Assembly (NCBI RefSeq): GCF_009739905.1
Contig: NZ_CP034279.1
Span: 3,162,001-3,226,000, forward strand
Direction: 5' to 3'
DNA from: Streptomyces ficellus
GTDB lineage: Bacteria; Actinomycetota; Actinomycetes; Streptomycetales; Streptomycetaceae
DNA: 64,000 bases
In this document: piece by piece, positions 1-64,000 of the stretch
Layout of the letters: each line of letters starts with the position of its first letter
Numbering within the stretch: position 1 is the stretch's first letter
The notes under the pieces: model-generated
Databases searched by the model: none
Told to the model about the DNA's origin: nothing
What the model saw: only the letters and a program-made list of their open reading frames with translations
Translations under genes and position numbers: made by a program

Positions 1-72
1 GATGGTGCGGGGGTCGTGACGCAGCTGGCGCAGGACGCGGGCGGCGGTGGCGAGGACTCGGGAGGCGTTCAT
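1..72 (-). CDS. ABC transporter permease, N-terminal fragment (cut by window edge)
   Basis: Only the first 24 codons lie in the window. The ATG (complement of 70-72) overlaps the stop of the upstream ATPase gene as ATGA, so the two are translationally coupled. The visible N-terminus is basic and begins MNASRVLATAARVLRQLRHD. From memory this is typical of the cytoplasmic start of ABC-2 type membrane subunits in Streptomyces drug-export operons. No membrane segment is visible yet. The family call rests on the start sequence and on the ATPase partner. Confidence 0.7.
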   Translation of the reverse strand, partial: MNASRVLATAARVLRQLRHDPRTI

Positions 73-836
73 CGCCGGCCTTCCTGGAGGGCGTTGGCGG
101 CGTCGACGAGGCGGAGGAAGGCCTCTTCGACGGTGGGGGTGTCGTTGCGGCGGCGCAGGGCTTCGGGGGTGTCGTCGGCGAGGATCCGGCCGTCGCGCAT
201 GAGGAGGAGGCGGTCGCAGCGCTCGGCCTCGTCCATGACGTGCGAGGAGACGAGGATCGTGGTGCCGCGGTCTGCGGCGATGTGGTGGAAGAGGTCCCAC
301 AGGTCGCGGCGGAGGACGGGGTCGAGGCCGACGGTCGGTTCGTCGAGGACGAGCAGGTCGGGGGTGCCGAGCAGGGCGACGGCGAGGGACACGCGGCTGC
401 GCTGGCCGCCGGAGAGGTTTCCGGCGAGGGCGTCGGCGTGCGGGGTGAGGTCGACGTCGGTGATGGCGCGGGTGACGGCTTCGGCGCGGGTGTCGCGGTG
501 GTGGCGGCCGGGGAGCAGGACGGCGGCGAAGTAGTCGAGGTTCTGCCGGACGGTGAGGTCGTCGTAGACGGACGGTGCCTGGGTGACGTAGCCGATGCGG
601 GCGCGGAGGGTGGGGTGGCCGGCGGGGCGGCCGAGGACGTGGAGGGTGCCGGTGACCTTGGCCTGGGTGCCGGCGATGGCGCGCATGAGGGTCGACTTGC
701 CGCAGCCGGATGGGCCGAGGAGGCCGGTGGTCCGTCCGGTCGGTACGGAGAAGTCGAGGCCGCGCAGGACGGTGCGGGGGCCGCGTACGACGGTGAGGTC
801 CTGTGCCTCGACGGCGTGACCCGTAAAATTCACCAT
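69..836 (-). CDS. ABC-2 type exporter ATP-binding protein
   Basis: This is the cytoplasmic nucleotide-binding subunit of a two-component ABC exporter, expected to power the permease it overlaps. Counting from the ATG at 836 (255 aa), it shows Walker A GPSGCGKST near residues 41-49, a Q-loop near 86, the signature LSGGQ at 141-145, Walker B LLVLDEP at 161-167 and the switch His in SSH near 199. That is a complete ATPase of the usual length for drug or antibiotic exporters. The frame stays open to a TTG at 872, but the family N-terminus fits the ATG at 836 or the adjacent GTG at 833. No strong Shine-Dalgarno precedes any of these. The chosen ATG lies inside a palindrome (828-845), which suggests control at initiation. 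The substrate cannot be read from the sequence. Confidence 0.9.
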   Translation of the reverse strand: MVNFTGHAVEAQDLTVVRGPRTVLRGLDFSVPTGRTTGLLGPSGCGKSTLMRAIAGTQAKVTGTLHVLGRPAGHPTLRARIGYVTQAPSVYDDLTVRQNLDYFAAVLLPGRHHRDTRAEAVTRAITDVDLTPHADALAGNLSGGQRSRVSLAVALLGTPDLLVLDEPTVGLDPVLRRDLWDLFHHIAADRGTTILVSSHVMDEAERCDRLLLMRDGRILADDTPEALRRRNDTPTVEEAFLRLVDAANALQEGRR

Positions 837-845
837 GTGGTGAAT
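828..845. promoter_or_regulatory. Palindrome over the ABC ATPase start (candidate operator)
   Basis: ATTCACCATGTGGTGAAT is a perfect inverted repeat with 8-bp arms and a 2-bp centre. It covers the likely start codon of the ABC ATPase gene. A protein bound here would block transcription or translation initiation. No regulator gene adjoins it inside the window, so the binding factor is unknown. Confidence 0.4.
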
Positions 846-918
846 ATGGGGTCCGCGGAAGCGGGACGTCAAGGAGGAGGGCGTCGGGGAGGACGTCGTC
901 AGGGAGGAGGGCGGCGCC

Positions 919-1437
919 TCAGGGGCGCTGGGGCTTCTTCTTCCGGGTGGCCGGGTTGCCCGTACGGGCCGAACGGCGCTTCTCGTACCGGGCGAGGGCC
1001 GTCTCGTACTCGGAGCGCAGCAACTTCTCGCCGGGCGCCTCGGTGAGGGAGCGGAGGAAGTACGCGAGGAGGGAGCCGATGAAGCCGATCGCCTTCAGGC
1101 TGCGCAGCGCGTCCTCGCGGGCCGGGTCGGCGGGCCGGCGGGTGAAGCCCTGCCACGTCCGGCCGAAGGCGATGGAGGTGCACACGGCGAACATGACGAC
1201 GAGCAGGCCGTTGACGAAGCCGCCGACGTCGGCGACGGCCAGGCCCTCGTAGGCGAACCGGAGGACGAACGCGCCCGCCACGGCCGCGGCGAGCGAGCCG
1301 GCGGCGACCCCGGCGCGCCGCAGCCCGTATCCGCCGTCGTGGCCGACCCAGGTCGTGCCGAAGAAGCGGATGGGCTCGGGCTGCGGCCCGGCCGGGGTGC
1401 TGGTGGTGCTGTCGGTACTGCTGGTGTGGTCGCTCAC
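919..1437 (-). CDS. Conserved hypothetical membrane protein
   Basis: The product is 172 aa from the GTG at 1437 (start VSDHTSSTDSTT). I do not recognise a named family. A Ser/Thr-rich N-terminus is followed by two hydrophobic stretches: residues about 41-63, containing AGSLAAAVAGAFVLRFAYEG, and about 70-92, containing GGFVNGLLVVMFAVC. A cytoplasmic helix with an RSEYETALARYEKRR stretch and a Lys/Arg-rich tail come after them. The longer open frame upstream (to 1548) has Arg-rich low-complexity sequence unlike a real N-terminus. The gene reads toward the ABC operon with about 80 bp between. It is probably a small inner-membrane protein. Confidence 0.75.
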   Translation of the reverse strand: MSDHTSSTDSTTSTPAGPQPEPIRFFGTTWVGHDGGYGLRRAGVAAGSLAAAVAGAFVLRFAYEGLAVADVGGFVNGLLVVMFAVCTSIAFGRTWQGFTRRPADPAREDALRSLKAIGFIGSLLAYFLRSLTEAPGEKLLRSEYETALARYEKRRSARTGNPATRKKKPQRP

Positions 1438-1484
1438 GGGGTCGATTATCCCCGGGCGGCCCCCTTCGCCGGTGGTGCCGGCCG

Positions 1485-1814
1485 TCAGGAGCAGCGAACG
1501 GCGACGTAGCCGTCGCTGCCCGTGTTCACGTAGGCGTCGGCGACCCACTGGCCGTTGCCGATGTTGTCCCAGAGGTTGGAGGTGCCGTACGGGCCGACGA
1601 CCCTCGTGCCCGGCTTCTGGCAGTTGATCGGGACGCGTACGCCTTCGGGCAGGACCTTGACCAGGCCATACCCGGTGCCCGGGCCGCTGCGGACGTTGAG
1701 CCGGCAGCCGGGCGCCACCGGGTAGCGCGGCACGGCGAACGCCTCCGCCCCGGCCGCTTCCGCCCCCGCGCTCTCCGTGTTCGCCATGTTCTCCGTGGTG
1801 TTCTCGGTGGCCAT
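1485..1814 (-). CDS. SH3-like domain protein
   Basis: This is a 109-aa protein with a bacterial SH3 domain. The core APGCRLNVRSGPGTGY followed by VLPEGVRVPINCQK is the classic LNVRSGPGT signature (residues about 48-85). The two Cys of the core and the terminal Cys may matter for folding or export. The ATG at 1814 is chosen because GGGGGAGGG lies just upstream; longer reading of the frame adds unlikely Arg-rich sequence. No obvious signal peptide follows this start, and the N-terminus is Ala/Glu/Thr-rich. Such domains usually bind cell wall or peptides. The exact role is unknown. Confidence 0.8.
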   Translation of the reverse strand: MATENTTENMANTESAGAEAAGAEAFAVPRYPVAPGCRLNVRSGPGTGYGLVKVLPEGVRVPINCQKPGTRVVGPYGTSNLWDNIGNGQWVADAYVNTGSDGYVAVRCS

Positions 1815-1963
1815 ACGGCCCTCCCCCGTCCGGGCGCGTACCCCGTGCACGCGCGCCGCGCGCAGGCTAACAAGCCCCAATGGCCTCGCACGCATCATCG
1901 ACTAGGCTCCGTGCGTCGCGCTGGACGCGGGACGCGCGCGGACGAACACACACGGGGGTGGCG

Positions 1964-4192
1964 ATGCCGCCGTTGCGCAGGACCGGACCGGTTCCGGAGC
2001 ACCAGGGCGCCGCGGACGCTCCGGAAGCGGAGCATCCGCAATACGCCGGGCGGTACCGGCTGGAGGAGTGCCTGGGGTCGGGCGGCATGGGGGTCGTCCA
2101 CCTGGCGAGGTCCGGTTCGGGGCTGCGCCTCGCGGTCAAGGTGGTCCATGCCGAGCACGCCGCGGATCCCGAGTTCAGGGCACGTTTCCGGCAGGAGGTC
2201 GCGGCCGCCCGGCGGGTCAGCGGGGCGTTCACCGCACCCGTCGTGGACGCGGACCCGGACGCCGCCCGGCCCTGGATGGCCACCCTGTTCATCGACGGGC
2301 CCACCCTCTCGGAGCGGGTGAAGCGGAACGGGCCGCTGGGCGCCGCGGAACTGCGCGGTGCCGGTGCCGGACTCGCCGAGGCGCTGCGCGACATCCACCG
2401 GGCCGGCGTGGTGCACCGCGACCTGAAGCCCAGCAACGTCCTGCTGGCCGCGGACGGGCCGAAGGTCATCGACTTCGGGATTTCGCGGCCGGCCGACAGT
2501 GACCTGCGTACGGAGACGGGGAAGCTGATCGGTACGCCGCCGTTCATGGCGCCCGAGCAGTTCCAGCGCCCGCGCGAGGTGGGACCGGCGGCCGACGTCT
2601 TCGCGATGGGCGCCGTACTGGTCCACGCGGCGACCGGGCGCGGGCCGTTCGACTCCCATTCCCCGTACGTCGTCGCCTACCAGGTCGTCCACAACGAGCC
2701 CGACCTGGCCGGCGTCCCGGAGCACCTGGTCCCGCTGCTGAGGCGCTGCCTGGCGAAGGACCCCGCGGAGCGGCCCACGGCGGACGAGGTGCTGGGCGAG
2801 CTGCGCGCCGGTGAACCCAGCGCCGCGGTTGGGCCGGGCGCCGTGGTTGGGCCGGGTGCCCCGGTCGGGCCGGGTGCCGCGGTCGCGGGCGGCACCTCGC
2901 GAACGGCCCACACCTCACGTGCCACCAGCACCCCGCGCCCCTCCGCCGCCCCTTCGCGCCGCCGCCCCCGGCTGCGCTGGGCCGCCGGGCTCACCGTGCT
3001 CGCCGCGGTGGTCACGGGCGGGGTCGTCGGGGTGAGCGGCATGGCGGACGACCCAGCCACGAGGACCGTACGAGCCCAACAGGACGGCACCGTAAGCACG
3101 TTCCGGCCCTGGTCCGTCGCCCTGGGCACCGCCGGCGGCGAGAACCGCACGCCCCTGTGCGCCGCCCCGGCCGGCCCCACGGACGCGTCCGCCCCCACCG
3201 CCCTCTACTGCACCGCCCCCGGCGTCAAGGCGGCCCGCGTCCGCCCCACCGACGGCAGCACCGCCTGGCTGATCCCGACCGACGCGACCGACGCGACCGC
3301 ATCAACCGACGCGACCGAGGCGCCCGTGCTGTCGGGCGGGCTGGTCCATGTGGTGGCGCCGGGCCGGGCCCGCCTGGAGGCCCTCGCTCCGGAGACCGGC
3401 GCCACCCGGTGGAGCCGGAACGTCTCCGCGTACGCGACCGTCCTGCACGCGGGCGACACCGTGCTGCTCGTGGCGGCGGACGGGGCGGTGCGCGCGCTGG
3501 ACGGTGCCACGGGCGACGAGCGCTGGCGCGGGCGGTTCGCGGCGCGCGGTGCGCAGTGGGTGGCCGGCCGCGATGCCGTGTACGCCGCGACGGCGTCACC
3601 CGACGGGGCGTCCACGCTGGTCAGGGCGGTCGACCCGGCGGACGGGCGGGTGCGGTGGACCAAGCGGACGAGCGGTGCGCTCAGTCCCGTACAGGCTTCG
3701 GAGGACGGGCTGCTGCTCCTGTCGACCGATGCCGATCTGTACACCGACGCGGTCGTGACGCTGGACGCGGACGGGCGGGCCGTCCGGCGCGTGCCGCTCA
3801 CCGTCCGGGCGGACCAGGCGCAGGCGGTGAGGGCGGGCGACACGGTGTACGTGATCGGGTCGGGCGGTTCGCTCGCGGCCGTGGACACCGGCCGTGCGGC
3901 GGGCGGCGCGGGGCAGGCGCAGCGCTGGCGTCTGGAGACGGCGGTGACGCGCGCGTCCCGGCCGGTCGTGTCGGGCGGGCACCTCTACCTGGCGGCGGCC
4001 GACGGGCGGTTGCTCGCGGTGGACGCCGGGCGGGGCGTACTGCTGGGGATGACCAAGCCGCGGATGGACGGCGGCCGGTACACGTTCGCGCCGCTGCTGC
4101 CGGCGCCGGCCGTGGCGAACGGCACGGTGTTCGCCACGGCGCCCGACGGGTCGGTCTTCGCCGTGGCGGCGAAGGACCCGACCCGTTGGTGA
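1964..4192 (+). CDS. Receptor-type Ser/Thr protein kinase with extracellular PQQ-like beta-propeller
   Basis: From the ATG at 1964, preceded by GGGGGTGG, the product is 742 aa. The kinase domain covers residues about 30-285 with glycine loop LGSGGMG, ATP-anchoring Lys59 in LAVKVV, catalytic HRDLKPSN with Asp153, the DFG triad at 170-172 and the APE region in MAPEQF. A Pro/Gly/Ala/Ser/Thr-rich linker containing VGPGA repeats leads to one transmembrane helix near 338-359. The outside part has repeated W/A-rich blades such as GATRWSRN, GDERWRG and GRVRWTK, typical of PQQ-like WD propellers as in AfsK relatives. A role in sensing an external ligand is inference. The stop TGA directly abuts the convergent ilvD stop. 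Confidence 0.92.
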   Translation: MPPLRRTGPVPEHQGAADAPEAEHPQYAGRYRLEECLGSGGMGVVHLARSGSGLRLAVKVVHAEHAADPEFRARFRQEVAAARRVSGAFTAPVVDADPDAARPWMATLFIDGPTLSERVKRNGPLGAAELRGAGAGLAEALRDIHRAGVVHRDLKPSNVLLAADGPKVIDFGISRPADSDLRTETGKLIGTPPFMAPEQFQRPREVGPAADVFAMGAVLVHAATGRGPFDSHSPYVVAYQVVHNEPDLAGVPEHLVPLLRRCLAKDPAERPTADEVLGELRAGEPSAAVGPGAVVGPGAPVGPGAAVAGGTSRTAHTSRATSTPRPSAAPSRRRPRLRWAAGLTVLAAVVTGGVVGVSGMADDPATRTVRAQQDGTVSTFRPWSVALGTAGGENRTPLCAAPAGPTDASAPTALYCTAPGVKAARVRPTDGSTAWLIPTDATDATASTDATEAPVLSGGLVHVVAPGRARLEALAPETGATRWSRNVSAYATVLHAGDTVLLVAADGAVRALDGATGDERWRGRFAARGAQWVAGRDAVYAATASPDGASTLVRAVDPADGRVRWTKRTSGALSPVQASEDGLLLLSTDADLYTDAVVTLDADGRAVRRVPLTVRADQAQAVRAGDTVYVIGSGGSLAAVDTGRAAGGAGQAQRWRLETAVTRASRPVVSGGHLYLAAADGRLLAVDAGRGVLLGMTKPRMDGGRYTFAPLLPAPAVANGTVFATAPDGSVFAVAAKDPTRW
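2822..2887. repeat. 18-bp tandem repeat inside the kinase linker
   Basis: About 3.5 imperfect 18-bp units (2822-2839, 2840-2857, 2858-2875 and a partial) encode the repeated hexapeptide GPGAxV in the juxtamembrane linker of the kinase. Slippage here would change linker length without breaking the frame. Confidence 0.8.
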
Positions 4193-6046
4193 TCAGCCGA
4201 GCTTGCTGACGTCCCGGATGGCGCCCTTGTCGGCGCTGGTGGCCATCGCCGCGTACGCGCGCAGGGCCGCCGAGACCTTGCGCTCGCGGTTCTTCGGGGC
4301 GTACGCGCCGCCGAGGGCGTCACGGCGGGCGGCCAGGGTGGCGTCGTCGACGAGCAGGTCGATGCTGCGGTTGGGGATGTCGATGCGGATCCGGTCGCCG
4401 TCCTCGACGAGGGCGATCGTGCCGCCGCTGGCCGCCTCGGGGGAGGCGTGGCCGATCGACAGGCCCGACGTACCTCCGGAGAAGCGGCCGTCGGTGATCA
4501 GCGCGCAGGCCTTGCCCAGGCCCCGGCCCTTCAGATACGAGGTCGGGTAGAGCATCTCCTGCATGCCGGGGCCGCCCTTGGGGCCCTCGTAGCGGATGAC
4601 GACGACGTCGCCCTCCTTGATCTCCTTCAGCAGGATCTTCTCGACGGCCTGCTCCTGCGACTCGCAGACGACGGCCGGGCCCTCGAAGGTCCAGATCGAC
4701 TCGTCGACACCGGCGGTCTTCACGACGCAGCCGTCGACCGCCAGGTTGCCCTTCAGCACGGCGAGGCCGCCGTCCTTGGAGTAGGCGTGCTCGGCGGAGC
4801 GGATGCAGCCCTCGGCGGCGTCCACGTCCAGCGTGTCCCAGCGCTCGGACTGCGAGAACGCCTCGGCGGAGCGGACGCAGCCCGGGGCCGCGTGCCACAG
4901 CTCGACGGCCTCGGCCGACGGCGAACCGCCGCGCACGTCCCACGTCTTGAGCCAGTCGGCGAGGGAGGAGCTGTGGACGGAGTGCACGTCCTCGTTGAGC
5001 AGCCCGGCGCGGTGCAGCTCGCCCAGCAGGGCGGGGATGCCGCCGGCGCGGTGCACGTCCTCCATGTAGTACGTACGGTCCTTGGCGACGTTCGGCGCGA
5101 CCTTGGCCAGGCAGGGCACACGGCGGGAGACGGCGTCGATCTCCGTCAGGCCGAAGGGGACGCCCGCCTCCTGGGCGGCCGCCAGCAGGTGCAGGATCGT
5201 GTTGGTGGAGCCGCCCATGGCGATGTCGAGGGCCATGGCGTTCTCGAACGCGGCGAACGTGGCGACGTTGCGCGGCAGGACGGACTCGTCGCCCCGGGCG
5301 TAGTACCGGTCGGTGAGCTCGACGACCGTGCGGGCGGCGTTCTCGTAGAGGGCGCGGCGGGCGGTGTGGGTGGCGAGCGTCGAGCCGTTGCCGGGGAGGG
5401 ACAGGCCGATGGCCTCGGTCAGGCAGTTCATCGAGTTGGCGGTGAACATGCCGGAACAGGATCCGCAGGTCGGACAGGCGTTCTCCTCGATGCGGAGGAT
5501 GTCGGCGTCCGAGATCTTGTCGTTGACGGCGTCGGAGATCGCGTCGACCAGGTCGAGGGTGCGGACCGTGCCGTCGACCAGGGTGGCGCGGCCGGACTCC
5601 ATGGGGCCGCCGGAGACGAAGACCGTGGGGATGTTCAGGCGCAGGGCCGCGTTCAGCATGCCCGGGGTGATCTTGTCGCAGTTGGAGATGCAGATCAGGG
5701 CGTCGGCGCAGTGCGCCTCGACCATGTACTCCACACTGTCCGCGATCAGGTCGCGGGACGGCAGCGAGTACAGCATGCCGCCGTGGCCCATGGCGATGCC
5801 GTCGTCGACGGCGATCGTGTTGAACTCGCGGGGGATGCCGCCCGCCTCGGTGATCGCCTGGGAAACGATCCGGCCGACCGGCTGGAGGTGGGTGTGGCCC
5901 GGGACGAACTCGGTGAACGAGTTGGCGACCGCGATGATCGGCTTGCGGCCGATGTCCGCGCCCGGTACACCGGAGGCCCGCATAAGGGCGCGGGCGCCCG
6001 CCATGTTGCGGCCGTGGGTGACAGTGCGGGACCTCAGCTCGGGCAT
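4193..6046 (-). CDS. ilvD: Dihydroxy-acid dehydratase
   Basis: IlvD dehydrates 2,3-dihydroxy-isovalerate and 2,3-dihydroxy-3-methylvalerate to the 2-oxoacids in isoleucine, valine and pantothenate-precursor synthesis. The 617-aa length matches the E. coli-type enzyme. Start [19 protein letters not shown] is conserved. The iron-sulfur cysteines are visible in ISNCDK and in [16 protein letters not shown]. The ATG at 6046 is taken because the upstream in-frame sequence is not conserved-looking. A candidate promoter is TGTCCA, 18 bp, TACGCT (the -10 near 6093), leaving a leader of about 45 nt. The gene is separated by 137 bp from the TetR gene upstream and ends tail-to-tail with the kinase gene at zero distance. 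Confidence 0.97.
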
Positions 6047-6183
6047 CGTCGCTCGCTCCGCTCGCTCCTGGGAAGGGATATGTCTCCTTCGAGCGTACGC
6101 CCCGGCTCCAAGATCTGGACAGGGTGTCCGCATACCGGGACGGCCGGCTCAGTCCGCGGGCATGTCCCGGAGGCGCTCCCCGC

Positions 6184-6792
6184 TCACGCCTCGGTCAGGT
6201 ACCGCTGGAGCGTGGGGGCGACCGTGGCCACGATCTCGTCGGGCGTCGCGGACGCCAGCGGCTCCACCCGCACGACGTACCGGAGGATCGCGATGCCGAT
6301 CATGTGCGAGGCCGCCAGCTCCGCGCGGAACTTCGGATCCGGTACGTCGAGGTCGGCGGCCACCCGCTCCAGCACCCGCCGCAGCACGAACCCGCGCAGC
6401 ACCTTCGCCGCCGCCTCGTGGGTGAGCGCCGACCGGATGACCGCGAGCAGCGGGGCCCGGGTGGCCGGGTTCTCCCACACGGACAGGAAGTACCGGGCGA
6501 GCCGCTCGCCGATCCCCTCGGTGGACTCGCCGAGCACCGCCGGGACGATCAGCTCGGGCTCGAAGGAGACCTCGATGGCCGCCGCGAACACCTCGTCCTT
6601 CGTACCGAAGTAGTGGTGCACGAGCGCCGGGTCCACGCCCGCGGCCTTGGCGATGCCGCGCACCGACGTCTTGTCGTACCCGCGCTCGGCGAACTCGGCG
6701 CGGGCCGCCTCCAGGATCCTGGTCCGCGCGTCCGGGCCCTCCGCCGCCTCGGCCCTGGGCGGCCGGCCCGGCCCCCTGCGCGCCCCCGTCAC
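6184..6792 (-). CDS. TetR-family transcriptional regulator
   Basis: This 202-aa repressor-type protein has an N-terminal helix-turn-helix (residues about 22-70; TRILEAARAEFAERGYDKTS and VDPALVHHYFGTKDEV). Its C-terminal ligand/dimer domain carries LVIPAVLGESTEGIGERLARYF-type helices, cut here to the recognisable core. The start is GTG at 6792. It reads in the same direction as the isomerase gene (28 bp upstream) and ilvD, and may be co-transcribed with the former. Ligand and targets are unknown. An Arg/Pro-rich basic N-terminal tail before the HTH is common in Streptomyces TetR proteins. Confidence 0.9.
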   Translation of the reverse strand: MTGARRGPGRPPRAEAAEGPDARTRILEAARAEFAERGYDKTSVRGIAKAAGVDPALVHHYFGTKDEVFAAAIEVSFEPELIVPAVLGESTEGIGERLARYFLSVWENPATRAPLLAVIRSALTHEAAAKVLRGFVLRRVLERVAADLDVPDPKFRAELAASHMIGIAILRYVVRVEPLASATPDEIVATVAPTLQRYLTEA

Positions 6793-6820
6793 CGGCGGGA
6801 CCCCGCCGCGGCGCCGCCGC

Positions 6821-7648
6821 TCACCGGACGCGCGCCGAGGAGGCCAGGTGCAGCCGGGTGAAGGCCAGGGCCTCCGCCAGGTCGGCCTCGCGCTCGGCCG
6901 CGGACATCGCGCGCCGGGTGTTGACCTCGATCACGACATGGCCGTCGAAGGAGGAGCGCGCCAGGTGCTCCAGCAGCTCGGCGCACGGCTGCGTACCGCG
7001 CCCCGGCACCAGGTGCTCGTCCTTCGCGGAACCGCGCCCGTCGGCGAGGTGGACGTGGCCGAGCCGGTCCCCCATCCGGCCGATCATGTCCATGGCATCG
7101 CTGCGCGCGGTCGCGGTGTGCGACAGGTCGATCGTGTAGTGGCGGTAGTCGTCCTTGCTGACGTCCCACTCCGGCGCGTAGGCCAGCATCTCGCGGTCGC
7201 GGTAGCGCCACGGGTACATGTTCTCCACCGCGAAACGCACGTCCGTCTCGTCCGCCATCCGCCAGATGCCGCTGATGAAGTCCCGGGCGTACTGGCGCTG
7301 CCAGCGGAACGGCGGGTGCACGACCACCGTCGACGCGCCGAGCTTCTCCGCCGCGGCCTGCGCCCGCTGGAGCTTCACCCACGGATCGGTCGACCAGACC
7401 CGCTGGGTGATCAGCAGGCACGGCGCGTGCACGGCGAGCACCGGCACCTGGTGGTAGTCGGACAGGCGGCGCAGCGCCTCGATGTCCTGGCTGACCGGGT
7501 CGGTCCACACCATGACCTCGACACCGTCGTAGCCCAGGCGGGCAGCGATCTCGAAGGCCGTCGCCGTCGACTCCGGATAGACCGAGGCCGTCGACAGTGC
7601 GACCTTCGCATCCGGGATGCGCACCACTGATTCCGACGTTTCAGCCAC
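6821..7648 (-). CDS. Sugar phosphate isomerase/epimerase (xylose isomerase-like TIM barrel)
   Basis: The product is 275 aa from GTG 7648. [18 protein letters not shown] starts strand 1 of the barrel. [56 protein letters not shown] and HVVIEVNTR carry the His, Glu and Asp residues that bind a divalent metal in the AP-endonuclease family 2 fold. The sugar substrate is not deducible. The start has no Shine-Dalgarno, but TAGTCT (7656-7661) lies 7 nt upstream, fitting a leaderless mRNA. The ppx-like gene ends 23 bp before it on the same strand. Confidence 0.9.
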
Positions 7649-7671
7649 GGAGGACAGACTACGGGCACCCG

Positions 7672-8604
7672 CTAGGCGGCCGGGAGGTGGTCCAGCCGGC
7701 GCAGGATGACTCCCTCGCGCAGAGCCCATGGGCAGATCTCCAGTTCCTCGACCCCGAACAGGTCCATCGCACCCTCCGCCACCAGGGCTCCCGCCAGCAG
7801 CTGCGGCGCCCTGCCCTCGGACACCCCGGGCAGGGCGCAGCGCTGCTCGGCGGTCATGGCGGACAGCTTGGGGACCCACTCCTCCAGTGACGTACGACTC
7901 AGTACCCGCTGTACGTACTGACCCTCGCCGGAGCCCGGGGCCCCCGCCAGCCGCGCCAGCTGCTTGAACGTCTTGGACGTGGCCACCACGTGGTCCGGCC
8001 GGCCGAAGCGGGCGAACTCACCGACCGTACGCGCTATCTGCGCCCGCACGTGGCGGCGCAGCGCCTTCACGTCGGCCGCGTCCGGCGGGTCGCCGGGCAG
8101 CCACCCGGCGGTGAGCCGGCCGGCGCCCAGCGGCAGGGACACGGCCGCGTCGGGCTCCTCGTCCATCCCGTACGCGATCTCCAGCGAACCGCCGCCGATG
8201 TCGAGCAGCAGCAGCTTCCCCGACGACCAGCCGAACCAGCGGCGGGCGGCGAGGAAGGTGAGGCGGGCCTCCTCGGCGCCGGTCAGCACCTGGAGGTCGA
8301 CGCCGGTCTCCTCCTTGACCCGCTTCAGCACGGCGTCGGCGTTGGTCGCGTCGCGGATGGCGGAGGTCGCGAAGGGGAGGACCTCCTCGCAGCCCTTGTC
8401 CTCGGCGGTGCGCACCGCGTCATGGGTGATGGTGACGAGCCGCTCGACGCCGTGGGCACCGATGGAGCCGTCCGCGTCCAGCAGCTCGGCGAGCCGCAGC
8501 TCCGCCTTGTGCGAATGGGCGGGCAGCGGCCTGGCGCCCGGGTGGGCGTCCATCACCAGCAGGTGCACTGTGTTCGAACCGACGTCGAGAACTCCGAGTC
8601 TCAT
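7672..8604 (-). CDS. Ppx/GppA-type exopolyphosphatase
   Basis: This 310-aa enzyme belongs to the ASKHA fold family that hydrolyses polyphosphate and/or pppGpp. The phosphate-1 loop [13 protein letters not shown] is at residues 5-17, [17 protein letters not shown] contains the conserved ATSAxRxAxN motif, and the phosphate-2 loop [14 protein letters not shown] and PLGAGRLT follow. It lacks the C-terminal HD domain of E. coli Ppx, as is usual for the short actinobacterial form. Start ATG 8604 has TAGCGT 7 nt upstream and no strong Shine-Dalgarno, so it may be leaderless. It is divergent from the 8644 gene with only 39 bp between. A role in phosphate storage or stringent response is inferred from the family. 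Confidence 0.92.
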
Positions 8605-8643
8605 GACCTGAACGCTACTGCGCCTGGCGCATACGCTTGGTGT
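8605..8643. promoter_or_regulatory. Divergent promoter region with two back-to-back -10 hexamers
   Basis: Only 39 bp separate the two start codons. TAGCGT (minus strand, 8612-8617) is 7 nt before the ppx-like ATG, and TACGCT (8632-8637) is 6 nt before the GTG at 8644. Both spacings put transcription start at or very near the start codon, so both mRNAs may be leaderless. The -35 regions would then overlap each other's -10, making mutual interference likely. Confidence 0.5.
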
Positions 8644-9528
8644 GTGCCAAAGACGAAGAAGGCGAAGTCCGCGAAGCTCACGAAGCCCGCGAAGCTTGCC
8701 GTACCGGATGTTCCCGACGAAAAGGGCCTGGACTTCCCCCGTGCGTGGGTGGAGTTCCCCGACCCGGCCGACGACGAGCAGGTCTTCCGCTGCGACCTCA
8801 CGTGGCTGACGTCCCGCTGGACCTGCGTCTTCGGCAGCGGCTGCCAGGGCATCCAGGCGGGGCGCGCCGACGACGGCTGCTGCACCCTGGGCGCGCACTT
8901 CTCCGACGAGGACGACGAGGAACGCGTCGCCTCCCACGTGGCACGCCTCACGCCCGACCTGTGGCAGTTCCACGGCGAGGGCACGTCGGCCGGCGGCTGG
9001 GTGCAGCTCGACGAGGACGGCGAGCGCCAGACGCGCCGCTGGCAGGGCTCCTGCATCTTCCAGAACCGGCCCGGTTTCGCGGGCGGGGCGGGCTGCGCGC
9101 TGCACATCCTGGCGCTGCGGGAGGGCCGCGAGCCGCTGGAGACCAAGCCGGACGTCTGCTGGCAGCTGCCGGTGCGGCGTACGTACGACTGGATCGACCG
9201 CCCGGACGACACCCGGGTGCTCCAGATCTCCATCGGTGAGTACGACCGGCGCGGCTGGGGACCGGGCGGCCACGACCTGCACTGGTGGTGCACCTCGGCG
9301 ACGTCGGCGCACGGGGCGGGCGAGCCGGTGTACGTGACGTACCGCCCGGAGCTGACGGAGATGATGGGCAAGGACGCGTACGACGTGCTGGTGGAGCTGT
9401 GCGAGGCCCGGCTGGCGTCGCACCTTCCGCTGGTGGCCCCGCACCCGGCGGACCCGGCCGCGCCGGTGGGGCCCGCCGCCCCGGGCGCGCCGGCGGCCCC
9501 GGGGACGGCGACGAACCCGGTGACGTAG
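8644..9528 (+). CDS. Conserved hypothetical protein with Cys-rich centre
   Basis: The 294-aa product starts [18 protein letters not shown], a Lys-rich tail. I know the protein as a conserved Streptomyces hypothetical but cannot name a function. The middle contains clustered Cys, His and acidic residues ([51 protein letters not shown]), suggesting a metal or iron-sulfur site. [13 protein letters not shown] is another Cys/His segment. The C-terminus is Pro/Ala-rich low complexity. From memory, similar CxGxCC-type actinobacterial proteins resemble YkgJ-like Fe-S/zinc proteins, but I cannot confirm this. The start GTG lacks a Shine-Dalgarno and follows a -10-like hexamer by 6 nt. Confidence 0.8.
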
Positions 9529-9562
9529 CGCCGAATCGTTCCGGCCGGCGTCCGTCGGCGGT

Positions 9563-11335
9563 TCAAGGCTGCGGGGTGTCCGTCGACGGGCTCGCCGTGG
9601 GCGACGCCGTGTCCGAGGGGCTGGGGTCCGGGGACGGCGGCGGCGTCGAGGGCGCGGACGGGGTCGGTGTGGGCGTCGGGTCCGGCTGCTCCGGCTCGGT
9701 CCGGGTCGGCACCGGACTCGGGGACTGCGGCGGGGACGGCGCCGGGAAGCTCGGCTCCGGGCGCGGGCCGGGACCCGGACGGGACGCCCCGTGGCCGTCG
9801 ATCTCCACCACCGCGCCCGCCGGGTCGACCCCGACGCGGGCGGTCCAGGCGCCGGCGGGTTCACGGTCGTGGTCGACCGAGACGTACACCGTGACCGACC
9901 GGCCCGGGGCGAGCGTGCCGGAGGATCGGTCGGCGTACAGCCAGGGGGCGTTCGTCCACAGGGACCAGGCCACCGGCGCACCGCCCGACGCGGTGAGCGT
10001 CAGCATCGTCGTGTCGCCGCCCGACGGCTGGGCGGACACCGTGATCCGGCCGGGGCCCGCGCGCCCGGGGGCGGTGGGCGGGGGCGTACCGGTGCTGATC
10101 ACCTCGACGGACACGTGGGGCGCGCCGGGGGTGGCGGAGCGGCGCCCCGGGTCGGTCCGGGCGCTGCCCGCGTTCTCGTAGTGGTCGGCCCGGCCGTCCG
10201 GCCCGCCCGCCCCCGTGCCCGGCTCGTCCGCCTCGGCAGCGCTGACCGGGGCGCCGTCGGGGCCCTCGCTCGTCGGCGCCCCGCGGTGCGCCGCCCACAG
10301 GGCGAGCACCGGCGCGGCGACCACCGTGGCCACGACGGTCGTCGTCACCGCCCGCGCGCGCATCCGGTCGCGGCGGGCGGCGTGGTCCTTGGGGTCCAGC
10401 GGGAAACCGTCCCGCCCGAATCTCGGGCCGCCCGCCCGGGTGCGCGGGACGTGCAGCATCGCGATGTACGCCGCCGCCCGGGGCGCCTCCACGAGCGGCA
10501 GCTTCGCCGGGGTGACGGACGAGCCGGGCCAGGGCCCGACCGCCCCGGCGCGCTCGGCGGCGCGGCGGCAGCGCGGGCAGTCGTCGACGTGCCGGACGAG
10601 CTCGCGGCGCAGGGTCGCGGAGAGCAGCAGTTCGTTGTCCCCGGTGAGGCGGGCCACGGCCGGGCAGGTGCCGGTCTCGACGACGGCGAGCGCGGCGCGG
10701 GTGCGCTCCACCTCGCAGGCGGCTGCGGACAGCAGCTCGCGGGTCGCGGAGGCCTCCATGCCGAGGACGGCGGCGACGTGGGGAGCGGCCAGCTGGTGGC
10801 GCACGGCCAGTTCCAGCGCCTCGCGCTGCTCGGGCGTGGTGCCGGCCGCCTCGGGCCAGGCGAGCAGGGCCAGCTCGCGGTGGCGCTGTTCGGCCGTCCC
10901 GGGGGAGACCTGGGCGGTCGGCTGCCCGGGCGCGTGGGGCGCGGCAGGGGTCGTGCGCCCCGTGTGCGCCCCCTGGGGCCGCTGCCGGCGCCGGCGCCGC
11001 TGCTCGCCGAGCTCACGCAGGCAGGCCCACCGGGCGAGAGCGTACAGCCAGGCCCTGCGCTCCGGTTCGGCGCCGGGACACCGCCCGAACTGCCGCTCGG
11101 AGATGGCCAGTACGTCCCCCAGCACCACGGTCGCCACGTCGTGGTCGCAGAGCACGGACAGGCAGTACGTGAACAGCCCGTCGAGGTACGGCTCGTACCG
11201 CGCCGGCGGGCGCTGGGACAGGGTGCGGGGCCCGCTGCGGGGCGCGCGGCGCTGTGCCCGGTGTGCGCCGGTGGTGTGCGTAGGGGTTTCCAGCCTGCTG
11301 CTCGTCACCCGGCGACCGTAGGCAGTGGACGGCAC
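9563..11335 (-). CDS. Membrane protein fusing sigma-like, anti-sigma zinc-finger-like and BACON domains
   Basis: The product is 590 aa from GTG 11335, preceded by AGAAGGGG. Residues about 45-110 ([20 protein letters not shown] and [16 protein letters not shown]) resemble ECF sigma region 2. Residues about 165-215 ([16 protein letters not shown] and [16 protein letters not shown]) resemble region 4. H249-x3-C253-x2-C256 in [11 protein letters not shown] is the classic zinc-binding anti-sigma motif. A transmembrane helix follows near 330-350. Outside lie a Gly/Asp-rich linker, an Ig-like BACON-type domain (about 400-510; [19 protein letters not shown]) and an 80-residue Pro/Ser/Thr tail. The sigma parts look degenerate, so promoter recognition is doubtful. 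The protein may instead tether or titrate transcription factors. It is divergent from radA. Confidence 0.85.
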
Positions 11336-11515
11336 ACCCTTCGCACCCCTTCTGCAGTTTTAATCCTTACGGGTGAACGTATCCCTCAAAAGGGGACAGG
11401 AAGCGCACATTCCGCGCCGGTCACCCACCAGCGCCCCTGATGTCCCGGTCGCCACCCGAGCCCCGTGGGCGCCCGGGCGGGCGGTGTTGTCAGTGGGGCC
11501 CGCTACGGTCGTCGC

Positions 11516-12931
11516 ATGGCTGCCCGTACGAAATCCGCCAAGGACAGGCCCTCCTACCGCTGCACCGAATGCGGCTGGACGACCGCCAAGTGGCTCGGCC
11601 GCTGCCCCGAGTGCCAGGCCTGGGGCACGGTGGAGGAGTACGGCGCGCCCGCCGTCCGCACCACCGCCGCGGGGCGCGTGTCCACCGCCGCGCTCCCCAT
11701 CGGCCAGGTGGACGGCCGCCAGGCCACCGCGCGCTCCACCGGGGTGGACGAACTGGACCGCGTCCTGGGCGGCGGCCTCGTGCCCGGCGCCGTCGTGCTC
11801 CTCGCGGGCGAACCCGGCGTGGGCAAGTCCACCCTCCTCCTCGACGTCGCGGCGAAGGCGGCCAGCGACGACCACCGCACGCTGTACGTGACGGGCGAGG
11901 AGTCCGCGAGCCAGGTCCGGCTGCGCGCCGACCGCATCGGCGCGCTCAGCGACCACCTCTACCTGGCCGCCGAGACGGACCTGTCGGCCGTCCTCGGCCA
12001 CCTCGACGCGGTCAAGCCGTCCCTGCTGATCCTCGACTCCGTACAGACCGTCGCCTCCCCCGAGATCGACGGCGCCCCCGGCGGCATGGCCCAGGTCCGC
12101 GAGGTCGCCGGCGCGCTCATCCGCGCCTCCAAGGAGCGGGGCATGTCCACCCTGCTGGTGGGCCACGTCACCAAGGACGGCGCCATCGCCGGCCCGCGCC
12201 TCCTGGAACACCTCGTGGACGTCGTCCTGTCCTTCGAGGGCGACCGGCACGCCCGGCTGCGGCTCGTACGGGGCGTGAAGAACCGGTACGGGGCGACGGA
12301 CGAGGTCGGCTGCTTCGAACTGCACGACGAGGGCATCACCGGGCTCGCCGACCCCAGCGGGCTGTTCCTCACCCGCCGCGCCGAGGCCGTGCCCGGCACG
12401 TGCCTGACGGTCACCCTCGAAGGGCGCCGACCGCTGGTCGCGGAGGTGCAGGCGCTGACCGTCGACTCGCAGATCCCGTCACCGAGGCGCACCACGTCCG
12501 GCCTGGAGACGTCCCGCGTCTCCATGATGCTGGCCGTCCTCGAACAGCGCGGCCGCATCACCGCGCTCGGCAAGCGGGACATCTACTCGGCGACGGTCGG
12601 CGGGGTGAAGCTGTCCGAGCCCGCCGCCGACCTGGCCGTCGCGCTGGCCCTCGCCTCGGCCGCGAGCGACACCCCGCTGCCGAAGAACCTGGTCGCGATC
12701 GGCGAGGTCGGCCTCGCGGGCGAGGTCCGTCGTGTGACGGGCGTCCAGCGCCGGCTCGCCGAGGCGCACCGGCTGGGCTTCACGCACGCGCTGGTACCGG
12801 TGGACCCGGGCAAGGTTCCCGCGGGCATGAAGGTCACGGAGGTCGCCGACATGGGCGACGCGCTGCGGGTCCTCCCCCGCGCCCGCCGCCGCGCCGCCCC
12901 CGCGCCCCGGGAGGAGCCCGCGCAGGGCTGA
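11516..12931 (+). CDS. radA: DNA repair protein RadA
   Basis: RadA/Sms (471 aa) is a RecA-like branch-migration helicase that acts in recombinational repair. It shows the four-Cys zinc finger CTECG...CPECQ (Cys16, 19, 30, 33), Walker [10 protein letters not shown], the RadA-specific KNRYG motif followed by GATDEVG, and a C-terminal Lon-protease-like domain ([20 protein letters not shown]) lacking protease function in this family. Start ATG 11516 has no Shine-Dalgarno; TACGGT (11504-11509) ends 6 nt before it, so the mRNA may be leaderless. disA lies downstream. In Bacillus, RadA is known to interact with DisA and restrain c-di-AMP synthesis. Confidence 0.97.
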
Positions 12932-12945
12932 CCCCCTGCGGGGGT
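12931..12945. terminator. Short GC hairpin directly at the radA stop
   Basis: ACCCCCTGCGGGGGT is a 6-bp stem with a 3-nt loop starting on the last base of the radA stop codon. It lacks a T run, so termination is only suggested. Confidence 0.35.
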
Positions 12946-13278
12946 GGGTGCTCTTGGTTGCGCCCGGTGGGTACGGTCGGGGCCCCTCCGGGCTCACCTC
13001 CTCGCCGTCGGCGGGGCGCCCATCTACTTTTCTCGCCGTATCGCGCCGCCGATCGGCTGCGGGGGCGACCCTGCACGGCCCCTCCTCGCCGCGGTCAATC
13101 ACAACCGGCCCGCAGCCGGAATACGACCCGGGCCGCGGCCGTGCAGGGTCGCCCCCGCAGCGCGCTGGCGGCGATAGATGGGTTCGAACTGTCGAGACCC
13201 AAGGCCGCCGGCGCCGAGGAGGTGAGCCCGGAGGGGCCGCGGCCCACCACCCACCGGCAGGCAACCGTCCCGCAGGGG
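12932..13278. repeat. Long imperfect inverted repeat in the radA-disA gap
   Basis: The arms pair over several blocks: 12981-13003 with 13216-13238 (23 of 23), 13019-13026 with 13175-13182 (8 of 8), 13056-13080 with 13137-13161 (25 of 25), plus outer blocks 12933-12942 with 13269-13278 and 12964-12972 with 13249-13257. The spacer is 56 bp. The 457-bp gap 12932-13388 holds no supported gene. The element could be an old mobile miniature element or a structured RNA. Its 3' side ends about 110 bp before disA. Confidence 0.85.
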
Positions 13279-13388
13279 TGCACGCAGCGGTCCGAATCGG
13301 GGCGGAGCGGACGGGAGCCCGACGGGCGTGGGCGGGGTCGCTAGACTTTGCCCAGGTCTCGCCCATCCGTACGAGCCGGAGGAGTGCA

Positions 13389-14513
13389 GTGGCAGCCAAG
13401 GACGGGGCAGCAGCTCCCGGAAAGTCCGGCGCGGGCTCCGGCAACGAGGCGCTGATGCGCGCCTCGCTCAGTGCCGTCGCCCCGGGTACGTCGCTGCGCG
13501 ACGGACTGGAGCGCATCCTCCGCGGGAACACCGGCGGTCTCCTCGTGCTGGGCATGGACAAGACGGTCGAGTCGATGTGCACGGGCGGGTTCGTGCTGGA
13601 CGTGGAGTTCACCGCGACCCGGCTGCGCGAGCTGTGCAAGCTCGACGGCGCGCTCATCCTCGACAAGGACATCACCAAGATCCTCCGCGCGGGCGTGCAG
13701 CTCGTGCCGGACGCGTCGATCCCGACGGAGGAGACCGGCACCCGTCACCGCACGGCGGACCGGGTCAGCAAGCAGTGCGGTTTCCCGGTCGTCTCCGTGT
13801 CGCAGTCGATGCGGCTGATCGCCCTGTACGTGGACGGTGAGCGCCGCGTCCTGGAGGAGTCGGCCGCGATCCTGTCGCGTGCGAATCAGGCGCTCGCCAC
13901 GCTGGAGCGGTACAAGCTCCGCCTCGACGAGGTGGCCGGCACGCTCTCCGCGCTGGAGATCGAGGACCTGGTGACGGTCCGGGACGTCACGGCCGTCGCG
14001 CAGCGCCTGGAGATGGTGCGCCGGATCGCCACGGAGATCGCCGAGTACGTGGTGGAGCTCGGCACGGACGGGCGGCTGCTCGCCCTCCAGCTCGACGAGC
14101 TGATCGCGGGTGTCGAGCCCGAGCGGGAGCTCGTGGTCCGCGACTACGTACCGGAGCCGACGGCCAAGCGGTCGCGTACGGTCGCCGAGGCGCTCACGGA
14201 GCTGGACGCGCTGAGCCACGCCGAGCTGCTGGAGCTGCCGATCGTGGCGCGTGCCCTCGGTTACACGGGGTCCCCGGAGGCGCTCGACTCGGCGGTGTCT
14301 CCGCGCGGCTACCGGCTGCTGGCGAAGGTGCCGCGGCTGCCCGGCGCGATCATCGAGCGGCTCGTGGAGCACTTCGGCGGCCTGCAGAAGCTGCTCGCGG
14401 CGAGCGTGGACGACCTCCAGACCGTCGACGGGGTCGGCGAGGCGCGTGCCCGCAGCGTGCGCGAGGGACTGTCGCGGCTGGCCGAGTCGTCGATCCTGGA
14501 GCGGTACGTCTAG
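13389..14513 (+). CDS. disA: DNA integrity scanning protein DisA, diadenylate cyclase
   Basis: DisA condenses two ATP to c-di-AMP and scans DNA for branched structures. The 374-aa product has the DAC domain with the catalytic DGA motif (86-88, in [11 protein letters not shown]) and the RHRTA motif (119-123). A helical linker and a C-terminal helix-hairpin-helix DNA-binding domain follow ([14 protein letters not shown] and [16 protein letters not shown]). GTG 13389 is chosen because GGAGGAG lies about 8 nt upstream and an Ala/Gly/Lys-rich tail precedes the DAC fold, as in other Streptomyces DisA. It sits downstream of radA but beyond a 457-bp structured gap, so it probably has its own promoter. 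Confidence 0.97.
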
Positions 14514-14521
14514 ACCCGGCT

Positions 14522-14570
14522 CCCGGTCGGGCCGGGCCCCCGTCGGGCCGGGCCCCGGTCGGGCCGGGTC
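14522..14570. repeat. Tandem GGTCGGGCCGGG repeat behind disA
   Basis: Three near-identical 16-17 bp units (14522-14538, 14539-14554, 14555-14570) built on CGGTCGGGCCGGGCC fill the gap between the convergent disA and 14569 genes. Each unit can fold on itself, so the run may act as a weak bidirectional terminator. Confidence 0.7.
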
Positions 14571-15411
14571 AGTCCTTGGTGAGGGTGAACGACGCCGGCA
14601 TCACCTTCGCGCCCGGTACCGCCGCCTCGACCAGGTAGGTGCCCGGTCCGGCGGCCGGTGCGGACGGGGTCGCGCAGCGCGGTTCGCTCGGGCGGCGGTC
14701 CCATTCGACGGCGTGCGTGACGCTGCCGCGGGCGGGGACGCGCAGCAGCAGGGTGCCGGTGCCGCGCGGGCAGTCCTTCGACGACCAGACCTGGTCGGCC
14801 TCGTCGTCCTTGACGGTCAGCACGGCGGTCGTGGGCCCGAGGTCGGCCTTGCAGGTGGTGGCGGACGTGTTGCGGGCGACGAGTTCGAAGCGCGGCTTCT
14901 CGCCGGGCGCGTAACTGACCTTGGCACTGCGGAGGGTCAACTGCAGGGTGCCGGGTGCGCAGTTGGGGAGCGGGGAGTTCGCGGGGACCTGCTGTCCGGA
15001 GCCCGTGCCGCCCTGGCCGGAGACCGAGCCGGTGCCGCCCCCGTCGCCGCCGGTTCCCGCGTCCGTACCCGAACCGGTACCGCCGCCCGTGCCACCGTCC
15101 GTGCCGCCGGCACCGGGTGACGAGGTGTCGCCGTTCTTGCCGCCGTCGTCGCCGGTGCCGGCCGCCGACTCGTCGCGCCCGCCCGGCTGTTCGCTGATCG
15201 CCGGTCCGGGGCTGGACGGCCCCGGGGTGATGGTCGTGGCGGGAGCGGCTCCGTCGGAGCGGTCGCCGCCCTGGTCGCCCCGGTCGTCACCGGAGCTGAC
15301 GAACCATACGATCAGCAGCGCGAGGAGCGCGACCAGGCTCGCCGCGACTGCCCTCCGTCGCCAGTAGATGGAGGAGGGAAGCGGCCCGACCGGATTGCGC
15401 AGAGATCCCAC
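14569..15411 (-). CDS. Membrane-anchored hypothetical protein with Gly/Asp-rich stalk
   Basis: The product is 280 aa from GTG 15411 (VGSLRNPVGPLPSSIYWRRR). One N-terminal transmembrane helix (about 24-44; VAASLVALLALLIVWFVSS) places the rest outside. A long low-complexity stalk rich in Gly, Asp, Ser and Thr (about 45-165) follows. The C-terminal beta-sandwich-like domain has TLQLTLRSAKVSYAPGEKP and three Cys (NCAPG, TTCKAD, DCPRG) plus a further EPRCATP. I recognise it only as a conserved Streptomyces neighbour of disA. The start has TACAGT 7 nt upstream and no Shine-Dalgarno, fitting a leaderless mRNA. Function is unknown. Confidence 0.75.
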   Translation of the reverse strand: MGSLRNPVGPLPSSIYWRRRAVAASLVALLALLIVWFVSSGDDRGDQGGDRSDGAAPATTITPGPSSPGPAISEQPGGRDESAAGTGDDGGKNGDTSSPGAGGTDGGTGGGTGSGTDAGTGGDGGGTGSVSGQGGTGSGQQVPANSPLPNCAPGTLQLTLRSAKVSYAPGEKPRFELVARNTSATTCKADLGPTTAVLTVKDDEADQVWSSKDCPRGTGTLLLRVPARGSVTHAVEWDRRPSEPRCATPSAPAAGPGTYLVEAAVPGAKVMPASFTLTKD

Positions 15412-15547
15412 GGACGGAACTGTACGAGAGATCGACGCCAACTCCCGCCCCACCCGCCGCCTGTGCACCAAGTTTTGCCGATGATCACACTCGGAGGGCG
15501 GGGCTCGGGTCGGAGTGGGGGCCGGACGCCAGGTACCGTCCGTAGCC

Positions 15548-16225
15548 ATGAGCCAGGACCTCTATCGCGACATCACCGACCTAGCCCACGACACCCCGGG
15601 CTGGTTGCAGCTCGTCGCCGAGCTGTGGACGGAGGCCGGTCTGCTGCTGTTCGGCGTGCTGTTCCTCGCCGGCTGGTGGCGGACGCGGACCGCCGACTCC
15701 CGGGCTCTGGCGGTGGCCGTGCTGGCCCCGCTGGGCACGGCGTTCGGTTACGTGGTCAGCGAGTTGCTGAAGTCGGTGGTGGACGAGGAGCGGCCGTGCC
15801 GGGCGGTCGCCGGGGCCGCGGCTTCGCTCGTGGAGTGCCCGCCGTACGGCGACTGGTCCTTCCCGAGCAACCACTCGGCCATCGCGGGTGCCGCCGCGGT
15901 CGCCCTGGCCCTCGCCTGGCGCGGGATCGTGTGGCTGACGGTGCCGATGGCGCTGCTGATGGCGTTCTCGCGGGTCTTCGTCGGTGTCCACTACCCGCAC
16001 GACGTGGCGGCGGGTCTGGTGCTGGGCGCGCTGATGGCCGTCCTGTTCGTGAAGCTGCTGACCGGGCCGACCCGGGCGCTGGCCGATTCGATGCGGATGA
16101 GCCGGTCGGCCGTCGCCCTGTGGCTGGCCGGTGCGGGGCCCGCCGCTCGTGTGCCGGCGGCGCCGGGGGCGCCGGAACCGGCCGTGACCCGGCGGCGCCG
16201 GGAGCCGATGCACCGCCGTCCCTGA
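15548..16225 (+). CDS. PAP2-family membrane phosphatase
   Basis: This 225-aa integral membrane protein has the full acid-phosphatase signature: K75-x6-R82-P83, P106-S-N-H109, and S141-R142-x5-H148-x3-D152. Such enzymes dephosphorylate lipid phosphates, including undecaprenyl pyrophosphate in some family members. Five or six hydrophobic segments are visible. The short basic tail ends RRRREPMHRRP. ATG 15548 lacks a Shine-Dalgarno; TACCGT (15534-15539) lies 8 nt upstream. The mutY ATG follows after 25 bp, so the two may form an operon. The exact lipid substrate is inference. Confidence 0.9.
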   Translation: MSQDLYRDITDLAHDTPGWLQLVAELWTEAGLLLFGVLFLAGWWRTRTADSRALAVAVLAPLGTAFGYVVSELLKSVVDEERPCRAVAGAAASLVECPPYGDWSFPSNHSAIAGAAAVALALAWRGIVWLTVPMALLMAFSRVFVGVHYPHDVAAGLVLGALMAVLFVKLLTGPTRALADSMRMSRSAVALWLAGAGPAARVPAAPGAPEPAVTRRRREPMHRRP

Positions 16226-16250
16226 GGAACGTGCCAGGATCGGAGGTGCC

Positions 16251-17162
16251 ATGACTGCGATCTCCTCCTCCCCCGAAGCCGGGCCCGACGCGGCCGGCCT
16301 GCACGCGCCCGTGCTGGCCTGGTTCGAGCAGAACGCCCGCGACCTCCCCTGGCGCCGCCCCGAGGCGGGCGCTTGGGGGGTGATGGTCAGCGAGTTCATG
16401 CTCCAGCAGACCCCGGTCAGCCGGGTGCTCCCGGTGTACGAGCAGTGGCTGGCCCGCTGGCCCCGCCCCGCGGACCTGGCCGCCGAGGCTCCCGGTGAGG
16501 CGGTCCGCGCCTGGGGCCGGCTCGGCTACCCGCGCCGTGCGCTGCGGTTGCACGGCGCGGCGGTCGCGATAACGGAACGGCACGGCGGTGACGTTCCGAG
16601 CGATCACGCGCACCTGCTGGCCCTGCCGGGCATCGGCGAGTACACGGCCGCGGCGGTGGCGTCGTTCGCGTACGGGCAGCGTCACGCGGTGCTGGACACC
16701 AATGTGCGGCGGGTGTTCGCGCGGGCGGTGACGGGTGTGCAGTACCCGCCGAACGCGACGACCGCCGCCGAACGGAAGCTGGCGCGGGCGCTGCTGCCCG
16801 ACGACGAGGAGCGGGCGGCCCGTTGGGCGGCGGCGTCGATGGAGCTGGGCGCCCTGGTGTGCACGGCCCGGGGCGAGGACTGCGCGCGGTGCCCGATCGC
16901 GGAGTCGTGCGCGTGGCGGCTGGCGGGCAAGCCGGCCCACGACGGGCCGGCCCGGCGCGGCCAGACGTACGCGGGTACGGACCGCCAGGTGCGGGGCCGG
17001 TTGCTGGCGGTCCTGCGGGACGCGGTGACGCCGGTGGGGCAGGCCGCGCTGGACGCGGTCTGGCACGATCCGGTGCAGCGCGCCCGGGCCCTGGACGGTC
17101 TGGTGGCGGACGGGCTGGTCGAGCCGCTGGACGGCGGGCGATACCAGCTTCCGGCCGGCTGA
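16251..17162 (+). CDS. mutY: A/G-specific adenine glycosylase MutY
   Basis: MutY removes adenine mispaired with 8-oxoguanine. The 303-aa protein has the N-terminal catalytic Glu in VSEFMLQQTP, the helix-hairpin-helix LPGIGEYTAAAVASF, the catalytic Asp in VLDTNVRRVF and the [4Fe-4S] loop C-x6-C-x2-C-x5-C (CTARGEDCARCPIAESC). The C-terminal MutT-like domain of longer homologues is short here, so the enzyme resembles the compact actinobacterial form. The start ATG follows GGAGG by 5 nt. It closes the repair group with radA and disA. Confidence 0.95.
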   Translation: MTAISSSPEAGPDAAGLHAPVLAWFEQNARDLPWRRPEAGAWGVMVSEFMLQQTPVSRVLPVYEQWLARWPRPADLAAEAPGEAVRAWGRLGYPRRALRLHGAAVAITERHGGDVPSDHAHLLALPGIGEYTAAAVASFAYGQRHAVLDTNVRRVFARAVTGVQYPPNATTAAERKLARALLPDDEERAARWAAASMELGALVCTARGEDCARCPIAESCAWRLAGKPAHDGPARRGQTYAGTDRQVRGRLLAVLRDAVTPVGQAALDAVWHDPVQRARALDGLVADGLVEPLDGGRYQLPAG

Positions 17163-17281
17163 GCCGACACCGGGATCGGGTCCGGGGTCGGGTACCGGGC
17201 CTGGGTACCGGGGCGGTGGGCGGCGGGGTCCGCGCGCCGTTCCCCGGCGTCCGGAGTGACGCTCGGTGCGTCTCCCTTTAC

Positions 17282-17397
17282 GTAACACCATCGCTGTTAC
17301 ACAACCGATGGCCAGCCGTGCGTCCGCCGACGGTCTGTGCGGACAACCCCGTGACAACCGCTCCGTAGCGTCTTCCCCGTTAGGCAACAACGGGGAA
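17282..17397 (+). promoter_or_regulatory. sigE upstream control region: inverted repeat, direct repeats and leader hairpin
   Basis: The 258-bp gap before sigE contains GTAACA-N7-TGTTAC (17282-17300). It also has a direct repeat GACAACC at 17342-17348 and 17353-17359, exactly 11 bp apart, the helical spacing used by OmpR-type regulators such as CseB. TAGCGT (17366-17371) is a -10 candidate. A 9-bp-arm hairpin TTCCCCGTT-N7-AACGGGGAA (17373-17397) would lie in the leader just before the Shine-Dalgarno. In S. coelicolor sigE transcription is known to depend on CseB. Assigning these sites to CseB is inference. Confidence 0.5.
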
Positions 17398-17420
17398 AAC
17401 GGGGATCGGAGGCGGTTCGG

Positions 17421-18005
17421 ATGTCGCACGGCGAGGTGCTGGAATTCGAGGAGTACGTACGCACACGGCAGGACGCCCTGCTGCGCAGCGCCCGGCGCCT
17501 CGTCCCGGACCCGGTGGACGCCCAGGACCTGCTCCAGACGGCGCTGGCCCGTACGTACGGCCGCTGGGACGGCATAGCCGACAAGTCCCTCGCCGACGCC
17601 TACCTCCGCCGCGTGATGATCAATACGCGTACGGAGTGGTGGCGCGCCCGCAAGCTGGAGGAGGTGCCCACCGAGCAGCTGCCCGACGCGTCCGTCGACG
17701 ACGCCACCGAGCAGCACGCCGACCGGGCCCTGCTGATGGACATCCTGAAGGTGCTGGCGCCCAAGCAGCGCAGCGTCGTGGTGCTGCGGCACTGGGAGCA
17801 GATGAGCACCGAGGAGACGGCCGCCGCGCTCGGCATGTCGACCGGTACGGTGAAGTCCACGCTTCACCGGGCGCTCGCCCGCCTCCGTCAGGAGCTGGAG
17901 AGCCGGGCCGTCGACGCCGACGTCCGGGCCCTGGAGCGTGACGGCCGTGCGGGGCGCGCGGACGGACGTGGCCTGGAACGGGGGCGGGAGCGGTGCGCGG
18001 CCTGA
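17421..18005 (+). CDS. sigE: ECF RNA polymerase sigma factor SigE (cell-envelope stress)
   Basis: SigE directs RNA polymerase to cell-wall stress genes. The 194-aa protein has region 2 (about residues 5-75; VLEFEEYVRTRQDALLRSAR and DAQDLLQTALARTYGRW) and region 4 (about 105-160; KVLAPKQRSVVVLRHWEQMS and AAALGMSTGTVKSTLHRALA). GGAGG lies 9 nt before the ATG. It has no neighbouring anti-sigma gene; in Streptomyces it is controlled at transcription by CseB/CseC. Its last 13 nt overlap cseA. The Arg/Gly/Ala-rich C-terminal tail (about 165-194) looks longer than in S. coelicolor SigE, which I recall as about 176 aa. Confidence 0.96.
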   Translation: MSHGEVLEFEEYVRTRQDALLRSARRLVPDPVDAQDLLQTALARTYGRWDGIADKSLADAYLRRVMINTRTEWWRARKLEEVPTEQLPDASVDDATEQHADRALLMDILKVLAPKQRSVVVLRHWEQMSTEETAAALGMSTGTVKSTLHRALARLRQELESRAVDADVRALERDGRAGRADGRGLERGRERCAA

Positions 18006-18712
18006 GCGCCAGAGACAGCGGGAACGGCACGAGCGGCACGAGCGGCACGGGCAGGATCCGGGCGGCGGGCACCACGGCGATGGCGGTGGCCGCCGCCGTC
18101 GGCCTGCTCACGGCCGGTTGCTCCACCGGCGGCACGGGGACCCGCGACGAGGGCGCGGCCCGGGCCGACCAGGGCACGCCGTCGAGTGCGCCGGCCCCCG
18201 CGTCGTCGGCGTCGTCGCGCATGAGGAAGGTGGACGCGGTCCAGCTGATCATGAGTGACCCGAAGGTCAGCGACCGGGTCAAGGAGGATCTGAAGCCGTG
18301 CGTGGCGGACGCCTACCCGGTGGACACCTCGTACGGGACGCTGACGGACTCTGGGGCGCCGGACGTCGTGGTGAACGTGCTGACGTGCGGGGACGCGGTG
18401 GGGGTCGGGACGTATGTGTACCGTCTCGGTGCCGCCAAGGACGACGGGAAGGGCACGGCGTACCAGAATGTCTTCTCGCTGGAGGAGCCGGCCGTGTACT
18501 CGACGATCGACCGGGGGGACCTGGTCGTCACCAAGCAGGTGTACGCGGAGGACGACCCGGTGTCGTATCCGTCCGGCGAGGACGTGATCACCTACCGGTG
18601 GGCGGGCAGCAAGTTCAGCGAGCACGACCGGGTGCACAACGAGTACAGCAAGACGGTCGGTGACGGTGAGATCGACGGCCCCGCCGAGCCGACCGCGCCC
18701 CCCAAGAACTGA
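17993..18712 (+). CDS. cseA: CseA lipoprotein, negative modulator of the SigE system
   Basis: CseA is known in Streptomyces as an extracytoplasmic lipoprotein that damps the CseBC-SigE response. The 239-aa product has a basic N-terminus, a hydrophobic stretch (about 25-40; TTAMAVAAAVGLLTAGC) and the lipobox LTAGC with the modified Cys near residue 43. A Ser/Ala-rich linker and a soluble domain with two Cys (KPCVADAY, VLTCGDAVG) follow. The start GTG 17993 lies inside the end of sigE, so translation is coupled. The gene reads directly into cseB. Confidence 0.92.
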   Translation: MRGLSARDSGNGTSGTSGTGRIRAAGTTAMAVAAAVGLLTAGCSTGGTGTRDEGAARADQGTPSSAPAPASSASSRMRKVDAVQLIMSDPKVSDRVKEDLKPCVADAYPVDTSYGTLTDSGAPDVVVNVLTCGDAVGVGTYVYRLGAAKDDGKGTAYQNVFSLEEPAVYSTIDRGDLVVTKQVYAEDDPVSYPSGEDVITYRWAGSKFSEHDRVHNEYSKTVGDGEIDGPAEPTAPPKN

Positions 18713-18751
18713 CCCCCGCACCTGATTCGAGAGCACGGAGAGTGGACGTCG

Positions 18752-19461
<710 letters not shown>

Positions 19462-19465
<4 letters not shown>

Positions 19466-20787
19466 GGACTCCCGCACTGCGCACCGGTGTGAGATGGAAG
19501 ATCTCGATCGCCATCGCCGCCGTGGGCGCGCTGGTCGCGGTCGCGCTCAGCCTCGTCGTCCACAACGCCGCCCGGGTGTCGATGCTCGGCAACGCCCGTG
19601 ACGTGCAGATGGAACGCCTGGTGTTCGCGCAGCGGATGTACGAGTCGGCCGCCAAGCCCAAGACCGACCCCAAGTTCGGGGCGAAGCTCAACGACCCGGC
19701 GCTGCCGCGCGAGCTGGACGAGCTGATGCGGGAGCGCCGGCGCGGGACGTACGTGCAGGAGCACGAGCAGGGCCCGCCGGACGTGTGGGCCGCCGTGCCG
19801 CTGGGCAACGGGGACGTCCTGTCGCTGCACAGCCAGTTCGCCAGCCGCAGCACGACGATCATGAAGGACCTGGACGAGGCGCTGATCGTCGGCTCGGTGT
19901 CGGTGGTGTTCGGCGGCTGCGCTCTGGGTGTGCTGATCGGCGGCCAGCTGTCGCGGCGGCTGCGGAAGGCGGCGACCGCGGCGGGGAAGGTCGCGCAGGG
20001 CAACACGGAGGTGCGGGTCCGGGAGGCCGTCGGCGGTGTCGTACGGGACGAGACGGACGAGCTGGCGCGGGCGGTCGACGCCCTGACGGACGCGCTGAAC
20101 GAGCGGATCGAGGCGGAGCGGCGCGTCACCGCGGACATCGCGCACGAGCTGCGTACGCCGGTGACGGGGCTGCTCACGGCGGCCGAGCTGCTGCCGCCGG
20201 GCCGGCCGACGGAGCTGGTGCGGGACCGGGCGCAGGCGATGCGCACGCTGGTCGAGGACGTGCTGGAGGTGGCCCGGCTGGACAGCGCCTCGGAGCGGGC
20301 CGAGCTCCAGGAGATCGCGCTCGGGGAGTTCGTGGAGCGCAGGGTCGTCGCGCTGTACCCGGACGCGGTGGTGCGGGTGGTGCACGAGTCGTGGGTGAGC
20401 ACCGATCCGCGCCGGCTGGAGCGGATACTGGGCAACCTGCTGGCGAACGCCGCCAAGCACGGCAAGGGCCCGGTCGAGGTGACGGTCGAGGGCCGGGTGC
20501 TGCGGGTCCGCGACCACGGGCCGGGGTTCCCCGAGGCGCTGCTGCGGGAGGGGCCGAGCCGTTTCCGTACGGGCGCGACCGACCGCGCCGGGCACGGCCA
20601 CGGGCTGGGCCTGACCATCGCGGCGGGCCAGGCCCGGGTGCTGGGCGCCCGGCTCACCTTCCGCAACGCCGCCCCGACGGGTACGGCCCCGGGAGCGGGG
20701 GGCGCGATCGCGGTGCTGTGGCTCCCGGAGCACGCCCCGACGGCGACGGGCAGCTTCCCGATCCTCCAGCTCCCCGACACGCCCTGA
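19462..20787 (+). CDS. cseC: CseC sensor histidine kinase
   Basis: CseC is the membrane kinase partner of CseB (441 aa). Transmembrane helices are near residues 13-33 and 140-161 and enclose an extracytoplasmic sensor loop of about 105 residues. A HAMP segment (about 162-215) follows, then His228 in IAHELRTPVTG, the N box NLLANAAKHG, the G1 box RDHGPGFP and the G2 box GHGLGLTIA. The signal is envelope damage, with antibiotics such as vancomycin being known inducers in S. coelicolor. A strong hairpin 29 bp after the stop ends the operon. Confidence 0.95.
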
Positions 20788-20815
20788 GGCTTCGGTTCCG
20801 AGGTCGGTACGCCCT

Positions 20816-20855
20816 GACGGCGGTGACCCCGCTGTGCGCGGGGGTCACCGCCGTC
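20816..20855. terminator. Bidirectional hairpin terminator between cseC and the MFS gene
   Basis: GACGGCGGTGACCCC and its exact complement form a 15-bp stem with a 10-nt loop. It lies between two convergent genes (cseC ending 20787, exporter ending 20901). No long T run is present, which is usual in Streptomyces. Confidence 0.8.
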
Positions 20856-20900
20856 GTACGTCCCGGGGGCCGGGCTTCCGGGGTCAGCCGGAGGGCGAGG

Positions 20901-22553
20901 TCAGACGGAGGTGTCCGCGAGCCGGCCCTCGGGGCGTGCGGGGTCCTGGTCGTCGGCGGGCGGCGCGGCCTGCGGTCCGGCGCCCTTCAGCGGGACCTCC
21001 TTGACGAAGAGGGCCGCCACGAAGGCGACGACCGCGATCGCCGCGCCCACCAGGAACGCGAGGTGCGTCCCGGACGACACGGCGAGCTGGTAGGCCTCGC
21101 GCAGCGGGTCCGGCAGCTTCTCCAGGGCCTCCGCCGTGAGCTGGGCCGACGCCTGGGTCGCCTCGCCCCCGCCGCGCTCGGCCATCTCGTCCTGCACCCG
21201 GCCGGTGAACAGCGCGCCCATGATGGCGACGCCGAAGGACGAGCCGAGCGTACGGAAGAGGGTGGTCGTGGAGGACGCGACGCCCATGTCCCGCATCTCG
21301 ACGCTGTTCTGGGCGACGAGCATGGTGATCTGCATCAGGAAGCCCATGCCGGCCCCCAGCACCGCCATGTAGACGCCGGAGGTGATCCGGGAGGTGCCGG
21401 TGTCCATCTGGGCGAGCAGGAAGAGCCCGACGACCATCAGCGCGCCGCCGACGATGGGGAAGATCTTGTACTTGCCGGTGCTGGTGGTGACGCGGCCCGC
21501 GTAGAGCGAGACGACCATCATCGCGAGGAGCATCGGCAGGAGCAGCAGGCCCGAGTTGGTGGCGGACGCGCCCTGCACGGACTGCTGGTACAGCGGCAGG
21601 AAGAGCGTGGCGCCGAACATCACGAAGCCGATGAGGAAACCGATCACCGACATGAGGGTGAAGTTGCGGCTGCGGAAGATGTGCAGCGGCATGATCGGCT
21701 CGGCGGCCCGGGTCTGGACGAACAGGAAACCGGCGAGGGTGGCGACGCCGAGCGCGCTCAGTCCGACGATCATGGCCGAGCCCCAGGCGTACTCGGTGCC
21801 GCCCCAGGTGGTGACCAGGACGATCGAGGTGATGCCGATGGTCAGGAGCGCCGCACCGAGGTAGTCGATGCGGGGCTTGGTGTCGCGCCGCTGCTGGGGC
21901 AGGTGCAGTACGGCGGTGACCATGGCGAGCGCGACGGCGCCCAGCGGCAGGTTGATGTAGAAGGACCAGCGCCAGCCCCAGTGGTCGGTGATGGTGCCGC
22001 CGACCAGGGGTCCGCCGATCATGGCGAGGGCCATGACGCCGGCCATCATGCCCTGGTACTTGCCGCGCTCGCGCGGCGGGATCAGGTCGCCGATGATCGC
22101 CATGACGCCGACCATCAGGCCGCCCGCGCCCAGTCCCTGCACGGCCCGGAAGCCGATGAGCTGGCCCATGTCCTGGGCCATGCCGCTGAGCGCCGAGCCG
22201 GCGAGGAAGATGACGATCGAGGTGAGGAAGGTGCCCTTGCGGCCGTAGAGGTCGCCGAGCTTGCCCCAGATCGGGGTGGAGGCGGCGGTGGCCAGGGTGT
22301 ACGCGGTGACGACCCAGGACAGGTGGGCGAGGCCGCCGAGCTCGCCGACGATCGTCGGCATGGCCGTACCGATGATCATGTTGTCCAGCATGGCCAGCAG
22401 CATCGCGATCATGAGGGCCAGGAGGACCACGCGGACGCTGCGCGGTGGTGTGTCCGGCGCGGTCACCGACGTGTCCGCGGCCGCTTCCCCGGCGTCCGCG
22501 GCCGTCTTCTCCTCCTCCGAGGTGTCCGGTGTTTTCTCCAAGGGCTCCGACAT
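20901..22553 (-). CDS. MFS drug exporter, DHA2 (EmrB/QacA) family, 14 TM
   Basis: This 550-aa proton-driven exporter has about 14 hydrophobic segments. Motif A-like LGDLYGRKGTF follows TM2, and the DHA2-specific GGPLVGG...WGWRWSFYINLP motif is at TM5. An acidic Thr/Glu-rich cytoplasmic tail precedes TM1 (MSEPLEKTPDTSEEEKTAAD). The C-terminus is Pro/Ala/Asp-rich. GGGAGTGGGGG precedes the ATG. It is divergent from a TetR gene across a 104-bp region holding a long inverted repeat, the standard arrangement for an efflux pump repressed by its neighbour. The substrate is unknown. Confidence 0.94.
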   Translation of the reverse strand: MSEPLEKTPDTSEEEKTAADAGEAAADTSVTAPDTPPRSVRVVLLALMIAMLLAMLDNMIIGTAMPTIVGELGGLAHLSWVVTAYTLATAASTPIWGKLGDLYGRKGTFLTSIVIFLAGSALSGMAQDMGQLIGFRAVQGLGAGGLMVGVMAIIGDLIPPRERGKYQGMMAGVMALAMIGGPLVGGTITDHWGWRWSFYINLPLGAVALAMVTAVLHLPQQRRDTKPRIDYLGAALLTIGITSIVLVTTWGGTEYAWGSAMIVGLSALGVATLAGFLFVQTRAAEPIMPLHIFRSRNFTLMSVIGFLIGFVMFGATLFLPLYQQSVQGASATNSGLLLLPMLLAMMVVSLYAGRVTTSTGKYKIFPIVGGALMVVGLFLLAQMDTGTSRITSGVYMAVLGAGMGFLMQITMLVAQNSVEMRDMGVASSTTTLFRTLGSSFGVAIMGALFTGRVQDEMAERGGGEATQASAQLTAEALEKLPDPLREAYQLAVSSGTHLAFLVGAAIAVVAFVAALFVKEVPLKGAGPQAAPPADDQDPARPEGRLADTSV

Positions 22554-22570
22554 GTTCCCCCACTCCCGTT

Positions 22571-22642
22571 ACTTACTTGCCGCCCGGCTAGTTACTAGAC
22601 TGAGGGACAGTAGACCCGTCACTAGCCGGGCGTCAAGTAAGT
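22571..22642. promoter_or_regulatory. Paired operator in the MFS/TetR divergent promoter
   Basis: Two 22-bp arms, 22571-22592 and 22621-22642, are inverted copies matching at 21 of 22 positions and are separated by 28 bp. The shared core is ACTTACTTG-x-CGCCCGGCTAGT. A perfect 11-bp palindrome CTAGTTACTAG lies at 22588-22598. The arms flank the likely promoters of both genes and are probably bound by the adjacent TetR protein. Confidence 0.65.
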
Positions 22643-22657
22643 TTCGTGGGAGCGACC

Positions 22658-23224
22658 ATGGCCAGAGGCAACACCCGTCAGCGCATCCAGGACGTGGCCC
22701 TCGAACTCTTCGCCGAGCAGGGTTACGAGAAGACCTCGCTGCGCGAGATCTCCGAACGGCTGGAGGTCACCAAGGCGGCGCTCTACTACCACTTCAAGAC
22801 CAAGGAAGAGATCCTCATCAGCCTCTTCCGCGACCTGACCCGGCCGATCGACGAGCTGATCGCCTGGGCCGGCGAGCAGCCGCGCACCCTGGAGACGAAG
22901 CAGGAGATCCTGCGCCGCTACCACGTGGCGCTCACCGGCGCGGCCCCCCTCTTCCGCTTCATGCAGGAGAACCAGGCCACCGTGCGGGACCTGAGCATCG
23001 GGGAGACGTTCAAGGAGCGCATGGTCACGCTGACGCGGCTGATCCAGGAGCCGGACTTCGCCATGGCCGACCGGGTGCGCTGCATCAGCGCGCTGTTCAC
23101 CATGCACGCCGGGATGTTCTTCATGCAGCACGTCGACGGCGACCCCGAGGAGAAGCGTGATGCCGTCCTCGAGGTCGCCGTCGATCTGGTGACCAGGGCC
23201 CACCAGGGGCCCGCGCGGGGCTGA
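22658..23224 (+). CDS. TetR-family repressor of the adjacent MFS exporter
   Basis: The product is 188 aa from ATG 22658, with GGGAG 6 nt upstream. The N-terminal HTH spans about residues 8-55 (IQDVALELFAEQGYEKTSLR and VTKAALYYHFKTKEEIL). The helical ligand domain includes FRFMQENQATVRDL and MFFMQHVDGDPEEKRD. Divergent placement and the shared inverted repeat suggest it represses the exporter and itself until a ligand binds. It ends 3 bp from the convergent M23 peptidase gene. Confidence 0.93.
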   Translation: MARGNTRQRIQDVALELFAEQGYEKTSLREISERLEVTKAALYYHFKTKEEILISLFRDLTRPIDELIAWAGEQPRTLETKQEILRRYHVALTGAAPLFRFMQENQATVRDLSIGETFKERMVTLTRLIQEPDFAMADRVRCISALFTMHAGMFFMQHVDGDPEEKRDAVLEVAVDLVTRAHQGPARG

Positions 23225-23227
23225 GCG

Positions 23228-23941
23228 TCAGATGACGACGCCCTCGGCGCGCAGGAACTTCGCCGGGTTCAGCGCGGAACCGTAGTTCGGGGTCGTACGG
23301 ATCTCGAAGTGCAGGTGCGGGCCGGAGGAGTTGCCGGTGTTGCCGGACTTGGCGATGGTCTGGCCCGTCTTCACGGTCTGGCCGACGTGCACCTTGATCT
23401 TCGACAGGTGGGCGTACTGCGAGTACTGGCCGTTGGCGTGCTTGACGACGATGGCGTTGCCGTACGCCGGGCCGTCACCGCCGCCGTTCGGGCCGGCCTT
23501 CACGACGACGCCCGAGTGGGCGGCCTTGACGGTGGTGCCGACCGGCACGGCGAAGTCCTGGCCCGAGTGCTTGTGGGACCACATGGAGCCGCCCTGGTTG
23601 AAGCTGGCGGTCAGGGTGTAACCGCCGACCGGCTTGACCCAGGAGGCGGCCTTCTTGGCAGCGGCCTTCTTCGCGGCGGCGGCCTTCTTGGCGGCGTTGG
23701 CGGCGGCCGCCTTCTTCGCGGCGGCGGCCTTGGCGGCCTTCGCCTGCTGGGCGACCTTGGCCTGCGCGGCCTGGGTCTCGGCCTGGGCGGCGACGGCGGC
23801 GGCCGGGTTCGCGGCGACCGGGGTGGTCTTGCTGTCGGCGGCGAAGGCGGCACCGCCTCCGAACACCATCGACGCTCCCAGGCCGGCGGCGGCGAGAGCG
23901 ACGACGGCGTTACGGCTGGGGTTGATGACGCGCTTCGACAT
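23228..23941 (-). CDS. Secreted M23-family peptidoglycan endopeptidase
   Basis: The 237-aa precursor has a signal peptide (about 1-35; VVALAAAGLGASMVFGGGAAFA). An Ala/Lys-rich low-complexity stretch follows (about 47-100; repeats of KKAAA), probably a helical or wall-binding spacer. The LytM-type domain (about 101-237) has the zinc ligands in HSGQDFAVPVG (H125, D129) and PHLHFEI, with YAHLSKIKV between. It probably cleaves peptide cross-links. ATG 23941 is preferred over the in-frame ATG at 23986 because the Shine-Dalgarno GGAGG lies 11 nt before it and the signal peptide starts there. The leader holds a hairpin GCGGGTT-N14-AACCCGC (23992-24019). Confidence 0.92.
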   Translation of the reverse strand: MSKRVINPSRNAVVALAAAGLGASMVFGGGAAFAADSKTTPVAANPAAAVAAQAETQAAQAKVAQQAKAAKAAAAKKAAAANAAKKAAAAKKAAAKKAASWVKPVGGYTLTASFNQGGSMWSHKHSGQDFAVPVGTTVKAAHSGVVVKAGPNGGGDGPAYGNAIVVKHANGQYSQYAHLSKIKVHVGQTVKTGQTIAKSGNTGNSSGPHLHFEIRTTPNYGSALNPAKFLRAEGVVI

Positions 23942-24611
23942 ACGGGGAAGTCCTCCAGGCAAGAACGGACCCGACGCGATGAGCACGCCGGGCGGGTTGG
24001 CTCATCCTTGGTAACCCGCGCCCCCATCTCGCCTCAAACCCCCCATCTACGACATCTGGTCGTAGTCCGGCCGGTGTGACGTGACCTCTTGACGGCGCGA
24101 GCGAACCCAGGCGGCATGCCCGATATGTCCTTAGAAAGGAAGGTTTATCCCTACAGCGGCCCCCATCACCTGGCGCTTTCCGCGGTACGCACCGCCCCCG
24201 CCGCCCCGCCCGGCCCCCTCAGCGGCCCCGGCGGTCCCGAAAACCGCGTCTCCTACCCGGCCGAATGCACTATTCCACGTAGTACCGCCCAAAACGCCTG
24301 TGCGCCTTGTCACGGAGCACCCGGCCGGCCGGGCCCCGATTCGTGACCTGGACCACGCGTTCCCGCCGGTCAGAGCGCCCCCGCACACCACCGCCGGGGG
24401 CACGCCCATGGACGCCGGACCCCACCCGTACCCGGACGAGCCCCGCCCCCGCCACCCGCCACCGCCCCGGACGGCACCCGCACGCCCCGGAACCGCCCCG
24501 CGCCCGCCCGGCGGCGCCCCCGCCCCGGGGGCCGCTCGGCGCCCGTGCCGTGACCGTCGCTCCGCGCACGCCTCCTTCCCACACCCACCGGCCTCCGCCA
24601 TCCTCAGCACC
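23942..24611. other. 670-bp divergent intergenic region
   Basis: No supported gene lies here. It contains the M23 leader hairpin (23992-24019), an AT-richer patch near 24120-24160 with TCCTT-AGA-AAGGA (24128-24140), and a Pro/Ala-coding-biased stretch before the carboxypeptidase ATG. Divergent promoters for the two wall enzymes are expected, but I cannot place them. Confidence 0.5.
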
Positions 24612-26183
24612 ATGAGCAGACACGTGATGCGCGTGACCGCCCTCGCCCTCGGGCTCGCCGGCCTTCTCACGGCGAGCAGCCTTCCCGCCGGGGCCGGACC
24701 GTCCGACACCGGCCTGAAGGGGGCCATCGACACGATCCTCAGTGATCCCCGGCTGGACGGCGCCGCGGCCGGCGTCGTCGTGGCCGACGCCGCGACCGGC
24801 GACAGCCTGTACCAGCGGAACGGGGGCGACCGCCTCATGCCCGCCTCCAACACGAAGATCGCCACCTCCGTCGCCGCCATGGCACTGCTCGGCCCCGAGT
24901 ACCGGTTCCGTACGGAGGTGCTGGCCACCGCCCGGCCCAAGGGGGGCGTCCTCCGCGGCGACCTGTACCTGCGCGGCACGGGCGACCCGACCACGCTCGC
25001 CAGGGACTACGACGCCCTGGCCGCACGGGTCGCCGCGGCGGGGGTGCGGCGGGTGGCCGGCCGGCTGGTCGCCGACGACACCCGTTTCGACGACAACCGG
25101 CTGGGCCGCTCCTGGGCGGCGGACGACGAGTCGTCGTACTACTCGGCGCAGATCTCGCCGCTCACGGTCGCTCCGGACACCGACTACGACTCCGGCACCG
25201 TGATTGTCGAGGCGTCCCCGGCGCCCCGGGCCGGCGCGAAACCGCTCGTCGCGCTGACTCCCGCCACCCGCTACGTACGCGTCGACAACCGCGCCACCAC
25301 CGTTCCCGCCGGGCGGCCCGGCACGCTCACCGTGGAGCGGGCCCACGGCACGAACACGATCACCGTGAAGGGCGAGATCCCCGTCCAGGGCACCCCCACC
25401 AAGGAGTGGATCACCGTCCAGGAGCCGACCGGGTACGCGGCCGCCGTCTTCGCCGACGCGCTCGCCGCCCATGGCGTACGGGTCACCGGCCCGGCCCGGC
25501 TGGGCGTGGCCACGCCGTCCGCCGCGAAACCGCTCGCCGTGCACACGTCCATGCCGCTCAAGGACCTCATGCGGCCGTTCATGAAGCTGTCCAACAACAT
25601 GCACGCCGAGGCCCTCACCAAGACGATCGGCCACCAGGTGGAGGGCAGGGGCACCTGGAGCGCGGGCCTCGCCGCCGTCGACGCGTACCTGCGTCAGGAG
25701 GACGTCGAGACGGCCACGATCCGCCAGGTCGACGGCTCGGGACTGTCCCGGATGAACCTCTTCCCCGCCGCCCAGCTGGCCCGCCTGCTCGTCGCGGTCC
25801 AGGACGCCCCCTGGTACGCCGACTGGCACGCGTCGCTCCCGGTCGCCTGCGCCCCGGACCGCGCGGAGGGCGGCACCCTGCGCAGCCGGATGTGCGGCAC
25901 CCCGGCCGCCCTCAACGCCCGCGCGAAGACGGGCTCGCTCACCGGCGCGTCCGCCCTGTCCGGGTACGTCACGGACGCCGGCGGGCGGCTCCTCGTCTAC
26001 TCCGTCGTCCTCAACAACCACCTGGCGTCGTCGGTCAAGAGCATCGAGGACGCCATCGTGGTCACCCTGGCCCGCTCCGACACGGCCGCGAACACGATCC
26101 GTCCGGCGGCCCCGCAGCGCGCCCGGTCCGCGGAACCGTCCGCCGGCCTCGAATGCTCCTGGCGCAAGCCCCAGCCCTGCTGA
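24612..26183 (+). CDS. Secreted D-alanyl-D-alanine carboxypeptidase, S13 (DacB/PBP4) family
   Basis: This 523-aa precursor has a signal peptide (MSRHVMRVTALALGLAGLLT followed by a cleavage region ending AGA). The penicillin-binding motifs are S-x-x-K as ASNTK (near residue 80), S-x-N as KLSNNMHAE and K-T-G as AKTGSLTG. The long insert between motifs 1 and 2 marks family S13. It trims or hydrolyses peptidoglycan stem peptides outside the membrane. Three Cys in the C-terminal third (VACAPD, SRMCGT, GLECSW) plus a terminal Cys may form disulfides. A bidirectional terminator follows within 24 bp of the stop. Confidence 0.93.
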   Translation: MSRHVMRVTALALGLAGLLTASSLPAGAGPSDTGLKGAIDTILSDPRLDGAAAGVVVADAATGDSLYQRNGGDRLMPASNTKIATSVAAMALLGPEYRFRTEVLATARPKGGVLRGDLYLRGTGDPTTLARDYDALAARVAAAGVRRVAGRLVADDTRFDDNRLGRSWAADDESSYYSAQISPLTVAPDTDYDSGTVIVEASPAPRAGAKPLVALTPATRYVRVDNRATTVPAGRPGTLTVERAHGTNTITVKGEIPVQGTPTKEWITVQEPTGYAAAVFADALAAHGVRVTGPARLGVATPSAAKPLAVHTSMPLKDLMRPFMKLSNNMHAEALTKTIGHQVEGRGTWSAGLAAVDAYLRQEDVETATIRQVDGSGLSRMNLFPAAQLARLLVAVQDAPWYADWHASLPVACAPDRAEGGTLRSRMCGTPAALNARAKTGSLTGASALSGYVTDAGGRLLVYSVVLNNHLASSVKSIEDAIVVTLARSDTAANTIRPAAPQRARSAEPSAGLECSWRKPQPC

Positions 26184-26206
26184 CTCGGCATCGCTGACAA
26201 CGCGAA

Positions 26207-26234
26207 AAGGGACCGCCCCAAGGGGCGGCCCCTT
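26207..26234. terminator. Bidirectional terminator between carboxypeptidase and clpC
   Basis: A 13-bp stem with one A.C mismatch closes on an AA loop (AAGGGACCGCCCC with GGGGCGGCCCCTT). It is followed by TCTCGTT on the plus strand and by TTTTCGCG on the minus strand. It lies between the two convergent gene ends. Confidence 0.85.
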
Positions 26235-26256
26235 CTCGTTCAGCGGTGGTTACCGC

Positions 26257-28782
<2,526 letters not shown>

Positions 28783-29190
28783 CGTTAATCGCTCCTCAGA
28801 GCGGTCAGGCAGTAAGGGGTCGGTCCCCTCCCTGTCCTTCCGCAGCTTAGTCCCGCAAGCGGGGACCGCTCATTCCAACTGCCGACACCCGTCTCTGGCC
28901 TCCTGACCCGAACGCCGACAAATGCTCCAACCCAATGGTCCGAGACGATGTTCCCGCAGGCCAGGCACTTACCCGTAACGGCACTACGCCGATGGCGAAC
29001 GTGAGACGCCAGATCCTGCGTGTCGCCCCGCCACCACTAGGAATGTCTTACCCGTAAGCACTGACACTCCATGCGGCGCACCCCGGTTCCCTCAGCTACG
29101 GGCGAACACCCTTGCGCTCCCCCACACCCGTCGCACACCCACGCCGGACACGCAGAGTAGTAGTGGGCGCACCTTCCGTAACCTGGCGGA
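28783..29190. promoter_or_regulatory. 408-bp clpC upstream region with repeated CTTACCCGTAA motif
   Basis: No supported gene lies here. CTTACCCGTAA occurs at 28968-28978 and 29047-29057, 79 bp apart. The second copy extends to the near-palindrome CTTAC-CC-GTAAG. A near-palindrome GTCCCGC-AA-GCGGGGAC lies at 28850-28866, about 70 bp before the clpC start. These are candidate binding sites for unknown regulators of clpC or of the divergent gene at 29191. Confidence 0.4.
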
Positions 29191-29787
29191 GTGGTCGCGA
29201 GTTCCCCGGGCATGGCCCTCACCGTGCGCGTCCCGTCGCCCCGTTCACCGTCCGGCCGTCACGGCGTCGCGTGGTGGTACGAGCACGAACTCGGCTGGGC
29301 GACCGCCGAGCGGGCCGCCGGGGAGCCGGTCGCGCTGCGCACGGGGCTGCGCTTCGACGTCCTGGACCTGCCGGCCGCCGCCGGGGTCGCCGTGCTGCGG
29401 CGGCTCGGGGGCGGGTGGCCCGTCGCGGTCGAGGGGCGGCGGATGCGGATGCTGGTCGCCGCGGGGGCCGCGGACGAGCTGCCGGGGCTGCTCGACTGGC
29501 TGGAGTGGGGCGGCATCGCCCTCGACCTCGTCGCCCTGGGCGCCGGCGACCGGACGACCGCTCCGATTCCCCCAGGATGGAGCGGGTCCGGCTCGTCCGG
29601 CGGCGCCGCGTGGCTGCGTCCCCCCGAGCCCGGGCGCGAAGTGGAGCCGACGCTGCCGGCCATGCCGGCCGTGGGAGGCGGCGCCGACGCCCCCTGCCTC
29701 GTGCGACTCGTGGACACGGCGGCATCGGAATGCCACCGGGTCCGTCTGCTGGGTGCCGGCCGCACTCAGCGGTTGGCGTCCTCGTAA
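29191..29787 (+). CDS. SCO3374-family hypothetical protein
   Basis: The 198-aa product resembles, from memory, the uncharacterised SCO3374 family found next to lsr2 in Streptomyces. Visible features are an aromatic patch WWYEHELGW, a likely alpha/beta core (RTGLRFDVLDLPAAAGVAVL and GGWPVAVEGRRMRMLVAAGA) and LPGLLDWLEWGGIALDLVAL. This resembles the N-terminal part of prim-pol-like proteins, but the active-site residues are not evident, so I make no functional claim. GTG 29191 follows TAACCT by 6 nt without a Shine-Dalgarno (leaderless candidate); ATG 29212 is the alternative. The end overlaps the convergent lsr2 gene by 22 bp. Confidence 0.75.
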   Translation: MVASSPGMALTVRVPSPRSPSGRHGVAWWYEHELGWATAERAAGEPVALRTGLRFDVLDLPAAAGVAVLRRLGGGWPVAVEGRRMRMLVAAGAADELPGLLDWLEWGGIALDLVALGAGDRTTAPIPPGWSGSGSSGGAAWLRPPEPGREVEPTLPAMPAVGGGADAPCLVRLVDTAASECHRVRLLGAGRTQRLASS

Positions 29788-30101
29788 GCCTGCTTGATGT
29801 CGGCGGGCACGCGGCCGCGGTCGTTCACGTTGTAACCGTTCTCCTTGGCCCACGCGCGGATCTTCGCGGTGTCGGGGCTGCCGCCGGCGGCCGCCCGGCC
29901 CTTGCCGCGCCCGGCCGAGGCACGGCCACCGGTACGACGGCCGCTCTTGGTGTACGGCTCGAGCAGCCCGCGCAGCTTGTCCGCATTGGCGGTGGTGAGG
30001 TCGATCTCGTAGGTCTTGCCGTCCAGAGCGAACGTCACCGTCTCGTCCGCCTCGCCACCGTCGAGGTCGTCGACAAGAAGGACCTGAACCTTCTGTGCCA
30101 C
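29766..30101 (-). CDS. lsr2: Lsr2 nucleoid-associated protein
   Basis: Lsr2 is an actinobacterial H-NS-like silencer that binds AT-rich DNA. The 111-aa product has the N-terminal oligomerisation domain (about 1-55; AQKVQVLLVDDLDG and FALDGKTYEIDL), a basic Gly/Arg/Ala linker and the C-terminal DNA-binding domain with the minor-groove hook RGR at 95-97 (NVNDRGRVPADI). GTG 30101 is chosen over ATG 30116 because AAGGAAA lies between them at the right distance. It is convergent with and overlaps the SCO3374-family gene by 22 bp. It silences foreign genes and secondary-metabolite clusters in Streptomyces. Confidence 0.96.
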   Translation of the reverse strand: MAQKVQVLLVDDLDGGEADETVTFALDGKTYEIDLTTANADKLRGLLEPYTKSGRRTGGRASAGRGKGRAAAGGSPDTAKIRAWAKENGYNVNDRGRVPADIKQAYEDANR

Positions 30102-30239
30102 CGGATTTCCTTTCATCGAAAATGCAGTACGCGGAAAGGAAACCGCTTTTCCCTGGAAAACACAAACCCCTGGGAGAGGTTCAGAACCCCGAGAGCGCGG
30201 GAAACGTACGCGATTCGGACATAGGGTGCCGGGTTCAGA

Positions 30240-30794
30240 TCACAGGTGCAGAAGCATCCGGCTGTTGCCCAAGGTGTTCGGCTTCACTCGTTCGAGACCG
30301 AGGAACTCGGCGACGCCCTCGTCATAGGAACGGAGGAGCTCGCTGTAGACATCTCCGTCGACCGGGGTCTCCCCGATCTCGACGAAGCCGTGCTTCGCGA
30401 AGAAGTCGACTTCGAAGGTCAGGCAGAAAACCCGGCGGACCCCGAGCCAGCGGGCGGTGTGCAGCAACTTGTCGAGCACGTGATGCCCGATGCCGGCGCC
30501 CTTGAAGTCGGGATCCGTCGCGAGAGTACGCACTTCGGCGAGGTCTTCCCACATCACGTGCAGCGCGCCGCAGCCGACGACGGTGCCGTCCTCGTCGCGT
30601 TCCGCGACCCAGAACTCCTGGATGTCCTCGTAAAGCGTCACCGGTGCTTTGTCGAGCAGGATGCCTTCGCTGACGTACGGATCGACGAGCCGGCGGATCG
30701 CCTGCACATCACTGGTCCGGGCCCGGCGCACGGTGACGGCTTTCACGGGACCGGAGGGCGGTTGCCCGGCGGGCGAAGAGGAGGAGGACGACAT
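30240..30794 (-). CDS. GNAT-family amino-acid N-acetyltransferase (ArgA-like)
   Basis: This 184-aa acetyl-CoA transferase has the GNAT core. VTVRRARTSDVQAIRRLV is the N-terminal strand/helix, VVGCGALHVMWEDLAEVR carries beta strands 2-4, and LATDPDFKGAGIGHHVLDKL is the acetyl-CoA-binding motif A with the GxGIG turn. CLTFEVDFFAKHGFVEIGE is motif B. The sequence resembles the actinobacterial short N-acetylglutamate synthase (Rv2747 type) from memory, which would place it at the first step of arginine synthesis. That substrate call is inference. A Ser-rich N-terminus precedes the domain. The BlaI-type gene ends 9 bp upstream on the same strand, so the two are probably co-transcribed. Confidence 0.85.
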   Translation of the reverse strand: MSSSSSSPAGQPPSGPVKAVTVRRARTSDVQAIRRLVDPYVSEGILLDKAPVTLYEDIQEFWVAERDEDGTVVGCGALHVMWEDLAEVRTLATDPDFKGAGIGHHVLDKLLHTARWLGVRRVFCLTFEVDFFAKHGFVEIGETPVDGDVYSELLRSYDEGVAEFLGLERVKPNTLGNSRMLLHL

Positions 30795-30803
30795 GCCTGG
30801 ACG

Positions 30804-31247
30804 CTATCGCCCCGCCGCGGCCTCTCCCCCGGCGGCCCGGCCCTCTTCGGCTTCTTCCGGGGGTTCTTCGCCGCCCTGTTCGGGAGTGTCCCGTTGCACG
30901 ATGCGGACCGCGTCGTTGAGTGCCTCTCGCTGCTCCGCCGACATCATGCCGAAGAAGGCGACGAGCGCGGCGGCGGGGTTGTCGCTCTTCGACCAGGCTT
31001 CGTTCATCAGTGCGGCCGAGTAGGCGGCGCGGGTGGAGACCGCCGTATATCGATAGGCGCGGCCCGAGACTTCCCGGCGCACCCAGCCCTTCTGATGGAG
31101 ATTGTCCATTACGGTCATGACGGTGGTGTAGGCGATGGAGCGTTCCTGCTGGAGATCCTCCAGGACTTCCCGGACGGTGACGGGCCGGTTCCATTGCCAG
31201 ACGCGCGTCATGACGGCGTCTTCGAGCTCTCCCAATTGACGGGGCAC
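30804..31247 (-). CDS. BlaI/MecI/CopY-family transcriptional regulator
   Basis: The 147-aa winged-helix repressor starts GTG 31247 (VPRQLGELEDAVMTRVWQW). The recognition region RSIAYTTVMTVMDNLHQKGW and the wing RREVSGRAYRYTAVSTRAAY match the family. The C-terminal dimerisation helices are followed by a Glu/Gly/Pro-rich tail. The usual partner BlaR1/M56 sensor protease is not next to it, so it is an orphan here. TATGGT (minus strand, 31254-31259) lies 6 nt before the start, giving a likely leaderless mRNA. It probably regulates targets elsewhere or itself. Confidence 0.92.
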   Translation of the reverse strand: MPRQLGELEDAVMTRVWQWNRPVTVREVLEDLQQERSIAYTTVMTVMDNLHQKGWVRREVSGRAYRYTAVSTRAAYSAALMNEAWSKSDNPAAALVAFFGMMSAEQREALNDAVRIVQRDTPEQGGEEPPEEAEEGRAAGGEAAAGR

Positions 31248-31299
31248 ATCTTCACCATAGTGGGAGATGTCGGAATAACTGGCTATTGACGGACCAAAA

Positions 31300-31330
31300 A
31301 GGGCGTACGACGGATGTGGTCGTACGCCCT
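31300..31330 (-). terminator. Rho-independent terminator after the 31351 gene
   Basis: AGGGCGTACGAC and its exact complement form a 12-bp stem with a 7-nt loop. On the minus strand it is followed by TTTTTGG, a classical terminator that ends the 32158-31351 transcript just before the BlaI-type gene. Confidence 0.92.
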
Positions 31331-31350
31331 CGGTGCGCTGTCCCGGCCGG

Positions 31351-31539
31351 TCAGGCCTGGCCGGGCGTGGCGCTTCCGTCGGCCTGGCGGGTGGTCTCGG
31401 CGCGGGCGAGCGCCGCGTCCACGGCCGCGTCCTCCTTGGCCTTGTTGGGGCCGCCCTGGCTCTTGACGATCGTCACCACGAGGCCGATGAAGAAGGCGGC
31501 CATCACCACGGGGGGCAGGAGCGCGGATACGTATTCCAT
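31351..31539 (-). CDS. Small single-pass membrane protein (hypothetical)
   Basis: The 62-aa product starts MEYVSALLPPVVMAAFFIGL. One transmembrane helix (about 5-27) is followed by a charged cytoplasmic helix rich in Ala, Lys, Glu and Asp (KSQGGPNKAKEDAAVDAALA). It is conserved-looking and lies 13 bp after the 31553 gene on the same strand, with a strong terminator after it, all of which support it as a true gene. Function is unknown. Confidence 0.75.
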   Translation of the reverse strand: MEYVSALLPPVVMAAFFIGLVVTIVKSQGGPNKAKEDAAVDAALARAETTRQADGSATPGQA

Positions 31540-31552
31540 GACACCAGGGTAG

Positions 31553-32158
31553 CTAGCCGGCCGCCCGTTCCTCGGGCGGGGGCGGCGCGGCGGGGCGCCG
31601 GCGGGGCGGGAACACCTCGGACGGCTTGGGCACCGGGCGGTCCGTCGGCGCCGGGCCGGGCTTGGGCGGGGCGGGCCTGGGCTTCGGCTCCTCCGACCCG
31701 CCGTCGCGCCCGCCCGCCAGGGCGAGCAGCCGGGTGCGCGGCCCGGGCGTGACGTGCCGGCCGGCGAGCCTCGCCCGTACGGAGTGCTCGGCGAGCGTCC
31801 GGCACCGCTCCAGCAGGGCGGCGCCGACGGGTGTACCGCGCAGGGTGCGCAGTGCGGCGAGGTCCTCGGGGCGGGGGTCGTATCCGGCGGCGAGGGCGTC
31901 CTGGAGCAGCTCCAGGTACCCGGCCGCCGAGCCGGGCAGCGCGTCGCGGTAGCGGGCGAGGTCGGCGAGGAGGAAGGCCCGCATCCGGCCGGCCTCGCGG
32001 ACCGCCTCGTCCACGGAGCCGGCGAGTCGCAGGCAGTCCTGCACGTCTTCGTCGTCGAGGGGCGTGGGGTGGAGGGCATGGGCGAGGGCGCGTCGGAGCA
32101 CACGCAGCTCGTCTGCGCCGAACGCCAGGCCGCCGCGGGATCCGTATGGCGTGGGCAT
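31553..32158 (-). CDS. Conserved hypothetical protein with Pro-rich C-terminus
   Basis: The 201-aa product has a helical N-terminal domain (about 10-145; FGADELRVLRRALAHALHP, DDEDVQDCLRLAGSVDEAVR, MRAFLLADLARYRDAL) and a disordered C-terminal tail of Pro, Arg and Lys (PKPRPAPPKPGPAPTDRP). I do not recognise a characterised family. ATG 32158 has no Shine-Dalgarno; TATCGT (minus strand, 32165-32170) ends 6 nt before it, so the mRNA is probably leaderless. It forms a two-gene unit with the small membrane protein. The tail suggests protein-protein contacts. Confidence 0.78.
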   Translation of the reverse strand: MPTPYGSRGGLAFGADELRVLRRALAHALHPTPLDDEDVQDCLRLAGSVDEAVREAGRMRAFLLADLARYRDALPGSAAGYLELLQDALAAGYDPRPEDLAALRTLRGTPVGAALLERCRTLAEHSVRARLAGRHVTPGPRTRLLALAGGRDGGSEEPKPRPAPPKPGPAPTDRPVPKPSEVFPPRRRPAAPPPPEERAAG

Positions 32159-32204
32159 GGTCCGACGATACGGTCTAATCAGACAAAATTCGTTTACCAA
32201 CCCA

Positions 32205-32474
32205 ATCCGGGCGCGTTGCCCCACCCACCGCCCCGCAGCCGGCGACGCACCGGGGGTGGGGCCGTGCCCACCACCCACCGGGGGCCACTGGGACAACGCA
32301 CCGCCCCGCAGGCGAACCGAGAATAGGCACCGCCCCAGTCCCGTTGTGCCCACCCGTCCCGCCCCAGCGGGACGACTGCCCACAACGAGACCGGCGGGAC
32401 GACTGCCCACAACGGGGCGGCGGGGTGGGAGCCCCAGCGGACGATGGCGCACAACGGGTGGGCGGCGCGCAGCG
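32205..32474. repeat. Intergenic repeat cluster (21-bp CACAACG units)
   Basis: A 21-bp unit GCGGGACGACTGCCCACAACG occurs perfectly at 32367-32387 and 32394-32414 (27-bp period). A degenerate copy lies near 32437-32455 and an inverted relative at 32342-32362. Related GGGTGGG/CACAACGGG blocks fill the rest of the 316-bp gap behind coaX, which holds no gene. From memory, similar CACAACGGGTGGG blocks recur between Streptomyces genes. Confidence 0.8.
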
Positions 32475-33280
<806 letters not shown>

Positions 33281-33281
<1 letters not shown>

Positions 33282-34306
33282 CAGCCCTGGTCCGCCTCTC
33301 GGAGGTCGAGGCCGATGTCGAGGATCGGGGAGGAGTGGGTCAGCGCGCCGACCGCGAGGTAGTCGACGCCGGTCGAGGCGTAGGCGGCGGCGTTCTCCAG
33401 GGTGAGGCGGCCGGACGACTCCAGGACGGCCCGTCCGGCGACGAGGGTGACGGCCTCCTCCGTCTCGGCGGGGCTGAAGTTGTCGAGGAGGATCAGGTCG
33501 GCGCCCGCGTCGAGGACTTCGCGGACCTGGTGGAGGGTGTCGACCTCGACCTCGATGGGGAGGTCGGGGAAGGCGTCCCGTACGGCCTTGAAGGCCTGGG
33601 CGACGCCGCCGGCGGCGATGACGTGGTTGTCCTTGACGAGCGCCGCGTCGGACAGCGACATGCGGTGGTTGACGCCGCCGCCGCAGCGCACCGCGTACTT
33701 CTCCAGGGCGCGCAGGCCGGGCGTGGTCTTGCGGGTGTCGCGGACCTTCGCCTTGTGGCCCTCCAGGGCGTCGGCCCACGCGCGCGTGGCGGTGGCGATG
33801 CCGGACAGGCGGCACATGATGTTGAGGGCGCTGCGCTCGCCGGTGAGCAGGTCGCGGGTGCGGGTGGTGACCGACAGCAGCTTCTGGCCTGCTTCGACGC
33901 GGTCGCCGTCCGCCACGTGCCGTTCGACCGCGAACTCCTCGGTGCAGACGACCGACAGGATGGCCTCGGCGATGTGGATGCCGGCGACGACGCCCGCCTC
34001 GCGGGCGGTGAAGTCACCGGTGGCGACGGCGTCGTCGGGGACGGTCGCGGCGGACGTCACGTCGACTCCGCCGTCGAGGTCCTCCTCGATGGCGCGGTAC
34101 GCCACGTCCTCGACGAGCACGGGGTCGAGGCCGGCGTTCACCAGGAGCGCGGCGAGCGCGGGGTCGAGCCCGCACTCGTAGACCTCGTCGCCGTCGCCGC
34201 CGCAGCCGCAACCGTCGCCGCAGCCGCCCGCGGCCTGGTCGGCCGGGGCGCTGATGTTGATCAGGGGTACGTCCACGGGCTGCGGGCGTTCTTCGGGCGT
34301 GCTCAC
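33281..34306 (-). CDS. nadC: Nicotinate-nucleotide pyrophosphorylase (quinolinate phosphoribosyltransferase)
   Basis: NadC converts quinolinate and PRPP to nicotinate mononucleotide and CO2 in de novo NAD synthesis. The 341-aa product contains EEDLDGGVDVTS, TRKTTPGLRALEKYAV, the substrate-binding GGGVNHRMSLSDAALVKDNH and LILLDNFSP. An unusual N-terminal extension of about 40 residues holds a Cys cluster (GGCGDGCGCGGDGDEVYEC; C-x3-C-x-C, then C). Typical NadC is nearer 285 aa. GTG 34306 comes 2 nt after the nadB stop, and the gene overlaps coaX by one base. Confidence 0.96.
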
Positions 34307-34308
34307 GG

Positions 34309-36003
34309 TTACGGCTCCCTGGGGGCGTCGGCGTCGGTCGGGGGGAAGTCTTGGGTGTCGGTGGAGCGGACGTCCAGGGTCCGGTCCGGGCCGAGGCGTA
34401 CGACGAGGTGGCGGCGCCAGTCGGCGTCGTCGCGGTCGGGGCGGTCCTCGCGCCAGTGGCAGCCGCGGGTCTCCTCGCGGCGGCGGGCGGCGGCGACGAG
34501 GACGCGGGCGACGCACAGCAGGTTGGTGGTCTCCCAGGACTCCACACCGGGCTCGGCGGCCTTGTTCCCGTCCGGGCCGTCGTTCAGCGCCTCGGCGTAC
34601 ACGGCGTCCAGGGCGGCTGCGGCGTCGGCGAGGCTGGCCTCGGAGCGCAGCACCCCGGCGCCGGTGGTCATGACGTGCTGGACGCGGGCGCGGGCGTCGG
34701 GGTCGAGGAGCGGCAGGACGGTGGGCGCCGGGTGCGGTACGGGGTCGCCCGCGCGGGCCGGGGAGGCGGCGATGTCGTCGGCGATGCGCTCGGCGAAGAC
34801 GAGGCCCTCGAGGAGGGAGTTGGAGGCGAGCCGGTTCGCGCCGTGGACGCCCGTGCAGGCGACCTCGCCGCAGGCGTACAGGCCGGGCACGGTGGTGCGG
34901 CCGTGGAGGTCGGTGCGGACGCCGCCGGAGGCGTAGTGGGCGGCGGGGGCGACCGGGATGGGCTCGGTGACCGGGTCGATGCCGTGGGCGCGGCAGGCGG
35001 CGAGGATCGTGGGGAAGCGGGACGCCCACATGTCGGCGCCGAAGTGCCGGGCGTCCAGGTACATGTGCCGGGCGCCCTGTTCGCGCATGCGGCGCATGAT
35101 GCCCTTGGCGACGATGTCGCGCGGGGCGAGTTCGGCGAGTTCGTGCTGCCCGGCCATGAACCGGACGCCGTCGGCGTCGACGAGGTGGGCGCCCTCTCCG
35201 CGTACCGCCTCCGAGACCAGCGGCTGCTGGCCCTGGGCGTCCGGTCCGAGGAAGAGGACCGTCGGGTGGAACTGGACGAACTCCAGGTCGCTGACCTCCG
35301 CGCCGGCGCGCAGCGCGAGGGCGACGCCGTCGCCGGTGGAGACGGCCGGGTTGGTGGTGGCGGAGAAGACCTGGCCCATGCCGCCGGTGGCGAGGACGAC
35401 GGCGGGCGCGTGGACGGCGCCGACGCCGTCGTGCTGGCCCTCGCCCATGACGTGCAGGGTGACGCCGGCGGTGCGGCCGTCGGCGTCGGTGAGGAGGTCG
35501 AGGACGAGCGCGTTCTCGATGGTGCGTACGGCGCGGTCGCGGACGGCGTCGACGAGGGCGCGGGAGATCTCGGCGCCGGTCGCGTCGCCGCCCGCGTGCG
35601 CGATGCGGCGGCGGTGGTGGCCGCCTTCGCGGGTGAGTTCGATGGTGCCGGCCGCGTCGGTGTCGAAGCGGGCGCCGGTGTCGATCAGGCGGCGTACCGC
35701 GTCGGGGCCCTCGGTGACCAGCAGGCGTACGGCCTCCTCGTCGCACAGGCCCGCGCCGGCGACGAGCGTGTCGTCGAGGTGCTGTTCGGGGGTGTCGCCG
35801 TCGCCGAGGGCCGCCGCGATGCCGCCCTGCGCCCAGCGGGTGGAGCCGTCGTCGAGGCGGGCCTTGGTGACGACGACGGTACGCAGCCCGGCGGCCGTGC
35901 AGCGCAGTGCGGCGGTCAGGCCCGCGACCCCGGAGCCGACCACGACGACGTCGGCGTCGATGGCCCAGCCGGGGGCGGGGGCCTGGAGGCGTATGCCGGT
36001 CAT
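34309..36003 (-). CDS. nadB: L-aspartate oxidase
   Basis: NadB oxidises L-aspartate to iminoaspartate with FAD, the first step of quinolinate formation. The 564-aa flavoprotein has the dinucleotide-binding [15 protein letters not shown] (residues about 19-33), [11 protein letters not shown], the FAD-contact segment [30 protein letters not shown] and [20 protein letters not shown]. The C-terminal helical domain is complete. The ATG overlaps the panC stop as ATGA, and the stop lies 2 nt before nadC. nadA (quinolinate synthase) is not in this window. Confidence 0.97.
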
Positions 36004-37010
36004 GCGGGGGCTCCGAAGGTGAGGGGGAGGTTGTCGATCAACCGGGTGGTGCCGACTTTCGCGGCGACGGCGAGGATCGCCTCGCCGGTGTGGTCGTCCC
36101 GGACCTCGGTGAAGTCGGCGGGGTCCACGAGCGCGAGGTAGTCGAGGCGCAGGGGCGGTTCGGCCTTCGCCGCCTCGTCGAGTACCGCGCGGGCGGCGGC
36201 GCGAACCGCGTGCGCGCCGCCGGGGGTGGCGGCGGCCACCGCGTGGGCGTCGGCGGCGGCGCGGGCCTCGCCGAGCCGGGACAGGGCCTCGGCGCGGCTC
36301 TCGGAGGCGGGCAGCGTCTCGGCCCGGGCGAGCAGCGCGGCCTGGGCGGCGAGCCGGTCGCGGGCGGCGAACAGCGCGGCCGACAGGGCGAGGGCGGTGC
36401 GGCGCTCGCCGGGCGCCAGGTACCGGTTGCGGCTGGAGAGGGCGAGGCCGTCGGGTTCGCGCACGGTGGGGACGCCGACGATCTCGACCGGGAAGTTGAG
36501 GTCCTGGGCCATGCGGCGGATCAGGGCGAGCTGCTGGGCGTCCTTCTGGCCGAAGAACGCCACGTCGGGGCGGGTGAGGTGCAGCAGCTTGGCGACCACG
36601 GTGAGCATGCCGTCGAAGTGGCCGGGGCGCGAGGCGCCCTCCAGCCGCTCCCCCATGGGTCCGGCCGTGATCCGCACCTGGGGTGCGCCACCGGGGTAGA
36701 CCTCGTCGGCGGAGGGGGCGAACACGGCGTTGGCGCCGGCCGCCTCGGCGGTCTTGAGGTCGGCCTCCAGGGTGCGCGGGTAGCGGTCGAGGTCCTCGCC
36801 CGCGCCGAACTGGAGCGGGTTCACGAAGACGGTGACGACGACGTACCCCTCGGTGCCGACGTGGGCGCGGGCGGCGCGGACCAGGGTGGCGTGGCCGTCG
36901 TGGAGGGCGCCCATCGTCATCACGACGGCGGTGCGGCCGCGGGGCGCGGCGTGTTCGAGGGTGCGCTCCAGCTCGGCGCGCGTCGGGATCAGGGCGAAGT
37001 CGCGGCTCAT
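36000..37010 (-). CDS. panC: Pantothenate synthetase
   Basis: PanC ligates pantoate and beta-alanine with ATP. The 336-aa product has the nucleotide-binding [14 protein letters not shown] (residues about 31-44), [19 protein letters not shown], the central [32 protein letters not shown] and the family C-terminal half. An Ala/Arg/Glu-rich helical insertion near residues 215-280 makes it longer than E. coli PanC (about 283 aa). Its ATG overlaps the DUF2520 gene stop, and its stop overlaps nadB, so the operon is translationally coupled throughout. Its product feeds CoaX. Confidence 0.96.
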
Positions 37011-37909
37011 CGGCCGGTGTCTCCTTCCGCGAGGACACCCAGCAGGTCCTCCGCGAGCTCGGGCTTGAGGAGGCCGTGGGCGAGCGCGCGGTCGGCGGTC
37101 GTACGGGCCATGGCGAGGTATCCGGCGACGGTGGCGGGCGCGTGCTTGCGCAGCTCGGCCACGTGGGCGGCGACGGTGCCGGCGTCGCCGCGCGCGACGG
37201 GGCCGGTGAGGGCGGCGTCGCCGGAGCGCAGGGCGTTGTCGAGGGCGGCGCCCAGCAGCGGGCCGAGCATCCGGTCGGGGGCGGCGACGCCCGCCTGCCG
37301 CAGCAGCTCCATCGACTGGGCCACCAGGGTGACGAGGTGGTTCGCGCCCAGGGCGAGGGCCGCGTGGTAGAGCGGGCGGGCGGCTTCCTCGATCCACTCG
37401 GGTTCGCCGCCCATCTCGATGACGAGCGCCTCGGCGGCCAGCCGCAGCTCCTCGGGGGCGGTGACGCCGAAGGAGCAGCCGGCCAGCCGCTGGACGTCGA
37501 CGCCCGTGCCGGTGAACGTCATGGCGGGGTGCAGGGCGAGCGGGAGCGCGCCGGCGCGGCGGGCCGGGTCGAGGACGGCGGTGCCGTACCGCCCGGAGGT
37601 GTGGACCAGGAGCTGCCCGGGCCGGACTGCCCCGGTCTCGGCCAGGCCCTCGACGAGGCCGGGCAGCGCGTCGTCCGGGACGGTGAGCAGGACCAGCTCG
37701 GCGCGCTCCAGGACCTGCGCGGGCGGCACGAGCGGCACGCCGGGCAGCAGCTCGGCGGCGCGGCGCCGGGAGGCGTCGGACACGCCCGAGACGGCGACGG
37801 GCCGGTGCCCGGCGAGCTGGAGCGCCGCGGCGAGGGCGGGTCCCACGCGGCCGGCGCCGACGACACCGACGGCGAGCCGGGCGGGGCGGGCTTCTGAGGA
37901 GGGGTTCAC
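37007..37909 (-). CDS. Rossmann-like and DUF2520 domain protein
   Basis: The 300-aa product starts GTG 37909. Residues about 10-120 form an NAD(P)-binding fold ([36 protein letters not shown]). The DUF2520 helical part follows ([41 protein letters not shown]), resembling 6-phosphogluconate dehydrogenase-like dimerisation. From memory, actinobacteria often place this gene before panC. A reductase role in pantoate supply is possible but unproven. It is the first gene of the pan/nad/coaX operon. Its stop overlaps the panC ATG. Confidence 0.9.
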
Positions 37910-37976
37910 GCGTCGACGGCCTTCCGTTCCAGTCCGCGGGGGGTACCGGACGATTTCTCGTCATGCTACGCCAGCG

Positions 37977-38171
37977 TTACGCGCGGCTACGTCCCCGTCC
38001 ACAGCCTGTGGACCCGTCTCCCGGCCGCCCCGCGGGGCCGGGGCCGTCCCGGTGCCGGTCGCGGGCCTCGCGCAGGACGGCGACGTCGTCACGGCCCGGG
38101 GGCGGCGGGGGCGCCTCGCCGAGCCGGGCCGCCCGGTAGAGGTCGATCATGTGCTGGTGCAGGGCGTTCAT
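37977..38171 (-). CDS. Small conserved hypothetical protein
   Basis: The 64-aa product starts MNALHQHMIDLYRAARLGEA and continues with Pro-rich and Arg/Gly-rich low complexity. I recall similar short proteins in Streptomyces. GGAGGG lies 8 nt before ATG 38171, which supports this start over GTG 38180. No domain is recognisable. It is separated by 67 bp from the DUF2520 start on the same strand and is divergent from the ArsR-type gene. Confidence 0.6.
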   Translation of the reverse strand: MNALHQHMIDLYRAARLGEAPPPPPGRDDVAVLREARDRHRDGPGPAGRPGDGSTGCGRGRSRA

Positions 38172-38270
38172 GCCTGCCACCCTCCGCCCGCCCGGTCACC
38201 GGCGCACCGCCGATTGACGAGGCCCGTCAAATGGCGCGAGGACCGCCGCCGGACCCCTCACCATGGGGAC

Positions 38271-39386
38271 GTGAGCGTGATCATCGACATCACGGGCGTG
38301 CCGCCCGAGCGCATCGTCTTCGAGCCGTCACCCCTCGCCGAGCTGGGCGTGGCGCTGCACGCGCTGGCCGAACCCGGCCACCACCCGGGGCTGCACGGCT
38401 GGGCGACCGCCACCGCCGCCGCCCTCAAACCGGACCTGGCCGACCGGCTGCACGAGGCGGACTTCCTCTGGACGACCGCGTTCTCCGACATCCTCATGCC
38501 GTACGCGGGCATCCGCGGCGGCGACGGGCGCACCGGCGCGACGCTCGCGGAGGAGCTGGACCTGCTGGACCGGCTGGACGAGGACCGGTTCGTGGCGGCC
38601 GCGCTGGAGTTCACCTGTTCCGAGCAGTACGCGGCGGCGGGCGGCCCGCCGCGTCCCGGGCGGGCGCTGGAGCTGGCCGCCAGCCGCGGGCCCCGGCAGC
38701 TGGACTTCACGCGCCGCATGCTCGCCGACCCGGCGGGCGTACGGGCCTGGCTGCGCCGGCTGTTCGAGGACTGCGACCGGGCGTTCTTCGCGGACACCTG
38801 GCGCCGGGTCGCGCCCGGCCTCGCCGCCGACGCCCGCCACAAGACGGAGCTGCTGCGCCGCAAGGGCCTGCCGGAGACGCTGCGCGCGGTGTCGCCCGCC
38901 GTGGCGCTGGAGGTCTCGCAGGACGGTGCCCGGCAGCGCATCGAGGTGGACAAGCTCGCCAACGGCCGGACCAGCGCCGCGGACCCGGCCGTCGGGGCGG
39001 GCGTGACGTTCGTGCCGACCAGTTTCGGCTGGCCGCACCTGATGGTGCTGCACGCCCCGGGCTGGCGCCCCGTCGTGCACTATCCGGTCGGCGCCCCCGA
39101 GCTGCCGAGCCCCGCCTCGGTGGAGCTGCTGCAACGGCGCATGGACGCGCTGGCCCACCCGATGCGGATGCGCTTGTGCCGGCACCTGGCGCGCTCGGCG
39201 TACACGACGGGCGAGCTGGCGGAGACGTACGGCATCACCCCGCCGGAGGTCTCGCGCCACCTGGCGGTGCTGAAGAAGGCGTCCCTGATCACCACCCGCC
39301 GGCGCGGCCGGTACGTCCTCCACCAGCTGGACGTGGCGGCGGTGGCGCGCATCGGCAGCGACTTCCTGGAGACGGTGCTGCGCTGA
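38271..39386 (+). CDS. DUF5937/ArsR-family transcriptional regulator
   Basis: The 371-aa product starts GTG 38271, with GGGGAC close upstream. The N-terminal two thirds (MSVIIDITGVPPERIVFEPSP onward, cut to the core) form a mainly helical domain seen in actinobacterial regulators, probably a sensor. The C-terminal winged helix (about 290-371; DALAHPMRMRLCRHLARSAY, TTGELAETYGITPPEVSRHL, LITTRRRGRYVLHQ) is ArsR-like. No Cys metal-binding motif is present in the recognition helix, so metal sensing is unlikely. The target is unknown. It ends 29 bp from the convergent response-regulator gene. Confidence 0.85.
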   Translation: MSVIIDITGVPPERIVFEPSPLAELGVALHALAEPGHHPGLHGWATATAAALKPDLADRLHEADFLWTTAFSDILMPYAGIRGGDGRTGATLAEELDLLDRLDEDRFVAAALEFTCSEQYAAAGGPPRPGRALELAASRGPRQLDFTRRMLADPAGVRAWLRRLFEDCDRAFFADTWRRVAPGLAADARHKTELLRRKGLPETLRAVSPAVALEVSQDGARQRIEVDKLANGRTSAADPAVGAGVTFVPTSFGWPHLMVLHAPGWRPVVHYPVGAPELPSPASVELLQRRMDALAHPMRMRLCRHLARSAYTTGELAETYGITPPEVSRHLAVLKKASLITTRRRGRYVLHQLDVAAVARIGSDFLETVLR

Positions 39387-39415
39387 CGGCCGTCCGGCGC
39401 CCGGCGCAGGGGCGG

Positions 39416-40090
39416 TCAGGCCGCGCCGCCCCCGGCCCGGACGAGGCCCGTCTCGTACGCCAGGACCACCACCTGCACGCGGTCCCGCAGCGCCAGCTTG
39501 GTGAGGATGCGGCCCACGTGGGTCTTGACCGTGGCCTCGGAGAGGACCAGCCGGGCGGCGATCTCGCCGTTCGACAGGCCCTGGGCGACCAGCATCATGA
39601 CCTCGCGCTCCCGCTCGGTCAGCTTCTCCAGCGTCTTGTCGCGCGGCTCGGTGCCGGTCGCGGGCAGCATCGGCGAGAAGCGGTCCAGGAGACGGCGGGT
39701 GGTGGACGGCGCGACGACCGCGTCGCCGCTGTGCACGGAGCGGATCGCGCTGAGCAGCTCGCCGGGCGGCACGTCCTTCAGCATGAAGCCGCTGGCGCCC
39801 GCCTTGAGCCCGGAGAACGCGTACTCGTCGAGGTCGAAGGTGGTGAGGATCAGCACCTTGGGCGCCTGCGGCCCGGCGCAGATGCGGCGGGTCGCCTCCA
39901 CGCCGTCGAGCCGGGGCATGCGCACGTCCATGAGGACGACGTCGACCGCGGTGGAGCGCAGGACGTCGATGGCCTCGGCCCCGTCGCCCGCCTCCGCGAC
40001 GACCTCCATGTCCGGCTGGGCGGCGAGCACCATGCGGAAGCCGGTCCGCAGCAGGACCTGGTCGTCGACGAGCATCACGCGGATGGACAT
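39416..40090 (-). CDS. NarL/LuxR-type response regulator
   Basis: The 224-aa regulator has a receiver with the acidic pair VDD (residues 8-10), phospho-acceptor Asp in VDVVLMDVRMPRLDG (near 54) and Lys in SGFMLKDVPPGE. The C-terminal LuxR HTH contains LTEREREVMMLVAQGLSNGE and ATVKTHVGRILTKL. It is encoded 58 bp after the histidine kinase gene on the same strand, so the two form a cognate pair. The regulon is unknown. Confidence 0.95.
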   Translation of the reverse strand: MSIRVMLVDDQVLLRTGFRMVLAAQPDMEVVAEAGDGAEAIDVLRSTAVDVVLMDVRMPRLDGVEATRRICAGPQAPKVLILTTFDLDEYAFSGLKAGASGFMLKDVPPGELLSAIRSVHSGDAVVAPSTTRRLLDRFSPMLPATGTEPRDKTLEKLTEREREVMMLVAQGLSNGEIAARLVLSEATVKTHVGRILTKLALRDRVQVVVLAYETGLVRAGGGAA

Positions 40091-40148
40091 GCGGTTCCTC
40101 GGTTCCTCAGGAGGCGATGGGCGGGGCGATGGCGGATCGGTGGCCTGG

Positions 40149-41351
40149 TCAGTGGGCGGGCTTGAGCGGGAGCAGGGCGCTGACCCGGAAGCCGCCGCCC
40201 GGCCGGGGCCCGGCGTCCAGGGTGCCGCCGACCATACCGACCCGCTCCCGCATGCCGATCAGGCCGTGGCCCCGGCCGTCGGCGCCCCCGTCCTCGTACA
40301 GTTCGTGCGCCGCGCCGCGCCCGTCGTCCTCGACGAGCAGCCCGAGGCCGTCGTCGAAGTACACCAGCCGCACGCTCGCCCCCGCGTCGGGGCCGCCGTG
40401 CTTGCGGGTGTTGGTCAGCGCCTCCTGGACGATGCGGTACGCGGTGAGTTCGACGCCGCTGGGCAGCGGGCGCGGGGTGCCCTCGACCCTGAAGTCGACG
40501 GTCAGACCGGCGGTACGGACCTGTTCGACGAGGTCCTCGATCTGCTGGACGTCGGGCTGGGGCACGTAGTCCTCGGAGTCCTGCGGCTCACCGGTGCGCA
40601 GGATGCCCAGCAGCCGGCGCATCTCGGCGAGCGCCTGGCGGCCGGTGGTCGAGATGGTCTCCAGGGCCTGTTTCGCCTGGTCGGGCGAGGCGTCGAGGAC
40701 GTAGGCGGCGCCGTCGGCCTGGACGACCATGACGGACACGTTGTGCGCGACGACGTCGTGCAGCTCCCGGGCGATGCGGGCGCGCTCGGCGGCGACGGCG
40801 ACCTTGGACTGGGCCTCCCGCTCGCGTTCCAGGCGGGAGGCGCGCTCCTCCAGCTGCGCGAAGTAGGCGCGGCGGGTGCGCATCGAGTCGCCGAGCACCC
40901 AGGCGAGGACGAACGGCACGATCATCACGACGGTGATGAAGACCGTGCCGGCGGTGGAGATGTTCGGCTCCGGCCACCGCAGCTGCGCGAGCGGCGCCGC
41001 GCACAGGCCGCCGACGAGCGCGAACCGCCGCGCCCAGCGCGAGCCGTCGCTCTGCGCCGCGACCGTGTAGATCACGACGAGCATGGCGAAGTCGGCCGGG
41101 TTGACCTGGATGTCGAGGGCCAGCTGGGCGACGCCCAGGACCGCGGTGAGCAGCAGCGCCTTCTCGGGCGCGCGGCGGCGCAGTGCCAGGGCGAGGCAGA
41201 GCAGCAGCACGATCCCCGCGGCCAGGAGGCGCGGTTCGGCACCTTCCGGGGCCTGGACCACCCACAGCGAGGAGAACCCGAGGAGCATCACAGCCCAGAA
41301 ACTGTCGACGCCCGTGGGGTGTCTGCGGAGGAAGTCATAGAGACGCTGCAC
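40149..41351 (-). CDS. Two-component sensor histidine kinase (HisKA_3 type)
   Basis: The 400-aa kinase has about four hydrophobic N-terminal segments (residues 15-140; FWAVMLLGFSSLWVV, LLAAGIVLLLCLALAL). The dimer/phospho-acceptor helix with His is RARIARELHDVVAHNVSVMV, and the ATPase domain has EALTNTRKHGG, VEDDGRG and GHGLIGMRERVGMVGG. Start GTG 41351 is preferred over ATG 41384 because TACGCT (minus strand, 41359-41364) lies 7 nt upstream, fitting a leaderless mRNA; neither start has a Shine-Dalgarno. It pairs with the adjacent NarL-type regulator. The signal is unknown. Confidence 0.92.
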   Translation of the reverse strand: MQRLYDFLRRHPTGVDSFWAVMLLGFSSLWVVQAPEGAEPRLLAAGIVLLLCLALALRRRAPEKALLLTAVLGVAQLALDIQVNPADFAMLVVIYTVAAQSDGSRWARRFALVGGLCAAPLAQLRWPEPNISTAGTVFITVVMIVPFVLAWVLGDSMRTRRAYFAQLEERASRLEREREAQSKVAVAAERARIARELHDVVAHNVSVMVVQADGAAYVLDASPDQAKQALETISTTGRQALAEMRRLLGILRTGEPQDSEDYVPQPDVQQIEDLVEQVRTAGLTVDFRVEGTPRPLPSGVELTAYRIVQEALTNTRKHGGPDAGASVRLVYFDDGLGLLVEDDGRGAAHELYEDGGADGRGHGLIGMRERVGMVGGTLDAGPRPGGGFRVSALLPLKPAH

Positions 41352-41447
41352 GTGACCCAGCGTAGGGAAACCCGATAGGTGCATGGGTCAACCGGAGGGT
41401 CGATCCAGGGGGCGGAGGCGTACTCCCCAAGGTGGAGACTGGTGCCC

Positions 41448-42551
41448 GTGAATGATGAGACGTGTCAACGCGGCCCGTCGCGGGGCGGTCAGTGGCGCGG
41501 CTGGCGGACGGCGACCGAGGCGGCTCTGTACGGGCCGGACGGCTTCTACCTGCGGCCCGAGGGGCCGGCGGGCCACTTCCGCACGTCCGTGCACGCCTCG
41601 CCGCTGTTCGCCGGGGCGGTGACCCGGCTCCTGGCGGAGGTCGCGCGGGAGCTGGGCACCGACGACATCGCCCTGGTCGACATGGGCGCCGGCCGGGGCG
41701 AACTGCTCGGCGGGGTGCTGGCCGCCGCGCCCGCGGGGCTTCGCGTACGGGCGTACGCCGTCGAGCGCGCCGCCCGGCCCGAGGGCCTCGACCCGCGCAT
41801 CACATGGGTCGCCGAGCCGCCGGCGGGGGTGCGGGGCCTGCTGTTCGCGAACGAGTGGCTGGACAACGTGCCGGTGGACGTGGCGCAGCAGGACGAGTCG
41901 GGCACGGCCCGGTACGTGGAGGTGGCGCCCGACGGCACGGAGCGGCTGGGCGCCCCGGTGGCGGGCGCGGACGCCGCGTGGCTGGCCCGCTGGTGGCCGC
42001 TGCGCGAGCCGGGGGAACGCGCCGAGATCGGCCGGCCCCGCGACGAGGCGTGGTCCCGCGCCGTCGGCACCCTCGCGGCGGGCCTCGCGGTGGCGGTCGA
42101 CTACGCCCACGTGGCCGCCGCCCGCCCCCCGTTCGGCACCCTCACCGGCTTCCGCGCCGGCCGGGAGGTCCCTCCGGTACCGGACGGCTCGTGCGACATC
42201 ACCGCGCACGTGGCGCTGGACGCCTGCGCGGCGGCGGGCGCGTTTGCCGCGGTACGGGCCAGCGGGGGTCCGACTGACGCGGCACCCGGCGGCGAAGGCG
42301 GGCGCGCCGGGGCCGAGCTGGTCGGGGCCGCGCCGGTCGGGGCCGAGCTGCTCACCCAGCGGGAGGCGCTCGGGCGGCTGGGGGTGAGCGGGGGGCGGCC
42401 GCCGCTCGACCTGGCCCGGACGGACCCGGCCGGATACGTACGGGCCCTCGCGCGCGCCGGGGAGGCCGCCGAGCTGACGGCGCGGGGCGGGCTCGGGGAC
42501 TTCACCTGGCTGCTCCAGCGCGTGCCCGGGGAGGGATACTGTCCGGCATGA
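41448..42551 (+). CDS. SAM-dependent methyltransferase, DUF185/NDUFAF7 family
   Basis: The 367-aa product starts GTG 41448 (GGAG lies 10 nt upstream; GTG 41442 is the alternative). The N-terminal [20 protein letters not shown] and [13 protein letters not shown] match the DUF185 entry motif. The SAM-binding glycine motif is [17 protein letters not shown], and [15 protein letters not shown] is a family landmark. In mitochondria NDUFAF7 dimethylates an Arg of the NDUFS2 subunit of complex I. The gene overlaps the orphan nuoD as ATGA, which strongly suggests that NuoD is its substrate here. An Ala/Gly-rich insert near residues 255-290 is lineage-specific. Confidence 0.85.
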
Positions 42552-43690
42552 CGGAGACCACGGTCGGCATCGGCGGTGCCGCGGAGAGCACCGACATGGT
42601 GCTGAACATCGGACCCCAGCACCCCTCCACGCACGGCGTGCTGCGCCTCCGCCTCGTCCTGGACGGCGAGGTGATCCGGCACGCCGAGCCGGTCGTCGGC
42701 TACATGCACCGCGGCGCGGAGAAGTTGTTCGAGGCGCGCGACTACCGCCAGATCATCATGCTGGCGAACCGCCACGACTGGCTGTCGGCGTTCTCCAACG
42801 AGCTCGGCGTGGTCATGGCCGTCGAGCGGATGCTCGGCATGGAGGTTCCGGAGCGTGCCGTCTGGACCCGCACCCTGCTCGCCGAGCTGAACCGGGTCCT
42901 CAACCACTTGATGTTCCTCGGCTCGTACCCCCTGGAGCTGGGCGGGATCACCCCGATCTTCCACGCCTTCCGGGAGCGGGAGGACCTCCAGCACGTGATG
43001 GAGGAGGTCTCGGGCGGCCGGATGCACTACATGTTCAACCGGGTCGGCGGCCTCAAGGAGGACCTCCCGGCCGGCTGGCTGGGCCGGGCCCGGGCCGCGG
43101 TGGCCGAGGTCCGCTCCCGCATGGACGTGTACGACCGGCTCGTCCTCGGCAACGAAATCTTCCGGGGCCGTACGCGCGGAGTGGGCGTGCTGTCGCAGGA
43201 GATCGTGCACGCGTACGGCGTGAGCGGCCCGATCGCCCGCGCCTCCGGCGTCGACTTCGACCTGCGCCGTGACGAGCCCTACCTGGCGTACGGGGACCTC
43301 CAGGAGGTCCTGGAGGTCGTCACCCGCACCGAGGGCGACTGCCTGGCCCGGTTCGAGTGCCTGCTGGCTCAGACGCACAACGCGCTGGACCTCGCGGACG
43401 CCTGCCTGGACCGGATCGCGGACCTGCCGCCCGGCCCGATCAACCAGCGGCTGCCGAAGGTCCTCAAGGCACCCGAGGGGCACACGTACGCCTGGACCGA
43501 GAACCCGCTGGGGCTCAACGGCTACTACCTGGTCTCCAAGGGCGAGAAGACGCCCTACCGGCTCAAGCTCCGCTCGGCGTCCTACAACAACATCCAGGCG
43601 CTGGTGGAGCTGCTGCCCGGGACGCTGGTCGCCGACATGGTGGCGATCCTCGGGTCGTTCTTCTTCGTCGTCGGCGACATCGACAAGTAG
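42548..43690 (+). CDS. nuoD2: NADH-quinone oxidoreductase subunit D-like protein (orphan NuoD2)
   Basis: NuoD is the 49-kDa quinone-site subunit of complex I. This 380-aa copy keeps [16 protein letters not shown] with His29 (Nqo4 His38 by my alignment), [10 protein letters not shown] with Arg55 (the NDUFS2 Arg methylated in mammals) and the C-terminal [15 protein letters not shown] and [12 protein letters not shown]. However, [13 protein letters not shown] has Trp78 where the quinone-binding Tyr (Nqo4 Tyr87) is expected. No other nuo genes adjoin, so it is an isolated paralog beside a DUF185 methyltransferase. It may serve a variant complex I or an assembly role. Confidence 0.9.
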
Positions 43691-43726
43691 ACCCACGACG
43701 CCCCGCGGCCGGTCGGGACTGCGTCG

Positions 43727-44725
43727 CTACGACACCGCGTCGCGCCGCAGCTCCACCACGTCCAGCTGCTCGGTCTCGTCGTGGGCGGTCAGGTCGATGA
43801 CCTTGCCGACCGCGCGGTCCTCGCGGCGGCGTACGGCGAGGGCCTCCTCACCCACCACGTCCGCGAGGTCCTCGTCCTGTACGGCCTCGATGGCCGCGGG
43901 CGTCTTCTGGGCGCCGAAGAAGTCGAAGCCGCCCTGGAGACGCGGCGCCCGGCGGCGCTGCTCGCTCGCGGGCACGACGGCGGAGGCGGGCGGCACCGGG
44001 CGCATCGCGGAGGCGCCGTGCGCGGAGGAGGTGGCGGCCGCCGGGCGGTCGTGCTGCCGCTCGGCGCCCGCCGCGTGCTTCCCCTGCGGCTCGTCGGCCT
44101 CCGCTTCCCGCGCCCGCTCGGCCAGGTCGCGACGCCGGGCCTCCTCGGTGGTGCGCCGGGCCTCCTGCTCGGCGGCGCTGCGCGTGAGGTTCTCCAGCGC
44201 CCTGGCGGCCTGGAGGTAGGTGGCGGGGGTGGGCGTGGAACTCCCCGCGGGCAGCGCCCGGGTGGGGGCGGCGGCCTCCAGGGCGAGCTGCCGGCGGCCC
44301 TCCAGGGCGCTGGCGCGCTCGGTCTCGGCGGTGGCGTACCGGCGGAGCAGCTCGGCGTGCTCGTTGCGCAGCGCCGCCAGCTCGACCCGCTTGGCGCGCA
44401 GCCTGGCGTCGAGCTTGGCGCGCAGCTCGCGGGACTCCTCCAGGTCGGTCTCCAGCTCGGCCATGCGCTCTTCGGTACGCCACTGGTCGCCGGCCCGGGC
44501 CCGGGTGAGTTCGGCGACGCGGCGGCCGGCCGCGCGGTCCCAACTGCGCATCAGAACAGCGCCGGTGACGGCGGACGCCGCCGCCGCGGCCACCAGGATG
44601 CGCAGCACGAGTGGATCGGCGAGGAGCCAGGAGCCACCGGCGCACAGGACGGCCGCTCCGGCTACCGCGGAAGGGGGCAGAAGCCGGTGCAGGGGTGGCG
44701 AATGGCGGTGGCGTCCACGTGGCAT
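43727..44725 (-). CDS. Coiled-coil membrane protein (hypothetical)
   Basis: The 332-aa product starts MPRGRHRHSPPLHRLLPPSA. Two hydrophobic segments (about 18-40 and 42-60) are followed by a long coiled coil (about 75-140; DQWRTEERMAELETDLEESR and LRAKRVELAALRNEHAELLR). An Ala/Glu/Arg-rich region and a short conserved C-terminal stretch (GGFDFFGAQKTPAAIEAVQD and KVIDLTAHDETEQLDVVEL) complete it. I do not recognise a named family; the layout recalls septum or polar-growth scaffolds, but that is speculation. ATG 44725 has TAAATT (minus strand) 7 nt upstream and no Shine-Dalgarno, giving a leaderless candidate. It is convergent with nuoD2, 36 bp away. Confidence 0.75.
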   Translation of the reverse strand: MPRGRHRHSPPLHRLLPPSAVAGAAVLCAGGSWLLADPLVLRILVAAAAASAVTGAVLMRSWDRAAGRRVAELTRARAGDQWRTEERMAELETDLEESRELRAKLDARLRAKRVELAALRNEHAELLRRYATAETERASALEGRRQLALEAAAPTRALPAGSSTPTPATYLQAARALENLTRSAAEQEARRTTEEARRRDLAERAREAEADEPQGKHAAGAERQHDRPAAATSSAHGASAMRPVPPASAVVPASEQRRRAPRLQGGFDFFGAQKTPAAIEAVQDEDLADVVGEEALAVRRREDRAVGKVIDLTAHDETEQLDVVELRRDAVS

Positions 44726-44875
44726 GGCCTGAAATTTACCGTGCGTAGGTGCCGTATGGGGAAGTCGGCCCGGCAATGTTTCGGCCCTGTGATGCGAACC
44801 GGCCGGTCAACCGCCCGACTTTCCCTTCGCCTTCTCGCCCGGTGCCCCGGTGATGTGTACCGGGTGCCCGCCGGC

Positions 44876-44935
44876 CCCGATCCCGATCCGGACCCGAACC
44901 CGAACCCGAAGCCGATCCCGAAGCCGAACCCGCCC
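44876..44935. repeat. CCGAAC/CCGATC hexamer run behind the osmoprotectant-binding gene
   Basis: The run is built of about ten CCSAWC-like hexamers (CCCGAA, CCGATC, CCGAAG). It lies just downstream of the 44942 stop on its transcript and has no gene in it. It could be an unstable microsatellite or a G/C-skewed terminator-like tract. Confidence 0.6.
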
Positions 44936-44941
44936 CGGCGG

Positions 44942-45922
44942 TTACTTCCCGATCAGTCCCTTGGACTCCAGGTAAGCCTTGGCCACGTCCGCCGGTTTCG
45001 CCCGCTCGGCGTCGACCTTCTTGTTCAACTCCACCAGGTCCTCGGTGGTGAGGGTCTTGGTGATCTTGTTGAGGGCCGTGGCGACCTCCGCCGATCCGGC
45101 GTCCTTCGCGTGGACGACCGGCAGCACGTTGTCGGCGTTCTGGAGCTTCTTGTCGTCCTCCAGCAGCACCAGCCCGAAGGCGTCCAGCGTCGCGTCGGTC
45201 GTGGTCGTGAGGACGAGCTGGTCGGTGCCGTCCTTCACGGCCTGCTTGGCCTGGGTCGTCCCCACGCCCTTGGGGTCGATGCCCGCCACGTCGACGCCGT
45301 ACGTCTTCTTCAGCCCCGGCGCGCAGAACGGCCGTATCTCGCATTCGTCCCCGGCCGCGATCTTCACCTTCAGCCCGGAAGCGCCAAGGTCCGAAAGCGT
45401 CTTGAGCTTGTTCTTCTCGGCGAATTCCCTGGTCACGGCGAAGGCGTTCTGATCGACCGCCTCACCGGCCGGGAGCACCTTCAGTCCGCGAGGCCCGGCG
45501 AGCTTCTCCAGCGCGGTGACGGTGGCGGTGACATCACTGGAGGCGACCGGCTTCTCCTCGACCGCCTTCGGGCCGTTCACCTTGGCGTTCAGGAATTCCG
45601 CCAGCGTGGCCGCGTATTCCGGGACGACGTCGATCTCGCCCTTCTCGAGGGCCGGTTCGTACAGCTCGCGGTTCTCCACGGTCTTGATGGACGTGGCGAA
45701 TCCGGCGTCCTTCAGCACCTGCGCGTACAGCTCGGCGAGCACATTGGCCTCGGTGAATCCCGCCGACCCGACGACCAGCGTGCCCTTGCCGCCACCACCG
45801 GACGACGAGGTGTCCGACCCGCCCCGCTCCTCCAGGCTCTGGCCGCCCCCGCAGGCCGCCAGCCCGCCGGTGAGGGCCACCACGCCCAGTACCGCACCCG
45901 CCATCGCCGAGTTCCTGCTCAT
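44942..45922 (-). CDS. Glycine betaine/osmoprotectant ABC transporter, substrate-binding lipoprotein
   Basis: The 326-aa precursor has a lipoprotein signal (MSRNSAMAGAVLGVVALTGG then LAAC, modified Cys near residue 24). An acidic/Gly/Ser linker and the OpuAC fold follow (LVVGSAGFTEANVLAELYAQ, TVENRELYEPALEKGEIDVV, PEYAATLAEFLNAK). The aromatic and acidic residues of the betaine/choline pocket are present as in OsmX/OpuCC. ATG 45922 follows GGAGA by 8 nt. The permease genes lie upstream on the same strand (45980-46657, 46661-47374), forming one operon. Confidence 0.92.
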   Translation of the reverse strand: MSRNSAMAGAVLGVVALTGGLAACGGGQSLEERGGSDTSSSGGGGKGTLVVGSAGFTEANVLAELYAQVLKDAGFATSIKTVENRELYEPALEKGEIDVVPEYAATLAEFLNAKVNGPKAVEEKPVASSDVTATVTALEKLAGPRGLKVLPAGEAVDQNAFAVTREFAEKNKLKTLSDLGASGLKVKIAAGDECEIRPFCAPGLKKTYGVDVAGIDPKGVGTTQAKQAVKDGTDQLVLTTTTDATLDAFGLVLLEDDKKLQNADNVLPVVHAKDAGSAEVATALNKITKTLTTEDLVELNKKVDAERAKPADVAKAYLESKGLIGK

Positions 45923-45979
45923 CACGTCTCCTGTCCGGTCCCGCTGCTTGCCCGTGTTCGTCGTCCGGCCGTTCATCGA

Positions 45980-46657
45980 TCAGTGGGCGCGCCGGGTCGC
46001 CCGCATCGGGTCGCACACCCGGCCCGCCACCACCAGGAGGCCCTCGGCCAGCAGGGCGAGCACGCCGACCACCAGCGCCCCCGCGACCACCTGCGCGGTG
46101 TCGTCCGTGTTGAAACCGGCGGTGATGATCCGGCCCAGTCCACCCCCGCCGGCCATCGCCGCGAGCGTCGCGGTGGCGATCACCTGCACGGTCGCCGTCC
46201 GCAGACCCGTCATCACCAGGGGGTACGCGAGGGGCAGCTCCACCCGGCGGAACACCTGGCCGCCGGACATCCCCATCCCGCGAGCCGCCTCGACGACCGC
46301 CCGGTCCACCTCACGCATCCCCACATACGCGTTGGTGAGCAGCGGCGGCACGGCGAACAGCACGAGCGCGATGATCGTCGGGAGGTCGCCGTGCCTGCCC
46401 AGCGGGGTGAGCGTCAGCAGCACCAGCACCGCCAGCGTGGGCACCGCCCGTCCCACGTTGGAGACGTTGACCGCGAGCGCGCCGCCCCGCCCGATGTGGC
46501 CGAGCCACAGCGCGAGCGGCAGGGCGAGCAAGCACGACACGGCCAGGCACACGCCGCTGAACCACAGGTGCTCGGCGAGCCGGTGCCAGACCCCGCTCTC
46601 GCCCTGCCAGTTCGCCCCGGTCGTCAGCCACGTCCAGGCATCGGTCACCGCGCCCAT
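45980..46657 (-). CDS. Osmoprotectant ABC transporter permease (second copy)
   Basis: This 225-aa membrane protein has about six hydrophobic segments and the EAA-type cytoplasmic loop EAARGMGMSGGQVFRRVELP, where the ATPase docks. GLRTATVQVIATATLAAMAG follows. It is a BetW/OpuCB-type subunit. The first permease gene ends 3 bp before its ATG, and the lipoprotein gene begins 57 bp after its stop. Two different permease subunits plus one binding protein are typical of the OsmU/OpuC arrangement. Confidence 0.93.
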   Translation of the reverse strand: MGAVTDAWTWLTTGANWQGESGVWHRLAEHLWFSGVCLAVSCLLALPLALWLGHIGRGGALAVNVSNVGRAVPTLAVLVLLTLTPLGRHGDLPTIIALVLFAVPPLLTNAYVGMREVDRAVVEAARGMGMSGGQVFRRVELPLAYPLVMTGLRTATVQVIATATLAAMAGGGGLGRIITAGFNTDDTAQVVAGALVVGVLALLAEGLLVVAGRVCDPMRATRRAH

Positions 46658-46660
46658 CGC

Positions 46661-47374
46661 TCACCCCGCCCCGCGTATGAGTGTGCCGGGGGTGCGGGCC
46701 GGCCGGGTCCAGGGCGTCAGCAGCCTCTGCAGCCAGAGCAGCAGCAGGTCGGCCGTGACCGCGAGCAGCACGCACAGCAGCGAGGCGGTCAGCACCTGCG
46801 CCTTGAAGAAGCTCTTCAGCCCGGTAGTGATCAGGGTGCCCAGGCCGCCGTAGTCCACGAGCGCGCCGACCGTCGTCAGCGCGACCGTCGACACGGTGGC
46901 CATCCGCACGCCGGCCATCACCGCGGGCAGCGCCAGCGGCAGTTCGACCTCCCACAGCAGCCGCCCCGGGCCGTACCCCATCCCGCGCGCCGCCTCCCTC
47001 GCCTCCTCGGGCACCGCGGCCAGCCCGGCCAGGATGTTCCGCACGAGGATGGTCAGCGAATACAGCACGAGACCGGTCACCACGAGGGCGGCCGACAGGC
47101 CGAAGAGCGGCAGCAGCAGGGAGAACATCGCCAGCGACGGGATCGCGTACAGCACGGTGGTCAGCCCGAGGACGGGCGCCGCGAGCCGGGGCCGGGCGCG
47201 GACCAGCAGCGCGAGCGGGAAGGCGACGGCGAGCCCGATCAGCACCGACGCGGCGGTGATCCACACGTGCTGGAGGGTCGCCTCGGTCAACTCCTGGGCG
47301 CGGGAGCGGACGTACTCCCCGCAGATCCAGTCGTTGGCCGCCAGGCATCCGGCAGCGCTCGTCACGGTACTCAC
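46661..47374 (-). CDS. Osmoprotectant ABC transporter permease (first copy)
   Basis: The 237-aa product starts GTG 47374, preceded by GGGGGGCGG. An N-terminal soluble stretch (about 1-30; AAGCLAANDWICGEYVRSRA) precedes six membrane helices. The EAA loop EAREAARGMGYGPGRLLWEVELP, cut to its core, contacts the ATPase. LVDYGGLGTLITTGL is a family landmark. It is the first gene of the minus-strand part of the transporter and is divergent from the ATPase gene with 176 bp between, so the transporter is made from two opposing transcripts. Confidence 0.93.
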   Translation of the reverse strand: MSTVTSAAGCLAANDWICGEYVRSRAQELTEATLQHVWITAASVLIGLAVAFPLALLVRARPRLAAPVLGLTTVLYAIPSLAMFSLLLPLFGLSAALVVTGLVLYSLTILVRNILAGLAAVPEEAREAARGMGYGPGRLLWEVELPLALPAVMAGVRMATVSTVALTTVGALVDYGGLGTLITTGLKSFFKAQVLTASLLCVLLAVTADLLLLWLQRLLTPWTRPARTPGTLIRGAG

Positions 47375-47550
47375 CCGCCCCCCTGCGTACGGCCTCTCGT
47401 CCGGCCCGGTGTCCGTCCGGCCCGGTGTTCGATCCGACAACGACCCTAACCCCCACCACCGACAATCACCGATCGTCACCACAGCCTGGCAACACGGCCT
47501 TCACACGCGGCACGGCCACAGGCCGCCCGCGACCGGCCACAATGGAACGC

Positions 47551-48693
47551 ATGATCCGATTCGAGCGCGTCACCAAGCGGTACGCGGACGGCACGACCGC
47601 CGTCGACGACCTGTCGTTCGAGGTGGCCGAGGGTGAACTGGTCACGCTCGTCGGACCGTCCGGCTGCGGCAAGACCACCACGATGAAGATGGTCAACCGG
47701 CTGATCGAGCCGACCGAGGGCCGGATATTCCTCGACGGCCGGGACATAGCGGACGCCGACCCGGTCGAGCTGCGGCGGCGGATCGGCTACGTCATCCAGC
47801 AGGTCGGCCTCTTCCCGCACAAGACGGTCCTGGAGAACACCGCCACCGTCCCCCACCTGCTCGGCGTCAAACGCGCCACCGCCCGCGCCCGCGCCGCCGA
47901 ACTCCTCGCCCTCGTCGGGCTCGACCCGTCCGTCCACGGCGACCGCTACCCAGAGCAGTTGTCCGGCGGGCAGCGCCAGCGCGTGGGGGTCGCCCGCGCG
48001 CTCGCCGCCGACCCGCCCGTCCTGCTGATGGACGAGCCGTTCGGCGCGGTCGACCCGGTCGTGCGGGAGCACCTGCAGAACGAGTTCCTCAAGCTCCAGT
48101 CGGAGGTGCGCAAGACGGTCCTGTTCGTCACCCACGACATCGAGGAGGCCGTCCGGCTCGGTGACCGCATCGCCGTCTACGGCCAGGGCAGGATCGAGCA
48201 GTTCGACGCGCCGGCCACCGTGCTGGGCGCCCCGGCGACCCCGTACGTGGCCGACTTCGTCGGCGCGGACCGCGGCCTCAAGCGGCTGTCGGTCACCCCG
48301 GTCGAGGCGGGCGACCTGGAACAGCCGCCGGTGGTGCACCTGGACGACGCGCTGCCCCGCGACCTGGGCTCACGCTGGGCGGTCGTCCTGGACGGCGAGG
48401 ACAACCTGCACGGCTGGATCTCGGCGGAGAGCGCCGCCCGCGGTGGGACGGTGCGGGAGCACGCCCGGCGCATGGAGGCCTGGCTGCCGGTGGGCGCCTC
48501 GCTCAAGCAGGCGTTCGCGACGATGCTCCAGCACGACGCGGGGTGGATCGCCGTCGTCGACGCCGACGAACGGGGGCGCTTCCTCGGTGTGCTGACCCCC
48601 GCCCGGCTGCACGAGGCGCTGCGCCGTTCGATCGACGCGGACGCCCGGGACCGCCCGCGTGCCGAGGTCGACCTGGAGACCATCGGCGGGTGA
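47551..48693 (+). CDS. Osmoprotectant ABC transporter ATP-binding protein with C-terminal CBS-like domain
   Basis: The 380-aa ATPase has Walker A GPSGCGKTT (near residues 36-44), Q-loop in IGYVIQQVGLF, signature LSGGQRQRVGVARAL, Walker B LLMDEPFG and the switch His in FVTHDIEE. The C-terminal 100 residues (about 275-375; VHLDDALPRDLGSRWAVVLD and WLPVGASLKQAFATMLQHDA) look like a degenerate CBS pair as in OpuCA. In Firmicutes this domain binds c-di-AMP and shuts uptake down. It is divergent from its permeases. ATG 47551 is used; ATG 47542 is an in-frame alternative. Confidence 0.93.
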   Translation: MIRFERVTKRYADGTTAVDDLSFEVAEGELVTLVGPSGCGKTTTMKMVNRLIEPTEGRIFLDGRDIADADPVELRRRIGYVIQQVGLFPHKTVLENTATVPHLLGVKRATARARAAELLALVGLDPSVHGDRYPEQLSGGQRQRVGVARALAADPPVLLMDEPFGAVDPVVREHLQNEFLKLQSEVRKTVLFVTHDIEEAVRLGDRIAVYGQGRIEQFDAPATVLGAPATPYVADFVGADRGLKRLSVTPVEAGDLEQPPVVHLDDALPRDLGSRWAVVLDGEDNLHGWISAESAARGGTVREHARRMEAWLPVGASLKQAFATMLQHDAGWIAVVDADERGRFLGVLTPARLHEALRRSIDADARDRPRAEVDLETIGG

Positions 48694-48707
48694 GCGGGTG
48701 AAGGAGG

Positions 48708-49823
48708 TCAGGCGGCGCTGAGCCGGCCGCTCATCCAGACCAGGGCCGGCGGGATCTCCCGGTTCCAGGTGTTGAAGTTGTGCCCTCCGCTGTCGAGCGT
48801 GATGGAGGAGACGCGCGCGGGCGACTTCACCTTCTCGATGAAGGAGAGCGTCCCCTTGAGGTTCCCCTCGCCCTTGCGGGAGGTGGTGACGAGGAACGAC
48901 GACCGACCCTGCGACAGGTGGTCCAGGCTCCACAGCAGGTCGGCCCGCTCGCGCAGACGCCGGTCGCCCTGGAACAGGTCGCCGGTGGTGATGTCCTCGG
49001 CGGCCTTGTAGTACGCGGACAGGCCCGCCCCGGCCGCGTACTGCCCGGGGTGGTGCATCGCGATCTTCAGGGCGCAGTAGCCGCCGGTCGAGTTGCCGAT
49101 GAACCCCCAGTTCCGGGGTGCGGTGCCGACGCGATAGGTCTCGGAGACCGCCTTCGGCAGGTCCTTGGCGAAGAACGTCTCCGTCTGCGGGCCGCCGGGG
49201 ACGTCGACGCACTCGGTGTCGCGCGGCGGGGCGACGGTCGGGCGCATCATCACCAGGACCATCGGCTGCATCTTCTTGTTCTTCGCCTGCTCGTAGGCGG
49301 TCCGGGGGTACTTGAGCCCCTTGAGCAGGTTCTCGGCGGTGCCCGGGTAGCCGGTCAGCACCACGGCGGCCGGGAAGGTCTTCTTCGCGTACGCCGACTG
49401 GAAGTACTCCGGCGGCAGGTAGACGTACGCGGGGCTGTCGATCCTGGACGTCTCCCCGGCGATGACGACCTTCTGGATCTGCCCGCCCACCGCCGGCCGG
49501 CCCCCTCCGGGCACGCCCTCCAGCTTCTGTCTGCCCACCACCTTGATGTCCTTGCCGCCCGCCGAGTGGTCGACGACCACCCCCAGCTCCTGCTCCTGTC
49601 CGAACAGGTCGGCCCAGGAGCCGTAGAAGAGGAAGTAGTTGTTGGCGGCGAGGCCGACGGAGGCGAACAGCGCCACCTGGGTCGCCAGCAGCAGACCTAT
49701 CCGGCCGAGCACGGTCCGCCAGCCGCCGCGCGCCAGCCGGGGCCACAGCCAGACCGTGACGGCGAACAGCACCACGGCCAGCAGGGCGGCCAGCGCCAGG
49801 ACTTTGTTGCTGGTGAGACCCAT
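48708..49823 (-). CDS. Esterase of the antigen-85-like alpha/beta-hydrolase family, membrane-anchored
   Basis: The 371-aa product has two N-terminal hydrophobic segments (about 7-28 and 36-62; LALAALLAVVLFAVTVWLW, IGLLLATQVALFASVGLAAN). An extracellular hydrolase domain follows, with nucleophile elbow GNSTGGYCALKIAM (G-x-S-x-G), LVMMRPTVAPPRDTECVDVP and the His near the end (SGGHNFNTWNREIPPAL). The fold matches the esterase PF00756 group that includes mycolyltransferases, but Streptomyces lacks mycolates, so another acyl or phosphoester substrate is likely. It is divergent from the MprF-like gene, 148 bp away. Confidence 0.85.
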   Translation of the reverse strand: MGLTSNKVLALAALLAVVLFAVTVWLWPRLARGGWRTVLGRIGLLLATQVALFASVGLAANNYFLFYGSWADLFGQEQELGVVVDHSAGGKDIKVVGRQKLEGVPGGGRPAVGGQIQKVVIAGETSRIDSPAYVYLPPEYFQSAYAKKTFPAAVVLTGYPGTAENLLKGLKYPRTAYEQAKNKKMQPMVLVMMRPTVAPPRDTECVDVPGGPQTETFFAKDLPKAVSETYRVGTAPRNWGFIGNSTGGYCALKIAMHHPGQYAAGAGLSAYYKAAEDITTGDLFQGDRRLRERADLLWSLDHLSQGRSSFLVTTSRKGEGNLKGTLSFIEKVKSPARVSSITLDSGGHNFNTWNREIPPALVWMSGRLSAA

Positions 49824-49971
49824 GAGTCGCTCAAGCCTTCTTGTCGAGATTTTCCGGGGAGGGAGTGAACCCGCCCCCCGCGAGCCCCGTCCTAGAGAGC
49901 GCGAATCGTCCGGGCCGAAGCGATCACGGCCGATGGGGACACAACGAATCTTTGCGGAGCCTTGGGAAGCG

Positions 49972-51810
49972 ATGTCTGTCACGGTAGATGGGGATAAGTC
50001 GGAATCGGTTCCGAGCCGGATACGCCGGGTCCTGCGCGGGCCACGCGCCGAGAAGGTGCCCGCGCTGGTCGGCACGGCCTGCGCGTTCATCGGTCTGATC
50101 GACATCGCCGCGGGCGTCTTCCCGCGCTTCCGCGCCAGCCGGATGCACGCCCTCGCCGAGGTGCTGCCCGGCACCCTGGGCCCGCTCTCCGCGGCCCTCT
50201 CCCTGGGGGTCGGCGTCCTGCTGCTCCTCCTCGCCCACGGCCTCAAGCGCCACAAGCGCCGCGCCTGGCGGGCCGCCGTGATCCTCCTCCCGGTCGGCGC
50301 CGTCGCCCAGTTCGTCTACCGCCACTCCGTCATCGGCGTGCTCTTCTCGCTGGTGCTCCTGGCGCTGCTGCTCGCCCATCGCGGCGAGTTCGCGGCCCTG
50401 CCCGACCCGCGCAGCCGCTGGAAGGCACTGGCCAACTTCGTCCTCATGGGCGCCGGATCCATCGCGCTCGGCCTCGTCATCGTCAGCGCCCACCCCGGCC
50501 GCGTCGTCGGCAGCCCCGGCCTCAGCGACCGGCTGGAGCACGTCCTCTACGGCCTGTTCGGCGTCGAGGGCCCCGTCGGCTACCGCGGCGGCGTCGACTG
50601 GACCGTCGGGTACTCGCTCGGCGCCCTCGGCCTGCTCACCGCCATCACCACCATCTACCTGGCCTTCCGCCCCGAGCACCCGGTCGCCCGGCTCACCGGG
50701 GACGACGAGGCCCGGCTGCGCGCCCTGCTCGACAAGCACGGCGGCCGCGACTCGCTCGGCCACTTCGCGCTCCGCCGCGACAAGGGCGTCGTCTTCTCCC
50801 CCAGCGGCAAGGCCGCCGTCTGCTACCGCGTCGTCTCCGGAGTGATGCTCGCCAGCGGCGACCCCATCGGCGACGTCGAGGCCTGGCCCGGCGCCATCGA
50901 ACGCTTCATGGACGAGGCCAAGGCGCACTCCTGGACCCCCGCCGTCATGGGCTGCTCCGAGACCGGCGGCGAGGTCTGGACCCGCGAGACCGGCCTCGAC
51001 GCACTGGAACTCGGCGACGAGGCGGTGGTGGACGTCGCGGATTTCTCCCTGACCGGGCGCGCCATGCGCAATGTGCGCCAGATGGTCAAGCGCATCGAAC
51101 GCAATGGCTACCAGACCCGGGTCCGGCGCGTCCGTGACCTGTCCGACGGCGAACTGGAGCGCATCCGCCGCGCCGCCGCCGACTGGCGCGGCACCGACAC
51201 CGAGCGCGGCTTCTCCATGGCGCTCGGCCGGATCGGAGACCCCGCCGACGGCGACGCGGTGATCGCCACCGCCCACAAGGCGGACGACGACTCCGACGGC
51301 TCCGCCTACGGCGACCTGAAGGCCATCATCCACTTCGTGCCCTGGGGCACCGACGGCATGTCGCTGGAGCTGATGCGCCGCGACCGCTCCGCCGACCCCG
51401 GCATGAACGAACTCCTCATCGTCGCCGCCCTCCAGGCCTCACCCAAGCTCGGCATCGAACGGGTCTCGCTGAACTTCGCGATGTTCCGCTCCGCCCTGGC
51501 CCGCGGCGAGAAGCTCGGCGCCGGCCCGGTCCTGCGGGTCTGGCGCGGCCTTCTGGTGTTCCTCTCCCGCTGGTTCCAGATCGAGTCGCTGTACAAGTTC
51601 AACGCCAAGTTCCAGCCCCGCTGGGAACCCCGCTTCGTGGTCTACCGCAACGCCCGCGACCTGCCGCGCATCGGATTCGCCGCCATGCAGGCCGAAGGCT
51701 TCGTGAACCTGGCCCCGCCGCGCCCCTTCCGCCGCCGCTCCGCCGCCAAGGCCCGCCCGTGCGCGCACATCACCCCCGCCCGCGGGGAGCACGAGATGCG
51801 CGCCGCGTGA
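49972..51810 (+). CDS. MprF/LysX-like phosphatidylglycerol lysyltransferase (DUF2156) membrane protein
   Basis: The 612-aa product has about six N-terminal membrane helices (residues 28-235) and a cytoplasmic DUF2156 aminoacyl-transfer domain (about 260-590). Visible landmarks are SLGHFALRRDKGVVFSPSGK, ASGDPIGDVEAWPGAIERFM, SLTGRAMRNVRQMVKRIERN, GMNELLIVAALQASPKLGIE and SLNFAMFRSALARGEKLG. Family members add lysine or another amino acid to phosphatidylglycerol, lowering surface charge and giving peptide-antibiotic resistance. The amino acid used is not readable. ATG 49972 has GGGAAG upstream; ATG 49933 is possible. folP follows 55 bp later. Confidence 0.88.
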   Translation: MSVTVDGDKSESVPSRIRRVLRGPRAEKVPALVGTACAFIGLIDIAAGVFPRFRASRMHALAEVLPGTLGPLSAALSLGVGVLLLLLAHGLKRHKRRAWRAAVILLPVGAVAQFVYRHSVIGVLFSLVLLALLLAHRGEFAALPDPRSRWKALANFVLMGAGSIALGLVIVSAHPGRVVGSPGLSDRLEHVLYGLFGVEGPVGYRGGVDWTVGYSLGALGLLTAITTIYLAFRPEHPVARLTGDDEARLRALLDKHGGRDSLGHFALRRDKGVVFSPSGKAAVCYRVVSGVMLASGDPIGDVEAWPGAIERFMDEAKAHSWTPAVMGCSETGGEVWTRETGLDALELGDEAVVDVADFSLTGRAMRNVRQMVKRIERNGYQTRVRRVRDLSDGELERIRRAAADWRGTDTERGFSMALGRIGDPADGDAVIATAHKADDDSDGSAYGDLKAIIHFVPWGTDGMSLELMRRDRSADPGMNELLIVAALQASPKLGIERVSLNFAMFRSALARGEKLGAGPVLRVWRGLLVFLSRWFQIESLYKFNAKFQPRWEPRFVVYRNARDLPRIGFAAMQAEGFVNLAPPRPFRRRSAAKARPCAHITPARGEHEMRAA

Positions 51811-51865
51811 CCCGCCCCCGGGCGGCCACCGGCCCGGCCCCCGGCCCACCCCCTACGCTGGTCGC

Positions 51866-52726
51866 ATGAGTACCTTGCGCGGACGGGGCACGGCCCGGGG
51901 CCTGCCCACGTTCGACCGCTGCGCGGTCATGGGAGTCGTCAATGTGACGCCCGACTCCTTCTCCGACGGGGGCCGCTGGTTCGACACCACGGCCGCCGTC
52001 AAGCACGGCCTGGAGCTGGTCGCCCACGGCGCGGACCTGGTGGACGTCGGCGGCGAGTCGACCCGCCCCGGCGCCACCCGGGTCGACGAGGACGAGGAGC
52101 TGCGCCGGGTCGTCCCCGTCGTACGGGGCCTCGCGGCCGAAGGAGTCGCCGTCTCGGTCGACACCATGCGCGCGTCCGTCGCCGCCCGCGCCGTCGAAGC
52201 CGGCGCGATCCTGGTCAACGACGTCAGCGGCGGCCTCGCCGACCCCGGCATGGTCCCCGCCGTCGCCGCCGCCGAGGTGCCCTTCGTCGTCATGCACTGG
52301 CGCGGCTTCAGCCAGGACATGAACCGCCTCGCCGTGTACGACGACGTCGTCGCCGAGGTCCTCGCCGAACTCCGCACCCGCATGGCGGCCGTCGTCGAGG
52401 GCGGCGTCGACCCCGAGCGCATCGTCGTCGACCCCGGCCTGGGCTTCGCCAAGGCCGCCCAGCACGACCTGGCCCTGCTGGCCCACCTCGCCGACCTGCG
52501 GGAACTCGGCCGCCCGCTGCTCGTCGCCGCCTCCCGCAAACGGTTCCTCGGCCACGTCCTGGCCGGCGAGGGCGCCGCCCCGCCACCCGCCAGGGAACGG
52601 GACGCGGCCACCGCCGCCGTCTCGGCGATCGCGGCGCACGAGGGCGCCTGGGCCGTACGGGTCCACGAGGTGCGCGCCACCGCGGACGCCGTACGGGTGG
52701 CCCGCGCCGTCGAGGCGGCCCGGTGA
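51866..52726 (+). CDS. folP: Dihydropteroate synthase
   Basis: FolP condenses 6-hydroxymethyl-dihydropterin pyrophosphate with p-aminobenzoate; it is the sulfonamide target. The 286-aa enzyme has MGVVNVTPDSFSDGGRW, DLVDVGGESTRPGATRV, SVDTMRASVAARAVEAGAIL, VNDVSGG, VVMHWRGF, DPGLGFAK and the C-terminal VAASRKRFLG. TACGCT (51854-51859) lies 6 nt before the ATG and no Shine-Dalgarno is present, giving a leaderless candidate. The stop overlaps the next gene as GTGA. folB and folK follow downstream, so the region makes most of the folate pathway. Confidence 0.97.
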   Translation: MSTLRGRGTARGLPTFDRCAVMGVVNVTPDSFSDGGRWFDTTAAVKHGLELVAHGADLVDVGGESTRPGATRVDEDEELRRVVPVVRGLAAEGVAVSVDTMRASVAARAVEAGAILVNDVSGGLADPGMVPAVAAAEVPFVVMHWRGFSQDMNRLAVYDDVVAEVLAELRTRMAAVVEGGVDPERIVVDPGLGFAKAAQHDLALLAHLADLRELGRPLLVAASRKRFLGHVLAGEGAAPPPARERDAATAAVSAIAAHEGAWAVRVHEVRATADAVRVARAVEAAR

Positions 52727-53187
52727 GCGACGCGGCACGTAACCACGCCGAGGCCGTCGAACAGGCCAACACCGCCTTCTACGAGGCGATGGAGCGCGGG
52801 GACTTCGAGGAGATCTCCGAGCTGTGGCTCGACGACTCCCACGGCGACATCTCCTGCGTCCACCCCGGCTGGCCGGTGCTCACCGGACGCGGCGAGGTCC
52901 TCCGCTCGTACGCCCTGATCATGGCCAACACCGACTACATCCAGTTCTTCCTGACCGACGTCAAGGTCTCCCTGGCCGGTGACACGGCGCTGGTCACCTG
53001 CACGGAGAACATCCTCAGCGGCGGCCCCGCCGAGGACGGCGCCGACCTCGGACCGCTGGTCGGGCAGCTGGTCGTCGCCACGAATGTGTTCCGCCGCACA
53101 GCGGACGGATGGCGGATCTGGTCTCATCACGGTTCACCCGTTCTGGCGGAAACCGGCGAGGAAGAGGCCGACGAGAACCCCTCGTGA
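52723..53187 (+). CDS. NTF2-like (SnoaL-type) protein in the folate operon
   Basis: The 154-aa product has the NTF2/SnoaL fold: AVEQANTAFYEAMERGDFEE, WLDDSHGDISCVHPGWPVLT, GRGEVLRSYALIMAN, VKVSLAGDTALVTCTENIL and FRRTADGWRIWSHHGSPVLA. Such folds often bind small molecules or catalyse isomerisation. The start GTG overlaps the folP stop, so translation is coupled. Its place between folP and folB suggests a pterin-linked role, but no catalytic assignment can be made from the sequence. Confidence 0.85.
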   Translation: MSDAARNHAEAVEQANTAFYEAMERGDFEEISELWLDDSHGDISCVHPGWPVLTGRGEVLRSYALIMANTDYIQFFLTDVKVSLAGDTALVTCTENILSGGPAEDGADLGPLVGQLVVATNVFRRTADGWRIWSHHGSPVLAETGEEEADENPS

Positions 53188-53319
53188 GTGGGTAGGCGAG
53201 CCCCTGAGGAGCCCACGGGCGGGGCGTGTCAGTGCTCGCAGGTAGATTCGAGTGGTGGCAACGCGCCGTCCGCACCCGGCAGCGTGCCCGCCAGACCAAC
53301 GACAGCAGGAGTGATTCGC

Positions 53320-53679
53320 GTGGATCGTGTCGCGCTGCGCGGCCTCAAGGCCCGCGGGCACCATGGCGTCTTCCCCCGGGAGCGCGAGGAGGGCCAGACC
53401 TTCATCGTGGACCTGGTGCTCGGCCTCGACACCCGCCCCGCCGCGGCCGACGACGACCTGGCGAAGACCGTGCACTACGGCGTCGTGGCGGAAGAGGTCG
53501 TGGACGTCGTGCAGGGGGAGCCGGTCGACCTGATCGAGACGCTCGCCGAGCGCATCGCCCAGCAGTGCCTCAAGCACGCCGGGGTCCAGGAGGTGGAGGT
53601 GGTGGTCCACAAGCCGGACGCCCCGATCACCGTGCCCTTCGACGACGTGACCATCACCATCACCCGGAGCCGCGCATGA
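53320..53679 (+). CDS. folB: Dihydroneopterin aldolase
   Basis: FolB converts 7,8-dihydroneopterin to 6-hydroxymethyl-dihydropterin and glycolaldehyde. The 119-aa product has LRGLKARGHHGVFPREREEG, the catalytic Tyr region VHYGVVAEEVVDVV and Glu/Lys residues in VVVHKPDAPI. AGGAG lies about 9 nt before GTG 53320; GTG 53311 is a nearby alternative. The stop overlaps the folK ATG as ATGA. Confidence 0.96.
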   Translation: MDRVALRGLKARGHHGVFPREREEGQTFIVDLVLGLDTRPAAADDDLAKTVHYGVVAEEVVDVVQGEPVDLIETLAERIAQQCLKHAGVQEVEVVVHKPDAPITVPFDDVTITITRSRA

Positions 53680-54275
53680 ACAAGACGCACAGCGACCCGA
53701 CGGTGCAGCCGGTACCCGCCTCCGTGACGGAGCAGGTCGACGCCGCCGACATCACCCTGTCCAACCCCAAACGGGCCGTGGTGTCCCTCGGCGCCAACCT
53801 CGGCAACCGCCTCGAGACCCTCCAGGGCGCCATCGACGCCCTGGAGGACACCCCCGGCGTCCGGGTGAAGGCGGTCTCGCCGGTGTACGAGACGGAGCCC
53901 TGGGGCGTCGACCCCGGCTCCCAGCCGGCGTACTTCAACGCGGTCGTGCTCATCAAGACCACGCTGCCCCCCGCCTCCCTCCTGGAGCGGGCGCACGCCG
54001 TGGAGGAGGCCTTCCACCGGGTCCGGGACGAGCGCTGGGGCGCCCGGACCATCGACGTCGACATCGTGGCGTACGCGGACGTCGTCTCCGACGACCCCGT
54101 CCTCACCCTCCCGCACCCCCGCGCCCACGAGCGGGCCTTCGTCCTGGCCCCGTGGCACGACGTGGAGCCGGAGGCGCAGCTGCCGGGCGTCGGCCCGGTC
54201 GCCGAACTGCTGGGCGGCATCGGCCGCGAGGGCATCCTGCCGCGGGCGGACCTGGAACTGCGCCTGCCCGAGTAG
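53676..54275 (+). CDS. folK: 6-hydroxymethyl-7,8-dihydropterin pyrophosphokinase
   Basis: FolK transfers pyrophosphate from ATP to the pterin, making the FolP substrate. The 199-aa product has an N-terminal extension of about 33 residues before VVSLGANLGNRLETLQGAID. VSPVYETEPWGVDPGSQPAY, FHRVRDERWGARTIDVDIVA (metal-binding Asp pair in TIDVDIV) and LPHPRAHERAFVLAP follow. The ATG overlaps folB. A DUF3180 gene follows after 49 bp. Confidence 0.96.
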   Translation: MNKTHSDPTVQPVPASVTEQVDAADITLSNPKRAVVSLGANLGNRLETLQGAIDALEDTPGVRVKAVSPVYETEPWGVDPGSQPAYFNAVVLIKTTLPPASLLERAHAVEEAFHRVRDERWGARTIDVDIVAYADVVSDDPVLTLPHPRAHERAFVLAPWHDVEPEAQLPGVGPVAELLGGIGREGILPRADLELRLPE

Positions 54276-54324
54276 CGTTGAGTGATCGGCAGGCGGTGCA
54301 CGGCGACGAGATGAAGGACCACCG

Positions 54325-54804
54325 GTGAAGCAACTGCGGCTCAAGGTACTGGCCGGACTGTTCGCCGTCGCCGGCGTCCTCTCGTGGGGCGCCGCCCGGC
54401 TGTGGGAGTCGCTCGGCACCCTGCCCAGCGTCCCCCTGGCCGCACCGATCGTCCTCGCGGTCATCGCGGTGGTCCTGACCGCGACGGCTCTCTCCCTGCG
54501 CTCCCGGCTGCGCGCCCAGCGCGAGCGCCGCCCGGACGCCAAGGGCGTGGAGCCCATGATGGCCGCCCGCGCGGTCGTCTTCGGCCAGGCCAGCGCCCTG
54601 GTCGCGGCCCTGGTCAGCGGCATGTACGGCGGCATCGGCGTCGTCCTGCTCGCTTCGCTCGACATCCCGGCCCGCCGCGACCAGGCCATCTACGCGGGCC
54701 TCTCCGTGCTGGCCGGGATCGGGGTCATCGCCGCGGCGATCTTCCTGGAGCGGGTCTGCAAGCTCCCGGAGGACGAGGACGAGCTTCCCACCAGCAGCGC
54801 GTAG
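54325..54804 (+). CDS. DUF3180 membrane protein
   Basis: The 159-aa product starts GTG 54325 (VKQLRLKVLAGLFAVAGVLS). About four hydrophobic segments are visible: LAGLFAVAGVLSWGAARLW, LAAPIVLAVIAVVLTATALS, a weak one near AVVFGQASALVAALVSGMYG and LSVLAGIGVIAAAIFLE. The tail is acidic (EDEDELPTSSA). From memory this family follows folK in many Streptomyces and mycobacteria. Function is unknown. It ends 23 bp from the convergent aldo/keto reductase gene. Confidence 0.9.
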   Translation: MKQLRLKVLAGLFAVAGVLSWGAARLWESLGTLPSVPLAAPIVLAVIAVVLTATALSLRSRLRAQRERRPDAKGVEPMMAARAVVFGQASALVAALVSGMYGGIGVVLLASLDIPARRDQAIYAGLSVLAGIGVIAAAIFLERVCKLPEDEDELPTSSA

Positions 54805-54827
54805 CCCCCGGGCGGGCGACGCCCCGG

Positions 54828-55838
54828 TCACAGCAGGGTGCCGCCCGCCACCTCCGTCCCGGCCAGGACGGCCGTCAGACGGGCGCGTACGTCCGGGGTG
54901 AGGCGCACGTGCGCGGCGGCCAGGTTCTCCTCGATGTGGGCCGGGGTGCGGCTGCCCGGGATGGGGACCACGTGCTCGTCCTGGTCCAGCAGCCAGGCCA
55001 GGGCCAGCTGCGCCGGGGTGATGCCCAGCTCCGCCGCGATGCCGCGCACGGGGGCGAAGCGGTCGTTGTTGGCCCGGTGGTTCGCCGCGTCGAACCGGGG
55101 CATGTGCTGCCGGAAGTCGCCCTCCCCCACGGTGCCGACTGTGCCGGTGAGGAAGCCCGCCCCCAGGGGCGACCAGGCGACGACGCCCACCCCCAGCTCA
55201 CGCGCCACCGCCAGCAGCTCCTCGTCGGCGTGCCGCCACATCGACCACTCGGTCTGGACGGCCGACACCGGGTGCACGGCGTGCGCCGCCCGCAGCTGCC
55301 CGGCGGTGACGTTGGACAGCCCGAGGTGGCGGACCAGGCCCGCCTCGATGAGCAGGGCCACCGCGCCGACCGTGTCCTCCAGCGGGACCTGGGGGTCGGG
55401 GAAGTGCGGGTAGTACAGGTCGATCCGGTCGGTGCCCAGCTCCCGCAGGCTCGCCTCGGCGTACCCCCGGACGTGCTTCGGGTCGGCGTTGACGGCCAGC
55501 TCGCCGAAGGCGTACCCGACCGGGAAGGGGTGCGGCTCCACACCGTCCGGGAGCCGGAAACCGAACTTGGTGGCGATGACCACCTCGTCCCGCCGGCCCC
55601 GCAGCGCCCGGCCGATCAGCCGCTCGTTGTGGCCGTCCGCCCCGTAGCCGTCCGAGCTGTCGATGAGCGTCGCTCCGGCGTCCACCGCCGCGAGCAGCGC
55701 CCGCTCGGCACGCGCGTCGTCGACCTCTCCGTACACCCCGGGCGACAGCACCATGGCGCCGAAGCCGAGAGCGGACACCTGGAGGCCACCGAGCCGCCGG
55801 ACGGGCAGGGGACCCGGCGGCCTGTGTGAGTTCGTCAT
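54828..55838 (-). CDS. Aldo/keto reductase
   Basis: The 336-aa NADPH-dependent TIM-barrel reductase has LGGLQVSALGFGAMVLSPGV, the catalytic Asp/Tyr in IDSSDGYGADGHNERL, Lys in VVIATKFGF, His in YYPHFPDPQ and the cofactor-binding VPIPGSRTPAHIEENLAA. The substrate is unknown. ATG 55838 gives the family N-terminus; the upstream extension lacks similarity-like sequence. folE lies 76 bp upstream on the same strand, with a separate role. Confidence 0.93.
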   Translation of the reverse strand: MTNSHRPPGPLPVRRLGGLQVSALGFGAMVLSPGVYGEVDDARAERALLAAVDAGATLIDSSDGYGADGHNERLIGRALRGRRDEVVIATKFGFRLPDGVEPHPFPVGYAFGELAVNADPKHVRGYAEASLRELGTDRIDLYYPHFPDPQVPLEDTVGAVALLIEAGLVRHLGLSNVTAGQLRAAHAVHPVSAVQTEWSMWRHADEELLAVARELGVGVVAWSPLGAGFLTGTVGTVGEGDFRQHMPRFDAANHRANNDRFAPVRGIAAELGITPAQLALAWLLDQDEHVVPIPGSRTPAHIEENLAAAHVRLTPDVRARLTAVLAGTEVAGGTLL

Positions 55839-55914
55839 GGGGCGAGTCTGGCCGCCCCGCTCGCGGCCGTCCACCACCCGCCCCGCCAAAGGGCGGTCCG
55901 GGAAGGGGAGTTGG

Positions 55915-56520
55915 TCAGTTCGCCATGATCAGGCTCATCGCCTCCGCGCGCGTCGCGGGGTCCCGCAGCTGGCCGCGCACGGCCGACGTGATCGTCTTGG
56001 CGCCGGGCTTGCGGATGCCGCGCATCGACATGCACATGTGCTCGCACTCGATGACCACGATCACGCCCCGCGGCTCCAGGATCTTCATCAGGGACTCGGC
56101 GACCTGGGTGGTGAGCCGCTCCTGCACCTGCGGACGGCGCGCGTACACGTCCACGAGCCGGGCCAGCTTGGACAGGCCGGTGATCTTGCCCTCGGTGGAG
56201 GGGATGTACCCGACGTGCGCCACCCCGCGGAAGGGGACCAGATGGTGTTCACACGTGCTGAACACCTCGATGTCCTTCACCAGGACCATTTCGTCGTGAC
56301 CCAGGTCGAACGTCGTCGTCAGGACGTCCTCGGGCTCCTGCCACAGACCCGCGAATATCTCCTTGTACGCCCGCGCCACCCGCGCCGGCGTCTCCCGCAG
56401 CCCCTCGCGGTCCGGGTCCTCCCCGACCGCGATGAGCAGTTCGCGCACGGCGTTCTCGGCTCGCTTCTCGTCGAACTCGCCGATCGTTCCCTCGACGTCC
56501 AACGTCACCGGGTCGGTCAT
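55915..56520 (-). CDS. folE: GTP cyclohydrolase I
   Basis: FolE opens GTP to dihydroneopterin triphosphate, the first step of folate synthesis. The 201-aa product has the zinc ligands in [10 protein letters not shown] and VIECEHMCM, the conserved [17 protein letters not shown], and [24 protein letters not shown] precedes ATG 56520. A 19-bp hairpin upstream ends the ftsH transcript, so folE has its own promoter. The other fol genes lie within 4.7 kb on the opposite strand. Confidence 0.97.
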
Positions 56521-56568
56521 CTGTGCCTCGTTCCGTGGTGCCCTAAGTGCGCGCCCTACCGCGCACGC

Positions 56569-56612
56569 GAAAGCCGCGCCCCCCAGGCTAGAACCTGGGG
56601 GGCGCGGCTTTC
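56569..56612 (-). terminator. Strong terminator behind ftsH
   Basis: GAAAGCCGCGCCCCCCAGG pairs over all 19 bases with its complement around a 6-nt loop. It lies 43-86 bp downstream of the ftsH stop and ends its minus-strand transcript before folE. The flanks give A/T runs of three on both sides. Confidence 0.92.
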
Positions 56613-56654
56613 ATTCCGGGGCCGGGGCGGCCGGGGTGCGGCCGGGGCCCGGTG

Positions 56655-58694
56655 TCAGCTCTCGGGCCGCTCCTCCGGGACCGCCTCCGCGGCCGGACCG
56701 GACGGGCTGGCCTTGGTGACGTCCGTCGGCGTGACCCCGTTGGCGCCCGCGGCGCCGTTGGTCAGCGCCAGCTCCTTCGGGGAGAGCACCGGCGGCCGGG
56801 TGGACGGCGTACGCCGCGAGGAGCCGGTCCACGCCGGGCGGGCCGGGCGCTTGACGATCGGGGCGAAGATCTCGGCGATCTCCTCCTTGTTGAGCGTCTC
56901 CTTCTCCAGCAGCTGGAGGACCAGGTTGTCGAGGACGTCGCGGTTCTCGACGAGGATCTCCCAGGCCTCGTTGTGCGCCGTCTCGATGAGCTTCTTGACC
57001 TCTTCGTCGACGAGCGCGGCGACCTCTTCCGAGTAGTCGCGCTGGTGCGCCATCTCCCGGCCCAGGAAGGGCTCGGTGTTGTCGCCGCCGAACTTGATCG
57101 CGCCGAGCCGCTCGGTCATGCCGTACTGCGTGACCATGGCCCGCGCGGTCGCGGTCGCCTTCTCGATGTCGTTGGCCGCACCCGTGGTCGGGTCGTGGAA
57201 GACCAGTTCCTCGGCAGCGCGCCCGCCCAGCATGTAGGCCAGCTGGTCGAGCATCTCGTTGCGCGTGGTCGAGTACTTGTCCTCGTCGGGCAGGACCATG
57301 GTGTAGCCCAGGGCCCGGCCACGGGACAGGATGGTGATCTTGTGGACCGGGTCGGAGTTCGGGGAAGCCGCCGCGACCAGGGCGTGTCCGCCCTCGTGGT
57401 ACGCGGTGATCTTCTTCTCCTTGTCCGACATGATCCGGGTCCGCTTCTGCGGGCCCGCGACCACCCGGTCGATCGCCTCGTCCAGCATGTGGTTGTCGAT
57501 GAGCTTCTTGTCGCTGCGCGCGGTGAGCAGCGCGGCTTCGTTCAGCACGTTCGACAGGTCGGCGCCGGTGAAGCCCGGCGTACGGCGCGCCACGGCGGAC
57601 AGGTCGACGTCGGGGGCGACCGGCTTGCCCTTCTGGTGGACCTTGAGGATCTCCAGACGGCCCTGCATGTCGGGGCGGTCGACGGCGATCTGCCGGTCGA
57701 AGCGGCCCGGGCGCAGCAGTGCCGGGTCGAGGATGTCGGGCCGGTTGGTGGCGGCGATCAGGATGACGCCGCCCTTCACGTCGAAGCCGTCCATCTCGAC
57801 CAGCAGCTGGTTGAGGGTCTGCTCGCGCTCGTCGTGGCCACCGCCGAGGCCCGCGCCACGGTGCCGGCCGACGGCGTCGATCTCGTCGACGAAGACGATC
57901 GCCGGGGCGTTCGCCTTGGCCTGCTCGAAGAGGTCACGGACACGGGAGGCACCGACACCGACGAACATCTCGACGAAGTCCGAGCCGGAGATCGAGTAGA
58001 ACGGCACGCCCGCCTCGCCGGCGACGGCGCGCGCGAGGAGCGTCTTGCCGGTGCCGGGCGGGCCGTACAGCAGCACACCCTTGGGGATCTTGGCGCCGAC
58101 GGCCTGGAACTTCGCCGGCTCCTGGAGGAACTCCTTGATCTCGTGGAGTTCCTCGACGGCCTCGTCGGACCCCGCCACGTCGGCGAAGGTGGTCTTCGGC
58201 GTGTCCTTGGTGATCAGCTTGGCCTTGGACTTCCCGAAGTTCATGACCCGGGAGCCGCCGCCCTGCATCTGATTCATCAGGAACAGGAAGACCACGACGA
58301 TCAGCACGAAGGGCAGCAGCGAGAGCAGCACCGAGACGATGGCGCTCTGCTTCGTCGGCGAGACCGTGTAGCCCTTGTCGATGTCGCCGGCTTCGTACTT
58401 CTTCTGGAGCGTGGCGGCGAGGTCGGATCCCTGGGTGCCGATGTAGCTGGCCTGGATCTTGTCGCTGCCCTTGACCTTCTGGCCGTCCTTGAGGTCGACC
58501 TTGATCATCTGTTCGTCGCCGGTGGTCAGCTTGACCTGGTCGACCTGGTTCTTGTCGATCGCCTGGACGACCTCGCCGGTGTCCACCGTCTTGTAGCCAC
58601 CGGACGAGCCGACGACCTGCATCAACACGACCACGGCGAGGACGGCCAGCACGATCCACATGACCGGCCCACGGAAGTATCGCTTCACGTCCAT
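56655..58694 (-). CDS. ftsH: ATP-dependent zinc metalloprotease FtsH
   Basis: FtsH is a membrane-bound AAA+ protease (679 aa) for quality control of membrane and regulatory proteins. Two N-terminal helices (about 10-30 and 117-137; [34 protein letters not shown]) flank a periplasmic loop. Walker A is [13 protein letters not shown], then Walker [14 protein letters not shown] region [11 protein letters not shown] and the zinc site HEGGH (H-E-x-x-H) in [15 protein letters not shown] Pro/Ser/Thr-rich C-terminal tail of about 60 residues follows the peptidase domain. The tilS-hpt-ftsH order is widely conserved. Confidence 0.97.
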
Positions 58695-58864
58695 CCATAC
58701 GGAGCGATGACGCCCCGTCCCTCCTGCCCGTAGGTAAATGCTGCTATGAGAAAAGACTGTTCTTCGGACGGTACCCCAGCATTGTCACCCGCGACCGCCT
58801 TCCCATGCTCCAACGGCGGGAGGGCGGTCCAGGTTCCCGGGGCCCGGCGGGTGTCCGGGGCGGG

Positions 58865-59419
58865 TCAGCCGCCGTAGACGTGCGGGGCGAGCGTGCCGAC
58901 GAACGGGAGGTTGCGGTACTTCTCCGCGTAGTCGAGGCCGTAGCCGACGACGAACTCGTTCGGGATGTCGAAGCCGATCCACTTCACGTCGATGGCGACC
59001 TTCGCCGCGTCCGGCTTGCGGAGCAGGGTGCAGACCTCCAGGGAGGCCGGCTCGCGCGAGCCGAGGTTCGACAGCAGCCAGGACAGCGTCAGGCCGGAGT
59101 CGATGATGTCCTCGACGATCAGGACGTGCTTGCCCTTGATGTCGGTGTCCAGGTCCTTGAGGATCCGGACGACGCCGGAGGACTGGGTGCCCGCGCCGTA
59201 CGAGGAGACGGCCATCCAGTCCATCGTGACGGGGGTGGACAGCGCGCGGGCCAGGTCCGCCATCACCATGACGGCGCCCTTGAGGACACCCACGATGAGC
59301 AGGTCCTTGCCCGCGTACTCAGCGTCGATCTTCGCGGCGAGCTCCGCCAGCTTCGCGTCGATCTCTTCCTTGGTGATGAGCACCGACTTGAGGTCGGTGC
59401 CCATGTCTTTCTCGTTCAC
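58865..59419 (-). CDS. hpt: Hypoxanthine phosphoribosyltransferase
   Basis: Hpt salvages hypoxanthine/guanine with PRPP. The 184-aa product has [16 protein letters not shown], the PRPP-binding [17 protein letters not shown], and [20 protein letters not shown] near the base pocket. GTG 59419 ([12 protein letters not shown]) is chosen; ATG 59404 is equally possible, with GAGAAAG upstream. tilS ends 26 bp before it on the same strand. As in many Gram-positives, hpt sits between tilS and ftsH. Confidence 0.95.
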
Positions 59420-59445
59420 CCGGGTCACTTTCGTTGCAGCCTGCG

Positions 59446-60522
59446 TCAGCCTTGCCGAATGACCAGTCTGCCACCCTGGCGGCGCGCGACGACGCGGCCG
59501 GGCAGATTGATGGCTCCCTGACCCCGCCAGCCGGTGATCAGCCGGTCCAGTTCCTCGACGTGGCGGGCGAACAGGGAGCCGGCCGGGGCGCCCTCGGCGA
59601 TGGCGGCGCGGCGCAGCACGCGGCGGCGGACGGCGGGCGGCAGGGCGTACAGCTTGGCGCACTCCAGGAGGCCCGCCTCGTCGCGTACGGACGGGTCGGC
59701 GTCGGCGGCCCAGGCGTCCAGGGCGTCGGCGTCGTCGCGGCACAGCTGGGCCGTCCGGGCGAGGGCCTCGACGACGCCCTTGCCGAGGGACTTCTCCAGG
59801 GCGGGCAGGCCCTCGTGGCGCAGCCGGGAGCGGGTGTAGGCGGGGTCGGCGTTCATCGGGTCGTCCCAGACGGGCAGGGACTGGACCATGCAGGCCTTGC
59901 GGGCGGTCTGCCGGTCGAGCTGGAGGAACGGGCGGCGGTAGCGGCCGGCGGTGCCGGACACGGCGGCCATGCCGGACAGGGAGCGGATGCCGGAGCCGCG
60001 GGCGAGACCGAGGAGCACCGTCTCGGCCTGGTCGTCGCGGGTGTGGCCGAGGAGCACGGCGGCGGCGCCGAGCCGTTCGGCGGCCTCGTCCAGGGCGGCG
60101 TACCGGGCGTCGCGCGCGGCCGCTTCGGGGCCGCCGTCGCGGCCGACGGTGACCGCGACCGCCTCGACCGGGCCGAGGTCCATGGCGGTGAGGCGGGCCG
60201 CGACCTCGGCGGCGCGGAGGTCCGAGCCGGGCTGGAGGCCGTGGTCGACGGTGACGGCGCCGGCGCGGACGGGAAGCTTGCGGGCCTCGAAGGCGAGGGC
60301 GGAGGCGAGCGCCATGGAGTCGGCGCCGCCGGAGCAGGCCACCAGGACGAGCGGGGGCTGGGCGGGCCGGCCGGGGGTTTCGCCGGCCGTCCCGGCAGCG
60401 GCGTGCGCGGCGGCGGCGGGCCCCGGGAGGGGGTGCTCGGGGGCGGAGTGCTCGGTGATGACGTCGTGGAGTACGCGGCGGACCGCCAGGCGTATCGCCG
60501 CGACCGCAGGATGGGGACCCAT
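59446..60522 (-). CDS. tilS: tRNA(Ile)-lysidine synthase
   Basis: TilS attaches lysine to C34 of tRNA-Ile(CAU), changing codon specificity to AUA. The 358-aa product has the PP-loop [18 protein letters not shown] (SGGxDS), [12 protein letters not shown] and [20 protein letters not shown]. The C-terminal tRNA-binding part is short, as in other actinobacteria. The frame is open to GTG 60597, but ATG 60522 ([20 protein letters not shown]) gives the expected N-terminus. It is upstream of hpt in the same operon. Confidence 0.93.
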
Positions 60523-60722
60523 GTCCGGTGCCCTTCGTGTGAAGTTGGGGGGTGCCTCGGTCGGAGTCTTAACGGCCGGAGCGGGGGGTTCGGTCACTCA
60601 GAGTGCGTCGATGGTGACAGAACTCGGCCGATACCCGAGCATCGCACGCCTACCCACTGCCCACGGTCCCTCGGATGGGTGATTGGGGAGGCGTTCTTCT
60701 GCCGTCGGCCGGATCGGGCGCC

Positions 60723-61850
60723 TCATTCTGCTTTACGGTGCACCCTCGCGACCCAGTCCGCCGGTTTGGCGATCTCCGACTTGGTGGGGAGGGTGTTCGG
60801 AGAGGTCCACACCCGGTTGAAGCCCTCCATGCCGACCTCGTCGACCACCGCGCGCACGAACCGCTCGCCGTCCCGGTACTGGCGCAGCTTGGCGTCCAGG
60901 CCCAGCAGCCGGCGCAGCGCCTGGTCCAGGCGCGAGGCGCCCTTGGCCCTGCGCTGCTGGAACTTCTCGCGGATCTCCGCCACCGACGGCACGACCTGCG
61001 GGCCGACGCCGTCCATCACGTAGTCGGCGTGCCCCTCGAGCAGCGACATCACGGCGGTGAGACGGCCGAGGACCTCCCGCTGCTCGGGCGTCTGGACCAG
61101 CTCCACCAGCGAACGGCCGCCCTCGTCGGTCTCGCCCTCGGGGCGGGCGCCGGTCAGGGCCTGGGCCGCCTCACGCAGCCGCTCCAGGACCGTCATGGGG
61201 TCCATGTCGGTCGCGGCGAGGAATGACTGGATCTCACCCTGGAGGTGGTCGCGCAGCCACGGCACGGCGGTGAACTGGGTGCGGTGCGTCTCCTCGTGCA
61301 GGCTCACCCAGAGCCGGAAGTCGTGCGGGGCGACGTCCAGCTCCCGCTCGACGTGGACGATGTTCGGCGCCACCAGCAGCAGCCGCCCGCCGCCGTTCTC
61401 CCCGGCCGGCAGTTCGCGGGTGGCGGGGGCGAACGTCTCGTACTGCCCGAGGACCCGGGAGGCCAGGAACGACAGCAGCATGCCCAGCTCGACACCGGTC
61501 ACCTTGCCGCCGACCGCGCCGAGCACGGCGCCCCCGGCGCTCGTCGAGCGGCGCTCCTGCATCTTCTCCAGCAGCGGCTTGAGCAGTTCGCGGAAGCCGG
61601 CGACGTTCGCCCTGATCCAGCCGGCCCGGTCGACGACCAGAACGGGGGTGTCCTCCGGTTCGTGCCCCTCGGGGATCATCCGGGTGAACCCCCGGACGTG
61701 CGCCTCGGACGCCTTGGCGTGCCGCCGCAGCTCGGCGACGACCGCGCGGGCCTCCTCCCGGCTCACCTCGGGCCCGGGGCGTACCAGGCGGGTCGCGGTC
61801 GCCACCGCGAGGTTCCAGTCGACCATCTCGGCACCACCGATGCTCGTCAT
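60723..61850 (-). CDS. Zinc-dependent metalloprotease, DUF2342 family
   Basis: The 375-aa product has the zinc motif HEETH (H-E-x-x-H) in WVSLHEETHRTQFTAVPWL, and downstream EGHADYVMDGVG supplies another acidic/His ligand. Helical segments such as VDWNLAVATATRLVRPGPEV and FRELLKPLLEKMQERR precede it. The family, long annotated as coenzyme F420 biosynthesis-associated, has no proven substrate that I know of. ATG 61850 lacks a Shine-Dalgarno; TACGGT (minus strand, 61857-61862) lies 6 nt upstream, giving a leaderless candidate. tilS starts 200 bp downstream. Confidence 0.92.
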   Translation of the reverse strand: MTSIGGAEMVDWNLAVATATRLVRPGPEVSREEARAVVAELRRHAKASEAHVRGFTRMIPEGHEPEDTPVLVVDRAGWIRANVAGFRELLKPLLEKMQERRSTSAGGAVLGAVGGKVTGVELGMLLSFLASRVLGQYETFAPATRELPAGENGGGRLLLVAPNIVHVERELDVAPHDFRLWVSLHEETHRTQFTAVPWLRDHLQGEIQSFLAATDMDPMTVLERLREAAQALTGARPEGETDEGGRSLVELVQTPEQREVLGRLTAVMSLLEGHADYVMDGVGPQVVPSVAEIREKFQQRRAKGASRLDQALRRLLGLDAKLRQYRDGERFVRAVVDEVGMEGFNRVWTSPNTLPTKSEIAKPADWVARVHRKAE

Positions 61851-61905
61851 GCGTCAACCGTACGTGCTCGGCGCCGGATCGGGTCAGGGTGCGGCGCCGA
61901 CCGGC

Positions 61906-63330
61906 TCACGACACGAGCGCGGCGGCGAGGCGGTCCAGGGAAGGCTGGGCGGCGGCGGCCGACGGGGTCCGCCCGGCGAGGAAGGCGAACGCCAGGAGGC
62001 GGCCGTCGGCGGTCACCACCGTGCCGGCCAGGGCGTTGACGCCGGTGAGGGTGCCCGTCTTGGCCCGGACCAGGCCCGCGCCCGCAGCGCCCGGCGAGCC
62101 GTCGGCGTAACGGTCCTCCAGAGTGCCGGTGAAGCCGCCGACGGGCAGGCCCGTGAGGACCGGGCGCAGTTGGGGCCGGTCGGGGTCGGCCGCCCGGGCG
62201 AGCAGCGCGGTCAGCAGGGCGGCGGAGACCCGGTCGCCGCGGTCCAGCCCGCTGCCGTCGGCGAACCGCGCCCCGGCGAGCGGTACGCCCAGTTCGCGCA
62301 GTTCACCGGCGACCGCGCGGCCGGCGCCCTCGAAGCTCGCGGGGTGGCCGGTGGCGATCGCGGTCTGCCGGGCGAGGGCTTCGGCGAGGTCGTTGTCGCT
62401 GTGGGTCAGGGCACGCTCGACGAGCGCCGACAGCGGCTCGGACCAGGTCCTGGCGAGCGGGACCGCCTTCTTGGGGGCACGCGCGCGTGCCGGGGGTTTT
62501 CCGGCGTGGACGCCCTGGGCGGTGAGCAGGCCGGCGAAGGCGCGGGCGGTGTCGCCCGCCGGGTCTGCGGAGCGCGGGGCGGGCCCGGTGGCGGTGCCGC
62601 CGAGCCGTCCCTCGTCGGTCATCAGGGCGGTGACCGGGGCGATGTTGTCGTTGACGCCGATCGGGTGGCGTTCGGGTCCGGTGTACCGGGAGGTGTCGTA
62701 CGCCAGCTGTACGGAGGTGACGCCGCGGGAGCGCAGGGCGCGGGCGGTGTCGGCGGCCAGGGCGCGCAGCCGGGCCGCGTCGAGCGTGGGGTCGCCGCCG
62801 CCGACGAGCGTGACGCGGCGGGCGTCGGGGGTGGCGACGACGGTGGTGGGGATGCGGTGGTCGGGGCCGAGGGCGGAGAGCGCGGCCGCCGCGGTGGCGA
62901 TCTTGACGGTGGACGCGGGGGTCATCGGGGTGCCCGCGCCGCTGCCGTACAGCTGCTTGCCGGTGGCGGCGTCGACGACCGACGCCGTACGCAGCGGGCC
63001 GAGGCCCGGGTCGGCGAGCAGCGGCCCGAGGGCGCCCGCGAGGGCGGCGGCCGGTTTGGGCGCGGCGGGCTTCGGGGCGGCGTCGGCCCGCGGGGCGGCG
63101 AGGGCCGTGAGGACCCCGGGGGCGCTGGGAGCCGGCGCCGGGGCGGGCCGCTGCGGGCCGGCCGCGTGGTGATCTGCGCCACCTGTACGGGGCTGGGCGG
63201 CGGCCCGGGTGCGCTCGGCCGTACGCTGACCCGAGTCCCAGGGCCCGGCCAGGGTCACCGCCCCGGCCGCCAGGACGAGGCCGAGCACGGCGGAGCCTGC
63301 GGAGAGCCGCACCACCTTCGGCTCCAGCAC
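61906..63330 (-). CDS. D-alanyl-D-alanine carboxypeptidase, S13 (DacB/PBP4) family
   Basis: The 474-aa exported enzyme has a signal-anchor (about 8-29; LSAGSAVLGLVLAAGAVTLA) and a Pro/Ala-rich linker (to about 95). The active-site motifs are PASTVKIATAAAAL (S-x-x-K), HSDNDLAEALARQ (S-x-N) and RAKTGTLTGVNALAG (K-T-G). It is the second S13 enzyme in the window and differs from the 24612 product by its Pro/Ala linker. GTG 63330 is chosen, with AAAGGGG upstream; GTG 63375 is the longer option. The metalloprotease gene starts 55 bp downstream but has its own likely promoter. Confidence 0.92.
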   Translation of the reverse strand: MLEPKVVRLSAGSAVLGLVLAAGAVTLAGPWDSGQRTAERTRAAAQPRTGGADHHAAGPQRPAPAPAPSAPGVLTALAAPRADAAPKPAAPKPAAALAGALGPLLADPGLGPLRTASVVDAATGKQLYGSGAGTPMTPASTVKIATAAAALSALGPDHRIPTTVVATPDARRVTLVGGGDPTLDAARLRALAADTARALRSRGVTSVQLAYDTSRYTGPERHPIGVNDNIAPVTALMTDEGRLGGTATGPAPRSADPAGDTARAFAGLLTAQGVHAGKPPARARAPKKAVPLARTWSEPLSALVERALTHSDNDLAEALARQTAIATGHPASFEGAGRAVAGELRELGVPLAGARFADGSGLDRGDRVSAALLTALLARAADPDRPQLRPVLTGLPVGGFTGTLEDRYADGSPGAAGAGLVRAKTGTLTGVNALAGTVVTADGRLLAFAFLAGRTPSAAAAQPSLDRLAAALVS

Positions 63331-63487
63331 GGCTGACCAGCCCCTTTCGCGAGCACACAGTTGCGTGAGGGACACTTAACCACTGAGCTGTGCCGCGAGC
63401 ACGGCACCCCCGGTGAGCACGGCGGTCCGGTCCTGCTGGGGGAGCAGTATCACCCGACGTTTTGTGTTGATCTTGGAGGAGCCACCC

Positions 63488-63982
63488 GTGGAGTTCGACG
63501 TCACCATCGAGATCCCGAAGGGGTCGCGGAACAAGTACGAGGTGGACCACGAGACCGGTCGTATCCGACTGGACCGCCACCTCTTCACGTCGACCGTCTA
63601 CCCGGCCGACTACGGCTTCGTCGAGGGCACCCTGGGCGAGGACGGCGACCCGCTGGACGCGCTGGTCATCCTGGACGAGCCGACCTTCCCGGGCGTGCTC
63701 GTCAAGTGCCGCGCCATCGGCATGTTCCGGATGACGGACGAGGCGGGCGGCGACGACAAGCTGCTGTGCGTCCCGGCCTCGGACCCGCGCATGGAGCACC
63801 TGCGCGACATCCACCACGTGTCGGAGTTCGACCGCCTGGAGATCCAGCACTTCTTCGAGGTCTACAAGGACCTGGAGCCCGGCAAGTCCGTCGAGGGCGC
63901 CGACTGGGTCGGCCGCGCCGAGGCCGAGGCCGAGATCGAGGCCTCCATCAAGCGCCTGGAGGCGCAGGGCGGCGCTCACTGA
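63488..63982 (+). CDS. ppa: Inorganic pyrophosphatase
   Basis: Ppa hydrolyses pyrophosphate to phosphate in the cytoplasm, driving biosynthesis forward. The 164-aa family I enzyme has [33 protein letters not shown], the metal-binding [10 protein letters not shown] (D-x-D-x-x-D) and [19 protein letters not shown] 63488 follows GGAGGAG by 5 nt. It is divergent from the S13 carboxypeptidase gene, 157 bp away. Confidence 0.97.
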
Positions 63983-64000
63983 GCCCCCTTCCTCCGCCCG

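Follow-up and report, generated by a model that had tools for sequence, protein, structure and literature searches.

A membrane-anchored sigma/zinc anti-sigma fusion protein with a worn sigma half, encoded beside radA in Streptomyces ficellus and its relatives

The window (the whole stretch of Streptomyces ficellus DNA analysed, 64,000 nucleotides from a genome of 7.08 Mb in one contig) contains a single open reading frame of 590 residues at 9563-11335 on the minus strand, the position and strand first assigned to it. Both DNA and protein conservation climb at the GTG codon of residue 10 in 81 Streptomyces loci, and this codon (11306-11308) is probably the true start. This gene and radA (11516-12931, plus strand) point away from each other, as an earlier reading of the letters (hereafter the sequence-only reading) had noted. 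The fusion gene is convergent with an uncharacterised gene at 8635-9528 (plus strand), so that by layout it has no operon partner. The uncharacterised gene has no Pfam match at E≤0.001 and adjoins the fusion gene in 102 of 107 loci of the genus. Downstream of radA lie disA, a PAP2-like phosphatase gene, a mutY-like gene and sigE-cseABC. The features are collected in Table 1.

Table 1. Features of the fusion gene and its surroundings in the window. Residue numbers refer to the 590-residue frame as called.
Feature	Position	Strand	Basis or remark
Whole ORF, sigma-like/zinc anti-sigma/TM/BACON fusion	9563..11335	-	590 aa as called; full-length relatives
Probable true start codon GTG (residue 10, MTSSRLE)	11306..11308	-	conservation rise, 81 loci
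Sigma region 2-like domain, degenerate, residues 45-112	11000..11203	-	sigma models, structure, dN/dS 0.25
Residues 67-70, where the DAED (beta-prime clamp) motif would lie; most of its acidic charge gone	11126..11137	-	
W103, matched to the promoter melting wedge N88 of sigmaH	11027..11029	-	W in 81/81 Streptomyces rows
Sigma region 4-like domain, residues 153-219, without a basic recognition helix	10679..10879	-	dN/dS 0.20
Zinc anti-sigma domain with predicted fourth helix, residues 220-294	10454..10678	-	ligands 131/131; modelled helices
H249-x3-C253-x2-C256 motif	10568..10591	-	C224 codon 10664-10666
Transmembrane helix, residues 327-349, most constrained segment	10289..10357	-	sequence; dN/dS 0.08
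BACON_2 domain, residues 428-516, extracytoplasmic by topology	9788..10054	-	Pfam; Z 10.5 to 4zmh
Pro/Ser/Thr-rich tail, residues 517-590, weakly constrained	9566..9787	-	sequence
Intergenic block, likely promoter/operator of the fusion gene	11346..11404	.	conserved in 81-locus Streptomyces alignment
sigE-cseA-cseB-cseC envelope-stress locus	17421-20787	+	CseB, CseC equivalog models above cut-off

The conserved intergenic block is a candidate, and a likely one, for the promoter/operator of the fusion gene. Beyond the 81 loci, one or other of its core words turned up in just 3 of 27 additional loci; the 3 same-genus loci among these 27 had neither. The block's consensus over the 81 Streptomyces loci contains an imperfect inverted repeat, CCCCTTTTGAG / CTCAAGGGG. 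Upstream of radA (11487-11509, plus strand) the sequence TTGTCAGTG-N8-TACGGT occurs, which we take to resemble a RecA-NDp/PafBC DNA-damage promoter; the same type of pattern is present somewhere in 34 of 80 related loci.

A profile built from 46 members (the window protein and 45 of the 80 loci, picked for diversity) matched 77 of 296 genomes sampled from the class, 28 of them from the same genus; no member of the genus stood among the 20 misses listed, and there were 199 further misses. Outside the genus, many matches covered the sigma-zinc part only, in single open reading frames of about 450-700 residues. The family sample is that of GTDB code f1, taken as Streptomycetaceae, and its genera are GTDB genera, some of them perhaps Streptomyces elsewhere. 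In this sample all 17 genera and 198 of 200 genomes matched, some matches being partial; a deeper search of the two missing genomes gave one weak match in G358 and none in G328. No internal stop was found among the family matches listed from both samples. This distribution, with the fusion present in 80 Streptomyces loci and in loci of other genera, rules out the possibility raised at the outset that two genes had been joined by a sequencing error. In one fused sigma gene (L123:4920-6452, plus strand) the Pro-rich tail becomes Arg-rich part-way, compared with the close relative L126, perhaps through a frameshift.

The neighbourhood is also kept. The radA gene was located in every genus locus but L067 (106 of 107) and in all 34 family loci fetched, which represent the genus and 16 other genera. 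This looks like conserved gene order, and as the fusion gene is divergent and outside the radA operon it gives no evidence for a role in repair. In two of the 34 family loci a second copy lies between the fusion gene and radA; this more diverged sigma-like/zinc/TM/BACON copy was seen in two genera, at L154:2202-4208 (plus strand) and as the ORF 6264-8804 of L173 (minus strand).

Sequence and model analyses confirmed the domain plan: a single polypeptide begins with an ECF fold of sigma2 and sigma4 and continues through a zinc anti-sigma domain and one membrane helix into a BACON domain, with a tail rich in Pro, Ser and Thr. The profile searches that the sequence-only reading had proposed as a check bore this plan out for the BACON domain. 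BACON_2 exceeded the Pfam cut-off in the window protein (residues 428-499, E 9.9e-7, 29 bits against 25) and was detected in 46 of 46 Streptomyces members at E≤0.1 and in 29 of 30 proteins from other genera at E≤0.001. The zf-HC2 match was no more than suggestive (E 0.059, 13.9 bits against a cut-off of 22.2); this model discriminates poorly in the family, since a relative with an intact sigma part, L113, also falls under the cut-off (18.9 bits). In the window protein the Sigma70 Pfam models gave no match and no receiver domain was found by Pfam at E≤10, while a PDB sequence search with this protein alone returned a low-complexity and an MSP-like match only. Arg residues flank the hydrophobic helix 327-349 on its N side which, by the positive-inside rule, indicates an N-in/C-out topology.

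NCBIfam sigma models matched the window protein weakly (E about 1e-4; PRK12513 with E 1.5e-4 over residues 53-201), and PRK12513 was detected at E≤0.01 in 41 of the 46 Streptomyces members (best E 2.8e-7). Among the same 46, Pfam at E≤0.1 recognised Sigma70_r4_2 in 24 and Sigma70_r2 in 5, the best E for the latter being 0.015. At E≤0.001, Sigma70_r2 matched none of the 76 Streptomycetaceae proteins scanned, the 30 from other genera included; it matched all 13 of the intact fused relatives from beyond the family. Sigma70_r4_2 still matched 7 of the 30 other-genus proteins. Together, the PRK12513 matches and a two-domain superposition on ECF sigma factors (see below) put the homology beyond chance. 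The resemblance to sigma regions 2 and 4 noticed earlier is thus borne out, and the sigma ancestry of the N-terminal part is real but worn.

The zinc ligands H249, C253 and C256 had been correctly located, but the motif is larger than Hx3Cx2C and reads C224-x24-H249-x3-C253-x2-C256. The likely ligand C224 had been overlooked; we take it to be the upstream fourth ligand, after RsrA. Not one of the 131 rows (81 from Streptomyces, 30 from other genera, 20 from outside the family) lacks any of the four residues, which are also among the invariant columns in an alignment of 25 diverse rows. All four are likewise found in the three deep same-genus loci L186-L188, in L177 and in two tandem copies, none of which has the aspartate D70 discussed below. 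Candidate helices 1 and 4 are predicted by the models at residues 225-231 and 286-294. An Hx3Cx2C motif across helices 2 and 3 is the mark of zinc-binding class I anti-sigma domains, in which helix 1 contacts sigma4 and helix 4 contacts sigma2 (PMC7406223; here and below, PMC numbers stand for papers available in part). By its ligand motif the domain is likely a class I zinc anti-sigma (ZAS) domain, and zinc binding is predicted.

In order to evaluate the state of the sigma half, single positions were counted over 111 Streptomycetaceae rows (the window, the 80 related loci and 30 other-genus rows) and compared with 20 rows from outside. The 80 loci are the best 80 of at least 508 relatives, 79 titled Streptomyces and one Microtetraspora glauca; the deep same-genus loci, L177 and the two tandem copies just mentioned were left out. 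The outside rows derive from regions of 20 of the 49 matching outside-genus genomes, which gave 22 fused ORFs, of which the near-duplicates L121 and L125 were dropped. Their division into 13 intact and 7 intermediate rows was drawn after viewing the alignment; the comparison of family with outside rows is independent of this division.

The acidic DAED motif of sigma2 touches the beta-prime clamp and is essential (PMC8103513). Its last residue, D70, was present in 13 of the 20 outside rows versus 1 of the 111 family rows (one of the 81 from Streptomyces); the window protein has V70. Glutamate occupies this position in 17 more family rows, which brings D or E to 18 of 111. As a control, the clamp aspartate was present in all eight other ECF sequences of the window's genome, read by eye. 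SigmaH of M. tuberculosis uses N88 as the melting wedge, and transcription suffers when alanine replaces it; R186 of the same protein reads the -35 element (PMC6411747). Positions 103 and 204 correspond to these two residues as read from sequence. Of the 20 outside rows 10 have N103, and no family row does: all 81 Streptomyces rows carry W there, and none of the 30 others has N. A basic residue at 204 was found in 13 of 20 outside rows versus 11 of 111 family rows, all 11 being Arg in the 30 other-genus rows and none being in the 81 from Streptomyces. R206 was found in 17 of 20 outside rows versus 2 of 111 family rows (0 of 81 Streptomyces, 2 of 30 other-genus). The window protein, like all 81 Streptomyces rows, has none of N103, basic 204 and R206. 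The mean charge of the recognition helix was -1.79 in the 81 Streptomyces rows, -1.33 in the 30 others, -0.43 in the 7 intermediate and +2.62 in the 13 intact rows, and it was positive in 0 of 111 family rows.

Not every position has changed in this way. All 131 rows have W96 (W81 of sigmaH), and 109 of the 111 family rows have L or I at position 100; both correspond to -10 pocket residues, and some residual sigma function is therefore possible. Three further residues mark the family: P161 (111 of 111 rows) and E162 (110 of 111) occur in 0 of 20 outside rows and are new to Streptomycetaceae, and W160 is present in 111 of 111 family rows and 5 of 20 outside. Of what characterises a functional ECF sigma factor, the folds were recovered; the Sigma70_r2 cut-off was not reached, and the D70 clamp motif and promoter-reading residues were absent. 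These alignments show that the residues contacting polymerase and promoter are largely lost in the Streptomycetaceae fusion, in agreement with the earlier description of the sigma parts as degenerate.

The worn part is nevertheless under purifying selection. Median dN/dS values, obtained by a simple counting method on up to 600 of 3240 pairs with fairly diverged synonymous sites, were 0.25 for sigma2, 0.20 for sigma4, 0.32 for the zinc domain and 0.08 for the membrane helix, and 0.50, 0.70 and 0.65 for BACON, linker and tail respectively. This indicates that the sigma part is retained for something. In a tree with the eight ordinary ECF proteins of the window's genome as outgroup, the fused rows formed one group (100/99), and the 46 degenerate rows (GTDB family code f1 and seven of f17) formed one clade (96/97) nested in intact rows. 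This rooted tree was made without L171, L172, L177 and the two tandem copies and with ten of 15 Streptomyces rows thinned, and its long outgroup branches were flagged. The intact motif of the outgroup ECFs and outside relatives, together with the nested clade, supports a change from intact to degenerate. The descent of a membrane sensor-like protein from a sigma/anti-sigma pair, which the sequence-only reading had suggested, is supported too.

One relative bears on the locus itself. L113, from the sole member of its order in the sample (genome G007), stands among the intact rows of the tree and has the same plan with an intact sigma part (Sigma70_r2 E 6e-11, Sigma70_r4_2 E 5e-7). Its C-terminal stretch matches the BACON part of the family profile, but no Pfam BACON match was found. 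It shares radA, disA, the uncharacterised gene, and TIM-barrel, tetR and mutY neighbours with the family loci; its gene order differs in that it lies on radA's strand, with the uncharacterised gene in between. An intact sigma in so similar a neighbourhood suggests that the intact state is the older one at the radA locus, on the evidence of one contig from an assembly of about 970 contigs with 6% contamination.

The AlphaFold modelling proposed earlier recovered the sigma folds. The cytoplasmic model (pLDDT 88.3, pTM 0.78) gave its best two-domain match with RpoE of the RpoE-NepR complex (Z 13.0, 147 residues, 3.7 A), followed by SigW-RsiW in the zinc form (Z 12.0, 141 residues, 4.0 A) and CnrH-CnrY (Z 12.0, 140 residues, 3.6 A); with helical folds, a Z of about 13 does not decide the matter. 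The top two-domain matches were thus anti-sigma-bound sigma factors, and several polymerase-bound ones aligned over one domain or with an rmsd over 20 A. However, a two-domain match was also obtained with free SigG1 (Z 11.3, 128 residues, 3.4 A), and only one domain aligned for sigmaE-RseA, AlgU-MucA and BldN-RsbN, so the closed state is not singled out. Moreover, AlphaFold was trained on complexes of this kind, which may bias it towards closed arrangements. What is predicted is a compact cytoplasmic unit with sigma2 and sigma4 placed as in several anti-sigma-bound sigma factors; a cis-locked state fits these matches, short of proof. In a longer model, residues 387-477 (426-516 of the protein) superposed on a domain of the GH115 enzyme 4zmh (Z 10.5, 89 residues, 1.8 A), and this Ig-like fold agrees with the above-cut-off BACON_2 match.

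The sequence-only reading had regarded the fusion as remarkable in itself, but proteins joining sigma, zinc anti-sigma and membrane parts are already described as ECF48, ECF52/SCO4117 and ECF53 (PMC8999054, PMC5826349). Like SCO4117 of S. coelicolor (ECF52) and the other two groups, the window protein combines an ECF sigma, a zinc anti-sigma domain, a membrane helix and a long extracytoplasmic part in one polypeptide. It differs from them in carrying BACON in place of NPCBM or CAP, in a region 2 that Pfam does not recognise as Sigma70_r2, in the lost key residues and in the radA neighbourhood. The fusion architecture is therefore known, and what stands out is the loss of the sigma contact residues. 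The window's genome encodes two further fused proteins, L172, with an NPCBM end and a SCO4117-like plan, and L171, with a CAP end; the latter (L171:3128-5869, plus strand, genome positions 498500-509500) is a fused sigma-zinc-TM protein with a terminal CAP domain.

A literature search for a BACON-sigma protein returned one table row, in the part of PMC11256431 available, and no paper on its function. In this row S. venezuelae RS15920, a gene reported as up in three ECF deletions, is entered among the sigma factor genes with the domains "r4, BACON". RS15950 precedes a gene for a 254-aa protein and a two-component system (PMC11256431), and its number places it six genes further along than RS15920, where sigE also stands relative to the fusion gene in the window. 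By gene order RS15920 is thus very likely the orthologue of the fusion gene, and the missing r2 in its row agrees with the decay of the sigma part.

Together, these results make it on balance probable that the protein is a membrane-anchored, cis-inhibited sigma/anti-sigma fusion of the ECF48/52/53 plan whose sigma half has become a pseudo-sigma in Streptomycetaceae. The fusion now probably acts as a signalling clamp rather than as a gene switch. The BACON domain would meet a ligand, glycan or protein, outside the cell, and the signal would cross through the highly conserved membrane helix by a conformational change or by intramembrane proteolysis, upon which the closed cytoplasmic unit would open or be released. 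Proteolytic release seems plausible by analogy with IutY, which is activated by proteolysis, and SCO4117, which is thought to be (PMC8999054, PMC5826349). IutY of Pseudomonas putida (ECF243) likewise joins sigma and membrane anti-sigma in one protein, but is a working sigma in iron-starvation cell-surface signalling (PMC8999054). As the released fragment should read promoters poorly, the output would differ from that of IutY and SCO4117 and would be a protein-protein switch instead of promoter recognition: either the zinc anti-sigma domain may be freed for another sigma factor, or the pseudo-sigma may serve as a decoy for another anti-sigma factor. No trans partner of the fusion protein was found.

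More tentatively, since we would give it less than an even chance, the pseudo-sigma may have left transcription altogether across the family and may work as a partner switch in the manner of PhyR, locked at the membrane by the zinc anti-sigma domain to which it is fused. The likeness to PhyR lies in a sigma fold that does not serve transcription, and PhyR_sigma-like Pfam models matched 10 of the 46 members at E≤0.1 (best 0.0021), with a structural match to 4qic (Z 10.8, 124 residues). Unlike the alphaproteobacterial PhyR, the fusion has a zinc anti-sigma domain and a membrane anchor in cis, and no receiver domain was found in it.

That the protein is still a working, divergent sigma factor of the ECF48/52/53 type, freed by proteolysis and using an unusual promoter, perhaps with a helper protein, is unlikely. 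It has the plan of SCO4117, whose truncated form still affects development (PMC5826349), and its likely S. venezuelae orthologue was classed as a sigma factor gene (PMC11256431); the retained W96 and L/I100 would also fit. The 18 family rows with D or E at 70, the 11 other-genus rows with R204 and the 7 with Sigma70_r4_2 speak against the pseudo-sigma reading. Against a working sigma stand the loss of D70 in 110, of N103 in 111 and of Arg206 in 109 of 111 rows, a recognition helix that is never positive and a Sigma70_r2 model that recognises none of the 76 proteins. We consider it distinctly improbable that the protein is an envelope or scaffold protein in which the sigma-like part is a mere fold, with no output via sigma or anti-sigma partners. 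The lost promoter-reading residues, the family-new P161 and E162, the extracellular BACON domain and the Pro-rich tail could be so explained, but invariant zinc ligands and a membrane helix with a dN/dS of 0.08 exceed the needs of a scaffold.

Two further explanations were set aside. Phosphorylation of Thr69 could restore the negative charge of the DAED motif for polymerase binding, as in ECF43/EcfP (PMC8103513), and in Streptomyces Thr69 is found in 76 of 81 rows while 55 of 81 have no acidic residue at 67-70. Such a kinase switch is nonetheless a slim prospect: Thr69 occurs in 2 and any Ser/Thr at 67-70 in 10 of the 30 other-genus rows, the lost promoter residues are left unexplained, and no Ser/Thr kinase family was among the matches listed for 12 neighbouring genes (three without a match). 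Slimmest of all is a membrane-tethered regulator of the neighbouring envelope-stress factor SigE, suggested by gene order, by the zinc anti-sigma domain and by the description of sigmaE as lacking anti-sigma regulation (PMC6767563). Its distribution weakens the idea: the 19 family genomes concerned and G007 all have the fusion, yet sigE-cseABC was seen beside 9 of the 19 loci and not detected in the stretches retrieved for the remaining 10 and for G007.

As for the sigE locus itself, eight of these nine loci belong to other GTDB genera, which may be splits of Streptomyces; a 2019 paper described the operon as apparently absent outside Streptomyces (PMC6767563). By gene count, the S. coelicolor orthologue of the fusion gene would fall under the prefix SCO335, a string not found in the main text of that sigmaE regulon paper.

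Fused sigma/anti-sigma proteins are little studied, and this one is near-universal in the family sample although most of the equipment for promoter reading is gone from its sigma half. If the sigma half is indeed a pseudo-sigma, a transcription factor would have become a pure signalling part, with intact relatives available for comparison. For annotators there is a caution, as the likely orthologue has already been counted among sigma factors in one paper (PMC11256431). If the PhyR-like reading were true, it would be a case of sigma mimicry in Actinobacteria that evolved from a fused sigma/anti-sigma protein.
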